From assembly GCA_021324435.1 (NCBI GenBank), contig JAJPIZ010000028.1, positions 1 to 64,000 on the forward strand: a stretch of DNA of 64,000 bases. Direction: 5' to 3'. Position 1 is the stretch's first letter. Each line of letters opens with the position of its first letter. Below the pieces are notes generated by a model. That model made no database searches, was not told where the DNA came from, and was given only the letters and a program-made list of their open reading frames with translations. This document shows, piece after piece, positions 1 to 64,000 of the stretch. Source of the DNA: Anaerolineae bacterium. GTDB taxonomy: Bacteria; Chloroflexota; Anaerolineae; Anaerolineales; Villigracilaceae. The translations under genes and the position numbers were made by a program.

Positions 1-116
1 ACACGGTATAATGATTTCCGGCGCGAGCGTATTTTCTTGTTTAGGTTAGGCATAACCCGAGATTATACGTCTCGCGCCACTCCTTACCCTTTCATGCACC
101 AAAGCCACATTTGGGT
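1..116. other. left-edge non-coding stretch with imperfect hairpin
   Basis: No gene is supported here. Arms at 20-31 and 66-78 (GGCGCGAG against CTCGCGCC, extended by CGTA/TACG with a one-base bulge) can pair around a 34-nt loop. TATAAT-like boxes occur at 7-12 on plus and 61-66 on minus; either could be a promoter, but neither has a visible target gene inside the window. Confidence 0.3.
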
Positions 117-155
117 GTAAAAAGCGCCTGTCACTTTGAAAGTGACAGGCGCTTG
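117..155 (-). terminator. intrinsic terminator of the ClpC-type gene
   Basis: A 16-bp perfect stem (122-137 with 139-154) follows the stop codon on the minus strand and is followed by a run of five T in the minus-strand sense. This is a textbook Rho-independent terminator. Confidence 0.85.
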
Positions 156-159
156 CGTC

Positions 160-2631
160 TTACGCATTGGCCGGCTGTTTGGCTTTCTTGACAGCCTGCG
201 CGGTGTGGAATTTGATTTTATTATTTTTCTCATCCACATCCACCAAAACAGTCGCGCCATCTTTATATTTTCCGCCGAGCAATTCCACCGAAAGCGGACT
301 CTCAACATATTTTTGGATGGCTCTGCGCAGAGGCCGCGCGCCGAAGGCAGGATCATAACCTTCCTTGGCGAGCCACTTGCGCGCCGCGTCAGTCAACTCG
401 ACCTTGATCTGGTACTCGCTTAATCGGTCTTGCACTTCCTTCATCTGCAGGTCAACGATCTGCGCCATCTCTTCGATGGAGAGCGGAGAGAACATGATGA
501 TCTCGTCAATGCGATTGAGGAACTCCGGACGGAAGGTGCCTTTGAGCGCCTTTTCGATCTTATCGTGCGAGTCGCGCTCCTCATCGTCCGTTTTTTGCTG
601 GAGGAAGCCGAGGCTTCCACTCTTTCTCACATACTCGGTGCCCAGATTGGAGGTCATGATCAGAATCGTGTTGCGGAAATCCACCACGTTGCCCTGACCA
701 TCCGTCATACGGCCGTCGTCAAGGATTTGTAACAATGCATTCCAAACTTCGGGATGCGCCTTTTCGATTTCATCGAACAACACCACGCGATACGGGCGGC
801 GGCGAACGGCCTCGGTGAGTTGACCGCCTTCCTCATAACCAACGTAGCCGGGAGGCGCACCGAACAGCCGCGAGACCGTATGCTGTTCGCGATATTCCGA
901 CATGTCCACGCGCACGAGGGCATCCTCGTCATCGAACATGAACCAGGCGAGAGCCTTGGCGAGTTCGGTCTTGCCCACGCCGGAAGGACCGATGAAGATG
1001 AACGACCCAATTGGGCGTGAGGGATCTTTGAGGCCGGAACGCGCACGGCGGATGGCATCCGAGATGGCATGGATGGCTTCGTCCTGACCGATAATGCGTT
1101 CGTGCAGGCGCTCTTCCATTTGCAGGAGTTTCTGCGATTCGCTTTCCATCATCTGACTGACGGGAATCCCCGTCCACTGATGAACGACTTCGGCAATGTC
1201 ATTCACATCCACCACTTCATCGAGTTGATGCTCCGCTTCCCATTTGTCACGCTTGGCGTGATACTCTTCTTCTTTACGCAGACGTTCGACTTTGATCTCA
1301 GCCGCGCGTTGATAATCACGGGCGTTGGAAGCCGCGTCTTCCTCGGCCTGAAGTTTGTCAAGTTCGGCTTTCATATCCTTCAACTCAGGCGGCATGGAAT
1401 ACAAGGCCACGCGCAATTTCGCGGCGGCTTCATCCATCAAGTCAATGGCTTTATCGGGCAGGCGGCGGTCGGTGACGTAACGATCTGCCAGCCGAGCCGC
1501 GGCGACGAGCGCATCGTCCGAGAAGCGGACTTTGTGATGCGCTTCGTAGCGGTCGCGCAATCCCTGAAGCATCTTGATCGTGTCATCCACGGTCGGTTCT
1601 TCAACATAAATTGGCGCGAAGCGTCGTTCGAGCGCGGCATCTTTCTCGATGTATTTATGATATTCATCCAGCGTGGTCGCGCCGATGGTTTGCAATTCAC
1701 CGCGCGCCAGTGCAGGTTTGAGCATGTTGCTCGCGTCCATCGCGCCCTGCGCGGCACCTGCGCCGACGACCGTGTGCAGTTCATCAATCATCATGATAAT
1801 CTCGCCCTGCGCGCGCTGGACTTCTTCGATGACGGCTTTGAGTCTCTCCTCGAATTCGCCGCGGAAGCGCGAACCGGCGATCATCGCGCCGAGGTCAAGC
1901 GCGACGACGCGCTTGCCGGAGAGAATCTCAGGCACATCGTTCGAGGCAATCTTCTGCGCCAGGCCTTCGACGATGGCGGTCTTGCCGACGCCCGCCTCAC
2001 CGATCAGCACCGGGTTGTTCTTGGTGCGGCGCGAAAGGATTTGGATCAGGCGCAGGATTTCATTATCTCTTCCGATAACGGGATCCAGTTTCCCCTCCCG
2101 CGCAAGCTGCGTTAAGTCGCGGGAATATTTTTCGAGCGTGCGGTAACGCGTCTCGGCTTGGGGGTCAGTGACGCGCTGTCCGCCGCGTAAATCCTGAATC
2201 GCATCGTAGACCCGGTCACGGCTCAAACCGGCGGATTCGAGAATACGCGCCGCGGGTGTGTTGCGCTCGGTCAAAATCGCGAGGAAGATATGCTCGGTCG
2301 AGATGTATTCATCCTTGAGGCGGTTGGCTTCCTCGTTGGCGAGGTCAATAATGCGCTTCACGCGCGGGGTAATGAAAATCTGTCCCGCCCCGCCGCCGAA
2401 GATATTGGCCTTCGGGCTGGCGCGCAACGTGGCATCGAGGCGCTCGACAAGCGCGTCGGAACTGACATTCATCTTTTCAAGGATTTGGGGAATCACACCG
2501 CCGGGCTGTTCGATCAACGCCAGCAGAATATGTTCGGTATCAATCTGGTTATGTCCGTAGCGCTGGATAATCTCCGCCGCACGTTGGGCGGCTTCCTGAG
2601 CGCGCTCGGTAAATCGGTCAAATCGCATCAT
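160..2631 (-). CDS. ClpC-type AAA+ unfoldase (first of two paralogs)
   Basis: Hsp100 ATPase of 823 residues that should unfold proteins for ClpP. It has a double Clp-N domain (about 1-150), a first AAA+ module with Walker A GEAGVGKT, a short coiled M-domain with UVR-like sequence (about 415-480), and a second AAA+ module with Walker A GPSGVGKT. The short M-domain and the LGF tripeptide (SLGFLQQ) in the second module, the usual ClpP-docking loop, argue for ClpC rather than ClpB. The start is set at the ATGATG following GGAGG; an in-frame ATG 30 bases upstream lacks a ribosome site. No mcsA/mcsB/ctsR neighbours. A second paralog lies at 43262. clpB remains a less likely label. Confidence 0.93.
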
Positions 2632-2725
2632 AGAGGGTTCCTCCACATGAGGGAAGGGCAAAAAAATTCAAGGTATCGTCGGCAGGGCGGCGTTGGTAAT
2701 GCAAGCGGCTGTCGGCGGTGACGGC

Positions 2726-2731
2726 ATTATA
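2726..2731 (-). promoter_or_regulatory. candidate -10 box for the ClpC-type gene
   Basis: TATAAT on the minus strand about 95 bases before the start codon, inside a GC-rich gap. No convincing -35 box is seen, so this is a candidate only. Confidence 0.35.
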
Positions 2732-2809
2732 ACAAATTCAAACCGCCGGGTGGTTTGCGCGGAGTAAGAGTTCCATTAGATTCAGGGCTTGCGGCCAAAA
2801 TACCCATTT

Positions 2810-2867
2810 AATGCCCAGAAAAAACAGGGAACGTAGCGGGCGACCATCTGCCTGACAGTCGCCCGCT
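2810..2867 (-). terminator. intrinsic terminator of dnaK
   Basis: A 10-bp perfect stem (AGCGGGCGAC at 2835-2844 with 2858-2867) lies just after the dnaK stop. On the minus strand a T-run follows at a distance of about 15 bases. Confidence 0.65.
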
Positions 2868-2873
2868 TCAGAG

Positions 2874-4763
2874 TTATTCCTTCACTTCACCTTCAATCAC
2901 ATCGCCATCGGTTGAGCCTCCCGAAGGGCCCCCGCTCTGGCCCTGACCCTGAGGCTGGCCCTGGGCATAAAGTTGCTGGCTCAACGCATGGAAGGCATTC
3001 TGCGCGTCGTCGGTGGCTTTCTTAATCCGGTTGATGTCGTCCGTTTGCGCGGCCTGCTTGAGATCGTTGATCTTGGTTTCGATGTTCGAGCGCTCGTTCG
3101 ACGGCACTTTATCGCCAAGCTCGCGGAGAGTCTTTTCCAATTGATAGGCGAGATTATCCGCGTTATTCTTGGCCTCGATCAACTCACGGCGCTTCTTGTC
3201 TTCGGCTTCATGCTGACGACTTTCCTGCACCATACGGTCAATATCGGCCTTGCTCAAGTTGGTCGAAGCAGTGATGGTCACCTTCTGCTCTTTGCCAGTA
3301 GCCTTGTCTTTGGCAGTCACGTGTAGAATCCCATTGGCATCAATATCAAACGTCACTTCCACTTGCGGGACGCCGCGCGGCGCAGGCGGGATTCCATCCA
3401 GTCGGAATCGTCCGAGCGACATGTTGTCCGCGGCCATCGGGCGTTCGCCCTGCAGAACGTGAATATCCACAGCGGTTTGATTGTCCGCCGCCGTCGAATA
3501 GATTTCGGTTTTGCGGACGGGAATGGTCGTGTTGCGTTCGATCATAGTGGTCATCACACCGCCCAGAGTCTCGACGCCCAGCGAAAGCGGGGTCACATCC
3601 AGCAACAAAATATCTTTGACTTCGCCGCCAAGCACGCCGCCTTGAATGGCCGCGCCGACCGCCACCACTTCATCGGGATTGACGCCCTTGTTCGGCTCTT
3701 TCCCGTTCGTCAACTTGCGCACCAATTCCTGGACCATCGGCATACGAGTCGCGCCGCCAACCAAAACCACTTCGTTCAAATCGGCGGGCGTCATCTTCGC
3801 GTCGCTGAGCGCAGACTCGAACGGCTTGCGGCAACGATTGAGCAAATCTTCAGTCATCTGCTCGAATTTGGCGCGGCTCAATTTCAATTGCAAATGCTTC
3901 GGGCCGGACGCGTCCGCGGTGATGTATGGCAGGTTGATCTCGGTCTCCATCACCGATGACAATTCGATCTTGGCTTTCTCTGCGGCCTCGCGCAAGCGCT
4001 GTAACGCCTGACGATCATTGCGAAGATCAATACCCTGATCCTTTTTGAACTCATCCGCGGCCCAATTGACGATTCGCTGATCCCAGTCATCGCCGCCGAG
4101 GTGAGTGTCACCGTTCGTGGCCTTGACCTCGATCACGCCCTCGCCCACTTGCAGAACCGACACATCGAACGTTCCGCCGCCGAGGTCGAAAACCAGTATC
4201 GTCTCATCCTTCTTTTTATCGAGGCCATATGCTAGCGCAGAAGCCGTCGGCTCGTTGATAATGCGCATCACTTCAAGACCGGCGATCTTGCCCGCGTCCT
4301 TCGTGGCCTGGCGCTGGCTGTCGTTGAAATACGCAGGGACAGTGATGACGGCTTGCGTCACCGGTCCGCCGAGATAGGCCTCGGCATCGGCTTTGAGTTT
4401 GGCCAAAATCATCGCGCTGATTTCCTGTGGGCTGTACTCGCGATTCGTGATCGGGATCTTCACTTTCACATCGTTTGCAGGACCCTTCACGACTTCATAA
4501 GGCACCATCTTGCGTTCGACCTCGGTCTCTTCGTAGTGACGACCGATGAAACGCTTGATGGAATAGATTGTATTTTCCGAGTTGACCACAGCCTGCCGCT
4601 TCGCGGTCTGACCGACGAGGCGCTCGCCGTTCTTGTTGAACGCCACCACCGAAGGACATAAACGTCCGCCCTCGGCAGTGGGAATGACCGTTGGCTGGCC
4701 GCCTTCCATGACGGCTACAACGCTGTTGGTGGTGCCCAGGTCAATCCCAATAATTTTTCCCAT
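2874..4763 (-). CDS. dnaK: molecular chaperone DnaK (Hsp70)
   Basis: Hsp70 of 629 residues, full length for the family. The ATPase domain opens with [17 protein letters not shown] and carries [13 protein letters not shown] and the phosphate-binding [13 protein letters not shown]. The substrate domain contains the ERNTTIPV and [15 protein letters not shown] signatures. The lid ends in a Gly/Gln-rich tail and VIEGEVKE. The start has AAAGGAGT at good spacing. grpE and dnaJ are not adjacent; a CbpA/DnaJ-like gene without zinc finger lies at 26368. No CIRCE element was found upstream. Confidence 0.98.
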
Positions 4764-4788
4764 GGCAAATACTCCTTTGTCTCATTAC

Positions 4789-4817
4789 GTCATTGCAAGT
4801 CTTCGAGAAGCAATGAC
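4789..4817. repeat. short GTCATTGC inverted repeat
   Basis: GTCATTGC and GCAATGAC flank 13 bases containing CTTCGAG. It is a reduced copy of the element seen at 11391, 12407 and 38891. It lies in the dnaK upstream gap. Confidence 0.6.
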
Positions 4818-4987
4818 ACAGAGTAATTTCTGCATAGGATAACTGACGTGTGAAAGAAAAACGTTAACGCTGTGTAGAAATTGCGTTTGACCTCAGCCCC
4901 ATCCCCTTCCGCCATTCGGGCACCCCAAAAATACGACGATGAAAATTTCAAATGCGCATTCAAAATCTAGATCGTCGCATTTGGGGG

Positions 4988-5731
4988 TTATGGCTCGCTT
5001 ACTCGTACCCAATCGAACCCAATCAACAGCGGCGCGGACTCGAACGACGCGGCGGCAAGGCCGATCTTTCCGCTTTTTAAACCATAGCGCGTCTCCTGCC
5101 ACTTGCGCAATTGCGCGCCGTTGATAAACGGCGTCAAAACGTCGCCTTCGCAAGATAGACCGATCTCGTTCGCGTCGCTTTTGATTTTGTCCGAGAAGCC
5201 GCGATACATGGGCTTGTAACGCGCCACACCCTGTGCCAGCCATTGACCAAATAACAAAGTGTACGTCCCGTCGGGATAAATATCGAACTCATACCAGCCA
5301 CTCGCTTCGCTGTAACGACAGACAATTCCCGCCGCGCCGCCATCTCCCGAAAGATTATCGGCTTGCGCGTCGACTCGGACATCAACATATTCCTGCGCGT
5401 CATAAGTCGCATAGGCCCATTGATTCGTCGCGGATAAGTTGAAGACGAGGAATCCCGATCTAATTTCCCGACCCAAGGCCGGCTGGCCGTTATCCATTTG
5501 CTGAAAGGACCAGTTGAGCAGGGCTCCGTCAAATTCTTCGGTGAAGACGCGCGGCGCAGGGATGAGAGTCTCTGTCGGCGCGGCAGTTGGCGGAATCAGG
5601 GTTGGAGTGGAAGAAGGTTCAATCAACGACACGCCGGTTGAAGTCGGAGGAAGAGGTGTGGTTGTCGTCGCAGGTGAACAAGATATCAAAAGAAGAACTA
5701 GAATGAAAAGCGCGGTATGTTTTAGAGTCAT
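4988..5731 (-). CDS. lipoprotein with Thr/Pro linker and jelly-roll-like domain
   Basis: A 247-residue secreted lipoprotein. The hydrophobic signal ends in the lipobox LISC with Cys18 as lipidation site, followed by a Thr/Pro-rich spacer to about residue 58. The globular part (about 60-247) is rich in beta strands and aromatic residues and resembles concanavalin/LamG-like domains of the DUF1080 kind (fold guess only). The open frame continues 165 bases upstream into the ssrA gene; I start at MTLKHTALF because only that gives a signal peptide. Ligand and role are unknown. Confidence 0.8.
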   Translation of the reverse strand: MTLKHTALFILVLLLISCSPATTTTPLPPTSTGVSLIEPSSTPTLIPPTAAPTETLIPAPRVFTEEFDGALLNWSFQQMDNGQPALGREIRSGFLVFNLSATNQWAYATYDAQEYVDVRVDAQADNLSGDGGAAGIVCRYSEASGWYEFDIYPDGTYTLLFGQWLAQGVARYKPMYRGFSDKIKSDANEIGLSCEGDVLTPFINGAQLRKWQETRYGLKSGKIGLAAASFESAPLLIGFDWVRVSEP

Positions 5732-5744
5732 AATATCCAATGAT

Positions 5745-5775
5745 AACAAAACACACGGCCTTAAGGCCGTGTGTT
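5745..5775 (-). terminator. terminator of ssrA
   Basis: A 24-base perfect palindrome at 5751-5774 (arm ACACACGGCCTT) begins four bases after the tmRNA 3' end on the minus strand and is followed by TTTGTT. Confidence 0.8.
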
Positions 5776-5778
5776 GAG

Positions 5779-6159
5779 TGGAGATGGCGGGAATCGAACC
5801 CGCGTCCGAAAGATTCGACCCTCGGAAATCTACGAGCGTAGCCTGCCGATTTTCGTCACCGCAGGGATCTCGGCGGGCTAGTAACCCTGCGGCCATCCGC
5901 TCTTCTTAGGCGCATTCAGCGGAGTCGTGCGCGGCACTCCACCATTGTCTCGCCCGGTCCGTCACCGGGTGGAGCACGGGGACGGCGGATGCAGTCTCAT
6001 CGAGGAGACTGTACCGTTATGATCTCACCTTAAGCGGCGAGGGGCATAGCGGCATAGGAAGTGTTGTTGGCACTTAAAGTTTTGCGCGGATTTTACGAGG
6101 TCGGCGCCGCTCGGCTCGCATTCCGGGACCAGCCTCTCCCGTCGAAGCCTGTCATCCCC
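5779..6159 (-). ncRNA. ssrA: transfer-messenger RNA (ssrA)
   Basis: One-piece tmRNA of about 381 nt that rescues stalled ribosomes. The 5' end GGGGATGACAGGCTTCGACG and the 3' end CGGGTTCGATTCCCGCC, then ATCTCC, are diagnostic: GGGGATG pairs with CATCTCC as the acceptor stem, and the T-arm has GTTCGATTC. The message part (6071 down to 6030) reads GCC AAC AAC ... CTC GCC GCT TAA and encodes the tag ANNTSYAAMPLAA. After the discriminator A the genome reads CTC, so the CCA end is not encoded and must be added. GC-rich paired blocks after the tag fit the pseudoknots. Confidence 0.95.
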
Positions 6160-6354
6160 AAAATGACGGGGCCTGCCCGTTGCGTTTTGGATTATAGCAC
6201 AGGCGCATTAGAGAAATTGGCCGCAGAGACCCCAGTGCCCACTGCGTCCTTTTTTCTCAATACTCTTCGTGTTCCCTGCGGCAACATATTATTCACCTTT
6301 ATCAACTTGCCTGAACATTCGCTTTATGCTAGACTTCATTCGAGAAGCAATGCG

Positions 6355-7524
6355 ATGGCCGAAAAAATTCTGATCGTTGACGATGACGTGGACACTTTGC
6401 GGTTGGTGGGGCTGATGCTCCAGCGACAAGGCTATCAGATTAGCGCGGCCACCAACGGCGAACAAGGGCTGGCAAAAGCCTTCGAGGAAAAGCCCGACAT
6501 CATTTTATTGGATGTGATGATGCCCGACATGGACGGCTATGAAGTCGCGCGCCGCCTTCGCAAGAATCCGGCCACGCAGACCACGCCGATTCTGATGTTC
6601 ACTGCCAAGACTCAACTCGACGACAAGGTCACCGGCTTCGAGGCAGGCGCAGACGATTATTTGACCAAGCCGACTCATCCTGCAGAATTACAGGCGCACA
6701 TCCGCGCTTTGCTTTCGCGTGTAAGTCCCAAAAAGACCGAGGAACTGGACACGGCCTCGCACGAACATCACGGTTGTGTGATTGGAATCCTGGCGGCGCG
6801 CGGCGGCCTGGGCGTCTCGACTCTGGCGGCCAACCTGGCAGGCGCATTGTTCAGCCGCACGCATGCAGATATCATTTTGGCAGAACTCACGCCGGGGCAA
6901 GGCACGCTCGGCATGGACCTCGGAGCCGGGAATCAAAAAGGATTGAACGACCTGCTTTCCGGCACATCCGCGGAGATCACGCGTGAGAAAGTGGAGTCCC
7001 TGCTCGTGCCGCATAGTTCGGGATTGAAACTACTTCTGGCATCTGAAAACCCGCGCGATATTCAACTGACAAGTCAGATCAATCATTATGAAGTCCTCGT
7101 CTCGCGCCTTGCAACGCTGGGGCGCTTCATCATTCTCGACCTCGGATCGGGGATGCCGCCCTTTGTGCAAAAAATCCTTCCGCTGTGCACCGAGCGGATC
7201 GTGGTCATCGAAGGCATGCCCAACACCATCGCGCACACCAAAATGCTGATTGATGAAATCGCCAATCTCGGCATTGATCGTTTGAGCATCAGCGTAGTGC
7301 TGAACAACCGCATCCGCACCGAGGCGCAGATGTCGTGGACGGATGTGCAAAAAGAACTCGGGCATTCGATCTCGACCACACTCACGCCTGCGCCGGAAAT
7401 GTTTTTGGCGGCGACGCGCGTCCACACCCCCGCCATCTTTTCCCAGCCCACCAACGTCACTTCACAACAAATCCTCAAAATCGCCGACCAAATTCTCGAA
7501 CGAGAAAAAGCGGCTGCAAAATGA
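6355..7524 (+). CDS. response regulator with CpaE/MinD-like ATPase domain
   Basis: A 389-residue fusion. Residues 1-125 form a CheY-like receiver with the acidic pocket VDDD and phospho-acceptor Asp53 (LLDVMMPD). Residues about 140-385 are a SIMIBI/ParA-type ATPase with deviant Walker A ARGGLGVST, as in CpaE proteins, which position pilus or Flp machinery in other bacteria. The start is the ATG before AEKILIVDDD; the frame is open upstream but that part overlaps ssrA. It overlaps the sirtuin gene by 4 bases (ATGA). No pilus genes are near, so a pilus role is not supported. The partner kinase may be the histidine kinase two genes downstream. Confidence 0.88.
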   Translation: MAEKILIVDDDVDTLRLVGLMLQRQGYQISAATNGEQGLAKAFEEKPDIILLDVMMPDMDGYEVARRLRKNPATQTTPILMFTAKTQLDDKVTGFEAGADDYLTKPTHPAELQAHIRALLSRVSPKKTEELDTASHEHHGCVIGILAARGGLGVSTLAANLAGALFSRTHADIILAELTPGQGTLGMDLGAGNQKGLNDLLSGTSAEITREKVESLLVPHSSGLKLLLASENPRDIQLTSQINHYEVLVSRLATLGRFIILDLGSGMPPFVQKILPLCTERIVVIEGMPNTIAHTKMLIDEIANLGIDRLSISVVLNNRIRTEAQMSWTDVQKELGHSISTTLTPAPEMFLAATRVHTPAIFSQPTNVTSQQILKIADQILEREKAAAK

Positions 7525-8297
7525 GGTTCTTTCCGACTTCAGTGCAGGATGGCATCGAGTTCGCGGCGGAGTTGTTTCGCAGGGCAAAGCGGGCTGTCGT
7601 TCTCACCGGGGCGGGAATCTCCACGCCATCGGGCATCCCCGATTTCAGGTCGGAGGGAACCGGTTTATGGTCCCGCGATGAACCGATGGAGGTCGCGTCA
7701 CTGACCACGTTCCGGACGAATCCCGAAAAGTTCTACGCGTGGTTCCGGCCGCTGGCGAGTCAAATCTTCGACGCAAAACCGAATCGGGCGCACTTTGCGC
7801 TGGCCCAACTCGAACAAGCCGGACACATCCGCTCCGTGGCAACGCAAAACATTGACATGCTTCATCAAAAGGCAGGCTCGAAAAAAGTGATCGAACTGCA
7901 CGGCACATCAGCGACGCTTTCATGCACACAGTGTTTTCATCAATGGGAATCGTCTCCATATTTGAAGCCGTTCGTTGAAAAAGGCGAAATTCCTCATTGC
8001 CCAAATTGTGGCGCAGTGCTCAAGCCGGATGTGATTTTGTTCGGCGAGCAATTGCCGCAAAAGGCGTGGTTCGAAGCGCAACGTGATTCCCGCGCTTGTG
8101 ATTTAATGGTGGTGGCCGGTTCGTCTTTGGAGGTTATGCCGGTGGCAGGCCTGCCGATGCAGGCGCTGGACCGAGGCGCGCACCTGGTCATCATCAACAA
8201 CACACCGACGTATCTCGATGTACGCGCCGACAGCGTTCTTCGAGGCGACGTGGCAGAAATTATTCCCGCAATCGCGGAGCAGGTAACTCATGGCTGA
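7521..8297 (+). CDS. Sir2-family NAD-dependent protein deacylase
   Basis: Sirtuin of 258 residues that removes acyl groups from protein lysines using NAD. Signature parts are GAGISTPSGIPDFRS (NAD binding), TQNIDMLH, the catalytic His in ELHG, a zinc ribbon from two Cys pairs (CTQC and CPNC), GEQLP, and the NNTPT stretch near the C-terminus. The start ATG overlaps the stop of the preceding regulator, and the stop overlaps the next start by 8 bases, so the three genes are translationally coupled. The zinc Cys pairs fit an ordinary deacetylase or deacylase; acyl preference cannot be told. Confidence 0.95.
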   Translation: MRFFPTSVQDGIEFAAELFRRAKRAVVLTGAGISTPSGIPDFRSEGTGLWSRDEPMEVASLTTFRTNPEKFYAWFRPLASQIFDAKPNRAHFALAQLEQAGHIRSVATQNIDMLHQKAGSKKVIELHGTSATLSCTQCFHQWESSPYLKPFVEKGEIPHCPNCGAVLKPDVILFGEQLPQKAWFEAQRDSRACDLMVVAGSSLEVMPVAGLPMQALDRGAHLVIINNTPTYLDVRADSVLRGDVAEIIPAIAEQVTHG

Positions 8298-9495
8298 AAT
8301 AAAAACGGAACGTTTGGATGGGTATCGCAGGCTGATCGAGATCGCGCGCGATCTCGCCTCCACTCTCGACCTGGACATTTTGCTCGAACGAATCGTGCGC
8401 GCCGCGGCGGAAGTCAGCGGCTCGGAAGCGGCTTCGATTCTGCTCTACGACAACCTGACGCAACAACTTTATTTTCAAGTGGCGACCAACCTCGACGAGC
8501 CGACCATGCGCGGCGTAATCGTCCCGCTGGATGGAAGCATCGCAGGCTGGATCGTGCTGAACCGTAAATCAGTGCGCATCACCAATGCGCAGGATGACCC
8601 GCGCTTCTTTGGCATCGTGGATCAAATGTCGGGGCGCCCCACTCATTCATTGATCGGCGTACCATTGATCACGAAGAACAAAGTGGTCGGCGTGCTTGAA
8701 GCGTTGAACAAGGAACGCGGCAAGTTCACCGAGGGCGACGAGTCATTGCTCTCGGTATTGGGCGCGCAGGCCGCGGTCGCGATCGAGAACGCGCGCTTGT
8801 TCCAGCAATCGGACCTGATCTCGGAGTTCGTCCATGAATTGCGCACTCCGCTGGCCTCGCTCAGCACCGCCACCTATTTACTGCTGCGGCCGGAAATGGC
8901 GCGCGAACAACAGGAGCAGATCATCAACAATATTCACAGCGAGACTCTGCGATTGAACTCATTGGCCTCCTCCTTCCTCGATCTGGCCCGGCTCGAATCG
9001 GGACGTGTGCAATTCCGCAAGACCTTATTCAACGTCTCAGACCTGCTATTCGAATGCAAAGACATCATGAACTCGAAGGCTGAAGAGGAAAAAATCCAAA
9101 TCAAAATCGAATCCGCGGATGACCTTCCGACCTTCGAAGCCGACCGCGACAAGATCAAGCAGGTGGTTTTGAACTTGTTGAGCAACGCCATCAAATACAA
9201 TCGTCCCGGCGGGAGCGTAACGCTGAGCGCAGGCGCGAGCGAAAAAGAAGTTTGCATTTCGGTTCAAGACACAGGCGTTGGAATTCCCGAAGAAGCTGTG
9301 CCGCATCTTTTCGAGAAGTTCTACCGGGTGCGCGAGACGGAAGGCAAAGTCGCTGGCACCGGCCTCGGACTTTCCATCTGCAAGCAGATCGTGCAAGGTC
9401 ACGGCGGGCGGATGGAGGTCAAGAGCAAATTGGGCGCGGGGACTTCGTTCTGTTTCTTCCTGCCAAGATCGGGAAAGACGATGCTAAGGCAGTAA
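8290..9495 (+). CDS. GAF-domain sensor histidine kinase
   Basis: Cytosolic sensor kinase of 401 residues without membrane segments. A GAF domain occupies about 15-170, the dimerisation/HisKA helix holds His182 in EFVHELRTP, and the HATPase module carries the N box (LLSNAIKYN), G1 DTGVGIP, F box LFEKFYRV and G2 GTGLGLSICK. It is the last gene of the operon with the CpaE-like regulator and the sirtuin, overlapping the latter by 8 bases, so it probably phosphorylates that regulator. The ligand of the GAF domain is unknown. Confidence 0.93.
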   Translation: MAEIKTERLDGYRRLIEIARDLASTLDLDILLERIVRAAAEVSGSEAASILLYDNLTQQLYFQVATNLDEPTMRGVIVPLDGSIAGWIVLNRKSVRITNAQDDPRFFGIVDQMSGRPTHSLIGVPLITKNKVVGVLEALNKERGKFTEGDESLLSVLGAQAAVAIENARLFQQSDLISEFVHELRTPLASLSTATYLLLRPEMAREQQEQIINNIHSETLRLNSLASSFLDLARLESGRVQFRKTLFNVSDLLFECKDIMNSKAEEEKIQIKIESADDLPTFEADRDKIKQVVLNLLSNAIKYNRPGGSVTLSAGASEKEVCISVQDTGVGIPEEAVPHLFEKFYRVRETEGKVAGTGLGLSICKQIVQGHGGRMEVKSKLGAGTSFCFFLPRSGKTMLRQ

Positions 9496-9500
9496 TCAAA

Positions 9501-9528
9501 CCTCCCGCAGTACTGCGGGAGGTTTTTT
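9501..9528 (+). terminator. strong intrinsic terminator of the 6355-9495 operon
   Basis: Perfect 10-bp stem CCTCCCGCAG/CTGCGGGAGG with a 2-nt centre, followed by six T. Confidence 0.92.
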
Positions 9529-9529
9529 G

Positions 9530-9608
9530 AAAGAGATTCTTAACGCGAAATCATCAAGGAGCAAAGTTTCTGTATTTTCTTTGCGAATTTGCGCCTTTGC
9601 GTCGTTTT
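9530..9608. repeat. AACGC...GCAAAG-type intergenic repeat
   Basis: Imperfect inverted repeat built from TTAACGCGAAA and GGAGCAAAG on one side and CTTTGCG...CCTTTGCGTCG on the other. It belongs with the short dyads also seen at 14815, 27282, 35551, 39949 and 41527. It fills the gap between two convergent genes. Confidence 0.55.
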
Positions 9609-9609
9609 C

Positions 9610-11367
9610 TTACCTCGCCCCTCTCCTCCCAAACTGACGTTCCAACATCTCCACTGACAAATGAATCATCGTCGGCCTGCCATGCGGACAGGTGCGCGGC
9701 GAATAGCAATTCTCCAAATCGGTGAGCAGGGCGCGCTGTTCCTCGGGCGAGAGAGTCTGCCCGCCCTTGACCGCCATACGCTTGCAGACGCGCGCCGCCA
9801 GTTTCTTTTCGACCTCATTCTGCAACGGCGCTTCGTCTTCTTCAAAGTCTTCCACCACAGCGCGCAACGCCGCGGACGGGTCACTGCCCGCGAACAAATT
9901 TGGCACGGCGCGGACCTGGAACGAGTTCGAGCCGAAGTCTTGCACCTCGAAGCCAAAGTGAGCAAGGACGGATAACTGTCCATTCAACAACTTCGCGCTG
10001 GATGGAGGCAATTGCACGACCACCGGCGTGAGCAAAGATTGAGAAGGAATTTTGTTCATGTCATGTTGCGCCATCAGTTTCTCGAACAAGACACGTTCAT
10101 GCGCGGCGTGCTGGTCAATCAGATACAGTCCATCCGGGCCTTCAGCCACGAGATACGTCGCGCCGATCTGGCCGATGAGTCTGAGCAGAGGCACTCGGTT
10201 GGCAGCTGGAAGTTGGTGGTTGGTGGTCGGTGGCTGAACGTTGATCGCTGAACGCTCTTCACGGTCCACCGTCAACTGTCCACCGTCAACTGTATCATGA
10301 GCAATAGACCAATCCATCCCCACCTGCTGTGACGATTCCGCGCGATTCCCCCACAGCGCAGGCGCAACCGTCGGAACCGGCGCGTACGCTAAAAGTCCGC
10401 GGCGAACCGCACGCTGGACAAATCCAAATACGCGGTCCTGATTCCGGAATCGCACTTCGGCCTTGGCGGGATGCACGTTCACATCCACTTCCTCCGGCGC
10501 GACCTCGATGAAGACCGCGCCCATCGGGTAACGCCCCACCATCAACAGTGTGTGATACGCCTGAATGAACGCGGTGGTGAGCGGTGTATCCTGAATCCAG
10601 CGGCCATTGACGAAGAACGTGATGTCTTTACGATTCGAGCGCGTCAACGCCGTGGGGCTGATGTAGCCCGTCAACTTGATACCCTCTTCCTCTGTGTTCA
10701 TTTCAAGCAATTGCTTCGCCACTTCCACGCCATACAACGCGGCGAGAATCGCACGGCGGTCTCCATCGCCCGCAGTTTGCAGAGTGACATTGCCCCCCTC
10801 GCTCAACTTGAATCGCACACTCGGATACGCCAACGCGTACCGCGTCAGCAGCGAATCGATCGCGCGGCGTTCAGTCACATCCGTCTTCAAAAATTTCAAA
10901 CGCGCCGGGACGTTGAAAAACAAATCTTCGACGCGCACGACGGTTCCGGTTGGCGCGCCGATGGTTTCGACCTTTCCTTCGCGTCCGCCCTCGACCTTGA
11001 TGCGCGCGCCCGCGTTCGATTTTGCGACCTTTGATGTGAGCGTCATGCGCGAGACCGATCCAAGTGAAGCCAGCGCTTCGCCGCGAAAGCCAAGCGTTGA
11101 AATGTGAAAAAGATCATCCGCTTTTGACAGTTTCGACGTGGCATGACGCGAAACAGCCAGCGCCAGTTCATCCGAGGCGATGCCGTTCCCATCGTCCGCA
11201 ACTTCGATTAGTTTGCGTCCCGCCTCGGCAATCGAGACTGCAATCGTTTTCGCGCCCGCGTCCAGCGCATTCTCGATCAACTCTTTGACCACAGACGCAG
11301 GCCGCTCGATGACTTCCCCCGCCGCGATCTGCGAGGCAACCTCCGCTGACAAAAGACGAATAGGCAT
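9610..11367 (-). CDS. mutL: DNA mismatch repair protein MutL
   Basis: MutL of 585 residues. The N-terminal GHKL ATPase has ELIENALDAGA and GFRGEALASLGSVS. The C-terminal domain carries the endonuclease motif DQHA-x2-E-x4-E (DQHAAHERVLFE) and CPHGRP, so this is the nicking type used where MutH is absent. Between the domains (about residues 355-395) sits an in-frame repeat insertion (10199-10292). The start ATG has no Shine-Dalgarno; a TATAAT box lies 6 nt upstream, which implies a leaderless mRNA. mutS is not in the window. Confidence 0.97.
   Translation of the reverse strand: MPIRLLSAEVASQIAAGEVIERPASVVKELIENALDAGAKTIAVSIAEAGRKLIEVADDGNGIASDELALAVSRHATSKLSKADDLFHISTLGFRGEALASLGSVSRMTLTSKVAKSNAGARIKVEGGREGKVETIGAPTGTVVRVEDLFFNVPARLKFLKTDVTERRAIDSLLTRYALAYPSVRFKLSEGGNVTLQTAGDGDRRAILAALYGVEVAKQLLEMNTEEEGIKLTGYISPTALTRSNRKDITFFVNGRWIQDTPLTTAFIQAYHTLLMVGRYPMGAVFIEVAPEEVDVNVHPAKAEVRFRNQDRVFGFVQRAVRRGLLAYAPVPTVAPALWGNRAESSQQVGMDWSIAHDTVDGGQLTVDREERSAINVQPPTTNHQLPAANRVPLLRLIGQIGATYLVAEGPDGLYLIDQHAAHERVLFEKLMAQHDMNKIPSQSLLTPVVVQLPPSSAKLLNGQLSVLAHFGFEVQDFGSNSFQVRAVPNLFAGSDPSAALRAVVEDFEEDEAPLQNEVEKKLAARVCKRMAVKGGQTLSPEEQRALLTDLENCYSPRTCPHGRPTMIHLSVEMLERQFGRRGAR
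10199..10292. repeat. GTTGGTGGT/CCACCGTCAACTG repeat inside mutL
   Basis: Low-complexity block of GGTGGT units and two tandem copies of a 14-base unit, TCCACCGTCAACTG (10265-10278 and 10279-10292). It stays in frame and encodes VDGGQLTVD and QPPTTNHQLPAANR in the MutL linker. A related block sits in the helicase gene at 22548. Confidence 0.75.
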
Positions 11368-11373
11368 GGTTCG

Positions 11374-11379
11374 ATTATA
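11374..11379 (-). promoter_or_regulatory. TATAAT box of leaderless mutL
   Basis: Minus-strand TATAAT ends 6 bases before the mutL ATG. With a usual 6-7 base spacing, transcription would begin at or next to the A of the start codon. No -35 consensus seen. Confidence 0.6.
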
Positions 11380-11390
11380 GCGGGAATAAT

Positions 11391-11503
11391 GTCAGTGTGA
11401 GGAGCGTTCTCCCTGCACTTGCACGCAGGGCAAGTGTCTCCGGATGCAATCCCCAACTTTGCGCGGAGATTGCCACATCGGCCTGCGGCCTCCTCGCAAT
11501 GAC
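11391..11503. repeat. long GTCATTGCGAGG-type dyad element
   Basis: The left part (GAGGAGCG ... CTCCGGATGCAATC) and right part (GAGATTGC ... CTCCTCGCAATGAC) are an imperfect inverted repeat. An internal 40-odd-base core with TTCTCCCTGCACTTGC is almost identical to the copy at 38891-39005. Confidence 0.75.
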
Positions 11504-11518
11504 AAGACTCGAATCACG

Positions 11519-11524
11519 TATAAT
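11519..11524 (+). promoter_or_regulatory. TATAAT box of leaderless HAD gene
   Basis: TATAAT ends 6 bases before the ATG at 11531 and no Shine-Dalgarno is present. It directly follows the dyad repeat. Confidence 0.6.
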
Positions 11525-11530
11525 TGCGCA

Positions 11531-12196
11531 ATGCGTTTTACCACCATCTTCTTCGACCTCGACGATACGCTCTACCCCGCCTCCAGCGGTTTGTGGCCGG
11601 TCCTCAAAGTCCGCATGAGTCAATACATGATCGAGCGCATGAACATCCCCGCCGACGATGTGCCGCGCCTGCGTGAAAAATATTTCCGTGAATACGGCAC
11701 GACCCTGCGCGGACTGCAGGCCAACTATAAAATGGATGTGCAGGATTATCTGGCCTACGTCCACAACGTCAATCTTGCGGACTACATTCATCCCGATCCG
11801 ATTCAACAACAAGTGCTCGCCTCGCTCCGGACCCGTAACCTGATCTTCACCAACGCGGACGTTGCCCACGCTCAACGTGTGCTCCGTCAACTGCAAATCG
11901 AACAATACTTTGCAGACATCATTGACGTCAACCGCATGGACCCGTTCTGCAAGCCGAAGCCCGAATCTTTTGCTTTAGCCATGAAGGTCGCGGGCGAAAG
12001 CGATCCATCGAAGTGCGTGATGATTGACGACTTGCCGCATACGACGCGCGCCGCGAAAGCCCTGGGGTTGTATTCGCTCCTTTACGGCGCGGCCGCCGAA
12101 GGGCCTGCCCTGAGCGAAGCCGAAGGGTCCGATGCAGATGCGGCTTTCAGTAATTGGCGTCAATTGCCCGCGCTGTTGAATGGAAATCGTCCGTGA
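11531..12196 (+). CDS. HAD-family pyrimidine 5'-nucleotidase-like phosphatase
   Basis: Haloacid-dehalogenase hydrolase of 221 residues. Motif I is FFDLDDTLYP, motif II the Thr in LIFTNAD, the Lys of motif III in CKPKPESF, and motif IV VMIDDLPHT. The LYP after DDT and the helical cap are typical of the SDT1-like pyrimidine 5'-nucleotidase branch (substrate is inference). Near the C-terminus (residues about 189-200) an in-frame repeat inserts EGPALSEAEGS. The start is leaderless. The last four bases overlap the GTG of the next gene. Confidence 0.88.
   Translation: MRFTTIFFDLDDTLYPASSGLWPVLKVRMSQYMIERMNIPADDVPRLREKYFREYGTTLRGLQANYKMDVQDYLAYVHNVNLADYIHPDPIQQQVLASLRTRNLIFTNADVAHAQRVLRQLQIEQYFADIIDVNRMDPFCKPKPESFALAMKVAGESDPSKCVMIDDLPHTTRAAKALGLYSLLYGAAAEGPALSEAEGSDADAAFSNWRQLPALLNGNRP
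12097..12130. repeat. CCTGCCCTGAGCG...CGAAGGG repeat inside HAD gene
   Basis: Insert encoding PALSEAEG. A 27-base core starting GGCCTGCCCTGAGCG matches, on the opposite strand, the insertion in the helicase gene at 23769 with 24 of 27 identities. A diverged copy lies at 60751. Confidence 0.8.
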
Positions 12197-12399
12197 ATCC
12201 GTTATTGATCGGTCTGATCTTTTTGGCAGTGATCATCATCCCAAACGTCATCGCTGTTTTGTGGGCGAACGGCGCGAGGAACAATGATTCCAAATTCTGG
12301 ACGGGACTTCAATCCTCCATGCGACAGCCCTTCAAAAAGGAAGACGACGCGCTGGATGAACTTCATCGCCGCGTGGATGAGATTGTAAAGAAGAAATAA
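12193..12399 (+). CDS. small single-span membrane protein
   Basis: A 68-residue protein starting at GTG inside the stop of the HAD gene (GTGA overlap), so the two are coupled. One membrane helix (NPLLIGLIFLAVIIIPNVIAV, shortened here to its ends NPLL...IAVLW) is followed by a charged tail with the heptad-like DELHRRVDEIVKKK. Family not recognised. Confidence 0.65.
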   Translation: MNPLLIGLIFLAVIIIPNVIAVLWANGARNNDSKFWTGLQSSMRQPFKKEDDALDELHRRVDEIVKKK

Positions 12400-12406
12400 C
12401 TTTCAT

Positions 12407-12432
12407 GTCGTTGCGAGTCTTCGAGAAGCAAC
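12407..12432. repeat. short GTCGTTGCGAG...AAGCAAC repeat
   Basis: Reduced copy of the GTCATTGCGAG element with the CTTCGAG centre shared with 4789-4817. It is in a 182-base gap that otherwise shows only the ribosome site of ctpA. Confidence 0.6.
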
Positions 12433-12581
12433 CTTTTCGCCAAATTGAAGATGCTTCAGGCAGAACACCCCGCAACAATGTGACCCAGTGTATGTTTACA
12501 CTCCTCATACACCCGTTTCATTGTCCTTTAATCCCATCGTGATATTCTCAAACTCGTTTACAGTAAGCCCAGGAGGCAGTT

Positions 12582-13889
12582 GTGAATAAAACTTTACAAA
12601 TCATTCTGTTAGGCCTGATCGGGGTCGCATTATTGCTGGGCGGCTTCTCCGGCGGATTCGTGGTCGGGCACATGTTGCCGTATGGCGGTCTGCAACCTTC
12701 CGCAGAGTCTCCGACCATTTCCCCGGTTACCACTCCGTCCGGCGCGGAAGCCGCGACCCCACAGGACCTGCAAACGTTGTTCAAGCCTTTCTGGGAGGCG
12801 TGGGGCATCATCCACACGCAATACGTGAACCAGCCGGTGGACGATGTGAAGTTGATGGAAGGCGCCATCAACGGCATGATGGAGTCGCTGGGCGACAAGC
12901 ACAGCACTTACATGGACCCGCAAACCTATAAAGATGCCAACTCACAATTGGCCGGTTCCTATGAAGGCATCGGCGCATACGTGGACACGAGCGGCGATTA
13001 CCTCACCATCACCAGTCCGATGGTTGGCTCTCCGGCAGAGAAGGCCGGTCTGCAACCGGGCGACCAGATCGTCGCCGTGGATCACAAAGACATGACCGGC
13101 ATCAACCCGGAGTTGGTGCGGCAAAAGGTCATCGGTCCCGCGGGAAGCGTGGTGCATCTCACCATCAAGCGCGCAGGAGAATCATCCTATTTGGAATTTG
13201 ACATCACGCGCGCCAAGATCACCGTGCCAAGCGCCAGCGGAAAAATGCTGGATAATGGCATCGCGTATATTCAGGTCACAACCTTTGGCAACAATACCAC
13301 TCAGGAATTGACCGACACTCTCAACACGTTGATGGCGCAACACCCGAAAGGTATCATCCTTGATCTGCGCAACAACGGCGGCGGTTATTTGCAGACCGCG
13401 GTGGAAGTCGTTTCACAATTCCAGGATACGGGCGTTGCGCTTTATGAGCAATACGGCGATGGAACGAAGAAATCCTACGACGTCATCCCCGGCGGTCTGG
13501 CAACGGACAAGAAAATTCCGATGGTCGTGCTGATCAACGAAGGCTCGGCCTCGGCCTCGGAGATCACCGCCGGCGCATTGCAGGATTATGGCCGCGCCAA
13601 ACTGGTCGGCGTGGTGTCGTATGGAAAAGGCTCGGTCCAGAACTGGGTTCCGCTTTCGAACGAGCAGGGCGCAGTGCGCATCACGATTGCTCACTGGCTG
13701 ACTCCGAACGGAAACCAGATTGACCAAAAGGGTCTGACGCCGGATGTCTATGTGCCGATGAGCATCGAAGATCGCAAAGCCGGCCGCGACCCGCAGTTGG
13801 ATGCCGCCGTAGAAGTATTGAAGGCGATGATCAACGGGACGGCCATCCCCACGTCCGTTCCAACGCCGACGGCAACGCCTTCACCATAA
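12582..13889 (+). CDS. C-terminal processing peptidase, S41 family (CtpA-like)
   Basis: Membrane-anchored serine protease of 435 residues acting outside the cytoplasmic membrane. It starts at GTG after AGGAGG. An N-terminal helix (about 5-30) anchors it; a PDZ domain spans about 125-210 (GLQPGDQIVAVD). The catalytic core has the Ser of EGSASASE and the general-base Lys of GKGSVQ, with LRNNGGG before them. The C-terminus is a Thr/Pro tail. The role, trimming or degrading proteins from their C-termini, is from the family. Confidence 0.95.
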   Translation: MNKTLQIILLGLIGVALLLGGFSGGFVVGHMLPYGGLQPSAESPTISPVTTPSGAEAATPQDLQTLFKPFWEAWGIIHTQYVNQPVDDVKLMEGAINGMMESLGDKHSTYMDPQTYKDANSQLAGSYEGIGAYVDTSGDYLTITSPMVGSPAEKAGLQPGDQIVAVDHKDMTGINPELVRQKVIGPAGSVVHLTIKRAGESSYLEFDITRAKITVPSASGKMLDNGIAYIQVTTFGNNTTQELTDTLNTLMAQHPKGIILDLRNNGGGYLQTAVEVVSQFQDTGVALYEQYGDGTKKSYDVIPGGLATDKKIPMVVLINEGSASASEITAGALQDYGRAKLVGVVSYGKGSVQNWVPLSNEQGAVRITIAHWLTPNGNQIDQKGLTPDVYVPMSIEDRKAGRDPQLDAAVEVLKAMINGTAIPTSVPTPTATPSP

Positions 13890-13911
13890 ATTAATCGCTG
13901 TGTCACACTGC

Positions 13912-13994
13912 CGTCTCGCACTGTGGCGCTCGCGGCACGAAAGGCGAGCGTAGCGAAGAGCCTCATTGACAAATGGAGATGCTTCGTCATGACG
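13912..13994. repeat. degenerate GTCATTGCGAG-family sequence
   Basis: The stretch GCGCTCGCGGC ... GCCTCATTGAC ... GAGATGCTTCGTCATGACG keeps the right half of the dyad element in decayed form. It fills the gap between ctpA and the Zn-peptidase gene. Confidence 0.45.
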
Positions 13995-14042
13995 CCACTA
14001 CATGCCACTCCTCAGTGCGACAGACATTTTCAGGAGGTCTGA

Positions 14043-14741
14043 ATGTTTTTCTACGATCCAACTTATTTGTGCTTCATGGCGCCGGGCTTTCTGCTCGTCC
14101 TGCTGGCTTCGTGGTATGTCAACTCGGCATACAACAAGTGGAGTCAGGTTCGGGTGCGAAGCGGACTCACCGGAGCGCAAGCCGCTCAACGTCTGATCTC
14201 GAGCGGCGGCCTGAGCGGAGTCACCATTCAGGGCATCGGCGGAAATCTCACCGACAATTACGATCCGCGTACAAAGGTTCTGAATCTTTCGCAGGGCGTG
14301 GCCAATGTTCCATCGGTCGCGTCGGTAGCCATCGCCGCGCATGAACTGGGTCACGCCATGCAGGATAACGATGGCTACCTGCCGCTTCGATTCCGCGCCG
14401 CGCTCGTGCCCGCCGTCAACATCGGCTCGTGGCTCGGCTGGATCATGATATTCGCAGGTCTGCTTCTGCGCATGGCCAACCTGGCCTGGCTGGGCGTGCT
14501 GGTCTTCTCAGGCGGCGCGGTCTTCGCGCTGGCAACTTTGCCTGTTGAACTCAATGCGTCGGCGCGCGCCAAAGAACTTCTGGCGACAACCGGCATCGTT
14601 GCAGGCGAAGATGAACAAGCCGGAGTCAACAATGTGCTCAATGCCGCCGCGCTGACGTACGTCGCCGGATTGGCCGCCGCGCTTTTGCAACTGCTGTACT
14701 TTGTGAGCCTCGTCAGCGGTATGGGCGGACGACGGCGATAA
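14043..14741 (+). CDS. neutral zinc metallopeptidase, YugP-like
   Basis: Membrane peptidase of 232 residues. The zinc motif HELGH (AAHELGHAMQD) is near residue 100. Hydrophobic helices lie at the N-terminus, in the middle (about 125-170) and at the C-terminus. The layout, with NLTDNYDPRTKVLNLS upstream of HELGH, fits the PF04298 (YugP) family; the substrate is unknown. AGGAGG precedes the ATG. A strong terminator follows. Confidence 0.9.
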   Translation: MFFYDPTYLCFMAPGFLLVLLASWYVNSAYNKWSQVRVRSGLTGAQAAQRLISSGGLSGVTIQGIGGNLTDNYDPRTKVLNLSQGVANVPSVASVAIAAHELGHAMQDNDGYLPLRFRAALVPAVNIGSWLGWIMIFAGLLLRMANLAWLGVLVFSGGAVFALATLPVELNASARAKELLATTGIVAGEDEQAGVNNVLNAAALTYVAGLAAALLQLLYFVSLVSGMGGRRR

Positions 14742-14775
14742 ACTTCCGCTTCTTTCCGGACCTCGCGCCGGATTC

Positions 14776-14810
14776 CCTCTCGCAGGCTTTTCTCTGCGAG
14801 AGGTTTTTTT
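14776..14810 (+). terminator. intrinsic terminator
   Basis: A 10-bp perfect stem (CCTCTCGCAG/CTGCGAGAGG) with an 8-base loop, followed by seven T. Confidence 0.92.
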
Positions 14811-14814
14811 CATT

Positions 14815-14892
14815 CACCACGGAGACCGAAGAGTTCACGGAGAAAAAATAAAGAATCTCTGTGTTCTCAGTGCATTCTGTGTTGAAAAATAG
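14815..14892. repeat. CACCACGGAG...CTCTGTG intergenic dyad
   Basis: CACCACGGAGACCGAAGAG on the left is roughly complementary to CTCTGTG, TTCTCAGTGC and TTCTGTGTTG on the right. Relatives lie at 27282, 39949 and 41527. Confidence 0.65.
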
Positions 14893-14917
14893 CCACACTT
14901 CGAGGAGACAAAATTGT

Positions 14918-14923
14918 TATAAT
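14918..14923 (+). promoter_or_regulatory. TATAAT box of flippase-like gene
   Basis: TATAAT ends 9 bases before the ATG at 14933, which predicts a leader of 0-3 nt. The only purine-rich GAGGAG lies 26 bases from the ATG, too far for a ribosome site. Confidence 0.55.
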
Positions 14924-14932
14924 CACCCTCGC

Positions 14933-15955
14933 ATGAAAAAATTCATCGTGGTCCTCGTGCTCTTCCTGGGGGTTGTGCTTGTCATCCTGAGCTTCTCCGA
15001 ACTCCAAAGCATCCTTCTGACTCTTCAACGCGCCAATCCGCGGTTCCTCGCACTGGCATTGGCCGTTCAAGCCGCGTGGTTTTTCGTCCTCGGCTGGATC
15101 TTCCAATCCGTTTATGGTTTGCTGGGGCTCAAAGAAAGCAGGCGGCATATCGCGCTGGTTGCGGCGGCAGGCAGTTTCGTCAACGTAGTCACGCCGAGCG
15201 CGGGCGTGGGCGGACTCGCCCTCTTCATCACCGACGGACGCAGTCGCAATCACCCGCCCGGCAAAGTGACGGTGGCCGGCGCGCTGTATTTGCTTCTCGA
15301 TGAAGCCGCGTTTTTGTTCGTACTGGCGCTGGGCATGATCGTGCTCATCCGACGCAACAACCTCGGGCTGGGCGAGATTACCGCGTCTTTGATTCTGCTT
15401 GCCATTGCCTCCGTGCTGGCATTTCTGTTGTACCTCGGCTATCGTTCCGCAGACAGACTCGGAGACGTGCTGGCAAAAATGGCGCGCGTTGTCAATCGTA
15501 TCGCGTGGCCGTTCATCCATCGAAAATATCTGAGCGAAGCGCGCGCCCATTCCTTTGCATCCGAGATCGGCGACGGACTCGGCTCTCTGCCCGAAAAGCC
15601 GCGCAGTCTGATTGTTCCATTTTTGCTTTCATTGGTGAACAAAACCTTACTGATGGTAATTCTGATCTGCGCCTTCATGGCGTTTGAAGTTCCGTTCTCC
15701 GCGGGAACCATCGTCGGCGGATTCGCCATCGCATATCTCTTTCTGATCGTCTCGCCCACCCCCTCCGGCATCGGCGTCGTCGAAGGCGTGATGGCGGTTG
15801 CGCTTGGCTCGCTGGGCGTAGACTTCAGCCAGGCCGTGGTCATCACATTGACCTATCGCGGCATTACCTTCTGGCTTCCGCTTGCGGTCGGGGCGCTTGC
15901 ATTTCGCGCCTTGAATTTTCAAAAGACGGCCAACGTAGAAAAACAGGCGCAGTAA
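14933..15955 (+). CDS. LPG-synthase-TM family (UPF0104) membrane protein
   Basis: Integral membrane protein of 340 residues with about eight hydrophobic segments. It matches the flippase-like domain of lysylphosphatidylglycerol synthases (PF03706): NVVTPSAGVGG near residue 85 and SPTPSGIGVVEG near 280 are the family's hallmark loops. The aminoacyl-transferase half is absent, so it may move lipids or act on glycolipid precursors; this is inference. The histidine kinase gene starts 9 bases after its stop. Confidence 0.88.
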   Translation: MKKFIVVLVLFLGVVLVILSFSELQSILLTLQRANPRFLALALAVQAAWFFVLGWIFQSVYGLLGLKESRRHIALVAAAGSFVNVVTPSAGVGGLALFITDGRSRNHPPGKVTVAGALYLLLDEAAFLFVLALGMIVLIRRNNLGLGEITASLILLAIASVLAFLLYLGYRSADRLGDVLAKMARVVNRIAWPFIHRKYLSEARAHSFASEIGDGLGSLPEKPRSLIVPFLLSLVNKTLLMVILICAFMAFEVPFSAGTIVGGFAIAYLFLIVSPTPSGIGVVEGVMAVALGSLGVDFSQAVVITLTYRGITFWLPLAVGALAFRALNFQKTANVEKQAQ

Positions 15956-15958
15956 AAT
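15953..15958 (+). promoter_or_regulatory. candidate -10 box overlapping the preceding stop codon
   Basis: TAAAAT ends 6 bases before the kinase ATG at 15965, the same geometry as the TATAAT boxes of the leaderless genes. It may give the two-component pair its own leaderless start. Confidence 0.35.
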
Positions 15959-15964
15959 AACACA

Positions 15965-17383
15965 ATGACCTATCTGCACAATTTGATCGCCAACAATCGT
16001 GAGGTCATCCTTTTTGTCTATGGCTTGGTCTTCTTTGTTTTGGGCTTTGCCATCGTCCTGCAATCGCGGCGCTCCTCGCGTCTCGAGCTGGCGCGCAGTC
16101 TGCGCTGGCTTGCGCTTTTTGGTTTTGCTCACGCCCTGCACGAATGGGGCGACCTTTTCATCCCCATTCAGTCCGCGTATCTTAGTCTCGCCGCTACTCG
16201 CTTTCTCTACGTGATCCAACTCATTCTGCTGGCCGCTTCATTTGCCTTTCTCTTTGAATTCGGCGTGACTCTGCTCAACCCGCCGGGGCGCGCCCGCTGG
16301 TTGCACGGTTTGACGGTCGGGTTGATGGCCGGCTGGATGTTCGTCATTTTCTTTGTTGTGCTTCCCTTCATCCCGGATTTCATCACATGGCATCACACTG
16401 CCAACGCGCTGGCTCGCTACTTCATTGGCTTTCCCGGCGGCCTGCTGGCCGCGTATAGCCTGCGCCATCAAACCTTCAAACGCATCGCGCCGCTCAATGC
16501 GCCGATCATCGTCAACACGCTGCGCATCGCAGGAATCTCTCTCTTCATCTATGGAATTCTGGGCGGTCTCATCCCGCCTCCGGTCGCGTTCTTTCCCGGC
16601 AACCTCGTCAACACGAACTCCTTTGAAAATATTTTCGGCGTTCCCCCGCTGATCTTTCGCTCCCTCATTGGGCTGATTCTGGCAGTGACAATTATCCGCG
16701 CGCTCGAAATCTTCGAACTCGAAACGGAACGCCGCATCGAGCATCTCGAACAACAACAAATTGTCAGCGCCGAACGCGAACGCATCGCGCGCGAGCTACA
16801 CGACGGCGCCATCCAAAAAGTCTACACGGCAGGATTGTTAGTGGAATCAGCCGCGCGCCTCGCGCAGGGAGAGACCGAATTATCCTCAAGACTCGAACGG
16901 GCTAAGACGGTGCTCAACGATTCCATCTCGGACTTGAGGCGGAATCTGTCCGAACTGCATTCCCACCCCGACGCCGACGCGAAGCCGGCCAACGAAACGC
17001 TCTCGCAGGCTCTCCAACGTGTCACCGCGGACCCGCATTACAACTCACTGGTGCAGATCACGCTTAATATGAATATACCTGAGGAGATGTCGCTTTCTCC
17101 AATCCGACAAAATCATTTGTTCGCCATCATAAACGAAGCCCTGGCAAACATTGTGCGCCATGCACAGGCGAAACGTGTTCAGATCGAAGCCAATACAAAG
17201 GGCCAGCGTTTGTTTTTGACGATCAAAGATGACGGCATAGGCTATGATTCAAACGCGGAGGCCGGTTACGGGGTCCGCAACATGCGCGACCGCGCCCGTT
17301 TGCTGAACGGACAAATGAACATTGCAGGCGTTAAAGGCAAAGGAACAACGGTCACACTTGAAATCCCCTGGCTGGATGAATGA
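15965..17383 (+). CDS. membrane sensor histidine kinase, NarL/DesK class
   Basis: Kinase of 472 residues with an N-terminal seven- to eight-helix membrane sensor (about 10-245), a short coiled coil, a HisKA_3 helix with His279 in ARELHDGAIQ, and a HATPase domain (NEALANIVRHA, DDGIGYD, GYGVRNMRDRA). The membrane part has several His and Trp residues (WHHTAN, HALHEWGD) but no recognised ligand site. It overlaps the next gene by 4 bases (ATGA), so kinase and regulator are a cognate pair. Confidence 0.93.
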   Translation: MTYLHNLIANNREVILFVYGLVFFVLGFAIVLQSRRSSRLELARSLRWLALFGFAHALHEWGDLFIPIQSAYLSLAATRFLYVIQLILLAASFAFLFEFGVTLLNPPGRARWLHGLTVGLMAGWMFVIFFVVLPFIPDFITWHHTANALARYFIGFPGGLLAAYSLRHQTFKRIAPLNAPIIVNTLRIAGISLFIYGILGGLIPPPVAFFPGNLVNTNSFENIFGVPPLIFRSLIGLILAVTIIRALEIFELETERRIEHLEQQQIVSAERERIARELHDGAIQKVYTAGLLVESAARLAQGETELSSRLERAKTVLNDSISDLRRNLSELHSHPDADAKPANETLSQALQRVTADPHYNSLVQITLNMNIPEEMSLSPIRQNHLFAIINEALANIVRHAQAKRVQIEANTKGQRLFLTIKDDGIGYDSNAEAGYGVRNMRDRARLLNGQMNIAGVKGKGTTVTLEIPWLDE

Positions 17384-18048
17384 ACATGGCAAAGACTCGC
17401 ATCTTATTAGTGGACGATCATGAAGTTGTGCGGCTGGGGCTGATGACTCTGCTCAACGATCAACCGAACATGGAAGTGGTCGGTGAAGCCAGCACGGCGG
17501 GTGAGGCGGTCAAGGCCGTGGAGAAACTTGACCCCGATGTGGTGCTAATGGACATCCGTCTGCCGGGCGAAGGCGGCATCGAGGCCGCGCGGCAAGTCAC
17601 GAAAAAGTTCCCGCGCACGAAGGTTATTATGCTCACATCGTTCGCAGATGATGAACTCATCATGCGCGCCATTAATGCGGGCGCGGTGGGATACGTGCTG
17701 AAACAGGTCGGGAACGAAGAATTGCTCCGGGCGATTGACGCGGCCGCTCGAGGCGAGGCCCTCCTCGATCCGGCAGTGACCGCCCGCCTTTTGTCGCGCG
17801 TACGCGAGAATGAACGCAGGGCCGAGGAGGACGCCTTCCGCGATCTATCGAATCGCGAAATGGATGTGCTTGCCCTCCTCGCACGCGGCAAAACCAACGC
17901 GGAGATTGGTCAGTCGCTGAACTTGAGTGAAAAGACGGTGGGAAATTACGTTAGCACGATGTTCGAGAAACTGCATCTCAACAATCGCATCGAACTGGCC
18001 GCGTATGCCTTTGAGCATCATCTTTTTGAGCGCATGGGAAATGAATAA
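17380..18048 (+). CDS. LuxR/NarL-type response regulator
   Basis: A 222-residue regulator. The receiver (about 5-125) holds VDDHEVVR and phospho-acceptor Asp58 in LMDIRLPG; the DNA-binding LuxR HTH (about 150-212) has LSNREMDVLALLARG and LNLSEKTVGNYVS. Two ATGs six bases apart are possible starts; the first overlaps the kinase stop. Partner of the preceding membrane kinase; target genes cannot be inferred. Confidence 0.95.
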   Translation: MNMAKTRILLVDDHEVVRLGLMTLLNDQPNMEVVGEASTAGEAVKAVEKLDPDVVLMDIRLPGEGGIEAARQVTKKFPRTKVIMLTSFADDELIMRAINAGAVGYVLKQVGNEELLRAIDAAARGEALLDPAVTARLLSRVRENERRAEEDAFRDLSNREMDVLALLARGKTNAEIGQSLNLSEKTVGNYVSTMFEKLHLNNRIELAAYAFEHHLFERMGNE

Positions 18049-18086
18049 AAAACTCCCGCAGTTGACTGAACTGCGGGAGTTTTTCT
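18047..18086. terminator. bidirectional terminator between convergent genes
   Basis: An 11-bp perfect stem (AACTCCCGCAG at 18051-18061 with 18071-18081) is flanked by A-run on the left and T-run on the right, so it serves both strands. Confidence 0.9.
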
Positions 18087-18097
18087 TGCTTAATTTA

Positions 18098-18442
18098 CTA
18101 ACCGCCAGCGAACAGGTGCCAAACGGGCGGGAACGTGCCGAGCAAACCGATGACAAGCAGAACGAACGAGATAGTAGCGATGCGATTGAACTCAGTTTCC
18201 TTGTCTTTGAAGATGAAATGCAGGACAGCCCACGCCACAAAGAAGGCGATGATCCCGAGGCCAGACTTGCCAGTGAGAGCACCCGCCGGTTTGTACCAGG
18301 CCAGGCTCTTTGCGAAAGCGGACTTGTCATTCAATTCATAAATCAGCGTGACGAGGCCGAGCACTGCCGAGCCGATGCCTCCAGCGAGGAGAGCGGCGGC
18401 CACAGGGCCATTGGGTTTTTCAGCAACAGTTTTGGTAGCCAT
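18098..18442 (-). CDS. small three-helix membrane protein, function unknown
   Basis: A 114-residue protein with hydrophobic segments at about 13-36, 60-80 and 87-110. The middle loop has LTGKSGLGI. The start has GGAGAAA upstream. It follows the 177-residue membrane protein gene by 28 bases on the same strand and probably shares its transcript. Family not recognised. Confidence 0.75.
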   Translation of the reverse strand: MATKTVAEKPNGPVAAALLAGGIGSAVLGLVTLIYELNDKSAFAKSLAWYKPAGALTGKSGLGIIAFFVAWAVLHFIFKDKETEFNRIATISFVLLVIGLLGTFPPVWHLFAGG

Positions 18443-18470
18443 GATAGTTTCTCCTTAATATTAGTTCCAA

Positions 18471-19004
18471 TTAGCGGACCGGCGCGGCCTTGGTGATAAA
18501 AGCGCCGAACAAACCTGCCACGGCGGCTGTTGCAAAGGCAAAGATGAAGAAGACCATCACTGCGCGGCGCTCGCCGATTTTCTTGGCAAGCATGGGGCCG
18601 TAGTAGGAGGCAACGAAGGCCACAACAGTCGCGGCAATCGGAGCGAGGAAGGCGACGTGCTCTTTCCATTCCATGCCGAACTCATGCCATTGCGCGGTGT
18701 TCTCGTTCGCGAGCAGGAGGAATTTCGGGAAGGTGCTCAGGTCGGTCGCGCCTTGCGGAGGATTAGCGCGATACCACGGATACACAATGTATGTGCCCGT
18801 GAAAACCGCGGCCCAGACGGAGATCGCCAGGCCCCACAGGTAGATCTTGATATTGTTGACCGTCTTGCTGATGCCTTCAGCGGTCAACCATTCGGTCTTC
18901 ATGCTGTACACGGCATACAGCGCGCCGCTAAAGCCGAGCAGGAAGATGAAGCCGAACACCATTCCGTGCACAACGGTCCAGATTTCACGCAAGTTCATTT
19001 CCAT
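18471..19004 (-). CDS. four- to five-helix membrane protein, function unknown
   Basis: A 177-residue protein with hydrophobic segments near 10-32, 52-72, 115-135 and 145-168. His in TVVHGMVF and the pair in WHEFGMEWKEHVAF, spaced like a helix-borne metal or heme site, are suggestive of a redox or cytochrome-linked role, but this is only inference. AAAGGAG precedes ATGGAAATG. It is the first gene of a two-gene operon with the 114-residue membrane protein. Confidence 0.75.
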   Translation of the reverse strand: MEMNLREIWTVVHGMVFGFIFLLGFSGALYAVYSMKTEWLTAEGISKTVNNIKIYLWGLAISVWAAVFTGTYIVYPWYRANPPQGATDLSTFPKFLLLANENTAQWHEFGMEWKEHVAFLAPIAATVVAFVASYYGPMLAKKIGERRAVMVFFIFAFATAAVAGLFGAFITKAAPVR

Positions 19005-19070
19005 GATTTTTCTCCTTTGTTAATGGATTTGAACTTATTGTAGATATTGTGGGAGAAGTCGGTTAGATGC

Positions 19071-19098
19071 GTTCTCCCCTAATTTTCTAGGGGAGAAC
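19071..19098. other. perfect 11-bp inverted repeat
   Basis: GTTCTCCCCTA (19071-19081) and TAGGGGAGAAC (19088-19098) with a 6-base loop. It lies after the GT39-like gene and before the membrane operon on the minus strand. Lacking a clear T-run it could be a weak terminator or an operator of the downstream operon. Confidence 0.5.
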
Positions 19099-19155
19099 TT
19101 CACTGCTTTGATCAACTATCCGTACGCATCGAAAAGATGCGGTTCTGGCTGGACC

Positions 19156-20709
19156 CTAGGGCGCGCTCTTCGGACTCAGACGATACACTCCCCCGTCCTT
19201 GCTTTGATAAAGCGTATCTATCTCTGCAATGGAGGATAATTCGTCAACCGGGTAGTAGTGAGAGTAAATATTAGGCTCGATCCAAACGATATACACCCTC
19301 ATACCGGAGGAGAATAATTCTGAAACATATTGCTCTGGCGGGATTTCGTCAGTGGAATAAGGACCGGCGTACCTTCGCGGCGACCCAAAGACTGAATGCC
19401 ATGTGAAGAATGCAACACCGTCCGGATAATTGCTGAACAAAAGATAATCCTCTTTCGGCACATGCTTCAGCCAATACCGCATGGCGCGATTCTCATGCCA
19501 GCCTTGGGTGTTGAACGCGTTCTCTCCCGCCGCGCCGATGTCTCGCGATTCTAAAATGGTCGAAAGCGTCTGACCGGACAAAATGAAAATAATCAGGGTC
19601 AGTAAACCAATGATGCAAAAGCGTGCAACGCGCCGCCAGACTTGCGAAGAAATCTCACCGGCCAGCCGAAGCAGGACGTCCGCTGAGATAACCAGAAGTG
19701 TGATGAATGGAATATAAAGCGGTAGCAAAAATCGTCCGCCGAGTTTGTTGTAATACGCAATGGAGGCCGATCCGAACAAGGCCAGCCAATAGAATAATCC
19801 ATATACAAAGACGGGCAGGCGGAACGAAGAGAAGGTTTGGTAGCGCGCCGAAAATTTGAACAACAAGAAAATCAAAGCGCCAACAATGAGCCAAAGACAA
19901 ATTGTATAGATGGTCTGACTGGCTTCAACCGCATTTTCAGGAAGAAACCATTCAACGATGGATTTTGAGAACCAGAAAAAATTATCCAGAAAACTGTTCG
20001 GCGCGCGCCGCGCTACCAGCGGAGAAGTGACCCAAAGCCAGATCCCCGCCGGGAGCGCGGAGAGAGACATCAGCGCGCTTCGCAGAATCCGTTCGCGCCA
20101 ATCTTCAGTGTAGAAGAAAACCAACGCGACGCCCGTCGCGATGGAGGCAACGCCAAGGTAACGGTCAAACATTGCCAGTGTCCCGATCATAGACATGGCA
20201 AGTAGCACGCGCGGACTTTTCGATTCGATGTAATATCCGGCCAGCAAAACGAAAAGTATCGCAAGAAAGAGATGGATGTAATCCGAGCCGACGGTGTCGA
20301 ACGTCGTCAGCACCACAACACCGACATCGGAAAGAATATTCGCGGCGAGCGCCAGCGGGAAACTATCGGGGAAGATTTTTATGAATAGAACGCTGAGGCA
20401 GGCCGAAAGTCCAAGAAAAGAAGCGGCTTGCAAAAGGTTGGCCGCGGTGAAGACATCCGATCCAAAGATAAGATGAATCCCAGCCAACAGCATCGAATAC
20501 AGCGGCGGCCACAGCGCGAGAAAACTTCCATCGAAAGAAAACAACCCGCGGCCATCGGCGAGGTTGAGTCCGCCAAACAACAGGTGGACGGAATCAGTGG
20601 AAATGCCAAGTCCATACTTTGATATACTCAATCGCAGACTCAGCCCCCATAACATATGCCAGGTTATAGAGATAGCGAGTTTATGTTGAAAAATCGATTC
20701 CATAAGCAT
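19156..20709 (-). CDS. polytopic membrane protein, GT39/PMT-like glycosyltransferase
   Basis: A 517-residue protein with many membrane helices and a C-terminal soluble part. Near residue 35-70 the loop STDSVHLLFGGLNLADGRG followed by WPPLYS resembles the catalytic first loop of polyprenol-phosphate sugar transferases (GT39/GT-C fold). It would transfer a sugar from a lipid carrier on the outer face of the membrane; the acceptor is unknown. No ribosome site is clear: TTG at 20718 and ATGs at 20709, 20703 and 20655 are all possible. It diverges from a second GT-C-like gene at 20786. Confidence 0.7.
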   Translation of the reverse strand: MLMESIFQHKLAISITWHMLWGLSLRLSISKYGLGISTDSVHLLFGGLNLADGRGLFSFDGSFLALWPPLYSMLLAGIHLIFGSDVFTAANLLQAASFLGLSACLSVLFIKIFPDSFPLALAANILSDVGVVVLTTFDTVGSDYIHLFLAILFVLLAGYYIESKSPRVLLAMSMIGTLAMFDRYLGVASIATGVALVFFYTEDWRERILRSALMSLSALPAGIWLWVTSPLVARRAPNSFLDNFFWFSKSIVEWFLPENAVEASQTIYTICLWLIVGALIFLLFKFSARYQTFSSFRLPVFVYGLFYWLALFGSASIAYYNKLGGRFLLPLYIPFITLLVISADVLLRLAGEISSQVWRRVARFCIIGLLTLIIFILSGQTLSTILESRDIGAAGENAFNTQGWHENRAMRYWLKHVPKEDYLLFSNYPDGVAFFTWHSVFGSPRRYAGPYSTDEIPPEQYVSELFSSGMRVYIVWIEPNIYSHYYPVDELSSIAEIDTLYQSKDGGVYRLSPKSAP

Positions 20710-20785
20710 GTCACTCAATTGCTTTGTGCAAACAAAAGTCTGGAAAAACTGTGACTTGTCAGTGGCGAAAGGAGAAGAAATTCAA

Positions 20786-22195
20786 ATGAGTTCTCAAAAA
20801 ATCATTTCAGCTGGTTATATCTTAATATTCTTTGTAGCCACAAGTCTTCGCCTTGCTCTAGCATTGACAAATCGAGAATCAAATGACAATCATATCTTTC
20901 CAGTGCGCTTTATCATGTTAACAAATAAATTACCATCTATTGACCAGCAGGGGGAATCATATCAACCAAAGTTATATTATTATATTATCGCCAGGGTCGC
21001 TAAGATTGAAAAGATAAATCCCGGCGATAAAAATGGATTGATTCTCATAGGGCAGATGGTGAACTGCATTGCCGGTATAGTTATTGTTTCTACGGTCTTT
21101 ATGCTGATCAAGGACCTCCAGGCAATAAGAGGAGAATTCAAGTTGATCGCGTTTGCATTGGCGGCACTGAATCCCGATCTAATTGCCATCAACGGCCAAG
21201 CGACAAATGATACGTTCGTGATCCTATTTTGTAGCCTAGGCCTGTATTTTGCCTATATTTTTTTAAAAAATTCGGAAATTATCTATTTTATCTTGTCAAT
21301 AATTTTTGTTTCTCTGGCAATAGCGACTAAAACAAACGCTTGGGTGACCGGGATAGCAATCTCATTGTCCGTTTTTATAAAGGCCTTTTCGAGTAAAAGG
21401 CACCGATATCTGGGATTCAGTTATGCGGCTATCTTTGCACTATCTTTGCCATTGCTAGCTTTCCTAAATCCTTTAACTCAGTATGCATACAATATCAGAA
21501 AATACGGACAACCGATCTTAACTACCATGGACAAAGGACCACTCCCCCCTATATGGGGCGAAAATTTTATACCTGAGGCAGGGATTGTCTCTATCCATGA
21601 TGGTTTTTTCACTTTCAAGATAATCGATCTTTTGAAGGATCCTGTTATCAATCTTGATCCCGAAGTCTACCAATCCCATCGTACCTCTCTTTGGACGCAG
21701 TTGTATGGGCGAGCAAACTCTGCACATTTTCCTAATTGGCCACCTACATGGGCAAATACCAGTAAATACCTTTTGTGGTTGACACGCGTTATATTTTTAT
21801 TAGCATTATTGCCAACGTTTCTTTTGCTGGTCGGTTTAACTGCTGAGAGCATGCAATTTGCAAAGTGTTTTCTGTCTCAATCAGAGATTTGTCTTCAAGA
21901 TGTTGATTACGGTCTATTCACAATAACATTTGCCGGCTATTTGGCTTTTGCGGCTGTTTACGCGTATGAATATAGAATATTTTCGGTGATGAAATCCATC
22001 TTCGTCCTGCCATCTCTATTAGCTATTGTCTTGATATTTATTAAAGGAACGAAAACGCTCGTCACTATCTTCCACAAGAGAACCAATGAACTGACTTTTG
22101 TCTTTGCAGGAATAATCATTCTGTTACTAAGTCTTTATATTACAGACATTGCTATTTTAATAAACCAACTTGCACATACAACCACACCATTCTAA
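20786..22195 (+). CDS. AT-rich GT-C-like membrane glycosyltransferase
   Basis: A 469-residue polytopic membrane protein beginning after AAAGGAGAA. The loop with QQGESYQPKLYYYI near residue 55-68 is the pattern of ArnT/PMT-like GT-C enzymes, in which an acidic loop precedes a P-x-L/Y-YY stretch. About ten hydrophobic segments follow. Codons and bases are clearly AT-richer than in the genes on either side (TTA, ATA, AAA common), which suggests a separate origin. Function beyond the fold is inference. Confidence 0.7.
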   Translation: MSSQKIISAGYILIFFVATSLRLALALTNRESNDNHIFPVRFIMLTNKLPSIDQQGESYQPKLYYYIIARVAKIEKINPGDKNGLILIGQMVNCIAGIVIVSTVFMLIKDLQAIRGEFKLIAFALAALNPDLIAINGQATNDTFVILFCSLGLYFAYIFLKNSEIIYFILSIIFVSLAIATKTNAWVTGIAISLSVFIKAFSSKRHRYLGFSYAAIFALSLPLLAFLNPLTQYAYNIRKYGQPILTTMDKGPLPPIWGENFIPEAGIVSIHDGFFTFKIIDLLKDPVINLDPEVYQSHRTSLWTQLYGRANSAHFPNWPPTWANTSKYLLWLTRVIFLLALLPTFLLLVGLTAESMQFAKCFLSQSEICLQDVDYGLFTITFAGYLAFAAVYAYEYRIFSVMKSIFVLPSLLAIVLIFIKGTKTLVTIFHKRTNELTFVFAGIIILLLSLYITDIAILINQLAHTTTPF

Positions 22196-22199
22196 TCTG

Positions 22200-24824
22200 A
22201 TGCCGATAGAATCGGTTATTCGACTCTGGCGCACGGACCCCGATACCGCGCCCAACTTTTCCATCTGGCGGACGACTCCCGCGCGGCCCGCGCAAACGCG
22301 TCCCTTCCCGGACGATCTGCCGGACGCGCTTCGAGAGGCGTTATCCAAGCGTGGAATTGTTTCGCTCTACAGCCACCAGCTCGAAGCGTGGACTCACCTG
22401 CGCGCGGGAAAGAACCTTGTCCTTGCCACCGGCACCGCCAGCGGAAAAACATTGGCGTACAACTTGCCAATTATCGCGTCTTTGACGACCAACACCGGCG
22501 CCCGCGCGTTGTACCTTTTCCCAACCAAAGCATTGGCGCAAGATCAGTTGGCAGTTGTCAGCGGACAGTTGGTAGCGATCAACCGTCAACCGTCAACCGC
22601 CAACTTGAGCGTTGCGATCTACGACGGCGACACGCCTCAAGCCCAGCGCCCGGCCATCCGCAAGAACGCGCGGATTATTTTTTCAAACCCCGACATGCTT
22701 CATACCGGCATTCTGCCGCATCATACCAACTGGGCGGACTTCTTCCGCAATCTGCGATTTGTTGTCATTGACGAAATGCACACCTATCGCGGCGTGTTCG
22801 GCTCGCATGTGGCAAACGTGATTCGACGACTCAAGCGCGTTGCAAAATTCTATGGCGCAAGCCCGCAATTCATCCTCACATCGGCGACGATTGGCAATCC
22901 GAAAGAACTCGCCGAACGATTGATCGAATTGCCGGTTGAATTGATTGATAACGACGGTTCCTCGCGCGGCGAAAGACATTTTCTGCTTTACAACCCTCCC
23001 GTCATTGACGAAGCCATCGGCTTGCGAAAAAGTTCCCTGCTCGAAAGCGTGCGGCTGACAAACGACCTGCTCGCGAACAATGTTCAATCGGTTGTGTTTG
23101 CGCGTTCGCGCCGAAGCGTGGAAATTATTTTGACGTATCTTCAAGGCGAGAAGAAAGACGAAAAAAGAAAGAATAATGGCGATGAAGTCTTTCCTCTTTC
23201 TTCTTTCATTAGAGGCTACCGTTCTGGTTACTTGCCAAGTCAGCGCCGCGAGATCGAACAAGGCTTGCGCGACGGGAGCGTAAAAATTGTCGTCGCCACG
23301 AACGCCCTCGAATTGGGAATTGATATCGGCGGGCTGGGCGCGGCGGTGCTCGTCGGGTATCCCGGCTCCATCGCAAGCCTCGCCCAGCAATCGGGTCGGG
23401 CGGGACGCGGCGAAGCGCCCGCGCTGGCGATGATGATCGCGTCGCCGAATCCGCTCGACCAATTCCTCGCGCATCATCCAGAATATTTCATCGGCAAGCC
23501 GCCCGAACAGGCGCTCATCAATCCCGATCATTTGCTCATTTTGTTAAATCATTTGCGCTGCGCGATGTTCGAACTGCCATTTCAAAAAGGCGAAGGCTTC
23601 GGCTCTTTGCCCGCGCAAACAGTTGAAGAATATCTTGAGTTTCTCACGTCGAACAACGAAGCGCATTTCTCCAATGAAAAATATTACTGGATGCAGGATC
23701 AATATCCCGCCGCGAACATTTCATTGCGTTCGGCGTCGCCAGCGAATGTTGTTTTGCAAACTACGGACGACCCTTCGACGCCGCTCAGGGCAGGCCATCC
23801 GCAGACCCTCGGTGAAATTGATTTGGCAAGCGCGTACTGGATGGTTCATCCGAATGCAATTTATCTTCATGAAGGTCAGCAATATTTTGTGCATGATTTG
23901 AATCTCGAAAAGAACGTCGCCACGCTGACTGCAGTCGCGCTCGATTACTACACCGAAGCCCAGCGCGAAACGGAAATACAAATCTTGTCCACGCTTGCTC
24001 AAGCCGCCGTCCGCGGCGGCGAGAAGGAACACGGCGAAATTCAAGTCACCACGCAAGTGGTTGGCTTCAAAAAACTGCGCTGGTTCACGCAGGAAAATCT
24101 CGGCGAAGAGCCGCTCGATCTTCCGCCCGCCGATTTGCAAACGACCGGTTATTGGCTTTCACTTTCGGATGCGACAATCGAGACTCTGCGCGCCAGCGGA
24201 GCATGGACCAACGACCCAAACGATTACGGCCCCGATTGGCCGCGCATCCGCCTCGCCGTCCGGACCCGCGACGGATTCCGTTGCCAAATCTGCGGCGCGC
24301 CTGAAGCTGGACGCGAGCACGATGTCCATCATAAGATTCCATTTCGTGATTTTATGAAACGGAGCGCGGCGTCTCTTGACGTCGCAATGCAAAATCAGGA
24401 AATTTTGCGCTCCACACTCCAGCAAGCGAATCAACTTGACAATCTCATCACACTGTGTCCATCCTGCCACCGCAAAGCGGAACAGAACGTCCGCATTCGT
24501 TCGGGGCTGGCAGGATTATCGTATGTGCTGAGTCAACTTGCGCCATTATTCCTGATGTGCGACCCAAGCGACCTTGGAGTCCACACCGACCCGGCAGGCA
24601 CGGTCCGCGGTCAACCGTCCATCGTCATTTACGATCAAGTTCCGGCGGGCATTGGCTTCAGCCAGAAGTTGTTTGAAATCCATGACGAATTGATGGCGCG
24701 TGCGCTTGAACTGGTCAGCCAATGTCAATGCAAGGACGGTTGCCCCTCCTGCGTTGGTCCCGGCGGAGAAAATGGCTACGGAGGCAAGCAGGAGACGATT
24801 GCAATCTTGAAGGAGATAAGATGA
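22200..24824 (+). CDS. MrfA/YprA-type DEAD-box helicase with inserted HNH domain
   Basis: SF2 helicase of 874 residues. Motif I is ATGTASGKT, motif II VIDEMH, motif III TSATIGNP, motif VI QQSGRAGRGE. The C-terminal zinc module of the MrfA/DUF1998 group is intact: CQCKDGCPSC. Between TTGYWLSLSD and LAPLFLMCDPSDLG, where homologs normally continue straight on, about 90 residues (near 685-775) form an HNH-type domain: two CxxC pairs (CQIC and CPSC) and the catalytic HH in DVHHKIPF. Two in-frame repeat insertions lie at 22548 and 23769. The family (B. subtilis MrfA) is linked to DNA repair; here nuclease activity is inferred. The stop overlaps the next start. Confidence 0.9.
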   Translation: MPIESVIRLWRTDPDTAPNFSIWRTTPARPAQTRPFPDDLPDALREALSKRGIVSLYSHQLEAWTHLRAGKNLVLATGTASGKTLAYNLPIIASLTTNTGARALYLFPTKALAQDQLAVVSGQLVAINRQPSTANLSVAIYDGDTPQAQRPAIRKNARIIFSNPDMLHTGILPHHTNWADFFRNLRFVVIDEMHTYRGVFGSHVANVIRRLKRVAKFYGASPQFILTSATIGNPKELAERLIELPVELIDNDGSSRGERHFLLYNPPVIDEAIGLRKSSLLESVRLTNDLLANNVQSVVFARSRRSVEIILTYLQGEKKDEKRKNNGDEVFPLSSFIRGYRSGYLPSQRREIEQGLRDGSVKIVVATNALELGIDIGGLGAAVLVGYPGSIASLAQQSGRAGRGEAPALAMMIASPNPLDQFLAHHPEYFIGKPPEQALINPDHLLILLNHLRCAMFELPFQKGEGFGSLPAQTVEEYLEFLTSNNEAHFSNEKYYWMQDQYPAANISLRSASPANVVLQTTDDPSTPLRAGHPQTLGEIDLASAYWMVHPNAIYLHEGQQYFVHDLNLEKNVATLTAVALDYYTEAQRETEIQILSTLAQAAVRGGEKEHGEIQVTTQVVGFKKLRWFTQENLGEEPLDLPPADLQTTGYWLSLSDATIETLRASGAWTNDPNDYGPDWPRIRLAVRTRDGFRCQICGAPEAGREHDVHHKIPFRDFMKRSAASLDVAMQNQEILRSTLQQANQLDNLITLCPSCHRKAEQNVRIRSGLAGLSYVLSQLAPLFLMCDPSDLGVHTDPAGTVRGQPSIVIYDQVPAGIGFSQKLFEIHDELMARALELVSQCQCKDGCPSCVGPGGENGYGGKQETIAILKEIR
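22548..22604. repeat. GTTGGCAGTTG...CAACCGTCAACCG repeat inside helicase gene
   Basis: In-frame block with CAGTTG/GGACAGTTGG units and three tandem CAACCGTC-like units, encoding QLAVVSGQLVAINRQPSTAN after the Walker region. Same type as the mutL insertion at 10199. Confidence 0.7.
23769..23800. repeat. CCTTCGAC...GCTCAGGGCAGGCC repeat inside helicase gene
   Basis: Encodes DPSTPLRAGHP. It is the reverse complement of the HAD-gene insertion at 12097 (24 of 27 identical), so the same element was inserted in two genes in opposite orientation and stayed in frame both times. Confidence 0.8.
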
Positions 24825-25369
24825 AACCAAACAAGTTTATTACCAGTCTCTTTGCTTCATTAATGGTTATAACAATAGGTTGCAATACAATACAGACGTC
24901 AACAATAGCAACACTCATCCCTTCAACACCAAGAATTGTCATCGGGACTACTCCGACAGAGATACAGTTGCCCTACAATCCGAATATCGGCGACACACAA
25001 TATTGCGATTCGGCTAACATCGTTCTTCCAGAAAAAGACACTGCAAACTTCTCAGAAGATCAAATTGCAGGCAGGCTGGTCGAACTATGGTTGAATTATT
25101 TCAAAACAGAAAAAGCCCCAGACTACTGTCGGGTTGAAGATTACCATGTGGATAAGGTCTACTACGACCAGCGTACCCCTGCTCTTTCACTTGAACCCAA
25201 GGGAGATTTCATACGAGTAGTGCAATTCTCCATAAAGTTAATTCAGGTTCCAAATTATTGGATGAGTCTGGCCGGAGAAATTGATCAAAACAATTGGTTG
25301 CATACAGAGCGCTCCGTCGCCGTCTTCAAAACAGAAGACGGATATGTTATGAAGTTTGCCAATCCATGA
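24821..25369 (+). CDS. small lipoprotein of unknown function
   Basis: A 182-residue lipoprotein. A short signal ends in the lipobox MVITIGC (Cys at about 21), followed by a Thr/Ser/Pro linker and a domain with two Cys (QYCDS, DYCRV) that could form a disulfide. The last third resembles small surface lipoproteins of this organism group in style only. ATG overlaps the helicase stop (ATGA), with AAGGAG upstream. The AT-richer codons differ from the helicase gene. Confidence 0.75.
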   Translation: MKPNKFITSLFASLMVITIGCNTIQTSTIATLIPSTPRIVIGTTPTEIQLPYNPNIGDTQYCDSANIVLPEKDTANFSEDQIAGRLVELWLNYFKTEKAPDYCRVEDYHVDKVYYDQRTPALSLEPKGDFIRVVQFSIKLIQVPNYWMSLAGEIDQNNWLHTERSVAVFKTEDGYVMKFANP

Positions 25370-25385
25370 TCGAAAAGGAGATTCA

Positions 25386-25535
25386 ATGTCCACTCGCTCG
25401 TTCCGAAACTTCCTGACGAATCTCGATCAGCCGATGCCGCTCCATGAAAAGCTCTACAAACTAACGCGCAATTTATGGAGACGTGTCATTCTCAAACAAA
25501 ATTGTTGCGGTCACGACGGCGAACCTGGATGTTGA
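25386..25535 (+). CDS. 49-residue Cys-rich small protein
   Basis: ATG follows AAAAGGAGA at ideal spacing, 16 bases after the preceding lipoprotein stop. The product runs from MSTRSFRNFL through an amphipathic basic stretch (LTRNLWRRVILKQN) to the tail CCGHDGEPGC. The three Cys plus His suggest a small metal or Fe-S site. I recall similar short proteins with a CCGNxGxPGC tail in other bacteria, but cannot name a family. No signal peptide. Confidence 0.65.
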   Translation: MSTRSFRNFLTNLDQPMPLHEKLYKLTRNLWRRVILKQNCCGHDGEPGC

Positions 25536-25637
25536 GTAGTTGAACATTCGTCCGGTTCGGGCGAACACTCACATACACATTTCCATTCACATCGCCATAA
25601 AAAGTAGGGAGCACGATATGTTGTGCCCCTACGCGAT

Positions 25638-26219
25638 TCATTCTTCCCTCAGCCATCTCTTGACCGCGGCGTGTGGATGTTGATAAGCATTCATCGCGTC
25701 CAGCAATTTCTCGGGGTCTGAATCACAGCAGAGCACATCGCGATGTTCGCGGAAGATAAACCCCTCGTTCACCGCGTGGTCAATGGCCGCGAGGAGCGGC
25801 GCGTAATAATTTTTCACGTTCAATAAGCCGACCGGTTTTTGGTGCGCGCCGACCTGCCCCCACGTGATGGCTTCGAACAACTCATCGAAGGTGCCGAAGC
25901 CGCCGGGCAGGGCAAGGTAGCCCTCGGCCAACTCGTGCATGCGCGCTTTCCGCTCGTGCATTCCCGCGACAACATCCATGCGCGTCAAACCCGTATGCGC
26001 CAATGCAGACGTATTCATAGATGGAACAATTACACCGATGACCTCGCCGCCCGCTTCCAGCGCGCCGTCGGCAACGGCTCCCATTAAACCGGTCTTGCCT
26101 CCGCCGAAAATTAAGCGGAGTCGGCGCCCAGCCAGGACGCGCCCCATTTGACGCGCCGCCGCCAGATAGTCCGGTGAGACGCGGTCTGCTGATCCGCAAA
26201 AGACGCAAATGGATTTCAT
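25638..26219 (-). CDS. LOG-family protein (TIGR00730), putative nucleotide N-glycosidase
   Basis: A 193-residue Rossmann-like protein. CVFCGS at the N-terminus, GGGKTGLMGAVADGAL and PGGFGTFDELFEAITWGQ are the diagnostic LOG motifs; the last contains the PGGxGTxxE active site for cleaving the ribose-base bond of nucleotide monophosphates such as cytokinin ribotides. In bacteria without cytokinins the true substrate is unclear. It is convergent with the 49-residue gene. No clear ribosome site. Confidence 0.92.
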   Translation of the reverse strand: MKSICVFCGSADRVSPDYLAAARQMGRVLAGRRLRLIFGGGKTGLMGAVADGALEAGGEVIGVIVPSMNTSALAHTGLTRMDVVAGMHERKARMHELAEGYLALPGGFGTFDELFEAITWGQVGAHQKPVGLLNVKNYYAPLLAAIDHAVNEGFIFREHRDVLCCDSDPEKLLDAMNAYQHPHAAVKRWLREE

Positions 26220-26367
26220 GGAAAGTTCATCTCGAGGTGCTATATTTCGTCAACGCGGGCAAAGGAAGCAATGACGCCTGTCAGCAAGTATAACTGAGGT
26301 TAGAATTCCATTAGATGACCTTTTGGGCGCTTGCCCGACGTTAATATCGGGCATAGAATTCAAAACT

Positions 26368-27276
26368 ATGGAGTACAAGGATTACTACAAGATTCTGGGC
26401 CTGGAACGTTCGGCCAGCGCGGATGACGTTCGCAAGGCGTATCGCAAACTGGCGATGCAATATCATCCGGATCGCAACCCGGGTAACAAACAGGCCGAGG
26501 AAAAATTCAAAGACATCAACGAGGCGTATCAGGTATTGAGCGATCCGCAGAAGAAGGCGCGCTATGACCAATTGGGAAGCGCATATTCGAACTGGCAACA
26601 GCGCGGCGGCCGGCCCGGCGACTTCGATTGGAGTCAATGGTTCGGTGGAGGAGGACCGGGCGGCAATGTGCGCGTGGAATATGGCGACCTGAACGATTTG
26701 TTCGGCGAAGAGGGTATGTTCTCCGACTTCTTCCGATCCATCTTCGGCGGCACGGGCGGCGCGCAGACCGCGACGCGCACACGCCAGGCGCCGGCCTATC
26801 AACAGGCGGTCATGATTACGCTGGAGGAGGCTTATCGCGGCACGACCCGCGCGCTTCAAACCAACGGGCGGCGCATCGAGGTGCGAATCCCGGCGGGCGT
26901 GAAGACCGGTTCAAAAGTGCGCGTGGCCGGCGCGGGTCCGGAGGGACTCGATTTGTATCTGATCGTGGACGTGGCGGAGGATTCGCGCTTCCAACGCGAG
27001 GGCGATGACCTGCGAACCGCGGTCACAATTGATGTGTTCACTGCCATCCTCGGCGGAGAAGTGAAAGTCGAAACGTTGGAAGGAAAAGTCACATTAAAAA
27101 TCCCGGCGGGCACACAACCCGACCAGGTCTTTCGTCTCGCGGGGCGCGGGATGCCGCGTTTGAAGAGCGCGCAAAAAGGAGACTTGTTTGTGCGCGTCAA
27201 GGTGAAGATTCCGAAAAACTTATCCTCCAAACAGAGGGCGTTATTGGAAGAAGCGGCGCGTCACAAGTCGGCGTGA
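26368..27276 (+). CDS. DnaJ/CbpA-like J-domain co-chaperone
   Basis: A 302-residue class II J protein that stimulates DnaK ATPase. The J domain (about 1-68) has the HPD motif in QYHPDRNPG; a Gly/Phe-rich linker ([14 protein letters not shown]) follows; the C-terminal substrate-binding domains (about 140-290) have [11 protein letters not shown]. The zinc-finger domain of DnaJ proper is missing. The start is the ATG before [10 protein letters not shown]; the TAGAAT box 8 bases before it may give a leaderless mRNA. Confidence 0.93.
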
Positions 27277-27281
27277 GTCTT

Positions 27282-27358
27282 AATTCACCACAGATAAAGA
27301 AGATTTAGAAAGATGAAGGACTCGTTCATTGTGAAGCCACAATTCATCTGTGGTTAAA
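27282..27358. repeat. CACCACAGAT...ATCTGTGGTT intergenic dyad
   Basis: TTCACCACAGATAAAGAAGA on the left and CAATTCATCTGTGGTTAAA on the right are inverted repeats flanking a less ordered centre. Member of the CACCACNGAG family. Confidence 0.65.
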
Positions 27359-27374
27359 ACATCTCAGGAGAAAA

Positions 27375-28529
27375 ATGAAAACAAAACGAATCTTAGTTGT
27401 TTGTAGCGTGCTGGTGCTTGCCGCATTAGCCTGCCAAATCGGGACGACGCCCATCACAATCACTCAACCTCCAGTGACCGTCGCCACTCAACCGCCTGTT
27501 TCCGTGGCAGTTCCCAATTCCAACCCCGCGGCGCAACAGGACGCGCTGGTAAATTTATACCAACAGGTCAGCCCGGGCATTGTTGCCATCAAAAATATCA
27601 GCCAGGAATCACTGGGATCGGGCTTCGTGTATGACACCGATGGACACATCATTACCAATTATCATGTGGTGCAGGGCGCAGATAATAATAAAGTCGAAGT
27701 GGATTTCATGTCGGGCTATAAAGTGTACGGAACGGTGATCGGCACCGATCTGGACTCGGATCTGGCAATCATCAAAGTGGATGCGCCCGCCGCCGAACTC
27801 CATCCACTGCCGCTCGGTGATTCATCCCTGCTCAAAGTGGGGCAGACGGTGATCGCGATTGGCAACCCGTTTGGCTTGAATGGGACCATGACCGTTGGCA
27901 TCATCTCCGCCCTTGGCCGTACCCTCGACTCGGAACATGCCACGCCCGGAGGTGGCCAGCCCTTCACAGCCGGCGACATCATCCAGACCGACGCGGCCAT
28001 CAACCCCGGCAATTCAGGTGGCCCGTTATTCAACCTCAACGGCGAAGTGATCGGCATCAATCGCGCCATCCGCACAACCAATTACACAAACACCGGCGAA
28101 CCGGTCAACTCCGGCATCGGCTTCGCGGTTTCGTCGAACATCGTCAAGCGCGTCACGCCCACACTGATCAAAGAAGGGAAATACGATTATCCCTACCTGG
28201 GCATGTCCTCGCTCAGCGACTTGAGCCTGGATCAAATTGAAGCCCTCGGCTTGACCACATACACCGGAGCATATGTCACCTCCGTGGTGCCGAACGGACC
28301 GGCGGATAAAGGCGGACTCAAGGCTGGCGACAAACCCACCAGCATTCAAGGACTCAACGCGGGCGGCGATTTAATTGTGGCCATTGATGGTCACGAGATT
28401 CATCAGTTCGACGAATTGCTGGCTTACCTCATCACCAACAAATCTCCCGGCGATACTGTGGTGCTGACTGTCATCCGCGACGGCCAGAAGCAGGACATTA
28501 CAATCACATTGGGCAAGCGACCGTCGTAA
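27375..28529 (+). CDS. HtrA/DegP-like trypsin-fold serine protease, lipoprotein
   Basis: Surface protease of 384 residues for envelope protein quality control. The signal ends in the lipobox LAALAC (Cys20), so it is membrane-tethered by lipid, unlike soluble DegP. The catalytic triad is His in ITNYHVV, Asp in DSDLAIIK and Ser in NPGNSGGPLF. One PDZ domain follows (about 285-380: GPADKGGLKAGD). AGGAG precedes the ATG. Confidence 0.95.
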   Translation: MKTKRILVVCSVLVLAALACQIGTTPITITQPPVTVATQPPVSVAVPNSNPAAQQDALVNLYQQVSPGIVAIKNISQESLGSGFVYDTDGHIITNYHVVQGADNNKVEVDFMSGYKVYGTVIGTDLDSDLAIIKVDAPAAELHPLPLGDSSLLKVGQTVIAIGNPFGLNGTMTVGIISALGRTLDSEHATPGGGQPFTAGDIIQTDAAINPGNSGGPLFNLNGEVIGINRAIRTTNYTNTGEPVNSGIGFAVSSNIVKRVTPTLIKEGKYDYPYLGMSSLSDLSLDQIEALGLTTYTGAYVTSVVPNGPADKGGLKAGDKPTSIQGLNAGGDLIVAIDGHEIHQFDELLAYLITNKSPGDTVVLTVIRDGQKQDITITLGKRPS

Positions 28530-28530
28530 A

Positions 28531-28572
28531 AACAAAAAATCGGTCGGGATAAAACCCGACCGATTCATTTAA
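28531..28572. terminator. bidirectional terminator
   Basis: Stem AATCGGTCGGG/CCCGACCGATT around 6 bases, A-rich on the left and T-rich on the right, between convergent genes. Confidence 0.85.
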
Positions 28573-29207
28573 CCAAACCTTTCTTCCTTCCACACATCCG
28601 CGCGGTTGTGATAACCGGCCTGTTCCCAGAAGCCGGGTTTATCGCGCGGCATGAATTCCAGCGACCGCAACCACTTGGCGCCTTTCCAAAAATAAGGCGT
28701 CTCTTCCTCGTGGCCGGGAATGAATCCCACTACGCCGCGCAAAGGATAACCATGATCGGGCGTAATCGGCTCGCCATTCAAGTGAGTGGCCATCAGGAAG
28801 TTATCCTGCAAAACAACCTCGAGCGGCAGGTTGACTGTAAACCCATATTCCGCGTGTTGCATCACGTGTGTCGCGCTCGGCTTGATCTTGAAGAAGCCTT
28901 CGTTGACCAGAGTCTTGACCGAGACGCCTTCCCACTCTGTATCGAATTTGCTCCAACGCGTCACGCAGTGGATGTCCATTTTGATCTTGGTGCGCGGCAG
29001 TTTGTTGAACTCATCCCACGACCAGCGCCTCTCCTGCTCCACCTCGCCCCAGACGCGGAAATCCCACGTGGCCGGGTTGAAGTGCGGAACCGGCCCATAA
29101 TGCAAAACGGGAAATTTCAACGTCAAGGACTGACCCGGGGGCAGACGCCCTTCGCTTCGTACGCGTTCCTCTTCCTTGCGGCGATCAAGGCCTTCAAAAC
29201 CAAACAT
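28569..29207 (-). CDS. sulfite-oxidase-fold molybdopterin oxidoreductase (YedY-like)
   Basis: A 212-residue cytosolic-looking enzyme of the sulfite oxidase superfamily. Cys81 in MDIHCVTRWS is the molybdenum ligand; GVSVKTLV, HAEYGFTVNLPLE and the GYPLRGVVG stretch also fit. There is no Tat signal, unlike MsrP/YedY. AGGAG precedes the ATG. No partner heme protein or molybdopterin genes are adjacent; the substrate is unknown. Confidence 0.9.
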   Translation of the reverse strand: MFGFEGLDRRKEEERVRSEGRLPPGQSLTLKFPVLHYGPVPHFNPATWDFRVWGEVEQERRWSWDEFNKLPRTKIKMDIHCVTRWSKFDTEWEGVSVKTLVNEGFFKIKPSATHVMQHAEYGFTVNLPLEVVLQDNFLMATHLNGEPITPDHGYPLRGVVGFIPGHEEETPYFWKGAKWLRSLEFMPRDKPGFWEQAGYHNRADVWKEERFG

Positions 29208-29378
29208 AATTTCGACTCCTGTCCATAATTATAAACGAATGCACAGCATAGACTCGCCGTCTGCGCGGCTTGTTACCCTGTGAACATAATAGAGCGATTA
29301 GAAATATCCCTCCATCTTCCCATTGGCATTCCACTGAAAAGAAATTTATAATTTGCCCAATTCAAAAGCGGAGGCCTT

Positions 29379-31298
29379 ATGCCGTCATCCAAACCGACTT
29401 TGCGAGAACGTCTTAGTTATCAGTTCGACAATCTCATGTCCAAGGGGACATTCGCCCTTATCGCAGGGCTTTTCCTGACATCCATCACCATCATCCTGCT
29501 TGCCGCCGCCATCATTCGCCTTGGAGGGTTGATCACGGCTCCCGAAGGCAGTACCCAGCCGATGTCGTTTGGCGAGGCGGCCTGGGAGAGTCTGATGCGC
29601 ACGCTGGATTCCGGGACGATGGGCGGCGACACAGGCATGGGCTTCCGTCTCATCATGTTGTTCGTCACCCTCGGCGGTGTCTTTGTGGTCAGCACGTTGA
29701 TCGGTGTGCTGAGCAACGGCATCGAAGACCAAATGGACCGTCTGCGCAAGGGCCGCTCACGCGTTCTGGAAAGCGATCACACCGTGATTCTGGGATGGTC
29801 GCCACAGGTTTTTACCATCATCTCCGAATTGGTGGAGGCCAACAAGAATCGCAAAAGCGGCGCAGTAATCGCCATTCTCGCGGATGAAGACAAGGTCAAG
29901 ATGGAGGATGAAATCCGCGAGCGCATCCCCGATATGCAGAACACAAAAGTGATCTGCCGTTCGGGCAGTCCCATTGACCCGACCGATATCGAAATCGTCA
30001 GCCCGCATACGGCGCGTTCCATCTTCGTTTTACCGCAAAGCAAAGACCCCGACGCGCATGTCATCAAATGTGTGCTGGCCCTGACCAACAATCCCAATCG
30101 GCGCGAAGAGGCGTATCACATCGTGACGCAGGTCCGCAACCCAAAAAATCTGGAAGTGCTCAAGATGGTCGGACAGAAGGATCGCGTCCAGCCGATCCTA
30201 TCCAGCGACCTGATCGCCCGCATCGTGGCGCAAACCTCGCGTCAATCCGGACTTTCGGTCGTGTATACCGAACTGATGAATTTCGGCGGCGATGAAATTT
30301 ACTTCGTGGACGCGCCTGCTTCACTGATCGGCAAAACGTACGGCGATTCTCTTTTGGCTTTTGAAAATTCTTCCGTGATCGGAATCGAACGCGCCGATGG
30401 AACCATCCTGATGAACCCACCAATGGAAACCGACATCCGCGCTGGAGACCGAATCTTTGCCATCTCGGAAGATGATGACACCGTTGTGCTCTCCGGCATG
30501 TCCACTATTCCAATTGACGAAAAAGCTATACGCTCCGCCGGCAAAGCGCGCAAACCCGGCCCGGAAAAATGTCTCATCCTCGGCTGGAATCGTTCGGGCA
30601 CAACCATTGTCTGCGAATTGGACAACTATGTGCCCAAAGGTTCGCAGGTGACGGTTGTGTCCGATGTGTTCAATGTTGAGAAGCAAATCCGCGATCACTG
30701 CGGGCGGCTATCGAACCAAAAAGTGACCGTGATCGAAGATGATACGACCGACCGCACGTTGTTGGAAAAAATCAATGCCCCCGATTACGATCATGTCATT
30801 GTGCTGGCCTACAGCACCCTCGAGCCGCAGGAAGCAGATGCAAAGACTCTCGTTACGCTTCTTCACTTGCGCGATATCGCGGTGCGTGATGAAACGCCGT
30901 TCTCCATCGTCAGCGAGATGCTCGATCTGCGCAACCGTGAACTGGCAGAGGTCGCGGGCGTGGACGATTTCATCGTCAGCGAACACTTGATCAGCTTGAT
31001 GATGACACAACTTTCGGAGAATGCCGATTTGTTTGCAGTCTTCAGCGACATCTTCGACCCGGAAGGCTCGGAGATTTATCTCAAGCCGGTCAGCGATTAC
31101 GTGGCGACCGGTCAGGCCGTGAATTTTTATACGGTAACGGAGGCCGCTAAACGTCGAGGCGAGACCGCTATTGGTTATCGTCTCATGAGTCAATCAGATG
31201 ACGCAGAAAAATTCTACGGCGTGCATACCAATCCAAAGAAATCAGAGACGGTCACGTTCGCGCCGGAGGATAAGATCATCGTCATTGCAGAGAACTAG
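29379..31298 (+). CDS. CASTOR/POLLUX-like ion channel with RCK domains
   Basis: A 639-residue protein. Two N-terminal membrane helices (about 23-48 and 87-108) with a re-entrant segment between (MRTLDSGTMGGDTG) are followed by two RCK/TrkA-N-like Rossmann modules (about 130-300 and 395-560; HTVILGWSPQVFTII and KCLILGWNRSGTTIV). This is the layout of plant CASTOR/POLLUX/DMI1 channels and their bacterial relatives. Ion selectivity cannot be read off. GGAGG precedes the ATG. It is followed by the SPFH gene about 100 bases on. Confidence 0.88.
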   Translation: MPSSKPTLRERLSYQFDNLMSKGTFALIAGLFLTSITIILLAAAIIRLGGLITAPEGSTQPMSFGEAAWESLMRTLDSGTMGGDTGMGFRLIMLFVTLGGVFVVSTLIGVLSNGIEDQMDRLRKGRSRVLESDHTVILGWSPQVFTIISELVEANKNRKSGAVIAILADEDKVKMEDEIRERIPDMQNTKVICRSGSPIDPTDIEIVSPHTARSIFVLPQSKDPDAHVIKCVLALTNNPNRREEAYHIVTQVRNPKNLEVLKMVGQKDRVQPILSSDLIARIVAQTSRQSGLSVVYTELMNFGGDEIYFVDAPASLIGKTYGDSLLAFENSSVIGIERADGTILMNPPMETDIRAGDRIFAISEDDDTVVLSGMSTIPIDEKAIRSAGKARKPGPEKCLILGWNRSGTTIVCELDNYVPKGSQVTVVSDVFNVEKQIRDHCGRLSNQKVTVIEDDTTDRTLLEKINAPDYDHVIVLAYSTLEPQEADAKTLVTLLHLRDIAVRDETPFSIVSEMLDLRNRELAEVAGVDDFIVSEHLISLMMTQLSENADLFAVFSDIFDPEGSEIYLKPVSDYVATGQAVNFYTVTEAAKRRGETAIGYRLMSQSDDAEKFYGVHTNPKKSETVTFAPEDKIIVIAEN

Positions 31299-31399
31299 AC
31301 ATCAAGACATGGCTGGACTTGTTTACTTCCGGCCATTCTTTTTGCAACCCTGAAATTTGGGGAAACGTATACCTACGCGGTAGAAGAAACGGAGGAAGA

Positions 31400-33382
31400 A
31401 TGTTTGGTTTTTTGATTCTTGCAGGTACAGTGCTCGGTGTAATTTTGATACTGGTCGCACTTTCCGGTATCCGCGTGATACCCAACACACGGATCGCGAT
31501 CGTCGAAAAGCGATTCAGTTTCAAAGGCTCGGTAAAAACCGGCTTCATCGCACTAAACGGCGAGGCTGGCTTCCAGCCGAATGTGTTGCGCGGCGGCCTG
31601 CATTACCTGATGCCAATCCAATATGTGGTACACATGGCTTCGCTGGTCACCATCCCGCAGGGCAAGATTGGTTATGTCTTCGCGCGTGATGGCAAACAAC
31701 TGGAGGCAACCCAGGCTTTGGCCTCCAACGTTACAGCGGATGATTTTCAGGACGCGGCGGCGTTCTTAAAGAACGGCGGTCAACGCGGACCTCAACGCCG
31801 GATTCTGCGCGAAGGGACGTATGCCATCAACCTGGTGCAGTTCATCGTGTTGACCGATGAGCGCGTCTACTCTCTGCCTCTCAGCCGTGAAGATGCAGAC
31901 ATGATTCAGAAAATGGCCGCTGTCATTTCGGAGCGCGGCGGGTTCCGCCCGATCATCATCAAGGACACGGACGACAAGATCGGTATTGTGACCGTGCATG
32001 ATGGCCCTTCACTGCGTCAAGGGGAGATCATCGCGCCGATCGTCGGCGATGACACGACCAGTGTCGAAACATATCACAACAACTTCCAGGACCCGGATCG
32101 CTTTCTCAAAGCGGGCGGTTTCCGCGGCCGCCAGTTGCAAGTGCTGGTCGAGGGCACGTATTACATCAACCGTCTGTTTGCGACCATCGAGATGATTCAG
32201 AAAACGATCATCGAAGTGGGTAATGTGGGCGTGGTCGTGTCTTATACAGGTGAGGCAGGCGAAGACCTTTCAGGCGTGGAATATCGCCATGGTGAATTGG
32301 TGGCGCGCGGCAAGCGCGGCGTCTGGGAAGAGGCGCTTTTGCCCGGCAAGTATCCATTCAACACCTACGCGGGCAAGGTCATCCCGGTGCCCACCACCAA
32401 TTTCATCTTGAAGTGGATTCGCAACGAGACCGGCGCGCATCACTTCGATGAAAATCTGACTGAAGTCTCACTGATCACGAAGGACGCATTCGAACCGTCG
32501 CTACCGCTTTCGGTCGTCGTGCACATTGACTACAAAAAGGCACCGCTGGTGATTCAACGCTTCGGCGACATCAAGAAACTCGTCGAGCAAACTCTTGACC
32601 CGATGGTGGCGGCATACTTTAAGAACGTCGGCCAGACGCGGACATTGATCCAACTCTTGCAGGAACGAAGCGCAATCCAGCAAGTTGCCAGCCAGGAGAT
32701 GAAGGAAAAGTTCGCGCACTACAACCTCGAACTGGAAGAAGTGTTGATCGGCACACCTTCCTCGCCCACGGAAGATCATCAGATCGAAACGATTTTGACT
32801 CAGTTGCGCTCGCGTCAGATCGCGACCGAACAAGTGGAGACCTATGCCCGCCAGCAAAATGCGGCGGTGCAGGAACGTCAACTACGCGAGGCCGAAGCCC
32901 GCGCTCAAATGCAGACCGGTATCACGCAATCTGAGTTGAACATTGACATTCAATCCAACCAGGGCAAAGCCGAATATCAACGCTCGATTCAACAGGCTTC
33001 GCAAATCCGCGCGCTGGCCGAGGCGGAGGCAGAACGAGTTGCCCGTGTAGGTATCGCTCAAGCCCTCGCGACCGAAGAACAGGTCCGCGCTTATGGCGGG
33101 CCGCAGTTCCAGGTCACGCAACAGGTGCTCAATCGGTTCGCCGAAGCCATTCAACAATCCGGCGTGGACGTCGTGCCGCGCGTGATCGTCGGCGGCGAGA
33201 AAGATGGGACGACCGGCAACATCATGGAAGCCCTGCTCGCCATGTTGCTCTCTGAACGATTCGGCGCGCTCGCCGAGAATGTGCAAGGTCAGCGCTCGCC
33301 GGAGGCTGAAAAACTTCGATCCGAAATTCGCCAGAAGATGATGGGCGAAGGCAAGCCGGACGATAAGACAAAAAAGAAATAA
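31400..33382 (+). CDS. SPFH/flotillin-like membrane scaffold protein
   Basis: A 660-residue protein with one N-terminal membrane helix (FLILAGTVLGVILILVAL), an SPFH/band-7 region, and a long Ala/Gln/Glu/Arg-rich coiled coil (about 480-580). An internal duplication is visible: FLKNGGQRGPQRRILREGTY near 145 and FLKAGGFRGRQLQVLVEGTY near 255 align well. The C-terminus is Lys-rich. GGAGGA precedes the ATG. Flotillin-like proteins organise membrane domains; a link to the adjacent channel is inference from position. Confidence 0.85.
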   Translation: MFGFLILAGTVLGVILILVALSGIRVIPNTRIAIVEKRFSFKGSVKTGFIALNGEAGFQPNVLRGGLHYLMPIQYVVHMASLVTIPQGKIGYVFARDGKQLEATQALASNVTADDFQDAAAFLKNGGQRGPQRRILREGTYAINLVQFIVLTDERVYSLPLSREDADMIQKMAAVISERGGFRPIIIKDTDDKIGIVTVHDGPSLRQGEIIAPIVGDDTTSVETYHNNFQDPDRFLKAGGFRGRQLQVLVEGTYYINRLFATIEMIQKTIIEVGNVGVVVSYTGEAGEDLSGVEYRHGELVARGKRGVWEEALLPGKYPFNTYAGKVIPVPTTNFILKWIRNETGAHHFDENLTEVSLITKDAFEPSLPLSVVVHIDYKKAPLVIQRFGDIKKLVEQTLDPMVAAYFKNVGQTRTLIQLLQERSAIQQVASQEMKEKFAHYNLELEEVLIGTPSSPTEDHQIETILTQLRSRQIATEQVETYARQQNAAVQERQLREAEARAQMQTGITQSELNIDIQSNQGKAEYQRSIQQASQIRALAEAEAERVARVGIAQALATEEQVRAYGGPQFQVTQQVLNRFAEAIQQSGVDVVPRVIVGGEKDGTTGNIMEALLAMLLSERFGALAENVQGQRSPEAEKLRSEIRQKMMGEGKPDDKTKKK

Positions 33383-33386
33383 CAGA

Positions 33387-33418
33387 TGGGCGACCCAATT
33401 GGGTCGCCCAGATTTTTT
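33387..33418 (+). terminator. palindromic terminator after the SPFH gene
   Basis: Perfect 24-base palindrome (arm TGGGCGACCCAA at 33387-33398) followed by T-run 33413-33418. Confidence 0.88.
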
Positions 33419-33486
33419 AATTCCCGGTTGAAATCGAGCTCTGTTTCATCTATACTTGGATGAGACTCTCGACAAAGGAGCGCGCC

Positions 33487-34641
33487 ATGGGAAAGAACCT
33501 CAGTTTGTTCCAAAAAAGAGAAGAACTCGTGCAACAAATGGAAGGTTATCGCGCACTGCCCGAGTACGTTTTGGATGGCGTTGGCGCAATTCTCCAGTTC
33601 CTGTTCGATCCTCGAAACGCGAGAGCGCGCAAAACATTCCTGCCTGCAGACGCTTCGACTCAGGAGATTAACAATTTTCCTTCGTATTGGCTGAACGGCA
33701 TCGCAATCGCCTTGTTCACTTTCCTGATTGGCTGGGCCATCGCGGCATTCAACGGACGCTTCTTTTCTCCCGATGAATACAAGTTGACTCTGTGGGCCGT
33801 TGTCACCGGAGCGCTGGCGCTGATTGCCAACAAGGTCAATATCCGCGCCTTCCTCAACACATTTCGCATCTCCTGCGCGGACAAGATGCTACGCGTGGCC
33901 GATATTGATAATTTGGAAAACTGGCTGGCCGGGAATTTCAACGCATGGAAACCGCTTCTTTCCGGACTTTTGATCGGACCTCTGCTCGGACGGATCCTTT
34001 ACACCAGTTGGCTTGCCAATCATCCACTGGCCGTCTTTCATGCGGGCCCGTTCGTGACCCTTGCTTTGTCCTGCATCCAGGCCGTTTGGGTCGGATATTA
34101 TCTCTATCCTTTCTATGTTGCCTTTCCCTCGCGCTTGAATCGTTATCACTTTGATTTATACACGACCGATCCGAGCAGTTCCGAGGTGGTGGGTCGGCTT
34201 TCGCGATTGCTCACCTTCATCCTCTATGTGACCATGGGATATATCGTCTGGCTGACAATTGGCCTGACGTACGTGGATGTGCTCACTGCCGAAACGCCCA
34301 CACCGGGCCTGATCTTCTCTGTCTTCGTCTGGGCGCCGACCGTGATCTTGTATGCGGCGGGCCAGTTTCATCTCTCGGATGTGATCACGCGCGCTAAATG
34401 GAAGATACTCAACGAAGTGCAGACCAAGGTCGAGGAGCTATACAAGGAAAAGAAAATTCCCGACAAGGAAACATTGGATCGTATCAACAAGCTGATGGAT
34501 TACCACGACCGCATCAAAGGCACACCTAATTCAGCATTGAACTTTCGAGCCAGCCTGAACTTCCTCAATTCACTGTTATTGCCCATTCTGGCTTTTGTAA
34601 TCGCCAATCTCAAAGAAGTGCTTGGATTCTTCAGACAATAA
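33487..34641 (+). CDS. membrane protein of unknown function
   Basis: A 384-residue protein starting after AAAGGAG. Six or so hydrophobic segments (about 70-92, 100-118, 155-175, 190-212, 240-262, 275-295), a charged amphipathic stretch (KVEELYKEKKIPDKETLD) and a final helix. No family recognised. It lies downstream of the channel and SPFH genes but behind its own terminator-flanked unit. Confidence 0.75.
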   Translation: MGKNLSLFQKREELVQQMEGYRALPEYVLDGVGAILQFLFDPRNARARKTFLPADASTQEINNFPSYWLNGIAIALFTFLIGWAIAAFNGRFFSPDEYKLTLWAVVTGALALIANKVNIRAFLNTFRISCADKMLRVADIDNLENWLAGNFNAWKPLLSGLLIGPLLGRILYTSWLANHPLAVFHAGPFVTLALSCIQAVWVGYYLYPFYVAFPSRLNRYHFDLYTTDPSSSEVVGRLSRLLTFILYVTMGYIVWLTIGLTYVDVLTAETPTPGLIFSVFVWAPTVILYAAGQFHLSDVITRAKWKILNEVQTKVEELYKEKKIPDKETLDRINKLMDYHDRIKGTPNSALNFRASLNFLNSLLLPILAFVIANLKEVLGFFRQ

Positions 34642-34656
34642 GTTGAATCTCCATCA

Positions 34657-34689
34657 AAAGGCGACCCGATTGGGTCGTCTTGATTTTTA
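34657..34689. terminator. bidirectional terminator
   Basis: Hairpin GGCGACCC/GGGTCGTC around GATT with A-run before and T-run after, between convergent genes. Its arms share GCGACCC/GGGTCG with the palindrome at 33387. Confidence 0.8.
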
Positions 34690-35472
34690 TATTGCGATTA
34701 CCTCAATCCCGTTTTTTGCCAGAGCCTCTCGCACCGATTTTGCGTTTTGCGCGGCGTGGAGGTTGTCGCCATGCAAACATAACGTATCCACCTTCACGCG
34801 ACGGCCTGAAAAATCAATTCCATTTTTGGCGAGATTAACCGCGTGCGCCGCGATTTCCTCCGGTGACTCGATGATGGCATTCGGCTGTTTGCCGTCTCGC
34901 ACCGGCGTGCCGCCGTTGCTCGCGGCACGGACGGTGCGCGAGACCAGTGTTCCATCCGAATTGTAATTGCGGTCGGGGAAGCCTTCATTCGCCACGCGCA
35001 GACCCAACTCCACCCCCGCCTCAATCAGACTTGAACCGGCCAGCCCGACCAAAATCAAATCTGCACTGAAGGCTTTCACCGCGCGGGCGATGGCGCCAGC
35101 CAAAACTTTATCCTCCGCGGCTTGATTATAGAGCGCGCCATGCGGCTTGATATGTCGCAATTCCACGCCTTCGGCCTTCGCAAACGCGGCCAGCGCGCCG
35201 ATTTGATACAACACAAGCGCTTCGACTTCCTCCGCGGAAAGATTCATCTCGCGCCGACCGAAGCCCTGCAAATCCGGCCAGCTCGGGTGCGCGCCAACTG
35301 CCACGCTATATTTTTTCGCAAGTCGTATCGTTTTTTGCATCACAAGCGGATCGCCCGCGTGGAATCCACAGGCGATGTTGACAGACGTGATGAACGGCAT
35401 GACGGCTTCATCATCGCCAAGTTTGTATCGCCCAAAACTTTCACCCATGTCGCAGTTGAGATCAATTTTCAT
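34687..35472 (-). CDS. pxpA: 5-oxoprolinase subunit A (LamB/YcsF family)
   Basis: A 261-residue protein that with PxpB and PxpC hydrolyses 5-oxo-L-proline to glutamate using ATP. IDLNCDMGESFG at the start, ACGFHAGDP, VGAHPSWPDLQGFGRR and RHIKPHGALYN are hallmark motifs with metal-site His residues. I use the ATG before KIDLNCD; an in-frame ATG 18 bases upstream is also possible. It is the last gene of the pxpB-pxpC-pxpA set, separated from pxpC by a 162-base repeat-bearing gap. Confidence 0.95.
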   Translation of the reverse strand: MKIDLNCDMGESFGRYKLGDDEAVMPFITSVNIACGFHAGDPLVMQKTIRLAKKYSVAVGAHPSWPDLQGFGRREMNLSAEEVEALVLYQIGALAAFAKAEGVELRHIKPHGALYNQAAEDKVLAGAIARAVKAFSADLILVGLAGSSLIEAGVELGLRVANEGFPDRNYNSDGTLVSRTVRAASNGGTPVRDGKQPNAIIESPEEIAAHAVNLAKNGIDFSGRRVKVDTLCLHGDNLHAAQNAKSVREALAKNGIEVIAI

Positions 35473-35550
35473 TTTCACCAAACTTCCCATATAGGATGCT
35501 GACGAGCGCGGATCTTTAAATTTTTTCGCGTTGATCTGCGTCCAAAAATC

Positions 35551-35628
35551 TTTAACGCAAAGCCGCCAAGACGCTAAGATTCCTTTTTTCTCTTTGCGAC
35601 TCTATGTCTCTGCGTTAAATCTTTGAGT
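35551..35628. repeat. AACGCAAAG...CTTTGCGAC...GCGTTAAA intergenic dyad
   Basis: TTTAACGCAAAGCCGCCAAG on the left pairs with CTCTTTGCGACTC and TCTGCGTTAAA on the right. It splits pxpC from pxpA. Same style as the copy at 9530. Confidence 0.6.
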
Positions 35629-35634
35629 TATTCA

Positions 35635-36588
35635 TCAAGTCTCATTTGATTCTACAACACCATTTTTTATCTTCCGCATCAACGCCCGATATTTCTCCTG
35701 CGCGGTTTCAACCGTTGTCTCGCGAAAGCGGACAGAATCTTTCCCGGGCGTGCATTGCGCCAGCAACGGCAAATCCGCGCTGACAACCGATGCAATCTTT
35801 GGATACCCGCCTGCCGTCGCGCAATCGGCCATCATCGCAATCGGCTGGCCATCCGCCGGGACCTGGATCGCGCCCATTGTCATGCCTTCGGAAGTCAAGT
35901 CCGCGCCGCCCATGGGACTCAAACGCGGTCCTTCGAGCCTGTATCCCATTCTATCGGATGAAAGACTGACTTTGTATGAACTCGATAAAAACGTCCGAAT
36001 ACTCTCCTCATCGAAACGATCTTTCTGCGGACCGAGAATCACATCCACAATTGGATTCTCACGATAAACAGGGCGAGCGTCTTGAATCAAAGTTCGCGCC
36101 GCCAGTTCGTCGAGTGAGCGTGAAGGCTTTCCGCCTCGCAGAACATCACCGACTTGCAATAATCGTCCGTCGAGTCCGCCAAAATTCCCGCGCAAATAAG
36201 TGGAGCGCGAATCAAGCACAGGCTCAACTTCGATCCCGCCCGCGACAGCGAGGTAGCCCCACATTCCAAATCCATTTCTTCGCAATCGAATTTTCCATCC
36301 AGCGCGCACAAAACAGGAATCCCAAAGCGGAAAATCCCAGATATAAACAGATAAAGAAAATCCCGCGCCCGCCGCGGCGATGACACAATCCTGAAGCGCG
36401 GTCAATTCAATTTCGCCCGCGCCGATTTCAATCGCGGCCGCGTTGGGCAGATTTCCAACCAATCGATTCGCGGCATGAAACGCAAACGAGTCCATCGGTC
36501 CCGAAGCAGGCACGCCGAACCGCCGCCAGCCTGTGCGGCCCACGTCCTGAATCGTCGCGAGTCCGCTTACATCCAAAACTTCAAGCAT
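35635..36588 (-). CDS. pxpC: 5-oxoprolinase subunit C (biotin-dependent carboxyltransferase family)
   Basis: A 317-residue protein with the KipA/PxpC fold. Early signature GRTGWRRFGVPASGPMD, the middle GYLAVAGGIEVEP and SRSTYLRGNFGGLDGR, and late GAIQVPADGQP are typical. Its ATG lies 8 bases inside the end of pxpB, so the two are translationally coupled; GAGG precedes it. Confidence 0.95.
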   Translation of the reverse strand: MLEVLDVSGLATIQDVGRTGWRRFGVPASGPMDSFAFHAANRLVGNLPNAAAIEIGAGEIELTALQDCVIAAAGAGFSLSVYIWDFPLWDSCFVRAGWKIRLRRNGFGMWGYLAVAGGIEVEPVLDSRSTYLRGNFGGLDGRLLQVGDVLRGGKPSRSLDELAARTLIQDARPVYRENPIVDVILGPQKDRFDEESIRTFLSSSYKVSLSSDRMGYRLEGPRLSPMGGADLTSEGMTMGAIQVPADGQPIAMMADCATAGGYPKIASVVSADLPLLAQCTPGKDSVRFRETTVETAQEKYRALMRKIKNGVVESNET

Positions 36589-37231
36589 CCATCGCCTCGA
36601 TCACAAAGCGCACGGCGTCGCCGGGAGCAAACAAAAAGGGCTGATCCGATTTCAGATCGAAGAGCCGCAGCGAGGTCCGGCCAATGATGCGCCAGCCGCC
36701 GGGAGAATCAATCGGATAAATTCCCGTCTGCGCGCCCGCGATCCCAACCGATCCCGCAGCAACACGCGTACGCGGCGTTTCAAGCCGCGGCGTCGCAATC
36801 GCATCGTCGAGTTTGCCCATGTACGCAAAGCCCGGCGTGAAGCCCATCATGTAGACCGCGTACTCGCGGCCTGCATGAATGTTGACGACTTCGCGTGCGC
36901 GGATGTGATGATGCGCCGCGACAAAATCCAAATCCTCGCCGCCGTATCGCACCGGGACCTCGATGCGGCGCGGCTTGCGGGTCGCGTTTGATTCGGCCCG
37001 ATCCATTTCCGCGCCAACCCAATCCGACACCTGTGCGTACGTCAGCACGAGCGAATCATAATGAACAAGAAGTGTTGCATACGCCGGGACGGTCTCGATC
37101 ACGCCCGCGATTTGTTTCGCGCGCAAAAGCGCGTCCAAAGCATGGACGCGCTGATTGATGCCGAGATCAATTTCATCGCCGAATTTTACAAGCAGGGCCG
37201 AATCGCCGAGGGGAAGGAGTTGTGGCTTCAT
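36581..37231 (-). CDS. pxpB: 5-oxoprolinase subunit B
   Basis: A 216-residue protein of the KipI/PxpB family with PLGDSALLVKFG at the N-terminus, PVRYGGEDLDFVAAH in the middle, and GFTPGFAYMGKLD followed by PRTRVAAGSVGIAG, all family hallmarks. The open frame reaches 93 bases further upstream, but that part is a repeat and has no homology; the ATG before KPQLLPLGD fits. Overlaps pxpC by 8 bases. Confidence 0.95.
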   Translation of the reverse strand: MKPQLLPLGDSALLVKFGDEIDLGINQRVHALDALLRAKQIAGVIETVPAYATLLVHYDSLVLTYAQVSDWVGAEMDRAESNATRKPRRIEVPVRYGGEDLDFVAAHHHIRAREVVNIHAGREYAVYMMGFTPGFAYMGKLDDAIATPRLETPRTRVAAGSVGIAGAQTGIYPIDSPGGWRIIGRTSLRLFDLKSDQPFLFAPGDAVRFVIEAMDA

Positions 37232-37235
37232 GTCA

Positions 37236-37310
37236 TTTGAACATAAAGGGCGCGGAGGAGGAAAATGTGATTGTTGTTTTTTCCCTTTGTGTACTTTATG
37301 CCTTTCGTGT
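37236..37310. repeat. AAAGGGCGCGGAGG...CCTTTGTGTAC repeat
   Basis: AT-rich sequence with AAAGGGCGCGGAGG and CCCTTTGTG...CCTTTCGTGTTTAAG, a loose dyad in the 79-base gap between the methyltransferase gene and pxpB. Confidence 0.4.
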
Positions 37311-38594
37311 TTAAGTCTTTTCAAAAATACTTATGCTCTCAATGTGATACGTTTGCGGAAACATATCGAACGGCGTGACTTCGAATAACTTGTAGCCATG
37401 CTGAATCAACCGCGCCGCATCGCGCGCCAGCGTGGACGGATCGCACGAGACGTACGCGATTATTTTCGGTTTCATTTTTACAACGGCGTCGAGCACTTCT
37501 TTTTCGACCCCTGCGCGCGGCGGGTCAACCAAGATAACATCGGGTTTGATTTCCAAAGTTGGCAGAACATTTTCGGCGGAATCCTCATACAACTCAACAT
37601 TATCAAACGCATCGAGATTGAAAACAAAATCCTTGCAAGCAGAAGATGAAGATTCGATCCCGATCAACTGTTTGCATGTCGGGGCAAGAAATGCGCTAAA
37701 TAACCCTGCGCCGCAATATACATCCAGGATAACCGATTGTGGAGTTGGCAATTTATCAAGAAGGTATTGAACCATTTTCTCGGCCACGAGAATATTGACC
37801 TGAAAAAACGACGACGCAGAGACGCGAAACTCGCGGCCTAAAATTTTCATCGTGATGTGGTCTTCGCCCGCAATGATCACTGCGTGTTCATCGAACACAT
37901 GCGTAACCGAAATCCCAGCCTCGATGTCAATCTCCGGCGTTTCGGGTGAATTAGATTCGAGCACGAGCATTAACTCATCGTCCACACCCGCGCGGATGGA
38001 AACGCGTTCGACATTCGTACCCGCTTCAAATTCAAGTTGCGGCCATAGATTATTGATGGAAGATTCTGGCAGATGACATTCGGAGATGGCCAGCACACCC
38101 TCTCCCTTTTGCCCCTCTCCCATTCGCGCTGAGCGGAGCGCAAGCGAAGTTGAAGCGGAGAGAGTGGAAACGAATCCCAACTTCCCATTCTTCGCCAAAT
38201 GAAATTGCACATGATTGCGGTAATTCCACCGACTCGGGCTTGCCACCGTCGCTTTGACCGGCGGGTTTTCGATCTTTCCGATTCTTTGCAACTGGTCACG
38301 CAGAATATCCGCCTTGACTCTCAACTGCATTTCGTAAGGCATGTGCTGATAATGACACCCCCCGCATTCGCCGAAGTGCCTGCAACGCGGCGTGATCCTT
38401 TCCGGCGAAATCTGCAAGACCTCCACAATCTGGCCGCGGGCGAAGCCGCGTTTTTCTTCCGTCAGCCGCACACGGACCTTTTCACCAGGCAATCCGAACG
38501 GGACGAAAACCGCGCGGGAGTCGGGAAGCCGTCCCATTGCTTCGCCGCCATACGTCAAGGTTGTGAGCGTGAGATCGTACGTCGAATGGTCCAC
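37311..38594 (-). CDS. class I SAM-dependent RNA (uracil-5-)-methyltransferase, RlmD/RumA family
   Basis: A 427-residue enzyme. TRAM domain (about 5-60), iron-sulfur Cys cluster (CRHFGECGGC with a fourth Cys in ISEC), and a Rossmann methyltransferase with VILDVYCGAGLFS, the release base DPPRAG and the catalytic Cys in YVSCDPSTLARD. Family members methylate uridines in 23S rRNA or tRNA; which site is not decidable here. Between NGKLGFVST and EGVLAISEC an in-frame repeat insertion (38095-38166) adds about 24 residues with SASTSLALRSARMGEGQKGE. Confidence 0.94.
   Translation of the reverse strand: MDHSTYDLTLTTLTYGGEAMGRLPDSRAVFVPFGLPGEKVRVRLTEEKRGFARGQIVEVLQISPERITPRCRHFGECGGCHYQHMPYEMQLRVKADILRDQLQRIGKIENPPVKATVASPSRWNYRNHVQFHLAKNGKLGFVSTLSASTSLALRSARMGEGQKGEGVLAISECHLPESSINNLWPQLEFEAGTNVERVSIRAGVDDELMLVLESNSPETPEIDIEAGISVTHVFDEHAVIIAGEDHITMKILGREFRVSASSFFQVNILVAEKMVQYLLDKLPTPQSVILDVYCGAGLFSAFLAPTCKQLIGIESSSSACKDFVFNLDAFDNVELYEDSAENVLPTLEIKPDVILVDPPRAGVEKEVLDAVVKMKPKIIAYVSCDPSTLARDAARLIQHGYKLFEVTPFDMFPQTYHIESISIFEKT
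38095..38166. repeat. CCCTCTCCC...GAGCGGAGCG repeat inside methyltransferase gene
   Basis: Plus strand reads CACCCTCTCCCTTTTGCCCC, then TCTCCCATTCGCGCTGAGCG, then AAGTTGAAGCGGAGAGAG; a loose dyad of CTCTCC/GGAGAG type, like the insertion at 42070. Frame kept. Confidence 0.65.
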
Positions 38595-38612
38595 ATCATC
38601 CTTCTAAAAACA

Positions 38613-38660
38613 GTAATGCGTAATTCGTGATACGCGAGTTACGCATTACCAATTACGCAC
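38613..38660. repeat. TAATGCGTAATTCG...ACGCATTACC palindromic repeat
   Basis: GTAATGCGTAATTCGTGATA faces ACGCGAGTTACGCATTAC, then AATTACGCAC. Short units of TAATTACG type. Non-coding gap between two minus-strand genes. Confidence 0.65.
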
Positions 38661-38701
38661 TATGCAGCGATTCTTGCGTTTCGAATGGTCGAATATCGCC
38701 T

Positions 38702-38872
38702 CTATTTCAAAAAGAACGAAAGTGCGACGAGAATGACTAAGAACGTCCCAGCCAAAATCCCGATGCGGCTGAGGTCGCGTTTGATGTAAGTATAATCGGG
38801 ATTGAACTCCGTCATGCGCGGCGCAATGAAGGCCGCGGACTTGCTCACTTGTCGTCTGTTTTTTCTGGACAT
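38702..38872 (-). CDS. 56-residue single-span membrane protein
   Basis: ATG follows AAGGAGATATT on the minus strand. The product has a basic N-terminus (MSRKNRRQVSKSA), a middle with EFNPDYTYIKRDLSRIGI, and a C-terminal membrane helix (LAGTFLVILVALSFFLK). The helix-with-NPDYTY layout looks conserved in style, but I cannot name a family. It sits alone between two repeats. Confidence 0.65.
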   Translation of the reverse strand: MSRKNRRQVSKSAAFIAPRMTEFNPDYTYIKRDLSRIGILAGTFLVILVALSFFLK

Positions 38873-38890
38873 AATATCTCCTTGGATTCT

Positions 38891-39005
38891 GTCGTTGCGA
38901 GGAGCGTTCTCCCTGCACTTGCGCGCAGGGCAAGTGTCTCCGAAGCAATCTCCTCTTTATAATATTGAGATTGCCGCGTGGGGTTGACGCCCTCCTCGTA
39001 ATGAC
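38891..39005. repeat. long GTCGTTGCGAGG-type dyad element
   Basis: GTCGTTGCGAGGAGCG ... GAAGCAATCTCC then GAGATTGC ... CCTCCTCGTAATGAC. The core GAGCGTTCTCCCTGCACTTG is shared with the copy at 11391. Confidence 0.8.
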
Positions 39006-39009
39006 GTTG

Positions 39010-39912
39010 TTAATTTTGCAACCGCGCAAAGACCACAATGCGCTGTTTATCAACCAGATATGGATAGCACGAGATCAACGTCACAGTCGGCGCGCCGGTG
39101 GACGCCATTACTTCCACCGCAGTTGGCTCGACGATCTCCGTGCGGTCAACGATGTAAACATACTGCCGCTGTTGCGTGTACAACACCACTTGATCGCCCG
39201 GTTGAAGTTTATCCAGATTGCGGAACAACTCCCCGTACACATCATTATGCGCCGAGAGCACAACGTTGCCCGAGTCGCCGGGATTCGCCGAGCCGATGTG
39301 TTGCGCCACGCCTTTCTTCAATTGTTCCCAGCCATCGCCTTGCACCACGGGCGCGTCGATCTTGATGGCCGGGATTTGAATCCGAATCGCCTGCTCGATG
39401 CTCGGCGTAGGCGCGGGCAGGTTCGCCAGCGACTGCATCATTGGACGCAGATGCTCCGGAATTTCCGCGTCGTTCGGCGCGGTGTTGCCCTGGGCATCCG
39501 GCGGCGTGTGGCCCGATGGCAAAACGACAGCCATGATCAGCGGAGTCGGAGTCGGTGTGACGGGATTGAGCGCCGCGGCCACCTCTTTATTTAAATCGCG
39601 CAACATGCCGAGACCGCTCAACAAGACGCCGACCAGCCCAACCACTGCGATGATTTCCACGACGAGCAGAAGTCTATCCATAACGCGGCGCCGCTTCGAG
39701 GTCTGGACTTGAAGCGGCTCGCCGCTATCATCCGGTGTATCCACCACCGGAGCGGATTCGAGTCCATTGCCCGCGTCCATTGGAACAGCAACGACGCGTC
39801 CTGTGCGGCGGAAATGATCCAGCCGTTCATTGCGCGCGACGCGCCGCTTTTCGATCAACAAACGGCGCAATTCTTCAACGGACAAATCTTCGGGGACTTT
39901 GCGTCTGGGCAT
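39010..39912 (-). CDS. class D/E-type sortase
   Basis: A 300-residue membrane transpeptidase. The N-terminus is a basic helical domain, one membrane helix lies near 103-125, then a Pro/Thr stretch and the sortase barrel with His222 (SAHNDVYG), Cys282 (TLISCYP) and Arg291. It starts at ATG after TATAAT with 9 bases between, so likely leaderless. In-frame sequence upstream is not homologous. The LPXTG-type substrate is not in the window. Confidence 0.9.
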   Translation of the reverse strand: MPRRKVPEDLSVEELRRLLIEKRRVARNERLDHFRRTGRVVAVPMDAGNGLESAPVVDTPDDSGEPLQVQTSKRRRVMDRLLLVVEIIAVVGLVGVLLSGLGMLRDLNKEVAAALNPVTPTPTPLIMAVVLPSGHTPPDAQGNTAPNDAEIPEHLRPMMQSLANLPAPTPSIEQAIRIQIPAIKIDAPVVQGDGWEQLKKGVAQHIGSANPGDSGNVVLSAHNDVYGELFRNLDKLQPGDQVVLYTQQRQYVYIVDRTEIVEPTAVEVMASTGAPTVTLISCYPYLVDKQRIVVFARLQN

Positions 39913-39921
39913 CGCACAGCG

Positions 39922-39927
39922 ATTATA
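39922..39927 (-). promoter_or_regulatory. TATAAT box of sortase gene
   Basis: Minus-strand TATAAT ends 9 bases before the sortase ATG; no Shine-Dalgarno seen. Confidence 0.5.
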
Positions 39928-39948
39928 CCGCGCTTGTTTCATCAGTCT

Positions 39949-40023
39949 CACCACGGAGCACACAGGGTGCACAGAGAAAAACAAGGAAGAACTCAGTGGT
40001 CTCCGTGCTCTCTGTGGTGAAAT
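39949..40023. repeat. CACCACGGAGC...CTCTGTGGTGA intergenic dyad
   Basis: Left arm TCACCACGGAGCACACAGGG, right arm CTCCGTGCTCTCTGTGGTGA: near-perfect inverted repeat between divergent genes. Best-kept member of its family in this window. Confidence 0.8.
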
Positions 40024-40035
40024 GTTTTCGAAAGG

Positions 40036-40041
40036 TATAAT
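40036..40041 (+). promoter_or_regulatory. TATAAT box of leaderless thioesterase gene
   Basis: TATAAT ends 6 bases before the ATG at 40048 and follows directly after the dyad repeat. Confidence 0.6.
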
Positions 40042-40047
40042 CATCTC

Positions 40048-40470
40048 ATGCCCGAATACAAATTCTTTCATCCCACTGAAGTCCGCTACGGCGACCTCGA
40101 CCCGCAGGGACATGTCAACAACGCCAAGTATCTGACTTATTTCGAGCAGGCGCGCGTGTATTATCTAATCCATCTCGGTTTGTTCAGCAAAGACCAATCC
40201 TTCATGGACATCGGTCTCATCGTCGCGGACATTCACATTGCCTACCACGCGCCCACCCATTACGGCGACGAAATCAAAACCGGCGTGCGGACCAAAAAGA
40301 TCGGCGGCAAATCCATCATCGTCGAGCAGGCGGTCGTGGATGTTGCAACCGGCAAAGAAATGGCAAAGGGTGAAGTGGTCATGGTCACGTACGATTACCG
40401 CGCGCAGAAGACCATCCCCGTGCCGGATAACTGGAGAGAAATCATCACAAAATTCGAAAATGGAGGATAG
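40048..40470 (+). CDS. acyl-CoA thioesterase, 4HBT hotdog fold
   Basis: A 140-residue thioesterase. VRYGDLDPQGHVNNAKYLTYFEQAR (catalytic Asp in YGDLDPQGH) near residue 10-32 and the AxIxYhAPxxYGDE stretch (HIAYHAPTHYGDEI) are diagnostic for 4-hydroxybenzoyl-CoA-thioesterase-like enzymes. The acyl substrate is unknown. Leaderless start. The M42 peptidase gene begins 3 bases after its stop. Confidence 0.92.
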   Translation: MPEYKFFHPTEVRYGDLDPQGHVNNAKYLTYFEQARVYYLIHLGLFSKDQSFMDIGLIVADIHIAYHAPTHYGDEIKTGVRTKKIGGKSIIVEQAVVDVATGKEMAKGEVVMVTYDYRAQKTIPVPDNWREIITKFENGG

Positions 40471-40473
40471 ATC

Positions 40474-41526
40474 ATGGCTTCATTGCCAAGCATTGATACC
40501 AACCATCTCACAAAATTTCTCGTTGATTTATTGAACATCCCCTCGCCCACTGGGTATAGCGAGCAGGCAATTGAATTTGTCGAGAAAGAACTTTCCACTT
40601 TCCGCTCCCTGCAACTTTCGCGCACGCGCAAAGGCGCGCTGATTGCAAAGTGGGAGGGAAAAAAGAACCACGCGCCTCGCGCCCTCACCGCACACGTGGA
40701 CACGCTCGGCGCGATGGTCAAGGAGATCAAATCCAATGGGCGGCTGACGGTCACGCGCATCGGCGGGTTGATTCTGAACGCGGTCGAGACGGAGGGCTGT
40801 TGGGTGTTCACATCCAACGGCGAAAAGGTCCGCGGTTCATTGCTGATTGATGCCGCGTCGGGACATGTCTATGGCGCGAAAGCCACCGACACAAAACGCG
40901 ATGAAGAGCACATGGAAATCCGCCTCGATGCGCGCACAACGTCCGAAGAAGAAACGCGCGCGTTGGGAATCAACGTCGGCGACTTCGTGGCTTTCGATCC
41001 GCGCGTCGAAGTGACGAACGGATTCATCCGCTCGCGCTTTCTCGACGACAAGGCCTGCGTGGCGGCTATCGCCGCCGCGATAAAATCTTTATCGGAGTCC
41101 GGCCAAAGTCCCGCGCAGAGCGTTTATTTCCACATCAGCAATTACGAGGAAGTCGGGCACGGCGCGTCGGCGGGCATTCCATCCGATGTACATGAACTCG
41201 TCACCGTGGACATGGCCGCGGTCGGCGCGGGTCAGGAGTCCGATGAATTTCACGCGACGATCTGTCTCAAAGACAGTGGCGGGCCGTATCATCATGGCTT
41301 GAGCAACAAACTGCGCGCCATTGCAGATGAAAACAAGATCGCATACAAGACGGATATTTATCCGTTCTACGGATCGGACGGCGAGGCGTTCTGGCGCGCG
41401 GGCGGCGATGTGGCTGTGGCGTTGATCGGCCCGGGCGTGGACGCCTCGCACAATTACGAACGCACGCACATTGACGCATTGATCGCAACGACACAATGGA
41501 TCATGGCGTATTTGCTGGAGGAATAA
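40474..41526 (+). CDS. M42-family metallo-aminopeptidase
   Basis: A 350-residue zinc/cobalt aminopeptidase of the tetrahedral (TET) type. Metal ligands are visible in TAHVDTLG, LDDKACVA, NYEEVGHGAS, the Asp of TVDMAAVG, and a late His near ERTHIDAL. GGAGG precedes the ATG. The gene pair with the thioesterase is operon-like. Substrate peptides unknown; some relatives are annotated endoglucanase by error. Confidence 0.93.
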   Translation: MASLPSIDTNHLTKFLVDLLNIPSPTGYSEQAIEFVEKELSTFRSLQLSRTRKGALIAKWEGKKNHAPRALTAHVDTLGAMVKEIKSNGRLTVTRIGGLILNAVETEGCWVFTSNGEKVRGSLLIDAASGHVYGAKATDTKRDEEHMEIRLDARTTSEEETRALGINVGDFVAFDPRVEVTNGFIRSRFLDDKACVAAIAAAIKSLSESGQSPAQSVYFHISNYEEVGHGASAGIPSDVHELVTVDMAAVGAGQESDEFHATICLKDSGGPYHHGLSNKLRAIADENKIAYKTDIYPFYGSDGEAFWRAGGDVAVALIGPGVDASHNYERTHIDALIATTQWIMAYLLEE

Positions 41527-41611
41527 TCACCACAAAGGCACAGAGAACACAAAGTCTTCTATGTGCTCACAACGTTAAACTTGGTGTACTTTGTGTCTCT
41601 GTGGTGAAATT
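41527..41611. repeat. CACCACAAAGGCACAGAG...TCTCTGTGGTGAAA dyad
   Basis: Left arm TCACCACAAAGGCACAGAGA and right arm TTTGTGTCTCTGTGGTGA enclose a less ordered centre. It separates the M42 gene from the F420 oxidoreductase gene. Confidence 0.75.
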
Positions 41612-41617
41612 GAAAAC

Positions 41618-42649
41618 ATGAAATTCGACGCCGCACTGCCACCCATTGATTTGAAGGACGTGCCCGCACTTGCCAAAGCCGCACAGGAAATCGGTTTCGC
41701 ATCTCTCTGGACCTCGGAGACTCAACACGATCCATTCCTTCCCTGCACGCTGATTGCGGAACACACCTCGCGTTTGGAATTCGGTACCGCCATCGCGGTT
41801 TCATTCGCGCGCTCACCCGCCACGATCGCTTACACCGCATGGGACCTGGCCGCGCAATCGGGCGGACGATTTATTCTGGGACTCGGCACGCAGGTCAAGG
41901 CGCACATCGAACGCAGATTCGGAATGCAATGGCCCGAGTCTGTGACCGGAAAACTGCGCGAACAGATCCTTGCCATCCGCGCCTTTTGGGACTCTTGGCA
42001 AAACGGAACGAAGTTAAATTTTCGCGGCGAGTATTACAAACTAACGTTGATGTCGCCGTTCTTTACGCCTTCACCCCTTCTCCCCTCCCCCAATATTGGG
42101 AGAGGGGTCGGGGGTGAGGGCTTGATTCCTATCTACATCGCGGGCGTCAACACGGGATTGGCAAAACTGGCCGGCGAACTGTGCGAGGGCTTTCACGCGC
42201 ACCCGTTCAACAGTCCGCGTTATTTGCGCGAGGTGATGCTCCCGGCGATGGAAGAAGGTCTGCAAAAGTCAGGGAGAAAAAGAGAAGATATTTCGGTTTC
42301 GGTCACAGCCTTCACCGCCACCTCGCCCGAAGAAGAAAACTTCGCGCGCGCGCAACTATCGTTTTATGCTTCGACTCCCTCCTACCGCGCCGTGATGGAC
42401 TTCCATGGCTGGGGCGCGACTGCGGAAAAATTATCTGCGCACGCCGCCAAAGGCGAATGGACCGAGATGCCCATGCTCATCACCGATGAAATGCTGAACG
42501 AGTTTTGTTTGGTCACGGATGAAAGTAATTTGGCATCGGCTTTAAAAGAAAGATACAACGGGATCGCAGACCGGTTGACGTTGTATATTCCCTTCGTGCC
42601 GGGCGAGAGAGACGAGTTCTGGAAAAAGTTGAACCAGGCATTTGTATGA
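41618..42649 (+). CDS. LLM-class F420-dependent oxidoreductase
   Basis: A 343-residue TIM-barrel flavin/F420 enzyme of the luciferase-like monooxygenase class. ALPPID at the N-terminus, WTSETQHDPFLP and GTAIAVSFARSPATIAYTAWDL, then GRFILGLGTQVKAHIERRFG are hallmark parts. Within the barrel (about residues 152-169) an in-frame repeat insertion adds TPSPLLPSPNIGRGVGGEG before IPIYIAGVN. The start lies right behind the upstream repeat with no clear ribosome site. Substrate unknown. Confidence 0.93.
   Translation: MKFDAALPPIDLKDVPALAKAAQEIGFASLWTSETQHDPFLPCTLIAEHTSRLEFGTAIAVSFARSPATIAYTAWDLAAQSGGRFILGLGTQVKAHIERRFGMQWPESVTGKLREQILAIRAFWDSWQNGTKLNFRGEYYKLTLMSPFFTPSPLLPSPNIGRGVGGEGLIPIYIAGVNTGLAKLAGELCEGFHAHPFNSPRYLREVMLPAMEEGLQKSGRKREDISVSVTAFTATSPEEENFARAQLSFYASTPSYRAVMDFHGWGATAEKLSAHAAKGEWTEMPMLITDEMLNEFCLVTDESNLASALKERYNGIADRLTLYIPFVPGERDEFWKKLNQAFV
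42070..42122. repeat. CACCCC...CAATATTGG...GGGGTGAGGG repeat inside F420 oxidoreductase gene
   Basis: Palindromic: TCACCCCTTCTCCCCTCCC, CCAATATTGG, GAGAGGGGTCGGGGGTGA. In frame, encoding TPSPLLPSPNIGRGVGGEG. Insertion between two barrel elements. Confidence 0.8.
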
Positions 42650-42700
42650 CAAGGTAACACAAAATATCTGCATTTATCTGCGATTGAAATTGGAGCAATC

Positions 42701-43030
42701 ATGAACTTCACCGACTATCAAACCAAATCCCGTGCCACCGCCAAATATCCCGCCATTGGGCACGGCGTCATCTATCCCACGCTCGGGCTCGTCAACGAAG
42801 CAGGCGAAGTGGCGGGCAAAATCAAAAAAGTATTTCGCGATAAAGACGGTCACATCAGCGACGAGACGCGTGAAGCCCTCAAAGCCGAACTTGGCGATGT
42901 GCTCTGGTATTTATCCCAAACCGCGACCGAACTTAATTTATCCCTCGATGAGATTGCTGAACATAATCTCGCCAAACTGCTCGACCGTCAAGCCCGCGGC
43001 AAGATTCAAGGAGATGGAGATAATCGTTAG
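42701..43030 (+). CDS. MazG-like nucleoside-triphosphate pyrophosphohydrolase
   Basis: A 109-residue helical protein of the all-alpha NTP pyrophosphatase superfamily. The metal-binding pattern is visible: EAGEVAGKIKKV and ELGDVLWYLS (EExxE-like/ExxD). It should sanitise nucleotide pools; the substrate is not known. A weak GGAG precedes the ATG. The 231 bases that follow hold no gene, only the clpC upstream region. Confidence 0.85.
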   Translation: MNFTDYQTKSRATAKYPAIGHGVIYPTLGLVNEAGEVAGKIKKVFRDKDGHISDETREALKAELGDVLWYLSQTATELNLSLDEIAEHNLAKLLDRQARGKIQGDGDNR

Positions 43031-43206
43031 CAAGAGAGAGGCTAGAGAAAAAAACATTTCCTCCACCGCTCACTATTCATTCTTACTTGTTACTCCTCTC
43101 TACTTCCTATTCACTATTTTTCCTCCATTTGTGAACTTGCAAACATGTGAACCGCACGCAAAGAAACTCTAATCTTTTTCCTACACAGACTCGCCTTTCT
43201 TTTTGG

Positions 43207-43249
43207 TAGAATCTCCACTGACCTAATCCGATTATTTTAGGTCAAGGAG
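43207..43249 (+). promoter_or_regulatory. clpC upstream region: -10 box and inverted repeat at the ribosome site
   Basis: TAGAAT at 43207-43212 is a possible -10 box. An 8-bp inverted repeat, TGACCTAA (43219-43226) and TTAGGTCA (43237-43244), ends exactly at AAGGAG, the ribosome site. It could be an operator for a stress repressor or an RNA hairpin affecting translation. It is not CIRCE and not the CtsR direct-repeat box. Confidence 0.5.
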
Positions 43250-43261
43250 AGACAAGACACT

Positions 43262-45739
43262 ATGGCTGGCATGGAACGCTTTACCCAGCGTGCGCGGCGG
43301 GTTCTCAGTTTAGCCCATCAGGAAGCTGAGCGCTCCCGCCAAAACAGTATCGGTACCGAACACCTGCTCCTCGGTCTTATGGAAGAAGAGGGTGGAGTCG
43401 CAGGTCGCGTTTTACGTGAATTAGGATTGGAATCGAATCGCGTGCGCGAAATTATCGAACGCGTGAGTGTGGAAAGCCGCCACGACGACGGCAAGATTGA
43501 ACTCGCGCCGGATACGCAACAAGTCCTTGAATATGCAGTGGACGAGGCGCGCCGCCTCGGTCATCATTACATCGGAACCGAACACATCCTGCTCGGGCTG
43601 GTCCGCGTGGAAGGCACGGCCATGGAAGTGCTTCGCAGACTCGGCGTCACCGCGGACCAAATCCGCAGGCAGACTCGTCGCGTGCTGAACGAGACCGCTT
43701 CGGCCCCCGCTCCAGCCGGGTCGCCGCAACCCGCGCGGGCTCCCACTTCCGGGCCAAAGACCCCGCTTGTAGACCAACTCGCCGCGGACCTGACCACCAT
43801 GGCCGAAGAAAAGAAACTCGACCCGGTCATTGGCCGCCAAATGGAAATCGAACGCGTCATTCAAATCTTGGCGCGCCGCACGAAAAACAATCCCGCTCTC
43901 ATCGGCGAACCGGGCGTGGGCAAGACCGCCATCGTGGAAGGACTCGCTCAACGCATCGTCGAAGGCGATGTCCCCGCGCCGTTGATGAACAAGCGCGTCC
44001 TTCAACTCGATGTGGGTTCCCTCGTCGCTGGGACAATGTATCGCGGCCAGTTCGAGGAAAGACTCAAACGCGTGATTGATGAGTTGAAGCAATCGGGCGC
44101 GATTCTTTTCATTGACGAAGTCCACATGCTGGTCGGCGCGGGAGCCGCAGGTTCTTCCGTTGATGCGGCCAACATCCTCAAGCCCGCCTTGTCGCGCGGC
44201 GAATTGCAAGTCATCGGCGCCACCACACTGGATGAATACCGCAAACACATTGAATCGGATGCCGCGCTCGAACGCCGCTTCCAGCCCGTGCAAGTGGATG
44301 AGCCGACCGAAGAAGAAACAATCGAAATTCTCAAAGGCATCCGCTCCGCGTACGAGGAACATCATCATCTTGTGATTTCAGATGAAGCCCTCGAAGCGGC
44401 AGCCCATTTATCGTCGAGGTATGTGCCGGAACGCTTCCTCCCCGACAAAGCCATTGACCTGATTGACGAGTCGTCCTCGCGCGTGCGCATGTACAAAAGT
44501 CCAGCCGCCAAACAAGCCAAGGATTTATTTACGCAGCTTCGCGCTGCGCGCCAGAACCGTTCGCTCGCGCAGGAGGAAGGCAACACCGAAGACATCAAAG
44601 AGTGGGAGGAGCGCGAAACTGATTTGGGCGAACAGATCGAGCGCCTGCGCTCCGGCTGGGATCGCGCCAACAGTCCCGTCGTTTCAGCGGAAGACATCGC
44701 CGAAGTGGTTTCGATGTGGACCGGTGTGCCGCTGATGCAACTCGCGGAAGAAGAATCGCAACGTCTGTTGAAGATGGAAGATGAATTACGCAAGTCCATC
44801 ATCGGGCAGGAAGATGCCATCCTTGCCATCTCGCGCGCCGTGCGCCGCGCCCGCGCCGGGTTGAAAGATCCGAAGCGACCGATTGGTTCATTTATTTTCC
44901 TCGGCCCCACCGGCGTTGGAAAAACAGAACTTACCAAAGCGCTTGCCAAATTTATGTTTGGCAGTGAAGACGCCGCCATTCAACTCGATATGTCCGAGTT
45001 CATGGAACGTCACACGGCTTCGCGTTTGGTCGGCGCGCCTCCCGGTTATGTCGGCTACGAAGATGCGGGTCAATTAACTGAAGCGTTGCGTCGCAGACCA
45101 TACTCGATTGTCGTGTTCGATGAAATCGAAAAGGCGCATCCCGAAGTTCACAACATGCTTTTGCAGATCATGGAGGAAGGTCACCTCAGCGATGCCAAAG
45201 GCCGCAAGGTGGATTTCCGCAATGCCATCATCGTGATGACCTCCAACATCGGCGCGGACATGATCAAGAAACAGACGCTTGGCTTCCAGTTGAAACGCGA
45301 TGAAGAAGTCGAAGAGAAAATTTCGTACGAAGACATGCGCAAGAAATTGAACGAATCCCTCAAGCGCGCCTTCCGACCGGAATTCATCAACCGGCTCGAC
45401 AGCGTGATCATCTTCCGTTCGTTGAACAGGGAAGACATCGAGAAGATCGTTTCGCTCGAACTGGACAAGGTGGCAGAGCGCCTCAAGGACCATCAACTTA
45501 CGCTGACGGCAACTCCCGCGGCGCTTTCGGCTTTGTCTGAACAGGGCTACGATCCTGAATTCGGCGCGCGTCCACTGCGTCGCGTCATCCAGCAGAAAGT
45601 GGAAGACCCCCTCTCCGATAAATTGCTCTCAGGTGAATTGATGGACGGCGACTTCGTCGAAGTGGACATTGACCCCGACGGCGATGTGATCCTGAAACGG
45701 GCCGAAGAAAAAACCTCGGCAGCGGCTACGGTGGCATGA
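43262..45739 (+). CDS. clpC: ATP-dependent Clp protease ATP-binding subunit ClpC
   Basis: AAA+ unfoldase of 825 residues. Clp-N repeats (about 5-145), a Ser/Pro/Ala linker (145-170), first AAA+ module with GEPGVGKT and [20 protein letters not shown], short M-domain with UVR-like residues, second module with [14 protein letters not shown] and the ClpP-docking LGF (TLGFQLK). It hands substrates to ClpP. A second paralog lies at 160. An upstream hairpin may control it. The two differ in N-domain and linker, which suggests different adaptors. Confidence 0.96.
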
Positions 45740-45753
45740 TTAGGTCAGAATCA

Positions 45754-45790
45754 AAAGAGCGCAGAGAATCGCTGCGCTCTTTATTTTTTT
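45754..45790 (+). terminator. terminator of clpC
   Basis: An 11-bp stem AAAGAGCGCAG/CTGCGCTCTTT with a 7-base loop, followed by a run of seven T. Confidence 0.9.
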
Positions 45791-45804
45791 ATGTACACTG
45801 AGGT

Positions 45805-46626
45805 TCAATGAGTCTGCCCGATCTTGATCACATACACATCCACGGGCTGGCTGATGCCTTTCAATTCAAGATGCCGGCTTTCAAGACTTTGCGTTTCAAG
45901 CTTCGCTGACTTGATCGAATCCTCGCTGACGAGTATTTCCCCGGTCGCCGCGGAGGATGACAGCCGCGCGCATAAATTCGCCGCGCTGCCCAACACAGCA
46001 ATCTCATTGACTCCACTTCCGGAACCCACCGCACCGACATACGCCATGCCTGTGTGAATCCCCACGCCAACCGGCACCCACGGGCCGTTTGAGTCTTCAT
46101 GACCGGTGACGCGCAAAAGTTCGCGGGCGGCATGGATGGCGACCTTGGCATGGTCCTTGCCAGCGAAGCGCGGGACGAACAGCGCGCTGACCTGATCTCC
46201 CATCAGCCGATTGACCATGGCGTTATGGTCTATCAAGATACTGCTGGTCGTTTTATAAAAACGTTGAATGATGTCCTTGAATTCGGAAGTTGGCTTCGAT
46301 TCAGCCAGCGGCGTGGAACCGCGTACATCCGCAAACAACATGCTTAGTTCCACTTCCGCGCCGCTTTCCTGCTCGCGGGCCGCCTTTTCACAACTGCTAC
46401 ACAATTTCGAACTGAACGTGGATGGTTTGGAGCCCATAAAGCGGAGAAGAGTCCCCCCAATCCCCGCCATAGGAATCCCGCATTCCAAACAATGCGGGTC
46501 GCTGGGAATAGGCTTGTATATTCTTTGGGAAAGTTGCATGAAGCGCAGGAACTCAGCAGGAGGTTTACCGGGCCACTCACCGGTGAGGTACCAATACCAG
46601 ACGTCGTTAAAGGGAATATCGGGCAT
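45805..46626 (-). CDS. class III adenylate/guanylate cyclase
   Basis: A 273-residue cytosolic cyclase. The N-terminal part (1-85) has a zinc-ribbon-like pair of Cys motifs (CLECG, CSSC). The cyclase domain (about 90-265) has metal-binding Asp in MLFADVRGST and NRLMGDQVSALF, and GVGIHTGMAYVGAVGSG. It makes cAMP or cGMP; the specificity is not settled by sequence. Convergent with clpC. Confidence 0.9.
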   Translation of the reverse strand: MPDIPFNDVWYWYLTGEWPGKPPAEFLRFMQLSQRIYKPIPSDPHCLECGIPMAGIGGTLLRFMGSKPSTFSSKLCSSCEKAAREQESGAEVELSMLFADVRGSTPLAESKPTSEFKDIIQRFYKTTSSILIDHNAMVNRLMGDQVSALFVPRFAGKDHAKVAIHAARELLRVTGHEDSNGPWVPVGVGIHTGMAYVGAVGSGSGVNEIAVLGSAANLCARLSSSAATGEILVSEDSIKSAKLETQSLESRHLELKGISQPVDVYVIKIGQTH

Positions 46627-46775
46627 AAGTCCGTCGTCTTATCCGTCTCGAAATTGCAACTGTCCAATTAAACCACGAAATTAGATTGTAATCTTCTCTT
46701 AATAATATTTATCCATGTCATGTCGTCTTGTACGGCGAACAGGACCGAAAATTTTAGAAAGAAGGAGAATTTATT

Positions 46776-47327
46776 ATGAACAGCAATCTTCAAACTGCAA
46801 CACTGGCCGGAGGATGCTTCTGGTGCCTGGAGGCCGTTTTCGATGAAGTAAAGGGCGTACAATCGGTAGAGTCCGGGTATGCGGGCGGGCACGTCGCCAA
46901 TCCCTCCTACCGCGAGGTTTGCACGGGCGCGACGGGTCACGCGGAAGCGGTGCAGGTCACGTTTGACCCGCAGGTCGTTTCGTACAAAGATATCTTGAAT
47001 GTTTTCTTCGCCATCCATGATCCAACCACGCTCAACCGCCAGGGCGCGGATGTGGGCACACAGTACCGCTCAGCCATCTTTTATCACAACGATGGGCAGA
47101 AGCAGATTGCTGAAAGCCTGATCAAAGAACTGAACGATCAGCACATTTGGGATCATCCCATCGTGACCGAAGTCTCGAAGAGCAATGCCTTTTACCGCGC
47201 CGAAGATTACCATCAGGAATACTTTGCCAAGAATCCATATCAGCCCTATTGCCAGGCCGTAGTCGCGCCGAAGGTGGCAAAGTTTCGCAAGTATCATCTG
47301 GAGATGCTAAAGAAGCAACCTGTGTAA
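46776..47327 (+). CDS. msrA: peptide methionine sulfoxide reductase A
   Basis: A 183-residue MsrA that reduces methionine-S-sulfoxide. Catalytic Cys14 in [11 protein letters not shown], plus the signature [18 protein letters not shown] and [23 protein letters not shown] precedes the ATG. The C-terminus ends [14 protein letters not shown], and a second copy of just this end lies at 52105-52152. A strong terminator follows. Confidence 0.97.
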
Positions 47328-47336
47328 ATTGCTCGT

Positions 47337-47374
47337 AGACCCTTAAGATTTGCGAAATCTTAAGGGTCTTTTTT
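47337..47374 (+). terminator. terminator of msrA
   Basis: A 15-bp stem AGACCCTTAAGATTT/AAATCTTAAGGGTCT with a 3-base loop and T-run. It lies between convergent genes and could act on the minus strand too. Confidence 0.92.
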
Positions 47375-47388
47375 GCGCACATGGCGTT

Positions 47389-48171
47389 CTATTTCGATGC
47401 CCGGATGGTGACACCCAACGTGCCGAACTCGGCCGCATCGGAGTGTTGCGCCGCGCCGCTGAACACATCCTTGCCCCAAACCACCTCAATATCCTTGAAA
47501 CCAGCCGCTGCGACCTTCTGCTCGAGTTGAACTTTGAGCAATCCACCGGCAATACAGCCTGTCCACAAAGTAATGTCGCTTTTGGCTCCTTCAGGCACCG
47601 GCTTCTGGAGGGCAATATCCGCTATCTGGATGTGGCCGCCCGATTTGAGAACGCGATACATTTCCAGTAGGGCCGCATCTTTATCTGGAACGAGGTTTAG
47701 AACGCCATTCGAAATGACCACGTCCGCCCAGGCATCAGGAACAGGCAATAATTCAAGATAACCCTCGCGGAATTCGACATTCGTGAGTCCGGCTTCTACA
47801 GCGTTATGCCTCGCTTTCGAAAGCATCTCCGGGGTCATGTCCACGCCAATGACACGTCCATTTGGAGCGACCATTCGGGCCGCAATCAGGCTATCTGTGC
47901 CCGAGCCACTTCCGCAATCCACAACGTACTCGCCAGGTTTGAGTTCTCCCAAGCTGAACGGATTGCCCGTCCCTGCCATTGACTCAATCGCGCTGGAGGG
48001 AAGTCTATTCAGCCATTCATCTTGATAACCTAGAATGCCTGCAAGTTTACGGCCCGTATGGAAGTGGAAGCCGCGCTCAGGGTCATTTGCCACGGCTGAG
48101 TATTCCTCACGAATGGATTTTCGCAGTTCTTCGATATCAATATTCAAGCCTGCTATGGTTGTATTAGTCAT
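47389..48171 (-). CDS. SAM-dependent methyltransferase, ArsM-like
   Basis: A 260-residue class I methyltransferase. Motif I is VVDCGSGSGTDSLIAA, followed by VIGVDMTPEMLSKAR, as in arsenite methyltransferases and their relatives. A Cys is present in motif I and in TLWTGCIAGGL, which corresponds to the conserved Cys stretch of ArsM; the third Cys is not evident. It could methylate arsenic or another thiophilic or small substrate. AGGAGA precedes the ATG. It is the last gene of the OsmC-DUF2182-DUF1326 operon, 41 bases after the DUF1326 gene. Confidence 0.8.
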   Translation of the reverse strand: MTNTTIAGLNIDIEELRKSIREEYSAVANDPERGFHFHTGRKLAGILGYQDEWLNRLPSSAIESMAGTGNPFSLGELKPGEYVVDCGSGSGTDSLIAARMVAPNGRVIGVDMTPEMLSKARHNAVEAGLTNVEFREGYLELLPVPDAWADVVISNGVLNLVPDKDAALLEMYRVLKSGGHIQIADIALQKPVPEGAKSDITLWTGCIAGGLLKVQLEQKVAAAGFKDIEVVWGKDVFSGAAQHSDAAEFGTLGVTIRASK

Positions 48172-48212
48172 GATCTACTCTCCTAATGAATTTAGATTTG
48201 TTGACATGCGGG

Positions 48213-48827
48213 CTACGGTCCGCGCCAGTGGCCTCGCATCGCGATCGCGGTACGACCCGCAAAACTGTAACGCAGTCCATCTGCCTGCACTCGGAACGTC
48301 TTGCACGAAAAATGATCTTCGCGCTTGCTGATCATCCCGCTAGGCAATGCAATCGAAGCGTGATGCTCTTTGGCGGTTACAGGATTGCGTATCGGCTCGA
48401 ACGTTACTTCCACGGCTTCTCCTGCTCGGAAAAGGCTATGCTTCCCGGCGAATTTAAATTCGATACGGGCAGTGTGTATTTCAAGTCCAGCATCAATGGT
48501 CGACATGAAAATTCCGATTGGCCCTCCTGCCTGACCTATGGCAATGGATTCCAATGCCGGGCGTTGTGCACCGGTTGCTCGTTGATCGAGGTATACAACC
48601 CCGCGTCCATTCTTCTCATGCAATGGCCCGGGCCAAGCCGCCGCGAGTATCCACTTCAGCCCTGCGAGTGAGGTGTTGCCGTAGTGACCTTTGACCACCC
48701 GATAAGCCTCCGCGGATTCGCATGTGCCATAGGTCGGTGGTGAGTTGAATGAGCAGGGGCAGCCCCAATTGCAATTGCACGCCATCAAGTGCTCGATCTC
48801 CAGTCGCCACTTAATTGGTTTATTCAA
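48213..48827 (-). CDS. DUF1326 domain protein (CNCNWGCPC)
   Basis: A 204-residue protein whose N-terminal stretch IEHLMACNCNWGCPCSFN gives four Cys for a metal or thiol site, the hallmark of DUF1326. It probably starts at TTG, one base after the stop of the DUF2182 gene, with GAGGAG in the overlap; longer starts run into that gene. The rest is a beta-rich domain with no known catalytic motif. Coupled with DUF2182 as in many genomes (known pairing); function not established. Confidence 0.85.
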   Translation of the reverse strand: MNKPIKWRLEIEHLMACNCNWGCPCSFNSPPTYGTCESAEAYRVVKGHYGNTSLAGLKWILAAAWPGPLHEKNGRGVVYLDQRATGAQRPALESIAIGQAGGPIGIFMSTIDAGLEIHTARIEFKFAGKHSLFRAGEAVEVTFEPIRNPVTAKEHHASIALPSGMISKREDHFSCKTFRVQADGLRYSFAGRTAIAMRGHWRGP

Positions 48828-48828
48828 T

Positions 48829-49596
48829 TCACATCTCCTCGACAACGGTATGCATAGAGATGATTCCCAATACAATCGCCGCGCCCGCAACAATCAGGCT
48901 TGCACCGATCCACCGAGCCAAACGTTCGCCGCCAGGCACAATCTTCTCTACAGAGATAACAAATCCGATCAATAGCATCCATACCGGATTCACCATGCCC
49001 AGCGCGATGAGTGCCAGCATGAGTCCCCAGCAGCAACCGACGCAATACATTCCATGCTGTGCACCCATCCGCAACGCGCCGGCCATTCCATCATGCCAAT
49101 GCTCCGTGAAGAAATGCAGCAGCGACCGGCAATGACCCAGGCAGAATGACTTCCAACGCGTAAATTGATAAACGCCCGCGCCAATGAGTGCAGTGCCTGA
49201 GACCCATGAGCCTCCGGCGTGCGCGACTGGCTTGCCTACGAGATTGAATGCGGCAACGCCAAAACCCACGATTGCCCACGCGCCCAGATAACCCGCAACG
49301 AAAATCAGCGCGGGCGCCGGGCGAAATCCAAAGCGTATACGCGATTGTGCAATGGCGAGGAATAGCCAAACGGTTGGCAGCAGGGAAGGGAACATCATCG
49401 CCACCATCATGACTGTCCACAACGCAACAAATACCAACATGTTCGGTAGCGACTTCATCTGCATCAATACGTTGTCTGGCTGCCGCAGGCTCATCCACCA
49501 GGCTAATACCGAGCTCAGTAACAAACCCGCTCCAATCAGGAGCTTTGTGCGCTGCAAGCGACGATCAGGATGTAGAAGGTTTGGATCGTGAGTCAT
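48829..49596 (-). CDS. DUF2182 predicted metal-binding membrane protein
   Basis: A 255-residue membrane protein with about seven helices. Cys and His are in hydrophobic segments: SFCLGHCRSLLHFF and GMYCVGCCWGLM, with MMVAMMFP and TWVAM-like Met-rich stretches. This fits COG5486/DUF2182, predicted to bind metal, probably copper or similar (inference). It overlaps nothing but ends one base before the DUF1326 start; the 42-base gap upstream separates it from the 161-residue membrane protein gene. Confidence 0.88.
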   Translation of the reverse strand: MTHDPNLLHPDRRLQRTKLLIGAGLLLSSVLAWWMSLRQPDNVLMQMKSLPNMLVFVALWTVMMVAMMFPSLLPTVWLFLAIAQSRIRFGFRPAPALIFVAGYLGAWAIVGFGVAAFNLVGKPVAHAGGSWVSGTALIGAGVYQFTRWKSFCLGHCRSLLHFFTEHWHDGMAGALRMGAQHGMYCVGCCWGLMLALIALGMVNPVWMLLIGFVISVEKIVPGGERLARWIGASLIVAGAAIVLGIISMHTVVEEM

Positions 49597-49638
49597 GGTG
49601 TCTTCTCTACTAAGAATCAGCGGTTGCTCCTTACCGCA

Positions 49639-50124
49639 TTATTGCGACAATTTGAGAGCATTGTATGAGAGCACTGTGCCAATCAATAGGACTACAGCGT
49701 CCAGATAGATCAACCCCAAGTGTCCGAAGGTCCCGATCCCATATGAGAAATGCAGGGGCAGGGCAATCGCGACGCCGATCACAGGTGTGATGAAGGCTGT
49801 CCACATCGCCCATTTCTGGCCGTTGCGGATTCCAAACCAGGCCAACGCGATGACTGCTACGCCGAGCGCGATGATGAATGCAGAGACGGCAACCTGAAGG
49901 TGGCTAATATACTCGTACAGATCAACGCTGAATGCCCTGATCTGCTCTGGGGTTCCACCGACGTGCGCAGGGGTGAGGCCTAATTCGATGAACCCCGTAA
50001 AGTTGCGGATCAGGAACATGATTCCGTAGCCTACGAGCCCGACTCCGGCAAGCGCGACAACATTTGCTCCCAGGTTTGCAGAAGCAGTCCTTGTTTGGGA
50101 TGAAACATTTGATTGAGTAGTCAT
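49639..50124 (-). CDS. four-helix membrane protein, function unknown
   Basis: A 161-residue protein with a hydrophilic N-terminal stretch (MTTQSNVSSQTR), then four hydrophobic segments (about 22-42, 75-97, 107-128, 134-155) around an external loop with GLTPAHVGGTPEQIRAF. GAGGAG precedes the ATG. It is the second gene of the operon. Family not recognised; may belong with the OsmC and DUF2182 proteins. Confidence 0.75.
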   Translation of the reverse strand: MTTQSNVSSQTRTASANLGANVVALAGVGLVGYGIMFLIRNFTGFIELGLTPAHVGGTPEQIRAFSVDLYEYISHLQVAVSAFIIALGVAVIALAWFGIRNGQKWAMWTAFITPVIGVAIALPLHFSYGIGTFGHLGLIYLDAVVLLIGTVLSYNALKLSQ

Positions 50125-50175
50125 GGGATTTTCTCCTCTAATTTATTCATTGATAGGATGCAGGGTTCTCAACGC

Positions 50176-50742
50176 TTAGTCCTTTAGCGAAACTGTCACT
50201 GGGACGGGGTTGCGAACGATGTCAAGCACGGGTGATGTCTTTTGAACGTAATCGCAGAGAGCTATGATTTTCTCGCGTGGGGCGTTGCTTTTTACCTGAT
50301 AGGTCAGGCGGATGCCCTCATAACCGGGGCGTACTTTTTCGGACAGCCCCAGGAAGGCGCGCAAGTCCAAATCTCCTTCCATGTCGAATTTCAGGCTCTC
50401 GATTTCGATCCCCTGCGCGGCGGCATTGTAGATAAAGCCAACAGCCAGGCAGGAAGCCAGGGCATGGAGAACGGCTTCAACGGCATTCGGACCGGCATTG
50501 GCGCTGAGCAATACAGGAGGCTCATCTCCTTCCAGCACGAACGGTTTTGTGCGGGAGACATCTTCCTGACCGGCGCCGTAAAATCCCTGAATAAAGGTTC
50601 GGGAATGACCGCCTTCCAGCCATTCATTGTGGGCCCGAAATTGGAAACGAGCGAGATCGGGATTCTGCTTGATGGCATTGACCGTAGCCATGAGCTGGTC
50701 TACACTCACGCCATTGACAAGAGTTGCGGACTGGGTATTCAT
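50176..50742 (-). CDS. OsmC/Ohr-family peroxide or thiol-stress protein
   Basis: A 188-residue OsmC-like protein. The core helix motif is ALASCLAVGFIYNAAAQGIEI, with the resolving/catalytic Cys in LASC; a second partner Cys is in LCDYVQK. DLRAFLGLSEKVRPGYEGIRL resembles the usual beta-strand region. The start ATG before NTQSATL has AAAGGAA. First gene of the operon, behind a promoter at 50761-50790. Roles of relatives are peroxide reduction or thiol stress protection. Confidence 0.85.
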   Translation of the reverse strand: MNTQSATLVNGVSVDQLMATVNAIKQNPDLARFQFRAHNEWLEGGHSRTFIQGFYGAGQEDVSRTKPFVLEGDEPPVLLSANAGPNAVEAVLHALASCLAVGFIYNAAAQGIEIESLKFDMEGDLDLRAFLGLSEKVRPGYEGIRLTYQVKSNAPREKIIALCDYVQKTSPVLDIVRNPVPVTVSLKD

Positions 50743-50760
50743 GGTTTGATTTCCTTTCTT

Positions 50761-50790
50761 TATAGAAAACGAATTTTCGATATGTTCCAA
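50761..50790 (-). promoter_or_regulatory. candidate promoter of the osmC operon
   Basis: On the minus strand TTGGAA (50790-50785) and TCTATA (50766-50761) are 18 bases apart and end about 20 bases before the ATG, with an AAAGGAA ribosome site between. It lies in the intergenic region that also serves the divergent regulator. Confidence 0.45.
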
Positions 50791-50921
50791 GCATAGACAA
50801 AAACAGGTTGAATGTCTCCACTCAAAAGGATGGAAAGGAGAATGGAAAAAGCCAACCAGGTATGGTAGGATGGCTCAAATGGACACCGTGTTTATGAGTC
50901 TTATTCTTTGAGAAAATTATT

Positions 50922-52055
50922 ATGGAAGATAAAGAGCCGTTACTGACTCCAATCAACAAACGCGAGCAGGAGGTCCTAGAGCGATTGGCAACCGGCTTGT
51001 CGGATCAGCAGATCGCCGATGAGCTGTTCCTGAGCCTTCACACTGTCAAGTGGTACAACCGACAGATTTTTAACAAGCTGGGCGTCAACAGCCGGACACA
51101 AGCCATTACCAAAGCCAGAGCATTGGGCCTCATCGGCGCGAACGATCTCCCTGCACCCATGACCTCTCCGGCAAGTGATCAACCACTGCCCGTAAAGCGC
51201 CAGAAGGTGGAGCATCGCGTCTTGTTTACCACCAGCTTCGATGGGACTCGCATCGCTTTTGCGATTGCCGGAGAAGGCCCACCGTTGGTCAAGGTGGGCA
51301 ATTACATGGGTCACGTCGAATATGATTGGGATAGCCCGGTGTGGGCACATTGGCTGGAGGAATTGACACGCAGTCATACCCTGATCTACTACGACGAACG
51401 CGGCTCAGGATTATCGGATTGGAATGCAGAGGACGTATCATTCGAGTCCTGGGTACGCGATCTTGAGGCAGTGGTGAACGCCGCCAGACTTCAGCGGTTT
51501 CCACTTTTTGCGATGTCACAGGCAGGCGCCGTTGCCGTAGCATATACTGCCCGCCATCCTGACAAGGTCAGCCGTTTGATTGTGCATGGCGCTTACGCAC
51601 GGGGTTGGTTGAAGCGAGACTTAACCGAGGAGCAAATTGAAGAAGAGAAATTGATGATCAGCTTGATGCGGGTTGGATGGGGGCGAGAAAATCCCGCTTT
51701 TCGGCAGGTGTTTGCGATGCAGTTATTTCCCGATGCATCCCCAGAACATATACATGCTTTGGAAGAGCAGATGCGTCTTTCGGTTTCTCCGAAGAACGCG
51801 GTGCGGCTGGAGAGCGAAATGCATCGAATCGATGTGCGGGATCTCGCCTCTCAAATCACAGTCCCGGCGCTGGTGTTGCATTCACGTGAAGATCAAGCAG
51901 TTCCCTTCGAAGAAGGTCGCCTGCTGGCTTCCCTGATTCCCGGGGCGCAGTTCGTCGCGCTGGAGAGTAAGAATCACCTGTTGACTAAAGAGGAAGCCGC
52001 CTGGCCAAAATTCGTGGCAGCGATGCGCAGTTTTCTTAGCGAAGGTGATGAGTAA
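50922..52055 (+). CDS. LuxR-type HTH fused to alpha/beta hydrolase
   Basis: A 377-residue protein. Residues 10-72 form a LuxR HTH (NKREQEVLERLATGLSDQQI, LSLHTVKWYNRQIFNKLGVN). A Pro-rich linker joins an alpha/beta hydrolase (about 98-375) with a full triad: Ser199 in AMSQAGA, Asp324 in SREDQAVPF, His352 in SKNHLLT, and DERGSGLSD in the family lid region. Such order, HTH first and hydrolase as probable sensor, suggests a regulator that binds or cleaves an ester or amide signal. It diverges from the OsmC operon, its likely target. No ribosome site is evident. Confidence 0.85.
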   Translation: MEDKEPLLTPINKREQEVLERLATGLSDQQIADELFLSLHTVKWYNRQIFNKLGVNSRTQAITKARALGLIGANDLPAPMTSPASDQPLPVKRQKVEHRVLFTTSFDGTRIAFAIAGEGPPLVKVGNYMGHVEYDWDSPVWAHWLEELTRSHTLIYYDERGSGLSDWNAEDVSFESWVRDLEAVVNAARLQRFPLFAMSQAGAVAVAYTARHPDKVSRLIVHGAYARGWLKRDLTEEQIEEEKLMISLMRVGWGRENPAFRQVFAMQLFPDASPEHIHALEEQMRLSVSPKNAVRLESEMHRIDVRDLASQITVPALVLHSREDQAVPFEEGRLLASLIPGAQFVALESKNHLLTKEEAAWPKFVAAMRSFLSEGDE

Positions 52056-52062
52056 TCGCAAC

Positions 52063-52152
52063 ATGGATTTCTTAGGGATGCAGGATTTTTGGAAAATGCC
52101 AGCAATGTTCCGCAAGCATCACTTGGAGATGCTGAAGAAACAGCCCGCATAA
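52063..52152 (+). pseudogene. orphan 3' end of an msrA gene
   Basis: The last 16 codons (52105-52152, ending [14 protein letters not shown]-stop) match the end of the intact msrA ([14 protein letters not shown]) in 12 of 14 residues, while most third codon positions differ. Upstream the similarity fades. So this is a separate, older copy of the msrA tail, not a fresh duplication. The readable frame from ATG at 52063 is only 29 codons. Confidence 0.75.
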
Positions 52153-52157
52153 TAAAG

Positions 52158-52190
52158 AGAGCGCAGAAATAATCTCTGCGCTCTTCATTT
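52158..52190 (+). terminator. intrinsic terminator
   Basis: Stem GAGCGCAGA/TCTGCGCTC with a 7-base loop, followed by TTCATTTTC. Lies between the hydrolase-regulator and the minus-strand LppM-like gene; could serve either. Confidence 0.75.
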
Positions 52191-52202
52191 TCAAATGCAA
52201 GA

Positions 52203-52856
52203 TCAACTTTGAGGCTGTTTCTTTTGTCTGAGCGCCACATAGATTCCGCCTCCGATAATCAAAAGCAGAATCAGGACTTCAACGACCACGATACTTGCGG
52301 GTTGGCTGATTTTGCTCTCGGCATGTAAATTACGAGCTCCGCTTAGAGGAGTAAGATGCCAGGTGAGCGTGTTGCCTTCGGCCTCGTCAGCGTTTTGGAT
52401 GATGGGTTGATCTGGCAAAACGAGCACCCACGTCATAGATGTAAAGCCCGAAAAGCTGGAGTCTCTCGATGAAGTGTCAATGCTGATGTCGTAGTAAAAC
52501 CTTCCGCCGCCGATCTCGAGGCGGTTGATTTGAATTCCCTTCCTCTGTAGATATAGCTGGCGGAGTTGATCCAGATTCTTGAACGAAGTGGTCGTGACGC
52601 ACCAGGTCTCATCGCCGCGCTTTTCTTCAGTCACCGTGATATTTCCCGGATGGGACGCTTGAGCATTGCAGAAATCCTGCGCACTGCTCGGATTCTGCTT
52701 CTCCATGTTCGCCCTCTCCTCCGCAGAAAACCCGACCTCTGTCCGTAATTCGCCCGCCCCACCGGGTTTAATAGCCGTTGTAGACTGGAATTTACACCCC
52801 GCCAGGATCAATGCCGCAACGATCACAACCGCAAATGTTAATTTTCTATGTTTCAT
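52203..52856 (-). CDS. LppM-like lipoprotein (DUF3153-type)
   Basis: A 217-residue lipoprotein with lipobox LILAGC (Cys21), an extracytoplasmic beta-rich domain with two further Cys (DFCNAQ, ETWCVT) likely in a disulfide, and a C-terminal membrane helix (VVVEVLILLLIIGGGIYVAL). The layout with a C-terminal anchor is that of LppM/DUF3153 proteins. GAGGAGG precedes the ATG. Role unknown. Confidence 0.75.
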   Translation of the reverse strand: MKHRKLTFAVVIVAALILAGCKFQSTTAIKPGGAGELRTEVGFSAEERANMEKQNPSSAQDFCNAQASHPGNITVTEEKRGDETWCVTTTSFKNLDQLRQLYLQRKGIQINRLEIGGGRFYYDISIDTSSRDSSFSGFTSMTWVLVLPDQPIIQNADEAEGNTLTWHLTPLSGARNLHAESKISQPASIVVVEVLILLLIIGGGIYVALRQKKQPQS

Positions 52857-52960
52857 ACTGCCTCCTCAGAATCAAACACTGCTTGCATAAATGCCATCGG
52901 GGTACTTCCAGGCCAAGCGTCAGAATGGGCAGACCAAGTATAATATTTCTCTCTAAAAAT

Positions 52961-53934
52961 ATGATGGACAAATTATCTCTCAAAACATCGCCGGCTTTTT
53001 ATGTTCGCAATATTCCGATTCATGGAGATGCGATTCTGGCCCCCATGGATGGCTACTCGGACTGGCCATTCCGGTCGCTGTGCCGCGAACTTGGCTCGGC
53101 CATGAGTTACACGGAATTCGTGCAGGTCGAGAAGATTCTCAGCCGGTCTGACCGCCCCAGCGCGAAACTTTATTATGAAGAAAAAGAGCGACCGGTCGTA
53201 TTTCAAATTTACGGCGATGATCCGGATTTGATTCTGAAAGCTGCGTTGAAAGTCCAGGAGTTGAAGCCGGACATCATTGACATCAACATGGGCTGTCCGG
53301 CAAAAAGCGTTTCGCATCGTGGCGCAGGCGTGGGGATGATGCTCACGCCCTTGAAAATCGCGCGCACATTCAGGAAGTTGACTGCTGCGCTCAAAGTGCC
53401 TGTTACCGGAAAGATGCGTTTAGGCTGGGAGAATTATCGCTCATACAAATTGATTGCCCGCATCGTGGAGGAGAACGGAGGCGCGCTGATCGCCATCCAC
53501 GGACGGACGAAAGAGCAGGCTTACAGCGGCCACGCGGACTGGGACGCGATTGCCGAGGTCAAGGCCGCGGTGAAGATTCCGGTCATCGGAAGCGGGGATG
53601 TGAAAACGGTCCGCGATATTGAACGGATGAAGAGTCACACAAATTGTGACGCGGTTATGATCGGTCGCGCCGCGATTGCCAATCCATGGATCTTCTCCGG
53701 CCTCGATCGCGAACAAGTTCCATCCGAAGAAGTCCGCAAAGTGATGCGGGATCATCTCGAGCGAATATAAAGTTTTACGGCGAAGAAGATGGACAGCGGC
53801 TTTTCCGCAAACATGCCGTGCAGTATTTGTTGTTGAAGAGTCTTTCACGAGAAGAACGCAAAGATATTTTGCGGCAGAGGCCCTCGCACGAATTTGTCGC
53901 GCTTCTGGATCAAATCTACGTCTCCACGATTTAG
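52961..53934 (+). pseudogene. tRNA-dihydrouridine synthase, frameshifted
   Basis: Two overlapping frames together make one normal DusB-like flavoenzyme of about 324 residues: APMDGYSDWPFRSLCRELG, NMGCPAKSVSHRGAGVGMM, GKMRLGW and HGRTKEQAYSG in the first frame (52961-53770), and KFYGEEDGQRLFRKHAVQYL in the second (to 53934). The junction is near 53760-53772, where the first frame hits TAA; adding one base, for example A or G, restores the frame. Either a recent mutation or a sequencing error. Enzymes reduce uridines in the tRNA D loop. Confidence 0.88.
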
Positions 53935-53954
53935 AACATAAATTCTGTTATACT

Positions 53955-53985
53955 GTAGAGCGACTTAGTAAGTCGCTCTACTTTT
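53955..53985 (+). terminator. perfect 13-bp dyad after dus
   Basis: GTAGAGCGACTTA (53955-53967) and TAAGTCGCTCTAC (53969-53981) form a nearly loopless palindrome followed by TTTT. Probably the dus terminator, or another palindromic repeat of the region. A TATACT box overlaps its left end. Confidence 0.6.
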
Positions 53986-53999
53986 ACCGCGAGAGGCCT

Positions 54000-55421
54000 A
54001 TGGCAAAAACACACACACGCTTTGTCTGCCAGGAATGCGGACGCGTATCCGCGTCCTACATGGGTAAATGCCCACAGTGCGGATCGTTCGACAGTATGGT
54101 CGAGGAAATAATTCACGATGAGCCTGTGACCAAAGGCCCCGCCTCGGTGCGCGGACTGACGGGCCGTTCGCAACCGCGACCGATTGGCGAAGTCAGCGGC
54201 GACGCCGAAGATCGCATTCCGCTCCCGATGGGAGAGTTCGCGCGCGTGCTCGGCGGCGGAATCGTGCCCGGCTCCATCGTGCTGGTGGGCGGCGACCCCG
54301 GCATCGGCAAGTCCACACTGATGTTGCAGATGGCAAGCGAGATGGCCGTCAAGAAGCGCGTGTTATACGTTTCAGGCGAGGAGTCCGAGCGACAGATCAA
54401 AATGCGCGCGGCGCGTCTCGGCGATGGGAAAAAAGATTTTCCCGCCAATCTTTTGCTCGTGACCGAGACCAACCTTGAAATCATTCTCAATCACGTCAGC
54501 GATGTGAAGCCCGAACTGTTGATCGTTGACTCGATTCAAACTGTTTATCTTTCCGAATTGGATTCATCGGCCGGCTCGGTCTCGCAAGTGCGCGAGTGTG
54601 CTTCGCAGTTGCGTGAACTTGCCAAGTCCAGCGGCATTTCCATTTTTATCATCGGCCATGTGACCAAAGAGGGCGCCATCGCCGGCCCGCGCGTGCTCGA
54701 ACACATCGTGGATACGGTTCTGTATCTCGAAGGCGACCGCTTCCAGGCCTATCGTCTTCTGCGCTCGGTGAAGAATCGTTTCGGCGCGACCTCCGAGGTC
54801 GGCGTCTTTGAAATGCGCGAGCGCGGCCTGGCCGAAGTGACCAATCCCTCCGAAGCCTTTCTGGCGGAACGCATGATCAACGCGCCCGGTTCCTCCATTG
54901 CTGTGACGATGGAGGGCACGCGTCCCATCCTTGTGGAGATTCAGGGACTCACCTCCCCGACCCAATTCGGCAACGCCCGCCGCACGCCAAACGGCGTGGA
55001 CTTCAACCGGCTGCTGCTCATCGCGGCGGTTCTTACCCGACGCATGGGACTCAAACTCAGCGAGCAGGATGTCTTTGTCAACGTGGTGGGCGGGATTCAA
55101 ATTGATGAACCCGCCGCCGATCTTGCCATTGCCGCGGCGATTGCTTCCTCATGGAAGGATATTTCCGTCCGCGCCGATACGGTGTTGATCGGTGAGATCG
55201 GCCTCGCAGGCGAACTTCGCATGCCCGGCCAAATGCAGACGCGTCTGCGCGAGGCTGCCAAACTCGGTTTCAAAACCGCCATCGTGCCCAAAGCCATCCG
55301 CAAGGGTGAAGGCTGGCCGAAGGATATCGAGATCATCGAGGCGCGGTCGGTGGGTCAAGCCCTGGATGTGGCTTTAACTTCAGAAGCGAGAGAAACACCC
55401 AAGGGGCGGAAAGTTGCGTGA
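54000..55421 (+). CDS. radA: DNA repair protein RadA (Sms)
   Basis: A 473-residue RecA-like branch-migration helicase. The N-terminal zinc finger is CQECG...CPQCG, the Walker A is GGDPGIGKST, the RadA-specific KNRFG motif is present (SVKNRFGATSE), and the C-terminal Lon-like P domain follows (about 310-460). GAGAGG precedes the ATG. It processes recombination intermediates. Confidence 0.97.
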   Translation: MAKTHTRFVCQECGRVSASYMGKCPQCGSFDSMVEEIIHDEPVTKGPASVRGLTGRSQPRPIGEVSGDAEDRIPLPMGEFARVLGGGIVPGSIVLVGGDPGIGKSTLMLQMASEMAVKKRVLYVSGEESERQIKMRAARLGDGKKDFPANLLLVTETNLEIILNHVSDVKPELLIVDSIQTVYLSELDSSAGSVSQVRECASQLRELAKSSGISIFIIGHVTKEGAIAGPRVLEHIVDTVLYLEGDRFQAYRLLRSVKNRFGATSEVGVFEMRERGLAEVTNPSEAFLAERMINAPGSSIAVTMEGTRPILVEIQGLTSPTQFGNARRTPNGVDFNRLLLIAAVLTRRMGLKLSEQDVFVNVVGGIQIDEPAADLAIAAAIASSWKDISVRADTVLIGEIGLAGELRMPGQMQTRLREAAKLGFKTAIVPKAIRKGEGWPKDIEIIEARSVGQALDVALTSEARETPKGRKVA

Positions 55422-55480
55422 GTTCGAGGATGTGACGCGCCAGGCGGGGATTTCATTTACCTCCACCTAATCGGAGTAAA

Positions 55481-55503
55481 AGGTCATATTTCATCCATGA
55501 CCT
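55481..55503. promoter_or_regulatory. AGGTCAT inverted repeat upstream of Rrf2 gene
   Basis: AGGTCAT (55481-55487), nine bases, ATGACCT (55497-55503). A perfect 7-bp dyad about 85 bases before the Rrf2 start, a good candidate for autoregulation by that repressor; TAATCGGAGTAAAAGG just upstream also has the look of an Rrf2/IscR-type site. Confidence 0.45.
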
Positions 55504-55587
55504 CTATCACTTGTTTTGTTCTGGGGGACACAATAAAATCGTGATTGCAGATTAGTATTATCTGTTTTCCGTGGGAAGAAGGACACC

Positions 55588-55992
55588 ATGCAGATTACCC
55601 GTCAGGCAGATTACGCGGTACGTGCGGTTTTGTATCTTGCCCGGCTCGGAAACGCCGAGCGGGCCGCCACCAGCACAGTGGCGGAAGAACAACACATTCC
55701 ACCCTCATTTCTGGCGAAGATCATTTCGCAGTTATCCATCGCCGGCTTGCTTCACACCTCGCGCGGGGCGCGCGGGGGCGTAACGCTGGCCCGTGAGCCA
55801 AAAGAGATCACGCTGCTGGAAGTCATCGAAGCCATTGATGGTCCGATCCAGTTGAATCAATGCGTCGGCGAGGACGGCGCTTGCGCTTTCGACAGCGATT
55901 GCCCGCTCAAGCCGGTCTGGTGCGAGGCGCAAGAGGAATTGGTGAACCGGCTGAAGGGAACCAACTTTGCGCAATTACTCGCGCAAAACTAG
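55588..55992 (+). CDS. Rrf2-family transcriptional regulator
   Basis: A 134-residue winged-helix repressor of the Rrf2/IscR/NsrR type. YAVRAVLYLARLG and LAKIISQLSIAGLLHTSRGARGGV form the DNA-binding domain. Three Cys (NQCVGEDGACAFDSDC) match the iron-sulfur ligand region, so it probably senses Fe-S status, NO or redox state. GAAGGA precedes the ATG. A dyad upstream may be its operator. Confidence 0.95.
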   Translation: MQITRQADYAVRAVLYLARLGNAERAATSTVAEEQHIPPSFLAKIISQLSIAGLLHTSRGARGGVTLAREPKEITLLEVIEAIDGPIQLNQCVGEDGACAFDSDCPLKPVWCEAQEELVNRLKGTNFAQLLAQN

Positions 55993-56012
55993 AAACACAT
56001 CGAATTCAAGGT

Positions 56013-56050
56013 AAAATGACCTCCTGAGAACTTCAGGAGGTCATTTTCTT
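56013..56050 (+). terminator. terminator of Rrf2 gene
   Basis: A 15-bp stem AAAATGACCTCCTGA/TTCAGGAGGTCATTTT (one arm one base longer) with a 4-base loop and T-rich tail. Confidence 0.9.
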
Positions 56051-56065
56051 TTCAGTGAGGAAAAC

Positions 56066-56914
56066 ATGAACAAGGCCAATTTCATCGCTCTGTTGACTGC
56101 ATTGATTGTCACAAGTCTTGCCTGCGCGATACCCGGTCTTTCCGCACCAATTGACTCAGGCCCATTGGATGCCAATTCGCTTTCGACGATTGTCGCGGGG
56201 ACCGCCAACGCCGCCGCGACGCAAACCGCGCTGATCGCGACAAACACTCCGCCTCTCCCCCCGACCGAAACGGCGACCCCCACCGAGACAGCGACTCCAA
56301 CCCCGCGCGTTTCCGCGGAAGGCACGACACTGACCAAACAAAGCGACGGGGCATATCTTTTCATGGATCAACAAGGCGGATACTCCGTCGTGGTGCCATC
56401 GGGCTGGCTGGTCGTTCGCATCAACGAGCAGGAATTTTTGGACGCGTGGGGATTGCCTGAAGCCTCCGATCCGAAACTTCAGAACTTCCTCACCCAATTC
56501 CAAAAAGCCGATCCGAAAGTGTATCGCCTGGTCGGAGCGGACATCACCCCCGAGCATTTCCAGAGAAGTTTTCTCACCAACTTTTTAATCAGCTGGGATC
56601 GAACCAGCGCGCTGACTCTTCAGCAGGAAATTGATCAAGCCAAGAAAGACCTTCCAAAAACGATTCTGCAGGGAGCCAAGATCGGATATGCGGACGTCGG
56701 TCTCACTTCCACTCGAATTCCTGTGGCGATTATGGAAATAAATTGGACGACAAAAGACATCTCCGGCGCAACGGTGAAGGTTTATCAAAAAATCATTGCC
56801 TTCAAGGTCAAGAGCGGCACATTGGCCTTTACTCTGACCACCACGACTGATTTAAAGGATGCACTCATCAATAGTTATGATTTCATGACCGATCAAATCA
56901 AGATGCTCCCATAA
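56066..56914 (+). CDS. lipoprotein of unknown function
   Basis: A 282-residue lipoprotein; signal ends in TSLAC (Cys20), followed by a spacer rich in Ala/Thr/Pro with ETATPTETATPTPR. The rest is a globular domain with one Trp-rich N-terminal part (YSVVVPSGWLVVRI) and a PsbP-like look (VPSGW, about residue 110), a fold that binds small ligands or protein partners. GAGGA precedes the ATG. Role unknown. Confidence 0.78.
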   Translation: MNKANFIALLTALIVTSLACAIPGLSAPIDSGPLDANSLSTIVAGTANAAATQTALIATNTPPLPPTETATPTETATPTPRVSAEGTTLTKQSDGAYLFMDQQGGYSVVVPSGWLVVRINEQEFLDAWGLPEASDPKLQNFLTQFQKADPKVYRLVGADITPEHFQRSFLTNFLISWDRTSALTLQQEIDQAKKDLPKTILQGAKIGYADVGLTSTRIPVAIMEINWTTKDISGATVKVYQKIIAFKVKSGTLAFTLTTTTDLKDALINSYDFMTDQIKMLP

Positions 56915-56925
56915 ATCGGATGCAT

Positions 56926-56963
56926 ATTCCTCTCGGCGTATAATAGCCGGGAGGAATTTTTTT
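56926..56963 (+). terminator. terminator with embedded TATAAT
   Basis: Stem ATTCCTCTCGGC/GCCGGGAGGAAT with one wobble pair around an 8-base loop, followed by seven T. The loop contains TATAAT, so it may double as the -10 box of the hutU gene that follows. Confidence 0.75.
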
Positions 56964-56976
56964 CAAAGGAGAATCC

Positions 56977-58628
56977 ATGTCTGCCCCTCGCACCGTCCGC
57001 GCGCCGCGCGGCACCCAACTCACCTGCAAATCGTGGCTCACCGAAGCCGCCTATCGCATGATCCAAAACAACCTCGACCCTGAAGTCGCCGAGCGGCCAC
57101 AAGACCTCGTCGTCTATGGCGGGCGCGGCCAGGCCGCGCGTTCATGGGAGGCCTTCGACGCAATTCTCGAATCGCTCAAGAATCTCGAAGACGATGAAAC
57201 GCTTCTCGTTCAATCCGGCAAGCCGGTGGTCATATTCAGGACTCACAAGACGCGCCGAAAGTATTGATCGCCAACTCGAACCTCGTGCCGCATTGGGCCA
57301 CATGGGAACACTTCGACGAACTCGCCAAAAAGGGACTCATCATGTACGGCCAGATGACCGCCGGCTCATGGATTTACATTGGCACGCAGGGAATTTTGCA
57401 GGGCACATACGAAACCTTCGGCGCGCTGGCAAAACTCAAAGGCTGGGATTCGCTCAAAGGCAAATTCGTGCTCACGGCCGGTCTCGGCGGGATGGGCGGC
57501 GCACAGCCGCTTGCCATCACCATGAACGAAGGCGTGGGCCTCATCGTCGAAGTGGACAAAGACCGCGCCGAACGCCGCCGCGCCATCGGCTATGTTGACA
57601 CCGTGGTGGATGAACTCGAAGAAGCGATGACTCTTGTGGAAGACGCGGTCAAAGAGAAGAAGCCGCTCTCTGTTGGGTTGATCGGAAACGCGTCAGATGT
57701 GTACAACGAACTCTTTCAGCGTGGAGTCATTCCAGACGTGGTGACCGATCAAACGTCCGCGCATGAGGCGTTGATGTACGTTCCTTCCGGACTTTCAGTG
57801 GCCGCGGCGGACGAGTTACGAAAATCCGACCCTGACAAATACAAACAGATGGCGATGGCTTCGATGGCAAAGCACGTGCGGGCCATGTTGGAATTCCAGC
57901 GCGCCGGCGCGGAAGTTTTTGATTATGGAAATAACATCCGCCAGCAGGCGTACAACCATGGCGTGACCGACGCCTTCGAGTTCCCCGGCTTCGTGCCCGC
58001 GTATATTCGTCCGTTGTTTTGCGAGGGCAAAGGACCATTTCGCTGGGTTGCGCTTTCGGGCGACCCCGAAGATATTTATCGCACCGATGACGCGATCCGC
58101 GAATTGTTTCCCGATGACGCGCATCTGCATCGCTGGCTCAAGATGGCGCGCGAGAAAGTTCCGTTCCAGGGACTGCCGGCGCGCATCTGCTGGCTCGGTT
58201 ACGGCGAACGCGTGAAAGCCGGACTCAAGTTCAATGAACTGGTCGCGAAGGGAATCGTCAAAGCGCCGATCGTGATCGGGCGCGATCATTTGGATTCGGG
58301 ATCGGTCGCATCGCCGAACCGCGAAACGGAATCCATGAAAGACGGCTCGGACGCGATCTCGGACTGGGCCATCCTCAACGCGTTGATCAACGCGGTGGGC
58401 GGCGCGACCTGGGTCTCTTTCCATCATGGCGGCGGCGTGGGCATGGGATATTCGCAACACGCGGGACAAGTCATCGTGGCGGACGGAACGCCGGAGGCCG
58501 CTCGCAGATTGGAACGAGTCCTGACGACGGATCCCGGCATGGGCGTGGTGCGACACGCCGACGCGGGCTATGAAGAAGCCATCGCCGCCGCGAAACGTCA
58601 CGGCATAAAAATGCCAATGTTGAAATAA
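56977..58628 (+). pseudogene. hutU: urocanate hydratase (urocanase), frameshifted
   Basis: Two frames (56977-57267 and from about 57240 to 58628) together encode a normal urocanase of about 550 residues, which converts urocanate to imidazolone propionate in histidine degradation. The N-terminus has [14 protein letters not shown]; the second part has [17 protein letters not shown], the NAD-binding [14 protein letters not shown] and the conserved Cys in [13 protein letters not shown]. The break lies at CACAAGACG (about 57247), where CACAAAGACG would keep the frame. Possibly a sequencing error. AAAGGAG precedes the ATG. No other hut gene is in the window. Confidence 0.93.
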
Positions 58629-58771
58629 TCAACTCAAACGCCAATTGTGTAAATAAGCAAATTCGCGGCATTCGCGTTGAAAAAAATTTCAGGTTTAACA
58701 AGCGGCACGTCAGTTCTTTTATCCTATTGCCGCGCAAAGGATCAAGCCGCATAATCGTGAATGGAGGCAGA

Positions 58772-59524
58772 ATGAAAACGCACAGACTGATTGCCATAAT
58801 TTTTGCGGCCGTGTTGATCCTTGCATGTAATTTCCCGATGTTTGTGCCGTCCACGCAGGCGCCGGCAGGCAATGAAAATTCAAATGGAGGCCCCGCTCCC
58901 CTGGCTTCGGCGACTTCAACATTTACTCCGATCCCTGCTCTCTCGCCGACCGCGACCATCGTTCCAACGCCCGTCATTCCCGAAGTCACGCCGATTTCCG
59001 CCAATGTGAATTGCCGTTCGGGTCCAGATGTTGGATATAGCGCGGTCAGTTACATCAACTTGGGAGAGGTCGCGCAGATCGCAGGCCGCAACGACGACTC
59101 GAGCTGGTGGTATGTGAGGGACCCGCACAATTCCGGTCAGTTCTGCTGGGTCGCGGCCAGTGTTGTCACCACATCAGGAAATCTTGCCGGCCTTCCCGTT
59201 ATTCCACCACCCGCGGCGGTTGTCATTAAAGTCACGGTGGGCGCTTCCGTTGCCAGCCCGGTATATTGCGGCGGGCCGAACGTGATCGAGTTCAGCGGCA
59301 AGATCACTACCAATGGCGCGACCAAAGTGACGTTCCAGTGGGAAATCACGGGAGATAAATCGAACACCACCTCGCCGGAAAGCATCACCTTCAAAGCCGC
59401 GGGCACAAAGAGCGCGCCCGACCCCGGCGCATACAAAGCCGATTGTGGAAATTACACCATCACCCTGCACGTGCTCAGCCCCAACGACATTTCCGCATCG
59501 CAGAATTTCAAAGTGAAGCCATAA
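58772..59524 (+). CDS. lipoprotein with bacterial SH3 domain
   Basis: A 250-residue lipoprotein. Signal with AVLILAC (Cys17), a Pro/Thr/Ala spacer, then an SH3b domain (about 75-145) with NVNCRSGPDVGYSAVSYI and GQFCWVAASVV, the usual wall- or peptide-binding module, and a C-terminal beta-rich domain with two Cys (VYCGGPN, ADCGNYT). GGAGG precedes the ATG. Binding partner unknown. Confidence 0.82.
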   Translation: MKTHRLIAIIFAAVLILACNFPMFVPSTQAPAGNENSNGGPAPLASATSTFTPIPALSPTATIVPTPVIPEVTPISANVNCRSGPDVGYSAVSYINLGEVAQIAGRNDDSSWWYVRDPHNSGQFCWVAASVVTTSGNLAGLPVIPPPAAVVIKVTVGASVASPVYCGGPNVIEFSGKITTNGATKVTFQWEITGDKSNTTSPESITFKAAGTKSAPDPGAYKADCGNYTITLHVLSPNDISASQNFKVKP

Positions 59525-59528
59525 AATA

Positions 59529-59560
59529 ACGGGCGGACTCGAGTCCGCCCGTTTGTATTT
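59529..59560 (+). terminator. palindromic terminator
   Basis: Perfect 24-base palindrome (arm ACGGGCGGACTC at 59529-59540), then TTTGTATTT. Confidence 0.88.
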
Positions 59561-59572
59561 GGAGAGTTCAAC

Positions 59573-60370
59573 ATGCCTTTGATCTATGCCTGCATCGCGC
59601 CTCATGCCGGGGATTTGATTGACGATCCAAACAAAGTCATGCTCACGCGTCGATCCCTGACGCAAATGGGCGCGGCCCTCCAAGCCTTATCTCCCGAAGT
59701 CATTGTCCTCATCAATCCGCACGGATTCCGCGTGCAGGGCGCGTTGAGTGTTTCCATCGCCGAGCGGGCCACCGCGGATTGGTCAGCGGATGTGAAATTG
59801 GATTTCGAAATGGACGCGGCGCTTGCCAGCGCGATTGCAGACGAAGCGACTCAGATGAATGTGCCGGTCGTGCGCTATATTTACGGCGCCAGCGCGGGAC
59901 CCGATTGCTTTGTCCCGCTGGATTGGGGCGCGGTGGTGCCTTTATATTTTCTCGGCCATCGCTTCGAGCCGAAACCGAAACTCGTTCACATCAGCCCCAT
60001 GCGGACTTTACCTTATCAACTCCATTATGACTTTGGCCGCGCCCTCGGACGCGTGATCAAGGCGTCAGACAAACGAATCGCCCTCATCGCCAGCGCCGAC
60101 CAGGGTCATGCGCATGACGCGCACGGACCGTACGGTCTCAATCCCGCTTCCGCGAAATATGATGCCTGGATGCAGGACATCATCCGCTCGAATCGTCTCG
60201 ATGAGCTCCTATCCGCTGATCCAAAACTTGTGGAAGATGGCAAGCCCGACAGCCTGTGGCCGACATTGATCCTTGCGGGTGCGCTGAAAGAAAACCCGAT
60301 GCAGGCAAAATTACTTTCCTACGAAGTCAATGTCTATTTTGGAATCCTGTGCGCGGAGTTCACGCGCTAG
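59573..60370 (+). CDS. class III extradiol ring-cleavage dioxygenase-like (LigB/MEMO fold)
   Basis: A 265-residue protein. CIAPHAG (His11), IVLINPHG (His50), DWGAVVPLYFL and SADQGHAHDAHGPYGLNP are the metal-site and active-site signature of the LigB/AmmeMemoRadiSam-B superfamily. It may cleave an aromatic ring or serve the MEMO-type system; no partner radical-SAM gene is adjacent. GGAGAG precedes the ATG. I prefer the LigB reading. Confidence 0.82.
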   Translation: MPLIYACIAPHAGDLIDDPNKVMLTRRSLTQMGAALQALSPEVIVLINPHGFRVQGALSVSIAERATADWSADVKLDFEMDAALASAIADEATQMNVPVVRYIYGASAGPDCFVPLDWGAVVPLYFLGHRFEPKPKLVHISPMRTLPYQLHYDFGRALGRVIKASDKRIALIASADQGHAHDAHGPYGLNPASAKYDAWMQDIIRSNRLDELLSADPKLVEDGKPDSLWPTLILAGALKENPMQAKLLSYEVNVYFGILCAEFTR

Positions 60371-60394
60371 AAAAAGAGAAGGCGATCTGACGAA

Positions 60395-60612
60395 TCATAT
60401 TTGGCGAGTCGAAATCATTTCCCTGATCCTCCTCACCACCGCGGATCGCGAAGCATCCCTTTCAACTTCATCGTTCCTAAAGCGGATCACCCTCAACCCC
60501 AGCGCGGATCGCGAAGCATCCCCGAAGCGAAGCGTAGGGGGCAACACCTTCTCCCGCCGTTCATCTTCCTCTTTCTGCAAGTCATGGATGTCGCCATCTA
60601 CTTTCAATTGGT
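60395..60612 (-). pseudogene. 3' fragment of a DUF559 (VSR-like) nuclease gene
   Basis: The remaining frame encodes LKVDGDIHDLQKEEDERR and, after a repeat insert, LGLRVIRFRNDEVERD followed by VVRRIREMI: the second half of a PD-(D/E)XK-like DUF559 domain. The N-terminal half and start are missing; a stop codon (TAG) precedes. Two in-frame copies of a DASRSA-coding repeat (60441-60459, 60504-60522) interrupt it. Non-functional remnant. Confidence 0.75.
60441..60522. repeat. two copies of GCGGATCGCGAAGCATCCC
   Basis: Exact 19-base direct copies at 60441-60459 and 60504-60522, both inside the DUF559 remnant. The second is followed by CGAAGCGAAGCGTAGGGG. Confidence 0.9.
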
Positions 60613-60863
60613 ACTAAAATTGGGATGTTGACACCGCTCTACGCGGACCTTCTTTCAAGTATCATATGGATAAAGTCCAGCTAAGAGAAGCGCCGCGCTG
60701 ACTGCCCGAAGGGCGCGTCGAAGCGGGCGGGGGGATAGGTCCCTCCCTGCGCCCTGTCCTGAGCGGAGGGTCGAATAGCCCGCGCTCGTCGGGCGTATCG
60801 AGACCCGCAGTCGAAGGGCTCTTCCCTCCTACGTTTGGACCTACGATTCCAATAGTGTTAGAG
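60613..60863. other. non-coding gap with repeat fragments
   Basis: No gene is seen. It contains CCTGTCCTGAGCGGAGGGTC (60754-60773), a diverged copy of the repeat found in the HAD and helicase genes, and several GTCGAAGGGC/GCGCCC and CGAAGGGCTC stretches of the same kind. The gap separates two GC- and AT-different regions. Confidence 0.5.
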
Positions 60864-61898
60864 TTAGCCATCATCTAAATCTTCCTGAATCATATTTTCG
60901 ATATCGTATCCTCTTTGACTTGCCTGTTCAAGCCTTTTATAAGAGTCGCTATCCTCCACACGCCACTCGGGTGTTCGCAATGTCTGTTTTTCACGCGGAG
61001 GAAGCCATACTCTCAATCCATAGGTTTTTTCAAGTGACCTATAAAATCTTGGGTGCATATCCAATGACATTATTAATGTCGATTGTTTTACTGGTCGTAT
61101 CTCATTAACTCTGTGATATATGGCATCGGCAGATAAAGGCTTCTTCGAAGCTTTTAGAATTGAAGCAATAATATCTGGGTAAGTGTCTACTTGATTAAAT
61201 CCCCACTCAATCAAGGCATAGGTTCCAGAATCCACACGAACAAATATCTGTGGATGACTCATCAACGCGTTATAAAGTGCTGTTGAATTAAACGAATCCC
61301 TGCGGTTCAAGTGATAGGCGCGATTTGCAATCTCCGACCAATGCAAAGGCTGCGCTTCGTTACGCAGAATCTGGTAAGCAATTTCTTTGTATGATAATTT
61401 TCTATTTCTCTCTTTTTCTTCTTCAACAGCTTCGGCGGCTTTGTAGTGCCTAGTCACAGGAGGATTAATTTTGCAAACAAAGTAACTGAATTGTGGCCAA
61501 TGTTTTTCAACATAGCTGCTTTTGTTGAGTTCAGGATCTAAAAGAACCAATGCTCTGGTCAATAAAATAATTTTTTCTATGTCACTTTTGTCTGCAACGC
61601 AGTCATTTTTTATCAAAATACCAGTAGTGATAGATACAAGGTCTTCTCTGCTTTCACTTCCTTGCTTGAAATTTCGCTCCAATAAATCAAAAATCGGCGT
61701 AATTATTATCTTATGCTTGTTAAATTGATCCCATGCTCTTCTTTCGATTTGTCTAATTCGTTCACGGGTCACATTGAAGTGAATCCCGATTTCTTCTAAA
61801 GTCATCGATTTGTCAACTCGCATTTCCAAGACCTGCCAGAGTCTTGGGTCAAACCGAAGCATAGAATAAATCTGGGAAAGGGACTTAAAAATCACCAT
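60864..61898 (-). CDS. sigma-70-region-4-like HTH protein with HARE-HTH-like domain
   Basis: A 344-residue protein. Residues 25-55 carry MTLEEIGIHFNVTRERIRQI, the region-4 HTH of sigma factors; there are no sigma-2 or -3 regions. The middle (about 170-225) has LSYKEIAYQILRNEAQPLHW and IANRAYHLNRR, the HARE-HTH winged-helix signature linked to restriction systems and chromatin proteins. The C-terminus is acidic. It follows the GHKL ATPase gene by 9 or 95 bases, depending on a frameshift in that gene. DNA-binding regulator or targeting subunit (inference). AT-rich. Confidence 0.8.
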   Translation of the reverse strand: MVIFKSLSQIYSMLRFDPRLWQVLEMRVDKSMTLEEIGIHFNVTRERIRQIERRAWDQFNKHKIIITPIFDLLERNFKQGSESREDLVSITTGILIKNDCVADKSDIEKIILLTRALVLLDPELNKSSYVEKHWPQFSYFVCKINPPVTRHYKAAEAVEEEKERNRKLSYKEIAYQILRNEAQPLHWSEIANRAYHLNRRDSFNSTALYNALMSHPQIFVRVDSGTYALIEWGFNQVDTYPDIIASILKASKKPLSADAIYHRVNEIRPVKQSTLIMSLDMHPRFYRSLEKTYGLRVWLPPREKQTLRTPEWRVEDSDSYKRLEQASQRGYDIENMIQEDLDDG

Positions 61899-61993
61899 TG
61901 TTTGGCTTTATTCGTCTTGTTCTAACAGGCTTTCCACAAGGTCAATAGGTAATTCAGCTAAGAATCTATTTGAGATTTCATCGAGTTCATTTT

Positions 61994-63787
61994 CTATCCT
62001 ATCCAAAGGAAGTTCTGCTTCCTCCTTTGAAGGATTCTTAATGCTTCTCTTTGAACCATGTCACGAAACATTGAAAGGTGATGGCTCTTAAAAGCTAAGC
62101 CCTTCGGTCCGCCCGCTTTTTTAAGAGCATTTGCGGCATAAGGATGAGTTGTGTTCAACCACCAAACATTAAACGTTCTATCAATATCGCCTTGGTATAA
62201 AGGAGGGTGACGGTCAGTTAAATCCTTGGTTTCTGCGTCATCTCGAGAAGGGTCTGGATCCCGCCCGCTCAATAACATTTGCGGGAATCGTGACCGCTGA
62301 ACACGTTTTGCTTCGCCTGGAGTTTCCACATCTCCACCTTGCCCTTTTCCGCCACCTTTACCTTCATTTCTCTTCCCTTTTCCTCCAGAACCAGTGCGAA
62401 CACCACCATCTCCCGATCCTCCACTACCTGCGCCTCCCCCAGAATCGTTGGATACGTAGTCAACCAAGATTTCGGTTTGAACCTGCTGTAGAAAACGTTG
62501 GGCGTGTTTATTCAAAGTTTCATTGAGTTTGGCAGCAAGATCCAAATCTTGCTTGATTTTGTTTTCGCGAGCAGTTTTTTCAATAATCTTAATTCGGTCC
62601 CAAATTTTCTCAGCAACAAATTCGAGAATCGCTTGGGTTGTAGGTGAATCAACAAGGCGCTCTCGATCATTGGTTACTATCTGTGAGATTTCTGGAAAAT
62701 TCAGTTGAAGTTCTCCATGAATAAAACTAAGAAGCGGAGAATGTCCTGGGAACGATAATTCATGGATGGGATAAGACGCTATAGGATTGCCTTTACTATC
62801 AGATATAAACAATGAATTTAGGTCTTTCAATCTTCCAGTCAGTTGATTAGCAGATTTATAGACTGTAAACATACCTGCATCTAGCAATCCAGCCTTTAAT
62901 GCTGTGACTACCGTTCCAGGAACTACATGAGTTTCACTTGGCCAATTTTCATCTTCTTCAATCGAATATGGCATTAAACGGTCAATTTTGACTTGCCCAT
63001 TTACAAAAACCATAATATTCAATTCTCTGATTGGTCTTCTTGCTTGTTGTGCATCACAGATTTCATCTATCAATTGTTGGTGCTTCCATCGGCCGCCAAC
63101 AACCACATCGTTTGATGACATGGTTTGAACTGCTCGGCGCCCAACAATCACAGAGAAGCCTCTTTTTTGAGTTTCAAGCTCGTTGAAAATATTGGTTAGA
63201 TTGCTTTGAAGGTGTTCAATAATTTCATGAGTTCCACCAAGGTGCTCAGACGTAGGCAAAGCCAAGTTTAAGGCATCTTGCCAAGACATATTTTTATCTT
63301 CAACTTCAAAGTATCCTGTTTCTCCATTATCCGTTTTTTGGACAACTAAACTTGTAGCCTTTCCTTTTTTCCATGTTAAGAATCGTGCGCCATCGCGCCA
63401 CATTTCACGCATGTAAAATTTTCCGCCATTTCCGTGTCCGCCTGTTAACGCAACATCTTTGATTGTTTTTCCATGCGTGGCGGCTGATGTATCTCCCCAA
63501 TACAGGAAGAATTTTTCGATTTCATGATAGTTTGTACCCCCAAAATCAACAACAGCTAAGTTTGGGCCTTTTGATTGATTTGCGCCATCAATCAGATGAA
63601 TAACCACTGGCCAATTACCTGTTAAAGATTCTTCTTTGCTTTTCAAAAGACGTAAGTATTGGTCAAGGGAATTTTTCAACCATTCAGCGATTCCCTTTCC
63701 GTGTTTAAACTTGAAAGATTTCCCTACTGTATCAAGAAAATCTGGATGAATTTTTGTTTGGATAGTTCGACCAGTATTGTTTGCCAT
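61994..63787 (-). CDS. GHKL (Bergerat-fold) ATPase, candidate defense protein
   Basis: A 597-residue protein. The N-terminal ATPase shows the N box AEWLKNSLDQYLR, G1 VVDFGGT, and G2 GGHGNGGKFYM, as in GHKL enzymes (MutL, MORC, Hsp90). The middle is unknown; a Gly/Ser/Lys-rich linker (about 460-500) precedes a C-terminal part with DRTFNVWWLNTTHPYA. AGGAGA precedes the ATG. The last residues (FLWIG) look wrong; an apparent missing A near 62040 would extend the protein to 61908 with NPSKEEAELPLDRIENEL. Three or four bases after the upstream partial gene. Confidence 0.85.
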   Translation of the reverse strand: MANNTGRTIQTKIHPDFLDTVGKSFKFKHGKGIAEWLKNSLDQYLRLLKSKEESLTGNWPVVIHLIDGANQSKGPNLAVVDFGGTNYHEIEKFFLYWGDTSAATHGKTIKDVALTGGHGNGGKFYMREMWRDGARFLTWKKGKATSLVVQKTDNGETGYFEVEDKNMSWQDALNLALPTSEHLGGTHEIIEHLQSNLTNIFNELETQKRGFSVIVGRRAVQTMSSNDVVVGGRWKHQQLIDEICDAQQARRPIRELNIMVFVNGQVKIDRLMPYSIEEDENWPSETHVVPGTVVTALKAGLLDAGMFTVYKSANQLTGRLKDLNSLFISDSKGNPIASYPIHELSFPGHSPLLSFIHGELQLNFPEISQIVTNDRERLVDSPTTQAILEFVAEKIWDRIKIIEKTARENKIKQDLDLAAKLNETLNKHAQRFLQQVQTEILVDYVSNDSGGGAGSGGSGDGGVRTGSGGKGKRNEGKGGGKGQGGDVETPGEAKRVQRSRFPQMLLSGRDPDPSRDDAETKDLTDRHPPLYQGDIDRTFNVWWLNTTHPYAANALKKAGGPKGLAFKSHHLSMFRDMVQREALRILQRRKQNFLWIG

Positions 63788-63790
63788 AAA

Positions 63791-64000
63791 TTAACTCTCC
63801 TCGAACAAAGATGGGAACTTCTTGATAAAAAACTGAAACAAATCATTCAAATTTACAGCTTCAGGTAGCTCTAGTGCAAGGGCTTTTTGAATGGCATCTT
63901 GTGCATTTTCAAGCTTTCTTTTTCTTTCCCTAATGGGAGTTCCTGTACTAAATTGAAAGAACAGTCTAGCATCGTAATCAATTAGATCCACTTTCTTATT
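63791..64000 (-). CDS. partial protein, C-terminal end, runs off window
   Basis: Frame open to the window edge, 69 residues visible. The sequence begins NKKVDLIDYDARLFFQFSTG and has a Lys/Arg-rich helical stretch (PIRERKRKLENAQDAIQKAL) and ends LFQFFIKKFPSLFEES. The stop is 3 bases before the GHKL start, so it is in the same operon. Not recognised. Identity depends on sequence beyond the window. Confidence 0.6.
   Translation of the reverse strand, partial: NKKVDLIDYDARLFFQFSTGTPIRERKRKLENAQDAIQKALALELPEAVNLNDLFQFFIKKFPSLFEES

Follow-up and report, generated by a model that had tools for sequence, protein, structure and literature searches.

Displaced 3' end of a former msrA beside a composite gene block in an Anaerolineae bacterium

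Downstream of its intact msrA, a relative of Anaerolinea carries a composite block of genes, at whose far side the last 14 codons and the stop codon of a former msrA are found, joined to a truncated tetR gene and followed by a terminator-like hairpin (Table 1). All of the former gene except these 14 codons is gone. With a probability of roughly 0.56, we read the arrangement in the window, by which we mean the whole stretch of 64,000 nucleotides analysed here, as the product of a one-step replacement, in which the msrA of a relative, together with an attached cassette, would have displaced the resident msrA through a short-homology join.

Table 1. Features around the intact msrA and the remnant, in window coordinates
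Feature	Position	Strand	Basis or context
clpC, conserved left neighbour of msrA	43262..45739	+	ORF; upstream of msrA in relatives
Terminator-like GAGCGCAG-type hairpin after clpC	45754..45782	+	one of two exact sites in genome
Adenylate/guanylate cyclase-domain gene, between clpC and msrA	45805..46626	-	Pfam Guanylate_cyc
Intact msrA	46776..47327	+	single 183-aa ORF; Pfam PMSR
Terminator-like hairpin of intact msrA, AGACCCT type	47337..47369	+	sequence
SAM methyltransferase	47389..48171	-	Pfam Methyltransf_31; adjoins OsmC-LuxR hydrolase in L167, G155, G028
DUF1326 gene, nested module	48213..48836	-	Pfam; homologue in G040 beside same module
PpoB2/DUF2182-type copper chaperone gene, nested module	48829..49596	-	Pfam
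161-aa protein, hydrophobic by eye, nested module	49639..50124	-	87.5% homologue beside same module in G040
OsmC-family gene	50176..50745	-	Pfam OsmC; 82-92% in G152, G028, G155, L167
LuxR-type HTH + alpha/beta hydrolase fusion	50922..52055	+	Pfam GerE + Abhydrolase_1
tetR gene fragment, taken as cut right end of incoming cassette; reads NIAGIFQKSCIP	~52074..52106	-	tblastn E 5e-4
Junction TTCCGCA	52108..52114	+	in tetR of L167/G152 and many msrA ends
Remnant msrA tail, 14 codons + stop	52108..52152	+	feature listed from 52107
Terminator-like hairpin of former msrA, GAGCGCAG type	52158..52184	+	same type after msrA in G002, G003, G004
Lipoprotein-like gene, 217 aa	52203..52856	-	homologues between msrA and dus in G059, G108, G111, G141

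The remnant, its hairpin and the intact gene

At E values up to 10, the intact gene and the remnant tail are the only msrA-like places in the 3.11-Mb genome of the window's bacterium, with no second full msrA elsewhere in it. Taken alone, the tail reaches an E value of 0.42 genome-wide, and 4.7e-6 within the locus. A C-terminal profile, to which 90 of the 97 msrA proteins contributed their final 40 residues and which was run in six frames over 0.89 Mb of downstream DNA, scored the tail at 20.8 bits, compared with 12.0 bits for the best match in reversed sequence, 9.9 bits for the best upstream match and 8.2 bits for the best non-tail match downstream, a distance from the controls indicating that the remnant is not due to chance. 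This stretch is what is left of a former msrA at its 3' end, terminator included; as a gene tail it is probably functionless. The preliminary description of this DNA had given the remnant 16 codons (52105-52152); the tail stands, while the ATG at 52105-52107, although in frame, is part of the junction. Its view that two related, non-identical msrA alleles are involved, with mostly silent base differences, is borne out, as remnant and intact 3' end agree at 35 of 45 bases and, read by eye, two of the nine codons that differ alter the amino acid (Y to H, V to A), the other seven being synonymous. The nearest matches to the 45 bases of the remnant are in G111 (42/45) and G011 (41/45), followed by six at 40/45 that include G003; being scattered over g17, g7, g8 and g1, they do not place its ancestry, for which the sequence is too short.

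The hairpin behind the remnant reads GAGCGCAG...CTGCGCTC. Across the six genomes of the genus, the exact GAGCGCAG pattern occurs once each in G002, G003 and G004, directly 3' of msrA, and once in G001, on a contig other than that of its msrA match; it is absent from G005. The window's own genome (G000, 3.1 Mb) contains it only twice, once behind clpC (45757) and once behind the remnant (52159). These two hairpins lie 6.4 kb apart, and in G024 a similar one after clpC precedes a homologue of the cyclase gene that stands behind clpC in the window. The intact msrA ends in a different hairpin, whose AGACCCT type also follows msrA in G050, G102 and G034. Hairpin type as a perfect mark of ancestry was weakened by the occurrence of GAGCGCAG-like hairpins after msrA in other genera (G113, G115, G152) and after clpC in G024, and of AGACCCT-like hairpins after clpC in G005, G115 and G055; since such hairpins extend beyond the genus and beyond msrA, we regard them as good, not perfect, evidence of ancestry. 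Judged by them, the remnant and the hairpin behind it resemble the msrA end that is native to the genus, and the intact copy has the look of the newcomer. The preliminary description had attributed the tail to a former msrA, which is supported, and had offered two routes, entry of the block by recombination at msrA or replacement of msrA together with its neighbour genes; the second would be the better fit, given that the hairpin of the intact msrA is of another type.

The PMSR domain of the intact copy is of full length (PF01625, positions 1-153 of 153, E 5.4e-71). In the msrA protein tree (45 rows), this allele clusters (98/95) with two members of its own genus, G003 and G005, and is therefore not visibly foreign. 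G002 and G004 are placed elsewhere by the msrA tree (45 loci), whereas a clpC tree (30 loci) joins G000 with G002, G004 and G003 (98/95); given this disagreement, msrA alleles seem to have moved. The cyclase-domain gene between clpC and msrA is patchy in the family, with homologues of 63-64% identity upstream of msrA in G102, G111, G024 and G151 and one of 42% in opposite orientation in G108; the msrA loci of the five remaining members of the genus contain no match to it. Possibly it was part of the incoming segment.

The block and its junction with the remnant

Homologues of the LuxR-hydrolase gene with 79-87% identity are present in G152, G028, G155 and L167. Among 152 family genomes, a search at E 1e-60 returned, besides the window, G152, G028 and G155 at 79-85% and G033 at 49%; L167, a MAG labelled Anaerolinea thermophila, came from a scan of named genomes and matches at 87%. 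Its genes are ordered methyltransferase-OsmC-LuxR hydrolase-TetR, and msrA is absent from the 17 kb around this cassette; a tetR adjoining the LuxR-hydrolase gene was not found in G028 and G155. The methyltransferase, which we take to be arsM-like, and OsmC are adjacent in L167, G155 and G028, while the window has the DUF1326, copper chaperone and 161-aa genes between them. Homologues of these three stand together in G040 (56-88%), and at E 1e-20 the chaperone gene is confined to three of the 152 family genomes, one of them the window's own. The adjacency of methyltransferase and OsmC elsewhere, together with the grouping of the three genes in G040, indicates that one module is nested in another; by gene order, then, the block reads as a composite, with a DUF1326/copper-chaperone module within a methyltransferase-OsmC-LuxR hydrolase-TetR cassette. 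The block had been delimited in the preliminary description as 47328-52104; its right end has to be moved to about 52106, so as to take in the tetR fragment, and it comprises two nested modules. A shift in composition at the block edges was sought as a further mark and discarded, as GC in 1-kb windows is 0.49-0.56 in the block and 0.48-0.59 around it, with no clear step. A donor with msrA joined to the cassette in the window's order was not found. G152, which belongs to another genus, carries the cassette 5' of msrA (L161 4272-6155 and 986-1567), apparently as a separate acquisition; the order there, at the same chromosomal place, is OsmC - LuxR hydrolase - TetR - two ORFs - msrA - GAGCGCAG hairpin - dus.

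At its right side, the homology between window and cassette extends beyond the stop of the LuxR-hydrolase gene and ends between 52063 and 52073; relative to G152, a stretch between this stop and the tetR fragment is missing from the window. The interior of tetR is matched by window positions 52080-52114, at 30 of 35 bases in L167, and for tetR of both L167 and G152 the best position anywhere in the 64-kb window is 52080-52113 (29/34 and 28/34, respectively). At the protein level, RNIAGIFQKSCIP aligns with RNIAAVFQKSCLP. Seven exact bases, TTCCGCA, are common to tetR of L167, tetR of G152 and the remnant; the same motif is present in 61 of the 97 msrA ends, including those of G002 and G004 of the genus, and absent in G003 and G005. 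The switch from tetR to msrA lies at its left edge, where 52106 fits tetR and 52107 (G) fits msrA and not tetR, which places the switch just left of TTCCGCA unless this base changed later. With the intact msrA standing in for the lost part, the likeness would reach GCAAxxTTCCGCA. These features suggest a short-homology (illegitimate) join like that in homology-facilitated illegitimate recombination (HFIR), for which 3-10 bp of shared sequence at one join and homology at the other end are reported (PMC3240628).

The msrA-dus gap in the family

Of the 152 family genomes searched, 133 have an msrA match; 97 loci, the window and 96 others, were examined and 36 of the 133 left out. Genes here are mostly arranged mazG-clpC-msrA-dus-radA. 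Of the 97 loci, 72 show a downstream dus on the strand of msrA and two on the opposite strand, while the stretch has none in 23. In 50 of the 72 same-strand loci the msrA-dus gap is at most 300 bp, with 49 bp in G005 of the same genus, and in the remaining 22 it is larger, which makes occupation of this gap frequent. Close genomes lacking the block thus carry an intact msrA at the empty site, as the preliminary description had proposed to check, and in G002, G003 and G004 an intact msrA is followed by the remnant's type of hairpin. Neither counter-case it had named applies: msrA stands at the site in relatives, and the remnant is not a conserved small gene, as set out below. Between remnant and dus, the lipoprotein-like gene in the window was not found in the other five genus genomes. 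In dus, which encodes a tRNA-dihydrouridine synthase and lies close to the remnant, the reading frame is broken ahead of the C-terminal part (window 53690-53775), where the 11 relatives compared read through, reflecting either real inactivation or a sequencing error.

The 33 ORFs from occupied msrA-dus gaps and from the stretches behind msrA in G003, G021 and G113 include five PIN-domain genes, three MFS transporters, four LppM-domain proteins, TPR/hydrolase proteins, and two each of EcoRV-type endonuclease and D12 methylase. The last two stand together between msrA and dus in G055 (L055 7649-9477) and G155 (L118 9583-11444). PIN-domain genes with a ATTATAGCA edge and different flanks lie downstream of msrA in G111 (L077), G113 (L082), G021 (L049) and G108 (L083), before dus in G111 and G108 and with dus out of view in G113 and G021. 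Seven of the eight PIN cassettes whose edge was read end at ATTATAGCA with differing flanks, and this edge abuts an msrA tail in G111 and G113 only.

Leftovers of msrA tails are present in three other loci of the 97 examined, and a decayed one in a fourth. They are clear behind a hemerythrin gene in G003, behind a PIN-domain gene in G111 and, with a broken frame, behind an MFS transporter gene in G165. G113 has the PIN cassette of G111 (78% over 680 bp) and, at the same junction, a decayed tail that scores 7.1 bits, by score alone below control. Tail lengths vary between loci, all falling within roughly the last 40 msrA codons. In G003, where dus was not found on the stretch, a DDE transposase gene stands about 390 bp past the tail (L041 10617-12134), and a transposon may have taken part there.

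For comparison, the start and the end of 1111 ORFs, each 120 aa or longer, were searched in the same loci, a sample biased by having been picked around msrA because of the finding. Among 43 fragmentary end matches, four are msrA tails and none is an msrA head. Five other ORFs (G007, G024, G034, G106, G156) have a same-strand downstream tail match with E below 1e-5, some of them repeat-domain-like by eye. With loci chosen around msrA, this comparison is an indication rather than an unbiased test. The fragment in G156 (L099 13646-14435), tail-like with 52% identity over 38 aa and about 250 bp downstream of its 142-residue ORF, is possibly another displaced gene end.

Possible routes and known systems

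In the one-step replacement that we favour, the remnant would be the 3' end and terminator of an msrA that once stood on the dus side. DNA from a relative, carrying msrA with its own terminator followed by the methyltransferase, the nested DUF1326/copper-chaperone module, OsmC, LuxR-hydrolase and TetR genes, would have aligned by homology with the recipient chromosome, at msrA or slightly upstream of it, while its other end, inside tetR, would have been joined via TTCCGCA to the final codons of the msrA already in place. The new copy would then have taken over, with the resident gene cut down to its tail. Uptake of DNA would be a plausible source, HFIR being a RecA-dependent process that takes place in the course of such uptake. 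The window's genome has ComEC- and DprA-type genes or domains, from which it follows only that genes for uptake are not lacking.

The same right side could also have arisen in two steps, by placement of the cassette between two msrA copies and a later deletion between the short repeats in tetR and the msrA tail. The junction sequence is equally compatible with insertion followed by deletion, and with the cassette 5' of msrA, as in G152, a deletion that began in tetR and reached into the msrA tail would yield the right side seen in the window, where a stretch after the LuxR-hydrolase stop is also missing relative to that genome. However, this course requires an intermediate with two msrA genes, and two full-length copies occur in none of the 152 family genomes searched; nor is the window cassette closer to that of G152 (83.2% over 1902 bp) than to those of L167 (85.4%, 1881 bp) or G028 (84.6%, 1885 bp), and G152's own msrA tail is without TTCCGC. 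We regard the two-step course as possible, yet rather unlikely.

Displaced gene tails are a classical mark of site-specific integration, in which the 3' end of msrA would serve as attachment site, the gene end being restored and the displaced end marking the far side of the insert. The recurrence of tails at msrA, all from the gene's last part and unaccompanied by heads, would agree with this. Against it, the two tails in the window differ at 10 of 45 bases and so offer no exact att core, tail length is not constant between loci, and the junction lies within a truncated tetR. An integrase or recombinase was found neither among the proteins of the window block (ORFs listed, Pfam scan) nor among the 32 Pfam families of the 33 ORFs from other occupied gaps, and a DDE transposase lies near a tail in G003 only, not in the window. 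Site-specific integration at msrA is thereby largely refuted and strikes us as highly improbable. No more credit is due to an assembly chimera of two strains: the genome is assembled in 51 contigs, but to the left and right of the locus the conserved neighbours stand in their expected order, the stated contamination is 0.59, and other genomes carry the same kind of remnant. A conserved small gene is rejected and chance similarity negligible, since the 29-aa frame that spans the remnant (52063-52152) has a full-length match only in G000 among the six genus genomes, its left part is antisense tetR joined to the msrA tail, making the frame an accident of the join, and the score of the tail is far above those of the controls.

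Returning to the one-step replacement, a broader reading, which we offer with considerable doubt, is that msrA acts as a recurrent homologous handle in the family: short cassettes would travel attached to it and be exchanged at the msrA-dus junction without an integrase, short-homology endings leaving an msrA tail as a dated scar. The cargo would then comprise stress genes, PIN toxin-antitoxin pairs and transporters, and possibly EcoRV-type restriction systems. In our judgement, natural illegitimate joins are usually inferred from insertions whose parents are unknown. In the present case each parent of the join, the cassette tetR and the resident msrA, has relatives that can be named, which makes the event readable nearly at base level; repeated scars at one gap would moreover let integrase-free gene gain be counted.

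Among known systems, islands integrate into gene 3' ends by means of tyrosine recombinases and likewise leave an intact gene on one side and a displaced gene end on the other; unlike them, the window has neither an integrase nor an exact repeat, and the tail length is variable. Judged by titles and abstract openings, the literature search found nothing on msrA as an island integration site; a search for gene remnants combined with illegitimate recombination found none. HFIR is described for Streptococcus pneumoniae, Acinetobacter baylyi and Pseudomonas stutzeri (PMC3240628). With it the window shares foreign DNA beside a homologous stretch, a short shared sequence at the other join and the loss of a resident part. 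It differs in being an old product in a lineage known from assemblies, in the base left of the shared seven, which misfits tetR, and in that the homologous end was not located: the intact msrA next to the block is the natural candidate for an anchor, yet its identity to relatives is even from end to end and shows no visible breakpoint.

Displacement of T6SS effectors in Vibrio cholerae leaves old immunity genes behind and, in one instance, the 3' end of an effector gene in a shifted position (PMC5361080). There, too, a new module stands ahead of the old one, the old 3' part has been moved downstream, and HFIR is proposed (PMC5361080); unlike those toxin/immunity genes, whose remnant is possibly beneficial (PMC5361080), ours concern a repair gene and an apparently useless tail. 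In E. coli, illegitimate recombination is considered likely for much of the small variable DNA (PMC2884548). The process itself is a known one; what is added here is the locus, a junction that can be read, and the repeated occurrence of tails at msrA.
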